From: a virus
DNA: 23,731 bases
IMG/VR virus record: IMGVR_UViG_3300013115_000341
Span: 1 to 23,731 of that record
Direction: 5' to 3' (one strand)
The notes under the pieces were generated by a model that worked only from the letters and a program-made list of their open reading frames with translations, was not told where the DNA came from and made no database searches. Within the stretch, counting starts at the first letter, position 1. Every line of letters starts with the position of its first letter. The position numbers and the translations under genes were made by a program. Below are positions 1 to 23,731 of this stretch, one piece after another.

Positions 1-272
1 CCGGCCCCGTTGAGCTGCACATAACCGCGCTCTTCCAGCGGCCCAAGCGGCTGCTACATCGCCCGCTGGGCACGCTGGCGAAGAGCAAGCCGATGGTCAG
101 GGAGGCGCACTGCGCTACGCCAGACGCTGACAACGTGGTCAAGGCGGTGTCAGACGCCATCGAGAAGGCTGGGATCGTCCGCAATGATTCGCAGATCTGG
201 AGAGTCAGCGCCGAGAAATGGTACTGCGATCCAGATGAAGAGGCGCGCGTGCTGGTGAGGCTGGAGTGGTGA
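1..272 (+). CDS. rusA: RusA-like Holliday junction resolvase, 5' truncated by the window
   Basis: The open frame starts at base 3 with no start codon in view and ends at TGA 270-272, giving about 89 C-terminal residues. The stretch PDADNVVKAVSDAIEKAG followed by IVRNDSQI matches the conserved RusA core, where acidic residues bind metal and a D/N-D-S-Q turn follows. The tail EARVLVRLEW resembles the family's last beta strand. RusA enzymes cut Holliday junctions, and phages use them in recombination or to clear branched DNA before packaging. Its stop overlaps the next ATG (TGATG), so the two genes are probably coupled on a plus-strand transcript that converges on the late genes. The family call is from memory of the motif; the missing N-terminus lies outside the window. 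Confidence 0.85.
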   Translation, partial: GPVELHITALFQRPKRLLHRPLGTLAKSKPMVREAHCATPDADNVVKAVSDAIEKAGIVRNDSQIWRVSAEKWYCDPDEEARVLVRLEW

Positions 273-886
273 TGGATCAGGACTCTAGGACTGTTGCTGC
301 TCTATACGTGGATCTTCTGCGCGGACCATATGGATCGCTAGATGGCGTCGATTGCTGGGGCTTTGCGAGCCGAAACGGAAAACAGGTTGGTCTATTTGTT
401 AAGGACAGAGACGCGAGATTGTACGAAGGACCATCGCCTGTGATCGCCCATCCACCGTGTGGGCCTTGGGGCAGGTTCTGGTGGAATTACAAAGGAGGAG
501 AGGGGGATCAGATCTGCGGTCTGCGTGCTGTCGATCAAGTCCGCGAATGGGGAGGTGTCCTGGAGCATCCAGCGCAGAGCAGGCTCTGGACCGCTGCGGG
601 CATTCCAGGACCAGCCGAAGGACAAGATCACTGCGGCGGATGGACGCTAGAGGTACAACAGTGTGACTGGGGACACGCAGCGAGAAAGCCGACCTGGCTC
701 TACATCTGCGGAACCAGCACCGTCCCACCCGCTCCTGATCGAGCAGAGCCCACCCGCGTAATGGTCAGGCTACTTCGTAACAATAACGATATGCCAGAGG
801 TACCAAAGGCGGATCGCCATCTAACGCCGCTGGCGTTCGCCAGATGGCTCGTCAGCCTTGCTCGAATGTGCAGAGTCAGGGACTGA
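272..886 (+). CDS. Phage protein with PPC and LEHP motifs, C5-methyltransferase-like fragment
   Basis: The protein is 204 residues from ATG 272, chosen over GTG 266 and 269 because it overlaps the resolvase stop as TGATG. Residues 60-68 read HPPCGPWGR and residues 94-100 read GGVLEHP. These resemble motif IV (PPC, catalytic Cys) and motif VI (ENV-like Glu) of cytosine-C5 methyltransferases. The N-terminal SAM-binding motif and a target-recognition domain are not evident, so activity is doubtful. A later stretch with GGWTLEVQQCDWGH and KPTWLYICG resembles hypothetical proteins I recall from proteobacterial phages. Its last bases overlap the end of the minus-strand lipoprotein gene by 11 nt. 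The reading frame is secure but the function is unknown. Confidence 0.75.
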   Translation: MDQDSRTVAALYVDLLRGPYGSLDGVDCWGFASRNGKQVGLFVKDRDARLYEGPSPVIAHPPCGPWGRFWWNYKGGEGDQICGLRAVDQVREWGGVLEHPAQSRLWTAAGIPGPAEGQDHCGGWTLEVQQCDWGHAARKPTWLYICGTSTVPPAPDRAEPTRVMVRLLRNNNDMPEVPKADRHLTPLAFARWLVSLARMCRVRD

Positions 887-1289
887 TCGAATCCAGCGCC
901 CGATCCACGGCAGCGCATGCGCCCGCTCCGATGCCGATACCGAACGCCAGAGCCTCGGCCTTAGACCGCCTGCACTGCATCAGCGCCTCAACCTTCGCCC
1001 GGTCCTCAGTGATCGCCAGGACGCGGTCAGAGGCGCTCTGAGCGTAGGATTCCGCCAGCATCGTCCGCAGCCGATCGAACTCCGCGCGGACCCTGCGCCA
1101 GTCAGCGCCAGCCACCAAGAAGCCGTCGAAGGCCGCGGCATCGCCTGCGATGGTCGGCTCTGGCTCTGTGGCGATGAGCACAGCGAACTCTGGAGGGTAG
1201 TAGCGGCTCGCCTCGGTGAAGCTCAGCGGCGCGACGAGGGAGCCAGCGCAGCCGGTCAGGATGAGCAGGAGCGGGACGATGGCGCGCAT
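876..1289 (-). CDS. Small lipoprotein, possible outer-membrane spanin
   Basis: This 137-residue protein begins with a short charged N-terminus, a hydrophobic run and a lipobox LTGC with Cys14, so it should be exported, lipidated and anchored to a membrane. The mature part is rich in Ala, Arg and Glu and probably helical, with two further Cys late in the chain and a Gly/Ala-rich stretch near the C-terminus. It is the last minus-strand gene of the window, downstream of the lysis block. A role as o-spanin partner to the Rz-like protein at 2160-2531 fits by location and lipidation, but it is longer than typical Rz1 proteins and a plus-strand module separates the two genes. No clear ribosome binding site precedes the ATG. 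The lipoprotein call is firm; spanin is inference. Confidence 0.7.
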   Translation of the reverse strand: MRAIVPLLLILTGCAGSLVAPLSFTEASRYYPPEFAVLIATEPEPTIAGDAAAFDGFLVAGADWRRVRAEFDRLRTMLAESYAQSASDRVLAITEDRAKVEALMQCRRSKAEALAFGIGIGAGACAAVDRALDSISP

Positions 1290-1336
1290 GAGGCAGGGTA
1301 GCAGTCCAGCGGTTTTGAAGAAAGTTCGATTTTTTT

Positions 1337-1365
1337 CGATATTAGTTATTGCTTAATCGATATTA
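1337..1365. promoter_or_regulatory. Direct repeat CGATATTA x2 around the -35, candidate operator
   Basis: CGATATTA occurs at 1337-1344 and again at 1358-1365, 21 bp apart, which is two helical turns, and the pair brackets the -35 element. A comparable pair lies in the promoter at 23266. This arrangement would suit cooperative binding of a dimeric repressor such as a ribbon-helix-helix protein. The binding role is inferred. Confidence 0.45.
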
Positions 1366-1377
1366 CTCAATTAGGAT
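1349..1377 (+). promoter_or_regulatory. Sigma70-type promoter of module 1
   Basis: The -35 is TTGCTT at 1349-1354 and the -10 is TAGGAT at 1372-1377, with exactly 17 bp between. The -10 overlaps a perfect 10-bp palindrome, GGATATATCC, at 1374-1383. The region is markedly AT-rich compared with the genes around it, and the same layout recurs at three other places in the window. It drives the genes at 1423 and 1935. Confidence 0.75.
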
Positions 1378-1385
1378 ATATCCAC

Positions 1386-1414
1386 GGTCGACGCAGGGAG
1401 CGCGACCCGGGAGA
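1386..1414 (+). promoter_or_regulatory. 5' leader hairpin and ribosome binding site of module 1
   Basis: GGTCG (1386-1390) pairs with CGACC (1403-1407), and after a bulged A, CGC (1392-1394) pairs with GCG (1400-1402), leaving loop AGGGA. One base later the Shine-Dalgarno sequence GGGAGA (1409-1414) sits 8 nt before ATG 1423. Modules 2-4 also place a hairpin just before a GGGAGA site. Confidence 0.6.
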
Positions 1415-1422
1415 TAGAGAGC

Positions 1423-1938
1423 ATGAGCAACGTGACCACCGAATGCTGGATGTGCCTTGAGGGGTTCGACGCCTCGGAAATGACTCAGCGGACTCTGGTG
1501 CAGAGTGGGCGCGTTAAGAGCTTTTGCCCATGCTGCAACGACCGAGAGGAGGCTGACCGGGGCACTCCCGGGCTGATGAGCTTCACTGACGCGGCACACG
1601 TTGCTGAGTCGATCGCTGTTGCTGGCGTCGAATCCGGCAAGGCTAACACCGCTATCGTACTGGACTTGCGCCATGGTCCGCACACTCGCAGCATTGACAT
1701 TTGCGACGCCATGGACATTGTGCGAGCGGCGCGAAGCGCGGCGCCTGCCGTGGTGACGTTTAGCAAGGTGATTCGTGGGACGTATCGCGCCACTGTCGGC
1801 GTATACGAGATTACGGTTGAGAACATGGGAGACTGCTGGGCATCAACCATCCACCGTAACGCAAAGATGGTAGACACCTTTTTCAAGGGTACCCGCAGCG
1901 ATGCAGAGCGAGCCGCGCTTGCCAAGGTGGCGCGATGA
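1423..1938 (+). CDS. Met-Ser-Asn module protein 1, putative zinc-ribbon protein
   Basis: The protein has 171 residues, with its start set by the GGGAGATAGAGAGC leader and the ATGAGCAAC start shared with the other modules. The N-terminus carries C8-x2-C11 and C35-x-C37-C38, a plausible zinc-binding pair spanning residues 8-38. The rest looks like an alpha/beta domain of about 130 residues with no motif I recognise. The stop overlaps the next start (ATGA, 1935-1938), so it is coupled to a ribbon-helix-helix-like protein. Only two GATC sites fall in the two-gene module, unlike the flanking late genes. Function unknown; a regulatory or host-takeover role is inference. Confidence 0.75.
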   Translation: MSNVTTECWMCLEGFDASEMTQRTLVQSGRVKSFCPCCNDREEADRGTPGLMSFTDAAHVAESIAVAGVESGKANTAIVLDLRHGPHTRSIDICDAMDIVRAARSAAPAVVTFSKVIRGTYRATVGVYEITVENMGDCWASTIHRNAKMVDTFFKGTRSDAERAALAKVAR

Positions 1939-2189
1939 TCTGCGAATGCCCCACCCCCACCCCCCGCCTTGACACCGGTTCAGACTCTCTGGACTGCGTC
2001 GATTGCGGGGGCGCCATCCCGCGCAAGCCCGGCCGCCCCACCATCCCCCCAGCCGACCGCAAGCGTCAACGCGCTGTCCGCTGGACGGATGCAGAGTGGG
2101 AGCGCATCCAACAGGACGCCGCAGCCGAGGGTATGACCGCTGCGGCTTACGTGCGCGCCTCAGTCCAGCGGGCTACCCAGGGCCGCTAG
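1935..2189 (+). CDS. GRP-motif ribbon-helix-helix-like DNA-binding protein, copy A
   Basis: This 84-residue protein has Cys3, Cys5, Cys21 and Cys24 in a possible zinc knuckle, then KPGRP (31-35) like an AT-hook core. A ribbon-helix-helix-like segment follows, with a basic strand RAVRW near 46-50 and helices around TDAEWERIQQDAAAEG and MTAAAYVRASV. MobC and Arc/MetJ-type proteins have a similar pattern. Paralogues occur at 2987 and 23564. It overlaps the preceding gene by 4 nt, and its 3' end overlaps the minus-strand Rz-like gene by 30 nt. Near its start, runs of 4, 5 and 6 C (1949-1965) form an unusual tract encoding Pro-Thr-Pro-Thr-Pro. DNA binding is inferred from the fold pattern. Confidence 0.75.
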   Translation: MICECPTPTPRLDTGSDSLDCVDCGGAIPRKPGRPTIPPADRKRQRAVRWTDAEWERIQQDAAAEGMTAAAYVRASVQRATQGR

Positions 2190-2531
2190 CCTCCGCTTAC
2201 GTTCCGCCTCGCTCGCTGGCGTGATCGTCTCAAGTGACGGATCAGTCGTCGCAGTCGCCACAGCAGCATCTGACGCCGCCTGAGCGCTCTCGATGCGCGT
2301 GTTCCGCTCCTGGGTCTCGGCCTTGTGCGCCTTGCGCGCTGCCGCCACATCTCGCCGCCGATTGGAGCCAGCCTGCGCCCGGTCCTTGAGCGCGTTGCCG
2401 AGCTTGCCAGCGCCCAGGATGGAGAGGAGTAGACCCAGCACAGCCAGCGCATAGAGGCGCAGGCGAGGCACGAAGACAGCGACCGCGACTGCGAGCAGCG
2501 CCGCTGTGACCAGGGCCAGGTTGGTAGACAT
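2160..2531 (-). CDS. Membrane protein with charged helical domain, possible inner-membrane spanin (Rz-like)
   Basis: The protein has 123 residues. Residues 4-20 and about 26-42 are hydrophobic and look like two membrane segments, followed by a long, charged, Ala/Arg/Glu-rich helix (about 50-90) and a polar tail. Phage i-spanins have an N-terminal anchor and a periplasmic coiled coil, and the gene sits downstream of the endolysin, so that role is plausible. Two rather than one membrane segment is atypical, and a holin accessory is an alternative. No good Shine-Dalgarno precedes ATG 2531. The gene is flanked on both sides by plus-strand modules, and its end overlaps the ribbon-helix-helix gene by 30 nt. 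Confidence 0.65.
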   Translation of the reverse strand: MSTNLALVTAALLAVAVAVFVPRLRLYALAVLGLLLSILGAGKLGNALKDRAQAGSNRRRDVAAARKAHKAETQERNTRIESAQAASDAAVATATTDPSLETITPASEAERKRRLAALGSPLD

Positions 2532-2601
2532 CAGGGAAGTGTAACGCGGGCGAGTCGTTGAGCGGTTGGTGATTTATTTTGCGCCCTGCTGAAAATAGTT
2601 G

Positions 2602-2630
2602 TTGCGCAGGATAAGAAGCCCCGCTAGATT
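2602..2630 (+). promoter_or_regulatory. Sigma70-type promoter of module 2
   Basis: The -35 is TTGCGC (2602-2607) and the -10 is TAGATT (2625-2630), separated by exactly 17 bp, as in the other three modules. TTGCGC also occurs 23 bp upstream at 2579-2584, which may be a second binding site. The promoter reads away from the start of the minus-strand gene at 2531. Confidence 0.65.
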
Positions 2631-2637
2631 ATCCTTA

Positions 2638-2652
2638 CCAGCGCGGTGCTGG
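2638..2652 (+). promoter_or_regulatory. 5' leader hairpin of module 2
   Basis: CCAGC (2638-2642) pairs perfectly with GCTGG (2648-2652) around loop GCGGT. GGGAGACAGAAC follows almost at once and leads into GTG 2667. Position and spacing match the other leaders, although the stem sequence differs, so structure rather than sequence appears conserved. Confidence 0.5.
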
Positions 2653-2666
2653 ACGGGAGACAGAAC

Positions 2667-2990
2667 GTGAGCAACTCAGCCTTCAACAACATTGACCCCT
2701 GTTACCTCCGAATCGCAGAGGAGGTCGGGCATCACGCGCCGCGCCTTCTGCGCCTCGCTGCATCTAATGGCTTCAAGTGCGAGGGTATCACCATCCCCGC
2801 CAAGTGGGCACACCCACCGGGGCACAGTTACTCAACCAAGACGGTCGTGATGTACCTCTTCGATGATGCGACCGGCGAAGACGGTCACGTCGCATTCACC
2901 ATCTACAGCGACCGGGGCGCCCGCAAGGCGGGCCGAGTCGGCCACAACGCGCCGATCGCAATGCGGACCGCGATGGGATGGCGGCCATGA
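2667..2990 (+). CDS. Met-Ser-Asn module protein 2, unknown function
   Basis: The GTG at 2667 is preferred to the in-frame GTG at 2646 because GTGAGCAAC follows GGGAGACAGAAC exactly as in the three sister modules; the earlier start would fall inside the leader hairpin. The resulting 107-residue protein has a mixed alpha/beta look, a stretch TKTVVMYLFDDATGEDGHVA that may be a beta hairpin, and basic residues towards the end. I do not recognise the family, and it shows no clear similarity to the other module proteins beyond the first three residues. The last four bases overlap the next gene (ATGA). Only one GATC occurs in the two-gene module. Confidence 0.7.
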   Translation: MSNSAFNNIDPCYLRIAEEVGHHAPRLLRLAASNGFKCEGITIPAKWAHPPGHSYSTKTVVMYLFDDATGEDGHVAFTIYSDRGARKAGRVGHNAPIAMRTAMGWRP

Positions 2991-3217
2991 GAAGCGCATG
3001 CGAACACGGCGTTCCGCTGGGCGCGGCGGAACAGTGCTGGGCTTGCCCCAAAAAGCGCCCTGTCGGCAGGCCGCCCGCCCACGACGACGACAAGCGGCGC
3101 GAGCAACGCATCTACAGCCGCAATGAATGGGCAGAGGTAAAGCGGCGCGCGGACGCTGCGGGCATGACTCGCGCGGCCTACGTGCGCAGCCTGACGCTGA
3201 AGGGGTGGGCGGTCTGA
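2987..3217 (+). CDS. GRP-motif ribbon-helix-helix-like DNA-binding protein, copy B
   Basis: The 76-residue protein starts at ATG 2987, overlapping the previous stop as ATGA; the in-frame ATG at 2978 lies inside the upstream gene and is less likely. C5, H7, C17 and C20 could form a zinc knuckle. RPVGRPP (24-30) matches the Gly-Arg-Pro motif of copies A and C. NEWAEVKRRADAAGMTRAAY followed by VRSLT aligns with the helix-turn-helix portion of copy A. It is a likely small DNA-binding regulator, perhaps of its own or sister promoters. It may couple to a 55-codon frame starting at its stop (TGATGA). Confidence 0.75.
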   Translation: MRSACEHGVPLGAAEQCWACPKKRPVGRPPAHDDDKRREQRIYSRNEWAEVKRRADAAGMTRAAYVRSLTLKGWAV

Positions 3218-3384
3218 TGACTGCGCACGAGCGGAGAAGGTTGCTGGCCCGGCTACAAACCGTCAGCGATCCAGGAGGGCATGAGCGCTGCCGCCTGGGT
3301 CAGGGCTCAGTGCGGACTGTAGCAGGCGGTCTGTGCGCCGCGTGCGCGCTGCCGCTGCTGCGGTACGTGTCGCCGCCGACATAG
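3217..3384 (+). CDS. Possible small Cys-containing protein, third gene of module 2
   Basis: ATG 3217 overlaps the preceding stop, the same coupling used by most genes here, and opens a 55-codon frame ending at TAG 3382-3384. The product is basic, with a GGHERC motif and a later CAAC that could bind zinc. Against it, the last 85 nt lie opposite the 3' end of the minus-strand gene at 3300-3518, and the composition is unremarkable. It is offered as a candidate only. Confidence 0.4.
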   Translation: MTAHERRRLLARLQTVSDPGGHERCRLGQGSVRTVAGGLCAACALPLLRYVSPPT

Positions 3385-3518
3385 CAGGCTGATGTGCCGG
3401 CGATCCACATCGCCATCTGGCTCAGGTCTGCCGCTGCGTCAGGCCGCAGGATGATCCCGATTGCTAGGCCTGCCTCGAGGAAGAGGGTGGCATAGCTCAT
3501 TCTTTCGCGCTTGCTCAT
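3300..3518 (-). CDS. Small membrane protein of the lysis region
   Basis: The 72-residue protein starts at an ATGA overlap with the 36-residue gene upstream. A hydrophobic N-terminal half includes a likely membrane segment around YATLFLEAGLAIGIIL and a weaker one around MAMWIAGTSACYVGG, followed by a polar His/Arg/Ser tail. Its place just after the endolysin suggests a lysis accessory such as a holin or antiholin, but no family is recognised. The final part overlaps a possible plus-strand gene, and the Arg/His-rich tail may be partly a product of that overlap. Confidence 0.6.
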   Translation of the reverse strand: MSKRERMSYATLFLEAGLAIGIILRPDAAADLSQMAMWIAGTSACYVGGDTYRSSGSAHAAHRPPATVRTEP

Positions 3519-3625
3519 CGCCCTGGCCTCCAGCGTGCGGGCTCGATGGGATGGGAGCGCAGGATCAGCCAGCCCAGCAGGTTGCCGAGCTTGCCAGCGA
3601 GCCAGAGCAGGATCCGCTCGATCAT
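3515..3625 (-). CDS. 36-residue membrane peptide tiled between endolysin and 72-residue gene
   Basis: This gene is very short but well placed. Its ATG (3625-3623) overlaps the endolysin stop as ATGA and its stop (3517-3515) overlaps the next start as ATGA. The peptide has a charged MIER start, one hydrophobic helix through LLWLAGKLGNLLGWLIL, and a basic Pro/Arg tail. A single membrane helix with a basic C-terminus suits a small holin, an antiholin or a leader-like lysis peptide. Both flanking four-base overlaps support translation. The function is inferred only from position and hydrophobicity. Confidence 0.65.
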   Translation of the reverse strand: MIERILLWLAGKLGNLLGWLILRSHPIEPARWRPGR

Positions 3626-4020
3626 TCGATCAGCTCGAAATGTGGCGCATCGAAGAAGCGCTCAGTGAATCGGTGATCGCCGTTCCAATCGGCTCCCAGG
3701 CGGATCTTGATCCCCATCGTGGACGCTACGCCGAGCACGAATCCTGCGAAGTGGATGAAGCGCTTGTGGTCCTCCCAGTCAATCGGATACGGAGCGCAGT
3801 CCACAGCGCGAGACAGGGCGGGCGCTGTGGCGTTGTGCTTGCTGTTCGGCCACTTGACCTTACTGCGCCCGGTGCGGTGATACTCGTCCTGCGTGGCCTG
3901 GTCCCTGCGCCCTTCCAGGATCGTGCAATCCCAGTGCCTGATCACCTCCTCGAACAGGGCCTGGAGCTTTGGATCGCAGGTTTCCAGGCGGGCGCGCGAT
4001 CTAGCTGAGAAGCTGGGCAT
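3622..4020 (-). CDS. Endolysin, M15-type peptidase (L-Ala-D-Glu or D-Ala-D-Ala peptidase)
   Basis: This 132-residue protein covers a whole M15 domain. SKH with His62, AVD with Asp74 and PHF with His127 supply the expected zinc ligands, and Asp124 just before PHF is the probable catalytic acid. GADWNGDH (109-116) and APYP (76-79) match phage endolysins I recall. It should cleave the peptide stems of peptidoglycan and has no signal peptide, so it relies on a holin for release. The start overlaps the upstream stop (TGATG) behind a GGAGGG ribosome binding site. Holin candidates lie just upstream and small membrane genes just downstream, forming a lysis cassette. Confidence 0.85.
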   Translation of the reverse strand: MPSFSARSRARLETCDPKLQALFEEVIRHWDCTILEGRRDQATQDEYHRTGRSKVKWPNSKHNATAPALSRAVDCAPYPIDWEDHKRFIHFAGFVLGVASTMGIKIRLGADWNGDHRFTERFFDAPHFELIE

Positions 4021-4430
4021 CAGTCACCCTCCGCTGCGGTATCTGAGATCTCGCCCTTGATCACCAGGTTGTAGAGGTTGGCGCCGATGGAGCTCAGGAA
4101 GGCGCCAGCGATGATCAAGGCCACCGTCCACTTCCGCGTTGACCATTCTTTGGCGTGGACGGCTGCTGCATCTGCCTGCCGCTCGCGCTCTGCTTCGCGC
4201 ACTGCGCGCGCCTGCTCTGCCTCCTTGAGCGCCACGATCTCAGCCATGCCGGCGGTGACCGTCTCGGCCATGCGCTGATCGTCCTCGACATGGCCAGCAA
4301 ACTCGCCCGTGATCCGGTCCTGGGCGGCCTTGATCGACTCCACATCTAGCCGAACGCCCGTGAGTGTCTCGCTGACCAAGTCCTGTTTCGACTCCATCCG
4401 CGCCAGCGCTCGCATCACCTCATCGCTCAT
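4020..4430 (-). CDS. Coiled-coil protein with C-terminal membrane anchor, holin candidate
   Basis: The protein has 136 residues. About 1-95 are charged and helical, rich in Glu, Arg and Ala with heptad-like spacing. One membrane segment, WTVALIIAGAFLSSIGANLY (101-120), is followed by a short acidic tail. This layout recalls XhlA-type haemolysin enhancers and other tail-anchored lysis proteins. A strong site, GGAGG, lies just before ATG 4430, and its stop overlaps the endolysin start. It is probably the holin or its partner, sharing the job with the similar protein at 4432-4758. No family can be assigned with certainty. Confidence 0.7.
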   Translation of the reverse strand: MSDEVMRALARMESKQDLVSETLTGVRLDVESIKAAQDRITGEFAGHVEDDQRMAETVTAGMAEIVALKEAEQARAVREAERERQADAAAVHAKEWSTRKWTVALIIAGAFLSSIGANLYNLVIKGEISDTAAEGD

Positions 4431-4431
4431 C

Positions 4432-4758
4432 TCAGCCTCCTGCGCCTAGAACAGTCTGCGCCAGTTCGATCAGCCCGTATAGGATCGATCCGCTTGCGCC
4501 GCCTGCGATGATGGCGCCAGCCTTGCCGCTCTCGCCTCGCTCAGCGCGCTCCAATGCCTTGACGCGGTCCGCCAGCTTCTCGATCGACGCTGCCTGCCGC
4601 TTGATGTCCTGCTCCAACCAGCGCCGGCGCACATCACCGACTGCGCCGCCCTTGTCGAGCTTGGCCACATCGGCCGCAAGCCTATGGACAGCAGACAGCA
4701 GGTCTGCCAGGACACGATCGGGGATCTCATGCGCCAGAAACCCTCCTGATGTCTCCAA
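4432..4758 (-). CDS. Second coiled-coil plus membrane-anchor protein, holin or antiholin candidate
   Basis: This 108-residue protein has the same architecture as its downstream neighbour: a charged helical region (about 12-75) and a C-terminal Gly/Ala-rich hydrophobic segment (about 80-104) ending in GAGG. Paired genes of like design before an endolysin suggest a holin/antiholin pair. The annotated ATG lies 32 nt inside the receiver gene, an unusually long overlap here; an in-frame GTG further on is possible but lacks a clear ribosome binding site. The frame is supported by the spacing to ATG 4430. The function is inference. Confidence 0.65.
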   Translation of the reverse strand: METSGGFLAHEIPDRVLADLLSAVHRLAADVAKLDKGGAVGDVRRRWLEQDIKRQAASIEKLADRVKALERAERGESGKAGAIIAGGASGSILYGLIELAQTVLGAGG

Positions 4759-5158
4759 TCAGATCGTACGTTTCGCGGATCGGCCGATGCGCCTCGATCA
4801 CCTCCTCGATGCGATCGGTGAGTCCTGCGGCGAAGGTGCCATCACCGCCCTTGCTCAGCACCAGATAGGCGCCAAGGTGGCTCATCGCCAGCTGATCAGA
4901 CGCCTTGCGGGTTGCTGTCAGGACGATGATCGGAGCCCTGGTGCTATGGGCTGCCATCCGCTTGCAGGTCTCGTCGCCGTCGCTGTCTGGGAGGCGCAGA
5001 TCGAGCAGGATCAGATCGGCCCGATCTACATGAGGCAGAGCGCCCGCCAGCGTCTCAGAGCGGATCACCTCGTAGCCTGCGAGCTGGAGGCGCAATGTGG
5101 TGACGATGCCGACTTCAGGATCGTCCTCCACCAGTAGGATCGTCTTTGGCTGGCTCAT
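4727..5158 (-). CDS. Stand-alone CheY-like response-regulator receiver protein
   Basis: The 143-residue protein is a single receiver domain with no output domain. All signature residues are present: the acidic cluster Glu11-Asp12-Asp13, phosphoacceptor Asp53 in LILLDLRLPD, Thr81 in IIVLTA and Lys103 in LSKG. Histidine kinases or small phosphodonors phosphorylate such domains at the central Asp. It starts as an ATGA overlap with the tail gene and runs into the holin block, so it should be made late. Receiver genes are not a normal part of a phage tail or lysis operon. It may divert host two-component or chemotaxis signalling, or act as a phospho-sensitive lysis timer. The residues after 125 extend beyond a standard receiver. 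Confidence 0.9.
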   Translation of the reverse strand: MSQPKTILLVEDDPEVGIVTTLRLQLAGYEVIRSETLAGALPHVDRADLILLDLRLPDSDGDETCKRMAAHSTRAPIIVLTATRKASDQLAMSHLGAYLVLSKGGDGTFAAGLTDRIEEVIEAHRPIRETYDLIGDIRRVSGA

Positions 5159-6741
5159 GGATCAACCCGGAAGATCTCGTGTTCTTGAACTGTCAGCGAG
5201 AGGACGATCTTAGCCTCCTCGGTCCAGACGATTGAATCGATCAGGCACGGCACATCGGCCCAGGAGATCTCAGCATCAGTCACAGTCACCAGATCGCCAG
5301 GCTCGAGGTGTCCATACCTCGTATCGCAGTCGTAGGTGATCCGGCGGCGCTGGTGCGCATACCGCAGCGCAAGCCAGCTCAGGACGTTTTGAGCTGTGGA
5401 GTCATCTGAGATCACAGACGTTGTGATCGAGCGGCGCGAAACTCGATCGCTCCTGCTGCCCGCATATCGCTCAAACGACTCGCGGAGATATTGATTCATC
5501 GAGGCATCAGAGTCTGCTGCGGCTGACTCCGGATCTCCAGTCAGGACCGCGCGCCCGTCTTGCGCTCCTGCCAGCTCATCGCGGCGATAGAGGACCTCGA
5601 TCTCCTGATAGACCTTGTCCCGGCTGGTGTAGTTGATCGCGGAAGCTCGATCGCAATCGCCGCGCGCTGTGTTGAGATCCGCGGCCGCATCAGAGCGGCC
5701 TGCGTGATGCCTCCAGACGAGCGGATAGACGCCATCCGGCCCGGTTCGGATAGAGACCGGCAGGATCGGTAGAATGTGCTCTGAGAGCCAATCCCAGGCG
5801 CTGATCTGAGAGCCTGGCGACGCCTGGATGTACGCATCAATCAGATACTCGGACAGCAGGTCCCTGGCTGCCTGGGTCCTGCCGTAGTCAACGCGCAGAC
5901 CAGAGCGGGCCAGCAGGTATTCAATGGCATCGCCGGCCGTCCTCACGCCAGGCGCACCGAGGCCAGACCATCGCACAAAGATCGCATCACCAACAGTCAC
6001 AGCAAGCCCGTCTGCTGCGTCGTCAACGATCGTGACGTAGTTTCCTCGAGAGTCCGTGAAGGGCACTGTTGGCAGGCTCACTGTGTTGCCGTTCGCTTTG
6101 TTCTCCAGCGTCACGGATGCGCTGGCGATCTCGCCCTCAGCGATGAGATAGCGGTTCCCTGGAGTTGTGGACACGTGCAGCGCAACAGATCCGGCAAGCG
6201 ATCCGCCGCCAGGGCTGCCCAGGATAACCGGATACCGCTCACCATCTAGATCTTCATCCCGGTTGAGCCAGGTAGCAGCGCTCACGAACGAGAGCGGGCC
6301 AGGGATGGAGAGCCGATCTAGCCAGGGCGCCTCTTCCAGCGTCAGAACGATCGGCTCGTCGCTGTTGCCGTAGCTGGGATCGCGGATCTCGCCCTCGATC
6401 AGCGTCCGCGCAACCGTCTCACCATCGATCCACAGCAGCAGCCGCCCAGATGCAGATCCTAGATCGTGGCCTCTTGAAACCAGATCGGGAACGTCAGCCA
6501 GCTCTGACATGTGCAGCGTGACATCTGCTGACCGCTCCTCGAGGCCAACTGAGAACAGATCGATCGCCTCCTCAAAGGCTGGCGAGATCTCCAGGCCTCC
6601 TTCGTAGATCAGGGCCTCGCCGTCGATCGTCGCCTCGATCCGCTCCCTTGCGAGCCGGTAGACAGTGCCCGCCCAGTCCAGCTCAAACAGGAGATGGAAG
6701 GCACCAGCGTCGAGCCGGTCAGGCAGGAATGGCCGAGTCAT
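5155..6741 (-). CDS. Tail hub or baseplate-like protein
   Basis: The 528-residue protein is beta-rich with no membrane segment. The N-terminal 200 residues contain repeated strand motifs and acidic loops. The C-terminal third, with a conserved-looking GHLEPGDLVTVTDAEIS and WADVPCLIDS, resembles the last domain of tail-hub proteins of gpJ/gp27 type as I remember them. Its position after the tape measure and fibre genes suits a hub or tip protein that closes the tail tube and carries fibres. It is joined to the genes on both sides by ATGA overlaps. The tail role is likely; the exact class is not established. Confidence 0.6.
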   Translation of the reverse strand: MTRPFLPDRLDAGAFHLLFELDWAGTVYRLARERIEATIDGEALIYEGGLEISPAFEEAIDLFSVGLEERSADVTLHMSELADVPDLVSRGHDLGSASGRLLLWIDGETVARTLIEGEIRDPSYGNSDEPIVLTLEEAPWLDRLSIPGPLSFVSAATWLNRDEDLDGERYPVILGSPGGGSLAGSVALHVSTTPGNRYLIAEGEIASASVTLENKANGNTVSLPTVPFTDSRGNYVTIVDDAADGLAVTVGDAIFVRWSGLGAPGVRTAGDAIEYLLARSGLRVDYGRTQAARDLLSEYLIDAYIQASPGSQISAWDWLSEHILPILPVSIRTGPDGVYPLVWRHHAGRSDAAADLNTARGDCDRASAINYTSRDKVYQEIEVLYRRDELAGAQDGRAVLTGDPESAAADSDASMNQYLRESFERYAGSRSDRVSRRSITTSVISDDSTAQNVLSWLALRYAHQRRRITYDCDTRYGHLEPGDLVTVTDAEISWADVPCLIDSIVWTEEAKIVLSLTVQEHEIFRVDP

Positions 6742-9700
6742 ACGATCTCACGGAGCCTGATCGTGTTCAGGCGCTCCACCTCGCTCAGTCCCTCATCACC
6801 AACAACGTGGTCGGCTTGCGGATCTGTCTCGATCCGACCATAGACGAACTCGCGGCGATCGATCATCTGCTGCGATGTGCCGATCGACGTTGTGACCCTG
6901 GCCACATAAACAACGGGCGAGACCGGGCCATCGCTCTCAAGGATCACCCCTTCAACCAGGCGGATCGTGTCTGTTGTGCTGGCGATCGGGTTGCTGCTGC
7001 CGGTCACCCCTACCACGTAGTCTGGTGATGGATTCTTGGTCTGCGCTGTGGATGCGTCCACAGCGGTCTGAGCCCAGGAGATCTCAACCTCTCGCGCCGC
7101 CGGTCCCAGCTTGCGGACGCGAGTGCTGCCAGAGCGCCGCTGGAAGCTCTCTGTGTTGCTCGTTGTGATCCTGGTGAACCCGCGATCGTACTGATGACCG
7201 AAGGCGGCCAGATGCCCGATCAAGACATTGCCGATCTCAAAGTACCCGTCTGCTGTGGTCTGGCTTGGGATCCGCAAGCGGATCAGCGAGTAGTCGTCTG
7301 TGAAGTCGTGGACAATCACGCCGAAGCTGGTCCGCCAGACTGCGCCCGTTCCTGTTGCAGAGTTGGCCAGGGCGCCCGGCAGATTGTCTCGCGCCAGTGT
7401 GATCGTGGGCCGCTTTGTCGATCCGTCGTCCCAAGCGCCCTCTGTGTTGTGGCTGATCCGATGGTGCCGATCTGTTGCCTCGCCAGCGCCAAGATCGAAT
7501 GTGTCGCCAACGTGGAAGCCATACCAAAAATAGAGCGGGCCCTGGGTTGCTGTGCCTGTGTCCACTTGGACGCGCGATCCGCGGCGCCGATAGGCCAGCG
7601 AACTCCAGCCCGTTGACGCTGTGGCCGTTCCGATCGTCTGCCATGCAGCGCCGTCCCAGCCCTCAAGAACCGCCGTCTCGAAATTCGCGCCCATGATCAC
7701 AACCGCGATCGAATGATTGCGCATCGCACTGTTGCCAAAGTCGCCAGCCTCCAGATCCCAAACGAGATGGGCAGCCGTGGCGGTGCCCTTGCTGCGCCAG
7801 GTTCTCGACGGGCTCGAGGCGCGCCGCCAATCGATCGCGCTGATCGGATGATCGTACGCCGTCGCAATGGTCCACAGATCGCCGTTGTAGCCTGGCCCGT
7901 CCTTGGCCCTGATCCGAACGCCATCAACCACGCCGGTAGGCTCAGGCGTCCATGTGCGCGCGTGGAGATAGTCGGGATTGCTCCACTCAGACGCCAGCGG
8001 CCCAACCTGGATCCCGTGCCACTTTGAGGGACAATAGGTATAGCCAACCATCTCCCAGCGTGATTCAGCGGTCCCCGTCTGATGGCCCCAAGATACCGAG
8101 CTTGGGCCGCCGCCTGCGCCAAACGTCAGTGATGTGGCAGTGCGGCCCTGGGTCCACGATCGGACATGCCCAGAGCGGGCGTGCCACAGCATCGCGTTGC
8201 CCTCGATGTCCAGCGCGCCGCGGATCCTGCCCATCGTCGTCAGATCGAAGGCGACTTCTGCGCCGATGTCTGCGCCTGCCTGCGAGTCGTGGAGCCTGTA
8301 ACCCGTCGAGGATAGGCGGACCTCGATGCTGTAGAGCAGCACAGCGCCGCTCAGCGAGATCTTAAACGCGATCTCATCGGTTGCCGTGTCACCGTCGCCG
8401 CTGTCAATCTCCACAGCGAACTCAAAAAAGGCAGCAGTGACACCCGTATCGGCAAGGCTGCGGCTGAAGTCCCGCCGCTGAGCCGCTGTTGAGATCGCAA
8501 GCTGCGCCGATGTGTTGATCGCGGAAGAGCCAAGGCCAAGGACGGGCCAGTCCACATTGTCAGGCACGTCGGCGGGCAAGTACAGACCGCCGAGACGGGA
8601 CAGACCATCACCCCAGCCGACGAAGTCTAGATCACGATCTCGCAGATTCACGCTGCCATTGACCAGCGGCGCAGTATGCGACGAATAGCCGCCCATCCAG
8701 ATGACCGCCACCGACTTGTCGGCGTAGGAGTCCTGGCTGGTGAAGCGAGTTATCAACGCGGTCCTGCCCGCGGTCTCTGCCGCTGCCCATCGCTCAAAGC
8801 GGTTCGTGAACGTGTTGCCAGAGTGCAATGAGAAGGCCTCGTTTACCTGGGTCCAGCCTTGCCAGCTCTTGCCGCCGTCGATCGATCGATGCGGCCTGCC
8901 GATCGATCCTGTCCCGTTCTTCGTGGTCAGCGCATAGATCTCCGGCCCGCCCTCGCCTCGCCATGCGACCACATCGTCAGGGACGCCTGTGTCTGTGCTG
9001 ATGCCGACTCGCGAGAACGAGAGGATCTGTGTCAACGCGGATCCAATGGTCCTCGAAAACGCATCTGCAACGCCTGCCGGGATCCTGGCCACATAGACAA
9101 CGACAAACCCGCCGCCCATCAGCCCAAGGACGTTGATCGAGACGGGCTCCTCTGTTGGGTCAATCCACTCAGCAAGCACCAGCTCAAAGGTCGCGCCGAG
9201 GTCCGTTGATGCGAACTGTGCAGCAGCATCGCCCGCGGGATCGACGTAACCCAGCATCAGTAGGATCTGCCCGTTGCTGTAATCCCAGCGGATGTCGTTG
9301 ATCACGATGGCATCAGTACCGCCTGAGTCCGTGAGCGCCTCCTCCAGCACGCGAAAGCCAGCGGCCGCCCACGTGTCGCCTTCGTCATCGGTGTAGTACA
9401 CGTCGATCTGGTTTGAATCGTTGCTGACCAGCGCGCACAAGACCCGCTCGCTGGGAAGCTCGAGCAGTGCCGCCGCTGTGCTCACATAGGTTGATCCCGC
9501 GTTCTTCGGCGTGAGGTTCGCCGCGGTCCAGAGCCCATCCGCAGGATCGAAGCGCTCGATCCGAACCACGCCAAGCACGGTAGACGAGACGGTTGATAGC
9601 AGGCGTCCAGAGCTGAGCCTGATCACATCTGGCCGAAGGTCCGCGCCTTGCGGTGATGTGGTCCACAAGAGCGGCTCCCAGCCGGTCACGATCTGCGGAC

Positions 9701-10013
9701 CATCCCATCCCTTGACCTGGCTGGACGAATCGCCAGCAGCAACATCACGCCAGACGAAGCCGCCCTCATTGGCGCCAGGGCCACCAGCGCGATGACATAC
9801 GATCTCAAGCTCGCCATCTGCGCCTTGGCTGCCGCTGGCCTCGAGGACCAGATCGGTGTCTGTGGTGATCGTTGGGATCCCAGCGCGCGGCCCTGCCTGC
9901 GTGTATGCGCTGTCCGTCGTACCTGCGCCAATCGCGGCCAGCGTCTCATGCTTGATCTGCGGATCTGGGACGATGAAACCCTGGACTCGATCTGTGTCTT
10001 TGACCGTGCCCAT
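6738..10013 (-). CDS. Large tail fibre or receptor-binding protein with Asp-box repeats
   Basis: The protein has 1091 residues. Three Asp-box motifs, TDDEGDTW (208-215), STDLGATF (269-276) and SIDGGKSW (377-384), indicate a sialidase-like beta-propeller over roughly residues 110-450. The region beyond is Trp- and Gly-rich with repeated beta-sandwich-like stretches typical of glycan-binding domains. The last 200 residues may attach to the tail tip. The Asp boxes are structural and do not prove sialidase activity; the catalytic Arg triad and Tyr cannot be assigned by eye. It follows the tape measure stop directly (TAG then ATG). It is probably the main host-recognition protein binding surface polysaccharide. 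Confidence 0.75.
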   Translation of the reverse strand: MGTVKDTDRVQGFIVPDPQIKHETLAAIGAGTTDSAYTQAGPRAGIPTITTDTDLVLEASGSQGADGELEIVCHRAGGPGANEGGFVWRDVAAGDSSSQVKGWDGPQIVTGWEPLLWTTSPQGADLRPDVIRLSSGRLLSTVSSTVLGVVRIERFDPADGLWTAANLTPKNAGSTYVSTAAALLELPSERVLCALVSNDSNQIDVYYTDDEGDTWAAAGFRVLEEALTDSGGTDAIVINDIRWDYSNGQILLMLGYVDPAGDAAAQFASTDLGATFELVLAEWIDPTEEPVSINVLGLMGGGFVVVYVARIPAGVADAFSRTIGSALTQILSFSRVGISTDTGVPDDVVAWRGEGGPEIYALTTKNGTGSIGRPHRSIDGGKSWQGWTQVNEAFSLHSGNTFTNRFERWAAAETAGRTALITRFTSQDSYADKSVAVIWMGGYSSHTAPLVNGSVNLRDRDLDFVGWGDGLSRLGGLYLPADVPDNVDWPVLGLGSSAINTSAQLAISTAAQRRDFSRSLADTGVTAAFFEFAVEIDSGDGDTATDEIAFKISLSGAVLLYSIEVRLSSTGYRLHDSQAGADIGAEVAFDLTTMGRIRGALDIEGNAMLWHARSGHVRSWTQGRTATSLTFGAGGGPSSVSWGHQTGTAESRWEMVGYTYCPSKWHGIQVGPLASEWSNPDYLHARTWTPEPTGVVDGVRIRAKDGPGYNGDLWTIATAYDHPISAIDWRRASSPSRTWRSKGTATAAHLVWDLEAGDFGNSAMRNHSIAVVIMGANFETAVLEGWDGAAWQTIGTATASTGWSSLAYRRRGSRVQVDTGTATQGPLYFWYGFHVGDTFDLGAGEATDRHHRISHNTEGAWDDGSTKRPTITLARDNLPGALANSATGTGAVWRTSFGVIVHDFTDDYSLIRLRIPSQTTADGYFEIGNVLIGHLAAFGHQYDRGFTRITTSNTESFQRRSGSTRVRKLGPAAREVEISWAQTAVDASTAQTKNPSPDYVVGVTGSSNPIASTTDTIRLVEGVILESDGPVSPVVYVARVTTSIGTSQQMIDRREFVYGRIETDPQADHVVGDEGLSEVERLNTIRLREIV

Positions 10014-12054
<2,041 letters not shown>

Positions 12055-12062
<8 letters not shown>

Positions 12063-12836
12063 GGCCGCCGCCGAAGAAGAAGCTCACGTCTTCCGGTTTG
12101 TTGTCGCTCGACTTCAGGATCCTAGACATCACGCGATTTGTGGCCTCTCTGGCTGCGGCGCCGATCTTGTGCTTGCCGCTCCAGATCGCCTGAAGGAGCT
12201 GTCTGCCGCCCAGCGTGAGCGGTTGGACCAGGCAAAAGCGGCCCTCGAATCGGATATCAGTCACTAGCGCATGATACGCCAACACATCGAGCTGCCTTCC
12301 TTTGTCGAGGGAGTAAAATGCCTGAGGATCCCCCCCCAACAGATGCAGGCCAGCGTCGATCGCGACTAGCTGACTGCGTCCGCTGGGGCTGCGGAGAAAC
12401 CCACTCGATCCTCTACCTCCTCCCTGGTGACCCTGACGCCGCCCATCTGCTTGACCACGCCAGAAAGAAGCTGAGATTGCTGTTCTATGCTGTAGCCCTC
12501 GGCGTGTAACTCCTTGATCACTGCGCCGCCCAGCGCCATGAACGATCCATGATCTGCGGCCGATGACTCCAGATCGATCGTCCGATGGTGCCAGCAGGCA
12601 CCGATCGCAGCGCCGCCAACGCGCCATTGCTTGGCGGTCATCGCGTAGACAGCGCCCGCGCCATCGTCAGCAGACAGCGCGGTCACTCCGCTGTCTGCCA
12701 TCTCGGCAAAGAACTCAGCGGCAGTCACTGGATCCATCGAGCTGAAGACGTGCTCACCCTTGCCGTCAACGTCCACAGCGAAGAGCGGAGGCAAGACAGG
12801 GTCGGGCAGCTTGCGCTTCTTCTTTCGTCTGATCAT
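12055..12836 (-). CDS. Tail assembly chaperone GT, made by -1 ribosomal frameshift
   Basis: Residues 1-147 are shared with the short product. After the slip at GGGTTTC (12402-12396), translation continues from CTC at 12396 in the -1 frame to TGA 12057-12055, adding 113 residues for a 260-residue fusion. The extension reads LRSPSGRSQLVAIDAGLHLL and onward and ends FFFGGGHG. The -1 frame stays open from upstream of the slip to the tape measure start. This is the arrangement of lambda gpG/gpGT, where both products chaperone the tape measure during tail assembly. A run of eight G (12337-12330, minus sense) in the extension could be a further slip point. Confidence 0.85.
12366..12836 (-). CDS. Tail assembly chaperone G, unshifted product
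   Basis: The 156-residue protein starts at an ATGA overlap with the 74-residue gene. A strongly basic N-terminus (MIRRKKKRK) precedes a helical domain, and the C-terminus ends GFSAAPADAVS before TAG. The gene sits between the tail tube gene and the tape measure, the place expected for the lambda gpG equivalent. The unshifted form is expected to be in excess over the fusion. Family similarity cannot be confirmed because G proteins diverge widely; the call rests on position, size and the frameshift signal. Confidence 0.8.
   Translation of the reverse strand: MIRRKKKRKLPDPVLPPLFAVDVDGKGEHVFSSMDPVTAAEFFAEMADSGVTALSADDGAGAVYAMTAKQWRVGGAAIGACWHHRTIDLESSAADHGSFMALGGAVIKELHAEGYSIEQQSQLLSGVVKQMGGVRVTREEVEDRVGFSAAPADAVS
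12396..12402 (-). promoter_or_regulatory. Programmed -1 frameshift slippery heptamer G GGT TTC
   Basis: In the G frame the codons are GTG GGT TTC, placing an X-XXY-YYZ heptamer in the exact phase needed for -1 slippage, so GGT TTC re-pairs as GGG TTT. Nine bases later CCAGCG can pair with a CGCTGG 27 nt further on, enclosing an inner GTCG/CGAC hairpin, a possible stimulator. The stop of G lies ten codons past the slip. Confidence 0.8.
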
Positions 12837-13057
12837 TCTTTCGCCTTCTTCTTCGGCAGTGCCGAGTAGTCAGGATCGGGCACGCCAGAGAGCGCCATCT
12901 CCAACGCCTCCAGCGCCTTGCCTGCGGCCTTGAAGCGCCCTTGGTAGTCGCGCCTTGGTTTGTTGCTGGGAGGGATGCTGGGGCCACCGTGGGCCGCCAC
13001 ATCGGCAACCGCAGCGGCCAGCGCATCCTTGAGCGCTGCTAGTGGCTTCTCGAGCAT
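12833..13057 (-). CDS. Small helical protein between tail tube and chaperone genes
   Basis: The protein has 74 residues, with an Ala/Leu-rich helix at 1-25, a Pro-rich and basic middle (PSNKPRRDYQGRF) and a lysine-rich end (PKKKAKE). It starts within the stop region of the tail tube gene and ends in an ATGA overlap with G, so the tiling supports it. I recognise no family. A small tail-assembly factor or an added chaperone partner is possible by position. A larger overlapping frame at 12766-13026 is rejected as a shadow. Confidence 0.7.
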   Translation of the reverse strand: MLEKPLAALKDALAAAVADVAAHGGPSIPPSNKPRRDYQGRFKAAGKALEALEMALSGVPDPDYSALPKKKAKE

Positions 13058-13557
13058 TAGGTGATCACGCTGGGCTTGTTCACGTAGCTGGTGAAGTTCA
13101 CCGTGAGCGTACTGGGATCGCCCTCTGCCATGGATCCGCGGACGGAGCAGTAGGGGAACGTGAGCACGTGGTCAGACGCATCTCCGTGATCAGTGCCCTC
13201 GATCGTCCATGTCAGCGAGAGTGTGAACACCTCGCCATTGGCGCCCATCGTGGAGACCCATGTGCTTCCAACCTCGCCCGACTGGAGCAAGATCTCCTCG
13301 ACCGTGGCGTAGGCCGCATCAGCGATGTCCCGCAGGTAGCAGGTGAAACTGCCGGTGATCGGCGCATCGTCCGAATATCGGATCGAAGGCGGATCGGTGT
13401 GCCGGCCGCGGTCAAGAAACTCCTGCACTCCTTCCATTGGCGCATCAAAGCTGAAGTCACCAGCCTCGAAAGCGACGGTGAGCGTATTGGCCCCCGCGTT
13501 GTCCGCGAATAGCAGCGTGCCGTCTCGCTTTGTTTTGACGATCGTTGAGTAGGGCAT
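13057..13557 (-). CDS. Major tail tube protein
   Basis: The protein has 166 residues, beta-rich, with alternating hydrophobic strands, Gly/Asp turns and stretches such as GSFTCYLRD and LTFPYCSVRG. Size, composition and position before the G/GT chaperone and tape measure match siphovirus tail tube proteins, which polymerise as hexameric rings around the tape measure. The ribosome binding site GGAGGTAGAG precedes ATG 13557 closely. No sheath gene accompanies it, which argues for a non-contractile tail. The family call rests on gene order and general character. Confidence 0.75.
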   Translation of the reverse strand: MPYSTIVKTKRDGTLLFADNAGANTLTVAFEAGDFSFDAPMEGVQEFLDRGRHTDPPSIRYSDDAPITGSFTCYLRDIADAAYATVEEILLQSGEVGSTWVSTMGANGEVFTLSLTWTIEGTDHGDASDHVLTFPYCSVRGSMAEGDPSTLTVNFTSYVNKPSVIT

Positions 13558-13559
13558 CT

Positions 13560-14093
13560 CTACCTCCTTCGGCTGCGGGCTCTAGCCCTGCCGTCTGGTT
13601 CTACTGAGAAGCGCTCGCGCAGTCTTTCGCGCGCGCCTCGTTGCTGGAAAAGTCGTGCTGTAGTCGCAAACAGAGCTGCCGCCCTGGCGCGCCCGATTGG
13701 ATCCGGCGCTCTGCTTGGGCGGCGAAAAATGTCGCGCTGCCTGGGCACCATCGCCAGAAGGCGCCGCAGCTCAGCCACTGCGACGGTGACAAGCTCCGCG
13801 GCCTTGGCCTCGAGGAAGTCAGCGATCGGCGTCTGCGACGAGTCGCCAGCCTGGAAGACGAAGCTCACATATTCGACGGGATTGCGAAAGATCAAGATCA
13901 TTCCGTCGATCACGATCTCCCAGGCTGCGCGGCTGGTGCCTGTGTCCTCAGGCCAGATGTTGATCACCTCCTTTGTGATGTCGAGGCGCAGACCGCGCAA
14001 GATCCGCTCTGCGTCTGGCGCCAGTGAGCCGAAGTCCCGCAGCGTTGCCCCAACGCGCAAGCCCAGATCTTGGCTGAAGTCAACGCTAGGCAT
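13560..14093 (-). CDS. Head-tail or tail completion protein, Arg-rich C-terminus
   Basis: ATG 14093 is preferred to an upstream TTG at 14120: it has a GGAAG site before it and overlaps the previous stop by only 8 nt. The 177-residue product has an alpha/beta N-terminal region including EDTGTSRAAWEI, a pattern I associate with HK97 gp10-like tail-completion proteins, and a long basic C-terminus ending RARARSRRR. The basic tail is unusual for this class and might contact DNA or RNA. Gene order between completion protein and tail tube supports a neck role. Confidence 0.6.
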   Translation of the reverse strand: MPSVDFSQDLGLRVGATLRDFGSLAPDAERILRGLRLDITKEVINIWPEDTGTSRAAWEIVIDGMILIFRNPVEYVSFVFQAGDSSQTPIADFLEAKAAELVTVAVAELRRLLAMVPRQRDIFRRPSRAPDPIGRARAAALFATTARLFQQRGARERLRERFSVEPDGRARARSRRR

Positions 14094-14511
14094 TGAACTG
14101 CGCTTCCACGAATCGCTCAACTGCGATCGTCAGCTCGTCAACCATTCGCAACTCAAAGGCAGCGAGCGCATCGGCCTCATACAGGCCATCATGGACCTCG
14201 GATGCATAGCTCTCTTCATCCCTGAGATAGTCTGCGATCTGCGGCTGCCCGCCCGACTCTCTGACGCCGCCTTGACCAGGCGCGAGCCTGTATGGTGGCG
14301 CATCGTTCACAAACGAGACATTGAGGCCGCTGTGGTCAACGCGGGCGCTCAGGGCCAGGGTGCCCGTTAGGCGCGGAGTGAATGTGTTGGGCTGCGGTCC
14401 TGTGAGATCCTGGCTCAGCAAGATCGCCTGCTCGCCCATCAGGTCTTCGATGTCGCGGGAGATGTTTGCGCCGAATCTGCCAAATAGCGCGATGGCTTCG
14501 CCTGGGCTCAT
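14086..14511 (-). CDS. Neck or tail completion protein
   Basis: The protein has 141 residues, with an N-terminal helical stretch around GRFGANISRDIEDLMGEQA, a PRLTGTLALSARVDHS segment with the look of HK97 gp10-like proteins, and an acidic helical end. Its start forms an ATGA overlap with the preceding gene. Two consecutive gp10-like candidates (this and 13560-14093) may reflect a duplication or simply two neck components. Function inferred from order. Confidence 0.55.
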   Translation of the reverse strand: MSPGEAIALFGRFGANISRDIEDLMGEQAILLSQDLTGPQPNTFTPRLTGTLALSARVDHSGLNVSFVNDAPPYRLAPGQGGVRESGGQPQIADYLRDEESYASEVHDGLYEADALAAFELRMVDELTIAVERFVEAQFNA

Positions 14512-14951
14512 GGCGCTGCCACTGTTGCGATGGACCAGGACACCTCAACGGTAAATGTCACGTCAGTGAAGAGCCACTCACGCGGAGGGTTCAGGGTGCG
14601 CGCGGTCTTCACATAGTTGATTGAGCAAGTGTTGAGCGGAGACGCGATCGTGTTCATCACCTCAACGACTACGTTCTGTCCGTCCTGATAAGCGGCGCGC
14701 TGTGTCTCTGTCTGATTCACTGGATCAAGCAGATGGGCGATCCGGTAGATCACATCATGCAGCTGGCGGATCGTGGTCTCTCTGCGGTCTCGGTTCTTCG
14801 TGCTGTTGCGGGTCTGGATGTCCAGCGTGAAAGCGCGATGGAGCGCAGGCATGGGCGTTGACTTCACATCGAGCAAGATCGGGGACTCATGCAAGCCAGC
14901 ATCAACGCCTTCTGCCACCAGCGCCTCAAAGATGTCGTTGTGCTCAGCCAT
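14508..14951 (-). CDS. Tail terminator-like protein
   Basis: The protein has 147 residues. A central helix (QLHDVIYRIAHLLDP) is followed by VVVEVMN, a TLNPPREWLFTDV segment and a final strand VTFTVEVSW, resembling phage tail-terminator proteins that cap the tail tube and join it to the head. The gene lies between the connector candidate and the completion proteins, where terminators are usual. TGATG overlap with the gene before and ATGA with the gene after. The family is assigned by pattern and place. Confidence 0.55.
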   Translation of the reverse strand: MAEHNDIFEALVAEGVDAGLHESPILLDVKSTPMPALHRAFTLDIQTRNSTKNRDRRETTIRQLHDVIYRIAHLLDPVNQTETQRAAYQDGQNVVVEVMNTIASPLNTCSINYVKTARTLNPPREWLFTDVTFTVEVSWSIATVAAP

Positions 14952-15715
14952 CAGATCCGTCTGCCGCGCCCAGTGCCGCCCAGATAGATCACGGATGCAG
15001 CGCTCTGGCCCTGTTCGTCCTCGCTGATGTCGTTGTCTTCGGAGTCATCGTAGACAAGCTTCATCTGAGACCAGCCGGCCGCATAGGCCATCCTGTAGTG
15101 GTCTGCCAGGGCCGCATACTTGCCGCGCGCGCCGCCTGCTGAGCTGCTGAAGTCGCGGAAGATCCGCTCAAGCGTGAGCTGGATGTGGACCTCGCGCAGG
15201 CTCCACGAACTCATGATCAGCACGGGCCGGCGCCCGTCCTCGAGAAGGCGGATCTGAATGGTGTCCCAGGCGTCGTCAAGGTAGTCCTGATAACTGGTCC
15301 TCGAGGCCGCAGTGAGCCACTGCGTCAACTCGGTGTGTCTGCTGATCAGATCGTCGTCTGAGATCACCGGATAGAGCAGGCGCAAGACCAGCTGCGCATC
15401 GCGCCAAAATGTATAGACCTGGCCTGCGATCGTCAGGGTCCAACGCTCCTGCCAAGTGTCGTCGAGCGGCTTGGTAATGGGTAAGGACGCTGCGGCGATG
15501 TCATGGGTGGCGACACCTGCGACAACCACCACAGCGGCCTCGTCAACGAGGGGAGTCCCGTTGATCCCAGCATCGTCAAACACGCTGATCGTCCCGCTCG
15601 TCACGGCCTGGAGAGCGCCGTCTCGGTAGACCGGCAGGCTCAGTGTGTTGTCTGCGTCGCGCTGGATGAAGTCTGGGCGCTTGATCCGCGGCGCAAGCTG
15701 GGAAAGAACCGCCAT
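14951..15715 (-). CDS. Head-tail connector or adaptor candidate
   Basis: The 254-residue protein has a beta-rich first third, including FDDAGINGTPLVDEAAVVVV, then a helical part (SDDDLISRHTELTQWL and YLDDAWDTIQIRLLEDGRRP). Helical bundles of this kind occur in gp6/gp15-like adaptors that sit beneath the portal. The acidic stretch DDSEDNDISEDE near the C-terminus precedes a short basic end. Position between the head block and tail terminator fits. The first part may be an added domain, so a neck decoration role is an alternative. Confidence 0.5.
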   Translation of the reverse strand: MAVLSQLAPRIKRPDFIQRDADNTLSLPVYRDGALQAVTSGTISVFDDAGINGTPLVDEAAVVVVAGVATHDIAAASLPITKPLDDTWQERWTLTIAGQVYTFWRDAQLVLRLLYPVISDDDLISRHTELTQWLTAASRTSYQDYLDDAWDTIQIRLLEDGRRPVLIMSSWSLREVHIQLTLERIFRDFSSSAGGARGKYAALADHYRMAYAAGWSQMKLVYDDSEDNDISEDEQGQSAASVIYLGGTGRGRRI

Positions 15716-15948
15716 CAGGGATCCACGATCTCAACCAGCGCGGATGTGTCGAAATTCCAGCCCCACTGCTTGCGAAGCTCCGGCGTCGGCGCTGTCCACC
15801 CTGAATCGATCCCCAAGTAGTCGGCTTCCACGAATGGCGGCGTGTACTCGCCGCAGAATTCCGACACAGCGGAAGCCGTCGAGGATCCATCGCGGAATTC
15901 TTCCAGCGGGACGATCCCAGGTCCGATCTTGACGATGCCGACAATCAT
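15715..15948 (-). CDS. Small protein linking head and connector genes, unknown
   Basis: ATG 15948 is chosen because it overlaps the spike gene stop as ATGA and follows GGAGG by 7 nt; the longer frame to 15981 would run back into that gene. The 77-residue product has a hydrophobic start (MIVGIVKIGPGIVPL), an acidic middle and WTAPTPELRKQWGWNF towards the end. I do not recognise a family. A small virion or assembly protein is likely from context. Confidence 0.65.
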   Translation of the reverse strand: MIVGIVKIGPGIVPLEEFRDGSSTASAVSEFCGEYTPPFVEADYLGIDSGWTAPTPELRKQWGWNFDTSALVEIVDP

Positions 15949-17795
15949 GGCGTTACCTCCAGCAGAAACGACATGGCACACTCACCCGGCTGCTGGTTCG
16001 CGTCGTACTCGATTTCCACGTAGTCGCCATCCGCCACGGCTGCCGCCATAGCCTCCTGCCCTGCGCCATTTGCGTTCGGGGCTAAGGTGATCGTGTCCAC
16101 CACGAGCCCGTTTATGTGGACCTTCATCGTAGTCGTTAGGTCCGCAGACTGACTGTAGTGAACGAGGGCGATCAGCTGCGCGCTCGTGATGCCCGCAGGA
16201 ACCGGGATAGCTTGCCTCGTCTTGTCCTTGCTCGTGTCGTCGCCGTCGCTCGTTTTCCCGTTGGTTATCAGGAATCTCCCGGTCCCATCTGACTTTGCGC
16301 CGAAGGGACAGGCGCTGATCACATAGGGCGGCGCTGCCGTGAGATCTTTCCACGTTGGCACCGTCGCATCAAGGAGGACCCACTCTGCCGACGGTGTCTG
16401 CCACCGATCGCCGTTGCTGTACCCGGCTTCATTGTTCGCAGCTACGCCAGGGATCGCCACGCTGAAGGTCGTCGGGCGCTGGGTGTCCTCGACGAGCGCA
16501 GGAGAGCCGCCGCTCTGCTGGATGTCGTTGAGCGGGTTCCAATTGATCTGAAAATGTGGCGTGCCCTTGAAGATGTTGGTTTTGCCAGCGCGCAGTCGGC
16601 CGACGATCTGAAAGTCATCGACGCGGATGTAGTCGCTATCATCTGCGGTCGAAACCGTCGTGATTCCCGCTGTGATCGTGCCGCCGTCGATCGTGTAGAG
16701 CACTGCGTGCGCGCCTGCGTTGGCTTGACCGCGGATGAGTGAGTTGTCCTCTAGGTCCCAATCGCCAAAGTCCACAGCGAGGATGTGACCGGTGAAACGA
16801 AGCTCGCCGCCGTTGATCTTCAGCCGGCCGTCAACGCCGTCGCTGGTGATGACGCAGCCCTTGATGTGTAGGTTCGATCCATAGTGCGGACCTGCGCGGT
16901 TGTCGTAGTTGTAGACGCAGGACTCGAGGACCATATCCCCGCCGCCGACCTCAGGGAACAGGCGCGGTCCGTTGACGAACACGCGAACGAGATCGGTCGT
17001 GCCCTGGGCGAACCATTGCGGCCCAAGATGATCTAGCTCGCAGTCCTCGACGCGGAACTCAGTCCAGCGCTCGCGCTTTGCCGTTGCCGGCAGGACCAGC
17101 TTGGCTCCGTGGCGGTAGAACTCGACAGTGTCCGTGGCCGAGAACGACGGCGTCCATGCGCCCGCTGAGCGGCTCTGCGCGTATTGAAACGAAGTCGCAG
17201 AGCCGTGATGACCAACTCCGACAACCTCCCCGCTCGTCAGATTCTCAGCGAAAAGGCCAACCACCTTGCCCGGCGTGAAGCCCGGCGCACCATTGACCAC
17301 AGCCTGAAGACCGCCCGTCACGCCGCCGACCTGAAGCTCCGTCGTGCTTGCGATCGTGTTCGTGAACTCGCGCAAGCGGCCAGTGGCCTTGATCGTGACC
17401 TTGCCCCATCGCAGATATTCATCCGGAAGCGTATAGGTCTGCTGGGTGCCGAGTGGTGCGCCGCTGGCATTGTCGCCGCCGACCAGCGTGAAGCTCAGCG
17501 CCTCGTTGAACAGCTGACATTCGCGCTTGTACTGGACCGCCTCCTCCATGCGCGCGGTCGTCTGCCACGCAGTCCCAGACGTGAGCCCGTCTGCTGCGTC
17601 GCTGCCGGCCACTGCGTCCACGAAGAAGTCCACGGCCGCGTTGCTGACTGGGGTGATCCCCAGCAGAGCCGCCACGCCTTCAGGCGTCGTCGTCTTGCCA
17701 GTCCCGCCATCAGCTACGCCAACCGGCGATGTGAGCCCGCCTCCGCCTGTCCCGCCGCCGCCTGCGCCGCCTGCCCCTGGTGTTGTCCATGCCAT
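15945..17795 (-). CDS. Fibre or spike protein with beta-helix-like body, placed in the head block
   Basis: The protein has 616 residues. A Gly-rich linker (7-20) leads to VADGGTGKTTTPEGVAALLG (27-46), the GGTG-type repeat motif found near the N-terminus of many phage fibres. The middle, from about 170 to 420, consists of short repeating strands with Asn/Asp/Gly turns, suggesting a right-handed beta-helix. The last 110 residues look like a separate beta-sandwich. Fibre genes usually sit with the tail tip, but this one lies between capsid-accessory and connector genes, which suggests a head or neck fibre. The protein class is fairly sure; the location on the virion is inference. Confidence 0.7.
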   Translation of the reverse strand: MAWTTPGAGGAGGGGTGGGGLTSPVGVADGGTGKTTTPEGVAALLGITPVSNAAVDFFVDAVAGSDAADGLTSGTAWQTTARMEEAVQYKRECQLFNEALSFTLVGGDNASGAPLGTQQTYTLPDEYLRWGKVTIKATGRLREFTNTIASTTELQVGGVTGGLQAVVNGAPGFTPGKVVGLFAENLTSGEVVGVGHHGSATSFQYAQSRSAGAWTPSFSATDTVEFYRHGAKLVLPATAKRERWTEFRVEDCELDHLGPQWFAQGTTDLVRVFVNGPRLFPEVGGGDMVLESCVYNYDNRAGPHYGSNLHIKGCVITSDGVDGRLKINGGELRFTGHILAVDFGDWDLEDNSLIRGQANAGAHAVLYTIDGGTITAGITTVSTADDSDYIRVDDFQIVGRLRAGKTNIFKGTPHFQINWNPLNDIQQSGGSPALVEDTQRPTTFSVAIPGVAANNEAGYSNGDRWQTPSAEWVLLDATVPTWKDLTAAPPYVISACPFGAKSDGTGRFLITNGKTSDGDDTSKDKTRQAIPVPAGITSAQLIALVHYSQSADLTTTMKVHINGLVVDTITLAPNANGAGQEAMAAAVADGDYVEIEYDANQQPGECAMSFLLEVTP

Positions 17796-18187
17796 CAGTT
17801 CTGACCGCCCTCAACGATCACAATCTCAGTGCTGATCGCGTTGTCCGCGCCCGCGTTGACCGAGCTGCGGACGAAGAGCCGCCCATCGCTCGAGGCATAG
17901 CCAAGCGCGACTTGATCGTTGACATGTGCGGCAGTCGTCGTGTTGCTGCCGACATGGTTCTGGCTGTCCACCACAAAGGCCGCGGAGGTCCCCACCTTGG
18001 GATTGACCGTAGCGCCAGATCCTGCGGTAAGCGTCACGCGATACGATACGATCCTTCCCATGCGCGGCAGGTTCGTGATCGAGAACTCAGACGCGGCAGC
18101 TGCGTCAGTCTCTGAGATCTGGATCGTGAGGGTCTGGCGGCCCTGGGTCCGATCAACCACTCTTGACTCAGTGAAAGCGTACGCCAT
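17795..18187 (-). CDS. Beta-rich small virion protein, possible decoration or fibre base
   Basis: The 130-residue protein is almost all beta-like: repeated TLTIQIS, FSITNLP, SYRVTLTAG and GRLFVRSSV with Gly/Ala/Ser turns and no Cys. Such composition suits capsid decoration or fibre-anchoring proteins. It precedes the fibre gene with a TGATG overlap and may form the base to which the fibre attaches. No family recognised. Confidence 0.6.
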   Translation of the reverse strand: MAYAFTESRVVDRTQGRQTLTIQISETDAAAASEFSITNLPRMGRIVSYRVTLTAGSGATVNPKVGTSAAFVVDSQNHVGSNTTTAAHVNDQVALGYASSDGRLFVRSSVNAGADNAISTEIVIVEGGQN

Positions 18188-18195
18188 CGCCTAGC

Positions 18196-18408
18196 CTAAG
18201 TGAGCGCAAGCTCGTGGGTCTTGACCGTGCCGTCCGAATACTTCGCCTTGAAGATCAGCTTGTTGGCTGCCTCATCCAGGTAAAGGGTTGTCTGGCCAGC
18301 ATCGAGGGCGGCATCTGCCACAACGGCATCCCCCACCTTGACAAAGGCCGCGGATCCGTTGCTTCTCAGTGCCCCGTCAAGGACCTTGCTCTGTGATGGT
18401 GTTGCCAT
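18196..18408 (-). CDS. Small beta-rich protein, capsid or fibre accessory
   Basis: The protein has 70 residues, with an ATG behind GCGCAGGAA. The second half, LYLDEAANKLIFKAKYSDG, then TVKTHELALT, forms a repeating strand pattern seen in small phage structural proteins. It stands 44 nt after the previous gene, one of the few true gaps in the block, and that gap holds two short inverted repeats. It is followed by the beta-rich and fibre genes and may be part of the same attachment set. Confidence 0.6.
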   Translation of the reverse strand: MATPSQSKVLDGALRSNGSAAFVKVGDAVVADAALDAGQTTLYLDEAANKLIFKAKYSDGTVKTHELALT

Positions 18409-18414
18409 TTCCTG

Positions 18415-18446
18415 CGCTCCATTGGAGCGACGCCAAGCGGCGCCGC
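18415..18446 (-). promoter_or_regulatory. Inverted repeats before the fibre sub-operon
   Basis: CGCTCC/GGAGCG with loop AAT (18415-18429) lies just before the ribosome binding site of the gene at 18408, and a 10-bp palindrome GCGGCGCCGC lies at 18437-18446. In the transcript they could slow ribosomes or RNase and separate capsid from fibre expression. No promoter is evident here. Confidence 0.4.
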
Positions 18447-18452
18447 AGGTTG

Positions 18453-18713
18453 TCAGCTTCTGGTGTCTGTGAGGACTCTGGTCCTGTTGACGCCTCCGCT
18501 GCTGATGTGCTCTGCGACAACCAGTGCGCCCTCGCGCTTGCCAGCTTTCGCAGCCTTGCTCGATGTGAAGAAACTCACGACATAGACGCCGCCGAGGCCA
18601 TCTACGCGCACATGTGGCGCCTCAGAGATGCTGATCGCCGCAGCGCTTCTCGCTGCCTGGATCGGCGCGACTGCACTTCTCAGGCTGATCTTGCTTTCAT
18701 TGACGTACAGCAT
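18453..18713 (-). CDS. Small head-region protein, 86 residues
   Basis: The true start is the internal ATG at 18713, overlapping the upstream stop as TGATG, not the far longer frame to 19163, whose upstream part is a shadow of two other genes. The product starts MLYVNESKISLRSAVAPI and has strands HVRVDGL and GVYVVSFFTS, then a basic stretch (KAAKAGKR). I do not recognise it. From position it may be a head completion or minor virion protein. Confidence 0.6.
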   Translation of the reverse strand: MLYVNESKISLRSAVAPIQAARSAAAISISEAPHVRVDGLGGVYVVSFFTSSKAAKAGKREGALVVAEHISSGGVNRTRVLTDTRS

Positions 18714-18877
18714 CAGCCCTTGCGGCCTTCTGCGCGCTCGCGGCGAAAGTGCCGATCGGCTGCTGCCTTGACGATCTTGTGAGCCTTCCTTGGGTCGATC
18801 CCAGGATTGCTCTTGATCGTGTGCTCCGTCATCTTGCGGATGGCCTCTCTGCCCTTTGGGTGTTCGCCGGCGCTCAT
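18713..18877 (-). CDS. Very small basic protein, 54 residues
   Basis: This short gene is fixed by overlaps at both ends: ATGA with the 217-residue gene before it and TGATG with the 86-residue gene after it. The product is strongly basic and helical, from MSAGEHPKGREAIRKM to AADRHFRRERAEGRKG, and has no Cys or Trp. It might bind DNA, RNA or an acidic partner during head assembly. No family is recognised. Confidence 0.65.
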   Translation of the reverse strand: MSAGEHPKGREAIRKMTEHTIKSNPGIDPRKAHKIVKAAADRHFRRERAEGRKG

Positions 18878-19527
18878 GCTGACGCGACCTCGGCAGGGCC
18901 ACCCTGCGCCCGCTCTCTGGCGGCCTCCATCTTGGAAAGGCGCTTCTTGGCAGCCTTGAGCTTGACCCTGAGCGCAGCGGAGTCCTTGGCCTCTGCTCTG
19001 CCCTGGATCCGCGCAACCCGCTCGCGCTGTTGCAGGATGAAGTGACGACGAAGGCGCATGGCAAGCGGAGGCACGATGTTCTGCGAAAGCAGAAACAGCT
19101 TGAACTCGCGCTCGAGGTCCTGGTCCTTGTCCACGTAGAGATGACCGGCGATGCTCTCCACATTGCCAGAGCCCTCTACCTCAAACCGGCTCACGATGTA
19201 CTTCCGGCCGCCAGCGTGCGGCACTGAAAACGTGTAGTTGGCCCACTTGCCCAATCGCTGATCGGATGGGCGGATCACGATGTAGTCATGCTCCTCGAGG
19301 CCTGCGCGCAAGAGGGCATCATTGCCGTCCTTGTCAACGCCGCCGCAGCCCTTGGTGATCGGGATCCGATTCAGCTTTGGCATATGATCGCCATGAGCAT
19401 CATCCCAGGGCCACTTGTGCGGATGGACCGCATACAAGAAAGGCTCACGGGCTCTGACTCCAGCAGGCACCATCGGCCCATCGGACCGGTGCTCCTCGGT
19501 GATCTGCTTGCCTATGATCGCTGACAC
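18874..19527 (-). CDS. Head-region protein with coiled-coil C-terminus, unknown
   Basis: The protein has 217 residues from GTG 19527, behind the strong site GAGGAGAGAAC. The first 130 residues are alpha/beta with many His and Trp (VHPHKWPWDDAHGDHMP). The end from about 160 is a charged helix rich in Arg, Lys and Ala. It is the first gene after the major capsid gene, from which it is separated by a large hairpin. Such a place suits a capsid-associated or head-completion protein, but no family is recognised. Confidence 0.65.
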   Translation of the reverse strand: MSAIIGKQITEEHRSDGPMVPAGVRAREPFLYAVHPHKWPWDDAHGDHMPKLNRIPITKGCGGVDKDGNDALLRAGLEEHDYIVIRPSDQRLGKWANYTFSVPHAGGRKYIVSRFEVEGSGNVESIAGHLYVDKDQDLEREFKLFLLSQNIVPPLAMRLRRHFILQQRERVARIQGRAEAKDSAALRVKLKAAKKRLSKMEAARERAQGGPAEVASA

Positions 19528-19545
19528 GTTCTCTCCTCAATGGAT

Positions 19546-19600
19546 GGGCGGCGCAGGACTCGATCGAGCCGAGGAGCAGGACATAAGTCCTACGCCGCCC
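19546..19600 (-). promoter_or_regulatory. Large hairpin downstream of the capsid gene, terminator or mRNA stabiliser
   Basis: The arms at 19546-19560 and 19586-19600 are complementary over 15 bp, enclosing a 25-nt loop. The only non-Watson-Crick pair is U-G in the minus-strand transcript (A-C on the other strand), so the fold favours RNA from the late genes. No T run follows, so a simple terminator is unlikely. A processing or stability element for the abundant capsid mRNA is the better guess. Confidence 0.6.
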
Positions 19601-19608
19601 GATCTGCA

Positions 19609-20511
19609 TCAGACTCCGCTGTTCAACTCAACGCCGCGGGCGTTCTCCTGAATCGCGGCGCCGAAATAATCATGGCCAACAACCGAGCTGAGAGCCTGGC
19701 GCGCAGTGCGCTCAGCCTCCACAAAGATGCTCGAGCCGGTTGGGATCGGAATGGAGCCAGCGGCCTCCTGGGCGGATGCAGTGGCATAGGCAAGGGCGCC
19801 CGGTCCATACATCGCGCCGCTGAAGTCCGTGGTGTCATCTGTGACGCTGTCCACCGAGTGAAAGTCCAGCCCGTTCCAACTGCCCGCAAAGCCCTGGCCC
19901 TTGGCCGAAAGCATTGCGCCAGTGGCCGGCAGGAACTGCACAGCGCCGCCCTCATTCCGCAGATCGTCTTGGATCTGCGTCAGCTGCTTGGGCTTGAGCG
20001 CTGCCACGATCCCAGCGGCGCTGTTGAGCGCGATGGTCAGCGCAAACTGCGCTTCGTAGATGTCGTCAACAGTCAAGACCGCGCCGCTGGTGCCCTTCGC
20101 AGTGGTGAAGGAGGGAAACAGGGCCGCAATGATGTCCGTGCGCCGGAAGCTCGCAGCATCTACGACCATGGCGACAAGGCGAGGCAGATCGACGCCTGCG
20201 ATCCCAAGGATCCCAGCGAAGTCAGACTTTTCAAAAGCGATCGTCTGGCGAGCGACGGCGATCGTGTAGGACCGCTTGGCAACCGCCTGATTGACGGCCG
20301 CCACGTTTTCGCCCGCAGCCACCATCGCGTTATTTCGCTGGAATGCTGGAGTCTTGATCGTGTCGCTGCCCGATCCGCTCAGATCACCGATCTGCGTTGC
20401 GGTCATCAGGAGATCAGCGCGATCAACCAGGTCCTCATGGACCAGCCGGTTAAGGATCTCGTCAAGACCGGCATCGGCCTTGAACCCTGCAAAAGTTACC
20501 TCATCAGCCAT
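19609..20511 (-). CDS. Major capsid protein
   Basis: The 300-residue protein matches HK97-fold capsid proteins in size and character: a helical N-terminal arm, a long central stretch of alternating strand and helix (SYTIAVARQTIAFEKSDFAG and onwards), a mid-section helix, and a Gly/Ala-rich C-terminal domain. There is no obvious N-terminal protease-type extension, in keeping with a separate scaffold gene upstream. It has its own ribosome binding site and two alternative hairpins before the ATG, and a strong hairpin after the stop, as expected for the most highly expressed gene. The family is assigned by order and pattern. Confidence 0.8.
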   Translation of the reverse strand: MADEVTFAGFKADAGLDEILNRLVHEDLVDRADLLMTATQIGDLSGSGSDTIKTPAFQRNNAMVAAGENVAAVNQAVAKRSYTIAVARQTIAFEKSDFAGILGIAGVDLPRLVAMVVDAASFRRTDIIAALFPSFTTAKGTSGAVLTVDDIYEAQFALTIALNSAAGIVAALKPKQLTQIQDDLRNEGGAVQFLPATGAMLSAKGQGFAGSWNGLDFHSVDSVTDDTTDFSGAMYGPGALAYATASAQEAAGSIPIPTGSSIFVEAERTARQALSSVVGHDYFGAAIQENARGVELNSGV

Positions 20512-20633
20512 CAGTCATCCTCGGAGGATCGTCCTCCTGTTGGGCGCTTTGCCTCGCTCGTTCCGGTGAGCTAGACCTGATGGCTGCGCGGGTTGTGCTC
20601 TCTACAATGCGGCCAGCGGCCGCCCTCTGTCAA
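20512..20633 (-). promoter_or_regulatory. Capsid gene 5' region: possible promoter and alternative hairpins
   Basis: A perfect -35 TTGACA (20633-20628) is followed 18 bp on by a weak CATTGT, and the spacer contains the inverted repeat GCGGCC-GCT-GGCCGC (20609-20623). Nearer the gene, GGAGG/CCTCC (20533-20537 with 20523-20527) and ATCCT/AGGAT (20525-20529 with 20517-20521) are mutually exclusive hairpins. The second buries the GAGG ribosome binding site at 20519-20522, 7 nt before ATG. Confidence 0.4.
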
Positions 20634-21251
20634 TTATCTCTGTGGCCTGGGCTTCAGCCCGTAGCGCTCGCGAGTGCTCGCCCAATTGGCCTGATCCATG
20701 TCTCGGAACTTGCCGCGAGTGTGCGGCTGGTCTGGTCCTGGGCTGACCTTTGCGCCGACGTTCGGGGCGCCGTTTGTGGGCTTGGGAGCGACAGGATCTG
20801 GCGCCGCCTGCTCTGCGCCGTTGCTGGCCTCAGATGGCGCCTGCTGCTGTGGAGCGATGGCGCGCACGATGGGCAGCTGAGATCCTGTGCTCGCGTACCA
20901 GTCAGCGAACTCGCCAGGCTTCTCAGCTTTGCCGTACTTCGCCATCACGACGGCCGCCACGTCTTCGTCGTAGCTCGAGCCCAGCGAGCCCAGCAAGATC
21001 CGCTCTCTGCTCCATGTGGTCTTCGCGCCGTCGTGCTCAGCCTGTAGCGCTGCCAGCTTCTCGCCTGCGTCCTGGCCCGCCTCCCATTGCGCCTTCCAAC
21101 CGTTGGCCTGCTTCTCGAGCTGCGCGAACTCTGCGGCCTTGTCGTTGATCTGCTTTTGCAGCGCGTTTCGCTGTTCGCGTACTTCCGCGGTCCGCTCCTT
21201 GATCAGCTTATCAACCTGCGCCTGCGTGAATGTTGCCGGGCCGTCGCTCAT
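20634..21251 (-). CDS. Capsid scaffold protein
   Basis: The protein has 205 residues. Residues 8-85 are a charged helix with coiled-coil character (KLIKERTAEVREQRNALQKQ and onwards). The second half is Gln/Pro/Ala-rich and looks disordered, ending with a short basic tail (RERYGLKPRPQR), often the capsid-binding part. Position between portal and capsid is diagnostic of scaffold genes. It overlaps the portal stop as ATGA and ends with TAA 122 nt before the capsid gene. Similarity search would be weak for such low-complexity proteins, so order carries the call. Confidence 0.75.
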   Translation of the reverse strand: MSDGPATFTQAQVDKLIKERTAEVREQRNALQKQINDKAAEFAQLEKQANGWKAQWEAGQDAGEKLAALQAEHDGAKTTWSRERILLGSLGSSYDEDVAAVVMAKYGKAEKPGEFADWYASTGSQLPIVRAIAPQQQAPSEASNGAEQAAPDPVAPKPTNGAPNVGAKVSPGPDQPHTRGKFRDMDQANWASTRERYGLKPRPQR

Positions 21252-22744
21252 GGTCCTGCTCCTCGGTTGCCAAACTCTGCGTTCTCCTGGCGGATCTCCC
21301 TGAGCCGATCCTTGCCCTGGTCCCTGGTCCAGCCGATGTTGGCCGCCAGCACCAGATCAACGGGCGACGCGATCCCCAACTCAATGTCGGCCATCGCTTG
21401 CTTGGTGCGCGTCTCGACTTCCACTGGCGAAAGAGGGAGGCCGCGATAGGTGATCGACCATCCAGTCTCTGGAAGCCCGGCGCCTTCGTGAACATTGAGC
21501 AAGCTGGCCGCCAGAGCAAGCAACACTTCGTCCTGCTGGCGGAAGTTGGGCTCCATCTCCTGTTGCTTCTCTCGGACGCTTGAGCGCTTCAGAGCGATGG
21601 CCCATCCCGATTGGGCTGAGCCGTTCCGCTGGGTGTCATCGGTCTCGAGGCCGGCGTCCATCAGGATCGATCGCTCATATTCGCGGATCGCCAGCTGGGT
21701 CCGCTCAGGATCTGCGCCTGCGTCCCATTGTCCAGTCTGGATCCCTCCTGTGCTGGTGCTCCTGAGCATCAGCAAAGACGCCGCGTTGACGTGGACCTCC
21801 TTGCGCTTGCCGCCGCCTGTCCCGCGGTCCTCTGTGCCGTCAACCACGGCATCAGCTGCCCAGCGGATGGGATGCGCGCAGTCCCGCATCAGAAAACCAA
21901 GGTGCGTGTAGTAGACGCCAACCCTGAGCGTTCCTGCCATCAGCTCAGAGTTTCGCCAGCCGTCCCACAGTCTTCCGGTTCGGTGCGCGTGATACAGCAG
22001 ATAAGGCAGGACTGGCACGCCTTCGATCCGCCATGGGAACGCCTCGCCATCGAACTCGCCGCCCAATACCTCTTCGGTGATGTCTGTTGGCGCCTTTGAG
22101 GAGTTGGGATCATCGGGAGGCAGCATCACCCTGTATGTCGGATTCTCAGCATCGCTGATGTCCACCACATCCCAGGTCCATCGATCGCTGGCCTCGCCGC
22201 CGCGGGCGATGCTGCGGACCCTGGCCTCTGTGACTCGGATCGGCAGGTCTGGGCTCTGCGGGTCTGCCTCGATGAAGACCAGATCAGCAGGCACAGACCG
22301 AACCTGAAGCCGTCCTCGAGGGAGGACATAGTCAACGCGCATCAGACCCTCGCGGATCCCCCAAGTGCTGCGCTGGTTGCTCTGCGCCATCTGCCATACA
22401 CCAGCGGCATCGAGCCGGCTGGCAAAGCTCTCAACGGCCTGCTCGTTGCTGTCCTCCGCTGAGATCAGCGGGATCCGGTGATACTGGACGCTGATCTCTG
22501 TGGCCGTGCGGCCCAGGACGTTCTTGGACAGATCGATCGTCCCGTCCAGCATCTGCGCGGTTTCTTCTGGGAAGAAGTCATCAACCGCCTTCCGCAGATC
22601 GCCCTCCCACTGGCCGGACAGAATGCGGCGACCCTTCGCAGCATGCGCGCGCCGATCGCGCTCCTCTGCATCGCCAGGGAGCGGCGGAGTCTTCGTCAGG
22701 GTCTGCACTCGGCAAGGATACGCGGAAGCGCTTGCAATGCGCAA
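21248..22744 (-). CDS. Portal protein
   Basis: The 498-residue protein has the alpha/beta mix and length of siphovirus portals: a helical N-terminal wing (EERDRRAHAAKGRRILSGQW), a strand-rich middle, a Trp/Gly-rich stem region (HRTGRLWDGWRNSELMAG) and a helical C-terminal crown with NFRQQDEVLLALAASLLNV. It forms the dodecameric DNA gate of the head. The start is uncertain: TTG 22744 is the longest, while GTG 22708 begins VQTLTKTPPLPG. Neither has a strong ribosome binding site. Terminase normally precedes portal, but here plus-strand modules do, so terminase must lie beyond the window. Confidence 0.8.
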   Translation of the reverse strand: MRIASASAYPCRVQTLTKTPPLPGDAEERDRRAHAAKGRRILSGQWEGDLRKAVDDFFPEETAQMLDGTIDLSKNVLGRTATEISVQYHRIPLISAEDSNEQAVESFASRLDAAGVWQMAQSNQRSTWGIREGLMRVDYVLPRGRLQVRSVPADLVFIEADPQSPDLPIRVTEARVRSIARGGEASDRWTWDVVDISDAENPTYRVMLPPDDPNSSKAPTDITEEVLGGEFDGEAFPWRIEGVPVLPYLLYHAHRTGRLWDGWRNSELMAGTLRVGVYYTHLGFLMRDCAHPIRWAADAVVDGTEDRGTGGGKRKEVHVNAASLLMLRSTSTGGIQTGQWDAGADPERTQLAIREYERSILMDAGLETDDTQRNGSAQSGWAIALKRSSVREKQQEMEPNFRQQDEVLLALAASLLNVHEGAGLPETGWSITYRGLPLSPVEVETRTKQAMADIELGIASPVDLVLAANIGWTRDQGKDRLREIRQENAEFGNRGAGP

Positions 22745-22788
22745 GAGTCTCGCCCTGGGAGCTTTCTCAACTTTCTCCGATATCTCCC

Positions 22789-22817
22789 TTGTGCTCAGTT
22801 CGGGGATATCGTATAAA
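22789..22817 (+). promoter_or_regulatory. Sigma70-type promoter of module 3
   Basis: TTGTGC (22789-22794) and TATAAA (22812-22817) are spaced 17 bp, the best -10 of the four. ATATCTCC, also seen twice at module 4, lies at 22780-22787, and GGATATC and AATATCCC flank the -10. It reads away from the portal gene. Basal strength should be high, so an operator-bound repressor would be needed if it is not constitutive. Confidence 0.75.
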
Positions 22818-22828
22818 TATCCCTGTCA

Positions 22829-22850
22829 GCGGGACACACCGCACGGGAGA
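22829..22850 (+). promoter_or_regulatory. 5' leader hairpin and ribosome binding site of module 3
   Basis: GCGG (22829-22832) pairs with CCGC (22839-22842); TGTC/GACA across the same place is an alternative. GGGAGA (22845-22850) follows, 8 nt before ATG 22859. This is the weakest of the four leader stems. Confidence 0.4.
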
Positions 22851-22858
22851 CACGAAAA

Positions 22859-23212
22859 ATGAGCAACTTTGACGCCAGCATCTACGAGAGCAAGACAGTC
22901 CGCGGCGAGACTTACATCCGGCGCCGTGGGGAGCAGAGCAACTACTTTGTGCAAGCCACTGGTCCCGGGTTCCGCTCCCGCGACCGCTGGGCTAAGAAGC
23001 GCTCTGACGTTGCCCCCATCTTCCGAGGCATCGCCCGTTCATATGGCCCAGAAGGCAGCGGCATCGCCAAGAGCATTGTGGTTAAGGATTACTCGTGGAT
23101 GACCGCGGATGGCTCCTGCCGCACCCTCACCGTAAGCGATTACGGCGTGGTCAATGGCGAGTGGCGTCACTACTTCGGCCCGGTTGTTACCGGCATGGGC
23201 GAAGCCTTCTAG
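22859..23212 (+). CDS. Met-Ser-Asn module protein 3, unknown function
   Basis: The protein has 117 residues, start fixed by the GGGAGACACGAAAA leader and ATGAGCAAC. The first 50 residues are polar and basic (TYIRRRGEQSNYFVQATG, RDRWAKKRSD). The rest looks beta-rich and aromatic (KDYSWMTADGSCRTLTVSDY, EWRHYFGPVV), perhaps a small beta-barrel. I know no family. Unlike modules 1, 2 and 4 it has no ribbon-helix-helix partner; a strong terminator follows at once. No GATC occurs anywhere from here to the window end. Confidence 0.7.
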   Translation: MSNFDASIYESKTVRGETYIRRRGEQSNYFVQATGPGFRSRDRWAKKRSDVAPIFRGIARSYGPEGSGIAKSIVVKDYSWMTADGSCRTLTVSDYGVVNGEWRHYFGPVVTGMGEAF

Positions 23213-23217
23213 AGAGG

Positions 23218-23238
23218 AGCCCTCCGGGGCTTTTTCTC
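23218..23238 (+). terminator. Rho-independent terminator of module 3
   Basis: AGCCC pairs with GGGCT around a TCCG loop (UNCG-type tetraloop), followed by TTTTTCTCG. It begins 6 nt after the stop of the 117-residue gene and isolates module 3 from module 4. The loop and downstream bases resemble the hairpin at 23528-23543. Confidence 0.8.
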
Positions 23239-23256
23239 GTTCTGCACCTTTTTCTA

Positions 23257-23286
23257 ATATCTCCCTTGTACTTCTGCGATATCTCC
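23257..23286. promoter_or_regulatory. Direct repeat ATATCTCC x2 around the -35, candidate operator
   Basis: ATATCTCC lies at 23257-23264 and 23279-23286, 22 bp apart, one on each side of the -35 TTGTAC. A further copy occurs upstream of module 3 (22780-22787). The arrangement parallels CGATATTA at module 1. Confidence 0.5.
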
Positions 23287-23294
23287 ATTAGGGT
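23266..23294 (+). promoter_or_regulatory. Sigma70-type promoter of module 4
   Basis: TTGTAC (23266-23271) and TAGGGT (23289-23294) are 17 bp apart. The -10 overlaps the palindrome GGGTATACCC (23291-23300), the counterpart of GGATATATCC at module 1. ATTAGG before and CCACGGTCG after are shared with module 1. Confidence 0.75.
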
Positions 23295-23302
23295 ATACCC
23301 AC

Positions 23303-23326
23303 GGTCGCACTGAGCGGCCAGGGAGA
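23303..23326 (+). promoter_or_regulatory. 5' leader hairpin and ribosome binding site of module 4
   Basis: GGTCGC (23303-23308) pairs with GCGGCC (23314-23319) through five Watson-Crick pairs and one T-G, with loop ACTGA. GGGAGA (23321-23326) follows directly, 8 nt before ATG 23335. Sequence differs from module 1 after GGTCG yet the stem is kept, which hints at selection on structure. Confidence 0.6.
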
Positions 23327-23334
23327 CAGAGAAC

Positions 23335-23520
23335 ATGAGCAACAAGACCAACGCGAACCATACCAACTACATCAAAGGCTGGGACGCCTGCGCCCAGTTC
23401 ATCACCAAGGGCGGCGCTGACAACGCCGACCCCAAAACCCGCCTCCAGCACAACGCGGCGCGAGTCGCACCCCACTGGACTCGCGGCTACCGAGCCGCAT
23501 ACAAGGCGCTGAGCGCCTAA
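23335..23520 (+). CDS. Met-Ser-Asn module protein 4, 61 residues
   Basis: The short protein starts MSNKTNANHTNYIKGWDACA and is rich in Asn, Lys, Ala and aromatic residues; a second half (HWTRGYRAAYKALSA) looks helical and basic. No family is recognised. It shares only the first residues and upstream signals with modules 1-3. A UUCG-loop hairpin lies between its stop and the downstream ribbon-helix-helix-like gene, so the second gene may be expressed only by read-through. Confidence 0.7.
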   Translation: MSNKTNANHTNYIKGWDACAQFITKGGADNADPKTRLQHNAARVAPHWTRGYRAAYKALSA

Positions 23521-23527
23521 CCCAATC

Positions 23528-23543
23528 AGCCCCTTCGGGGGCT
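23528..23543 (+). terminator. UUCG-loop hairpin inside module 4, weak terminator or attenuator
   Basis: AGCCCC pairs with GGGGCT around TTCG, a very stable C(UUCG)G tetraloop, followed by TTGCTCGTTCTG. The T tract is poor compared with the terminator at 23218, with which it shares GGGGCTTT and CTCGTTCTG. A gene starts 20 nt later, so partial termination is likely rather than complete. Confidence 0.6.
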
Positions 23544-23563
23544 TTGCTCGTTCTGGAGACATC

Positions 23564-23731
23564 ATGCCCCGTCCCATCAGAGACCGCCTCGAGGACGCCG
23601 CCGAATCCCAGCAGACACGCCTGGGAAGGCCTCCCATCCCCGCTGAGCAGCGTCTCAAGCAACGCGCCGCACGCTGGACCGATTCAGCTTGGGAGGCGTG
23701 CGAGCGCAAGGCTCAGGCGGCAGGGATGAGC
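23564..23731 (+). CDS. GRP-motif ribbon-helix-helix-like DNA-binding protein, copy C, cut by window end
   Basis: Fifty-six residues are visible, starting at ATG 23564 behind CTGGAGACATC. TRLGRPPIPAEQR (18-30) matches copy A (KPGRPTIPPADR), and RAARWTDSAWEACERKAQAA followed by GMS aligns with its ribbon and first helix. Unlike A and B it has a charged helix-like N-terminus (PIRDRLEDAAESQQ) without the Cys cluster. The second helix lies beyond the window. A small autoregulator of module promoters is the working idea. Confidence 0.75.
   Translation, partial: MPRPIRDRLEDAAESQQTRLGRPPIPAEQRLKQRAARWTDSAWEACERKAQAAGMS

Follow-up and report, generated by a model that had tools for sequence, protein, structure and literature searches.

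A stand-alone CheY-like receiver and a small membrane coiled-coil protein as a candidate lysis-regulator module in the late genes of a siphovirus-like phage

What would a phage gain from a two-component receiver encoded among its late tail and lysis genes? We considered this question for a gene at 4727-5158 on the minus strand of IMG/VR record IMGVR_UViG_3300013115_000341, of which the whole stretch of 23,731 bases was analysed (the window). The minus strand carries the late genes in a siphovirus-like layout. At the head end lie a 498-aa protein (21248-22744) and a 300-aa protein (19609-20511), presumed from size and order only to be portal and capsid, with a weak head-scaffold match at 20634-21251; these are followed by a tape-measure protein identified by family match (10014-12062), a large fibre-like protein (6738-10013) and, immediately upstream of the receiver, a tail protein of the Phage-tail_3 family (5155-6741; PF13550, 31.8 bits in Pfam). 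Downstream come a 108-aa coiled-coil protein with one C-terminal hydrophobic or transmembrane (TM) segment, judged from its ORF, hydropathy and charge to be a partner candidate (4432-4758), a 136-aa coiled-coil protein with a C-terminal TM segment (4020-4430; 89% identical to its copy in a sister phage) and, as the third gene after the receiver, an endolysin of the L-Ala-D-Glu/M15-type peptidase family (3622-4020; phrog_465 endolysin, E 9e-34; 47% identity to a Variovorax phage homologue). Further along the same strand are a 72-aa small membrane protein without family match that is a holin candidate by hydropathy (3300-3518), a 123-aa protein with an N-terminal hydrophobic region and a charged helix that is a candidate holin or inner-membrane spanin (2160-2531; weak phrog_175 holin match, E 0.0045), and a 137-aa lipoprotein-like protein with a signal and an LTGC motif, a candidate outer-membrane spanin by sequence and hydropathy (876-1289). 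No promoter or terminator matches were found around the receiver locus. The GC content of the window is 62%, and GATC is very frequent (350 occurrences in 23.7 kb), yet near its trinucleotide expectation (327).

The receiver gene begins with ATG and encodes 143 aa, of which residues 7-104 match PF00072 (Response_reg) in Pfam at 58.5 bits against a cut-off of 30.2 (E 8.9e-16), and this is the one receiver domain in the whole record. An earlier note, made from the sequence, had described a complete CheY-like receiver with all phosphorylation residues intact and no output domain, and both statements held: D12, D13, D53, T81 and K103 are present as placed, no second Pfam family exceeded its cut-off, and residues 108-140 were modelled as one long helix of 33 residues. 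The AlphaFold2 model, built on an 11-sequence alignment, has the receiver-type alternating order of strands and helices (pLDDT 83, pTM 0.77) and matched receivers in Foldseek (E 3e-10) with the OmpR class ranked first; by sequence, too, the OmpR class is nearer than CheY. At K-3, where an aromatic switch residue (Tyr or Phe) would be expected, the protein has V100, and the usual Lys-Pro is replaced by Lys-Gly (K103-G104). An aromatic switch residue and Lys-Pro are common in single-domain response regulators without being universal or defining, so a receiver that lacks them is still a member of the family. Forty residues follow K103; of five phage receivers measured, four have 43-49 at this place and that of phage XX1924 has 34, and CheY or Spo0F has about 20 residues beyond the conserved Lys.

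The start of the receiver gene overlaps the stop of the tail gene as ATGA (5155-5158), and the gene has no convincing Shine-Dalgarno sequence to itself, an arrangement that fits the translational coupling to the tail gene proposed earlier. Expression together with the late tail and lysis genes is likewise supported. The codon-position GC of the gene (0.67/0.45/0.73) is like that of its neighbours, indicating a real gene.

At its 3' end the receiver gene shares 32 bases with the 108-aa ORF. The overlap with a "holin candidate" claimed in the earlier note was therefore borne out as an overlap, while the holin label lost ground: the 108-aa protein has a single, moderate C-terminal hydrophobic segment (mean KD 1.51) and a weak match to phrog_937 "hemolysin" (XhlA-type; E 0.023). 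It resembles XhlA-type lysis proteins in being a small coiled coil with a single C-terminal TM segment beside lysis genes and differs from them in the weakness of that match, whereas the receiver-neighbouring protein of Alteromonas phage PB15 is a clear member of phrog_937 (E 1.8e-16). Compared within a set of eight, the two proteins are 30% identical across 53 aa (E 5.6e-6). The sole full-length start of the 108-aa gene is a TTG at 4758, with no in-frame ATG or GTG near the start. A Shine-Dalgarno-like AGGAGGG at 4741-4747 (minus strand), inside the 3' end of the receiver gene and near the start of the 108-aa gene body, presumably serves the 108-aa gene, and an out-of-frame ATG follows it at 4730; either the start codon is uncertain or there is an assembly error at this point.

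The closest relative spanning the locus, IMGVR_UViG_3300024518_002964, has 86% nucleotide identity over the structural genes and the same gene order. Both the receiver and the 108-aa gene are absent from its locus, and no receiver was found elsewhere in its record. The blastn alignment breaks at window positions 4453 and 5177, which correspond to sister positions 9568 and 9565 with only two bases between them. The break (window 4454-5176) thus spans exactly the two genes, indicating one indel of both and marking the pair as accessory, and the sister phage shows that the pair is not essential. Three other relatives overlap only the right part of the window. IMG/VR contigs from other samples match that part (L020 and L021 at 99%, L022 at 81%), indicating that the phage or its close kin is present in several samples. 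On the strand opposite its late genes, the sister contig also carries what read as two DNA methyltransferase-like genes and a RusA-like gene (12160-15058).

The earlier note had suggested looking for the gene at the same position in close relatives, with absence to be taken as a sign of chance insertion, and the sole relative covering the locus indeed lacks it. Searches for kin of the receiver itself were also negative. Exact short-peptide scans of IMG/VR, which miss divergent receivers, returned no close relatives; tblastn against INPHARED gave none at E 1e-3, and what appeared at E 10 looked like contamination or chance; and a donor search of 150 Pseudomonadota and 39 Cyanobacteria genomes gave none at E 1e-15 except a known RpaB. 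The absence from the sister phage and the lack of close relatives in IMG/VR, INPHARED and the sampled Pseudomonadota at these thresholds would suit a recent, neutral or decaying capture of a host receiver at a permissive site, with no selected role. This we consider very unlikely, given that the phospho-site residues are all intact, the codon pattern is like that of the neighbours, the coupling at the start is clean and, above all, the arrangement recurs in other phages, which weakens the chance-insertion reading.

Among the matches listed, at least nine named phages of Alteromonas, belonging to several unrelated groups, have a stand-alone receiver in the tail-lysis region (V22, A5, V19, PB15, XX1924, R9Y1, R9Y2, R8W and H4/4). 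V22 and A5 came from the literature, and INPHARED searches with their receivers, covering the best 40 to 60 of 264, 182 and 189 records, added the others and R9Y3. In every Alteromonas phage record opened, the receiver lies at the lysis genes, and its neighbours are endolysin, holin or spanin genes together with a small TM coiled-coil protein. In A5 the next gene, which is spanin-like, overlaps that of the receiver, and a holin-like gene and then the endolysin come after it. Spanin-like and holin-like genes follow the receiver in V22, an order repeated in a V22-like IMG/VR contig; the spanin-like and holin-like labels in these two phages are our reading of the sequences. PB15 has the order XhlA-like gene, receiver, M15 peptidase, holin-like gene. 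The XX1924 receiver stands one to three genes away from lysis genes, as do those of the other phages described here and that of the window. In R9Y1 and R9Y2, a TM coiled-coil gene precedes the receiver and a lysozyme follows directly, as in the R9Y-like IMG/VR contigs opened. R8W and H4/4 have the order holin, TM coiled coil, receiver, TM protein, terminases. In V19 the receiver adjoins a holin-like gene and a gene that we take to be DUF5675-like. A rough, post hoc estimate, counting slots within two genes, put the chance odds of lysis-side placement at about 7e-6 for six lineages and 9e-4 for the four least favourable only. Several other viral receivers are present in BFVD, and viral receivers outside lysis regions may exist. 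The named hosts of the phages with lysis-region receivers are all Alteromonas; the window phage, at 62% GC, probably infects another organism.

Part of this recurrence is already on record. The available text of two papers places CheY-like genes in the tail modules of V22 (gp30) and A5 (gp11), naming them only as "CheY-like AMG" (PMC7289586, PMC10579305), and the earlier note, in knowing of no standard late-gene role for such a protein, had overlooked these published genes. No description of a lysis link for CheY-like phage genes was found in the open-access literature, as far as its text was available. Could the gene instead be an auxiliary of the host-recognition or tail module, with no part in lysis, encoding a protein-protein adaptor or a chaperone that helps tails or fibres to assemble? 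The "class II AMG" view in the literature amounts to one form of this idea, which agrees with the direct coupling of the window receiver to a tail gene and with the V22 and A5 receivers, which travel with the tail fibre module according to the available text of one paper (PMC10579305). However, in R8W and H4/4 the receiver is placed past the holin and beside the terminase, and the receivers of R9Y and PB15 abut the endolysin, so that we regard an auxiliary tail role as distinctly unlikely.

The receivers of V22 and A5 resemble that of the window in several ways: they are about 145 aa long, their site is intact, a long C-terminal tail follows the conserved Lys, their genes lie late in the tail-lysis region, a TM coiled-coil gene is adjacent, and a neighbouring gene overlaps by about 32-35 bases. 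They differ in sequence (22-24% identity to the window receiver over the alignment) and in the partner, which is upstream with an N-terminal TM segment, whereas the window 108-aa gene is downstream and its TM segment C-terminal. R9Y1-3, R8W and H4/4 share with the window a stand-alone receiver, ATGA-type coupling, a TM coiled-coil neighbour and a nearby lysozyme or holin, but their receivers are about 25-29% identical to that of the window and the TM coiled coil precedes them. These receivers are annotated as hypothetical or "DNA-binding response regulator/PhoB"; R8W gp48 has been read as PhoB (PMC8228385), and Pfam found no DNA-binding domain in it.

A small one-TM, coiled-coil-like protein thus adjoins the receiver in the window and in each Alteromonas phage case. 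By the charge rule, the coil lies on the K/R-rich, predicted cytosolic side of the single TM segment in all ten proteins examined, and the 108-aa and 136-aa proteins of the window each have one TM segment with the coil on that predicted side. The TM segment is N-terminal in some neighbours and C-terminal in others, indicating that they are not all one family, while related neighbours occur within lineages (R9Y1 with R8W, A5 with V22, and the window 108-aa protein weakly with PB15). In a search of 50,697 phage records that admitted E values up to 1, the R9Y1 neighbour matched only R9Y1-3, R8W and H4/4, all of them receiver-carrying phages; in R8W and H4/4 the match is weak (E 0.02-0.05), covers the C-terminal half and falls on the gene directly before the receiver. 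The R9Y1/R8W-type pair is thus common to a siphovirus and Autographiviridae phages, a sign that its two genes may move as a unit.

As to the origin of the window receiver, it clustered with bacterial OmpR/RpaB-type receivers and not with those of Alteromonas phages (support 94/97, long branch) in a tree whose bacterial panel was picked by shared peptides; if this placement is right, receivers were recruited to lysis cassettes repeatedly. The highest similarity is to this class, the RpaB receiver of a Prochlorococcus contig being 46-48% identical over about 100 aa. In contrast to OmpR and RpaB, the 143-aa window protein lacks the C-terminal winged-helix DNA-binding domain, indicating that it is not a transcription factor. 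With CheY, Spo0F, DivK and RR468 it shares the receiver fold, the five conserved site residues and the absence of an output domain, and it differs from them in being phage-encoded within a lysis operon, in its extra C-terminal helix and in lacking the aromatic switch residue.

Several other leads were set aside. The Prochlorococcus match does not point to a cyanobacterial host, as the gene matched is of the RpaB type, with two domains, and its peptide LQLAGYEVI had been used to seed the scan. A C-terminal motif (Y..IG.[IV]R) apparently common to the window, A5 and PB15 was dropped, its spacing from the conserved Lys differing and its basis being one alignment. Many INPHARED receivers, such as those in records named Listeria phage LM 4-11-1 and Acinetobacter phage MD-2021a and in faecal scaffolds labelled Bacteriophage sp., were taken for bacterial DNA, such contaminant records being excluded mostly on record type; two Pseudomonas records with receivers that were opened had bacterial-type contexts. 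The receiver of Stenotrophomonas phage Bhz63 has an output domain and a kinase-like gene beside it and is therefore not stand-alone; there (L034:3989-5535), a PhoP-like regulator gene is followed by a PRK11100 (sensor kinase-like) gene, apparently a complete two-component pair. Finally, the "receiver domain" of the N4 lysis paper is its authors' term for part of the pinholin.

An intact phospho-acceptor site with no output domain would also suit a decoy or phosphate sink that intercepts phosphoryl groups from host histidine kinases late in infection, for example envelope-stress or chemotaxis kinases, and thereby blocks the stress response to lysis proteins or alters motility, with the place in the lysis operon setting the timing only. 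The nearest sequence types are of the OmpR/RpaB class, which pair with membrane kinases, and PIT4 of Pseudomonas phage LSL4 offers a precedent for interference with host kinases (PMC10714779). PIT4, however, is an early protein and the window receiver gene is late, the degenerate switch residues suggest specialised output contacts, and a decoy leaves unexplained the co-inherited membrane coiled-coil partner. It leaves unexplained, too, the receiver-like protein of V19 (L038:3998-4450), a pseudo-receiver that has lost the phospho-Asp and scores just below the PF00072 cut-off (29.9 bits). We therefore consider a decoy unlikely.

The reading we favour, tentatively and at somewhat less than an even chance, is that the receiver and the adjacent small coiled-coil membrane protein form a two-gene accessory lysis-regulator module. 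It takes up what was observed, namely the late-operon position, the coupling to the tail gene, the intact site, the single indel that holds both genes and the repeated occurrence beside a membrane partner, and the recurrence of the same arrangement in unrelated phages makes a functional link to lysis more likely than before. In such a module the receiver would be cytosolic and bind the cytosolic coiled coil of its membrane partner, and the pair would set the time or readiness of lysis, acting in either an antiholin-like or a holin-promoting manner. Host histidine kinases or small donors of the acetyl phosphate type could phosphorylate the receiver and so tune lysis to the state of the host. 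A stronger form, in which phages repeatedly recruited receivers together with a membrane coiled-coil protein dedicated to them, as a lysis switch that responds to phosphorylation and is timed by host two-component signals or acetyl phosphate, seems doubtful to us. The loss of the phospho-Asp in V19 means that phosphorylation cannot be needed there and argues against strict phospho-gating; the V19 pseudo-receiver still has its TM coiled-coil neighbour, which suggests that, in at least one phage, the central function may be binding and not phosphorylation. Other observations count against the module as a whole. Small TM coiled-coil proteins also occur in lysis regions without a receiver, as with the 136-aa homologue in IMGVR_UViG_3300024518_002964; the window partner is downstream of the receiver, not upstream; and neither the aromatic switch residue nor Lys-Pro is present in the window receiver. 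Accessory genes in general are common at tail-lysis junctions, so the position of the receiver may reflect tolerance rather than function.

The timing of phage lysis is held to depend mainly on holins and antiholins, the known signal-responsive cases being lysis inhibition in T4 and N4. If the proposed module is real, it would provide a direct route by which host physiological signals enter the lysis decision, and would give a function to marine phage genes now annotated as CheY-like AMG, PhoB or hypothetical. The idea is testable in phages already cultured, namely R8W, R9Y1, A5 and V22. The receiver/partner pairs found in lysis blocks suggest that phages may tune the timing of host burst with such a pair.
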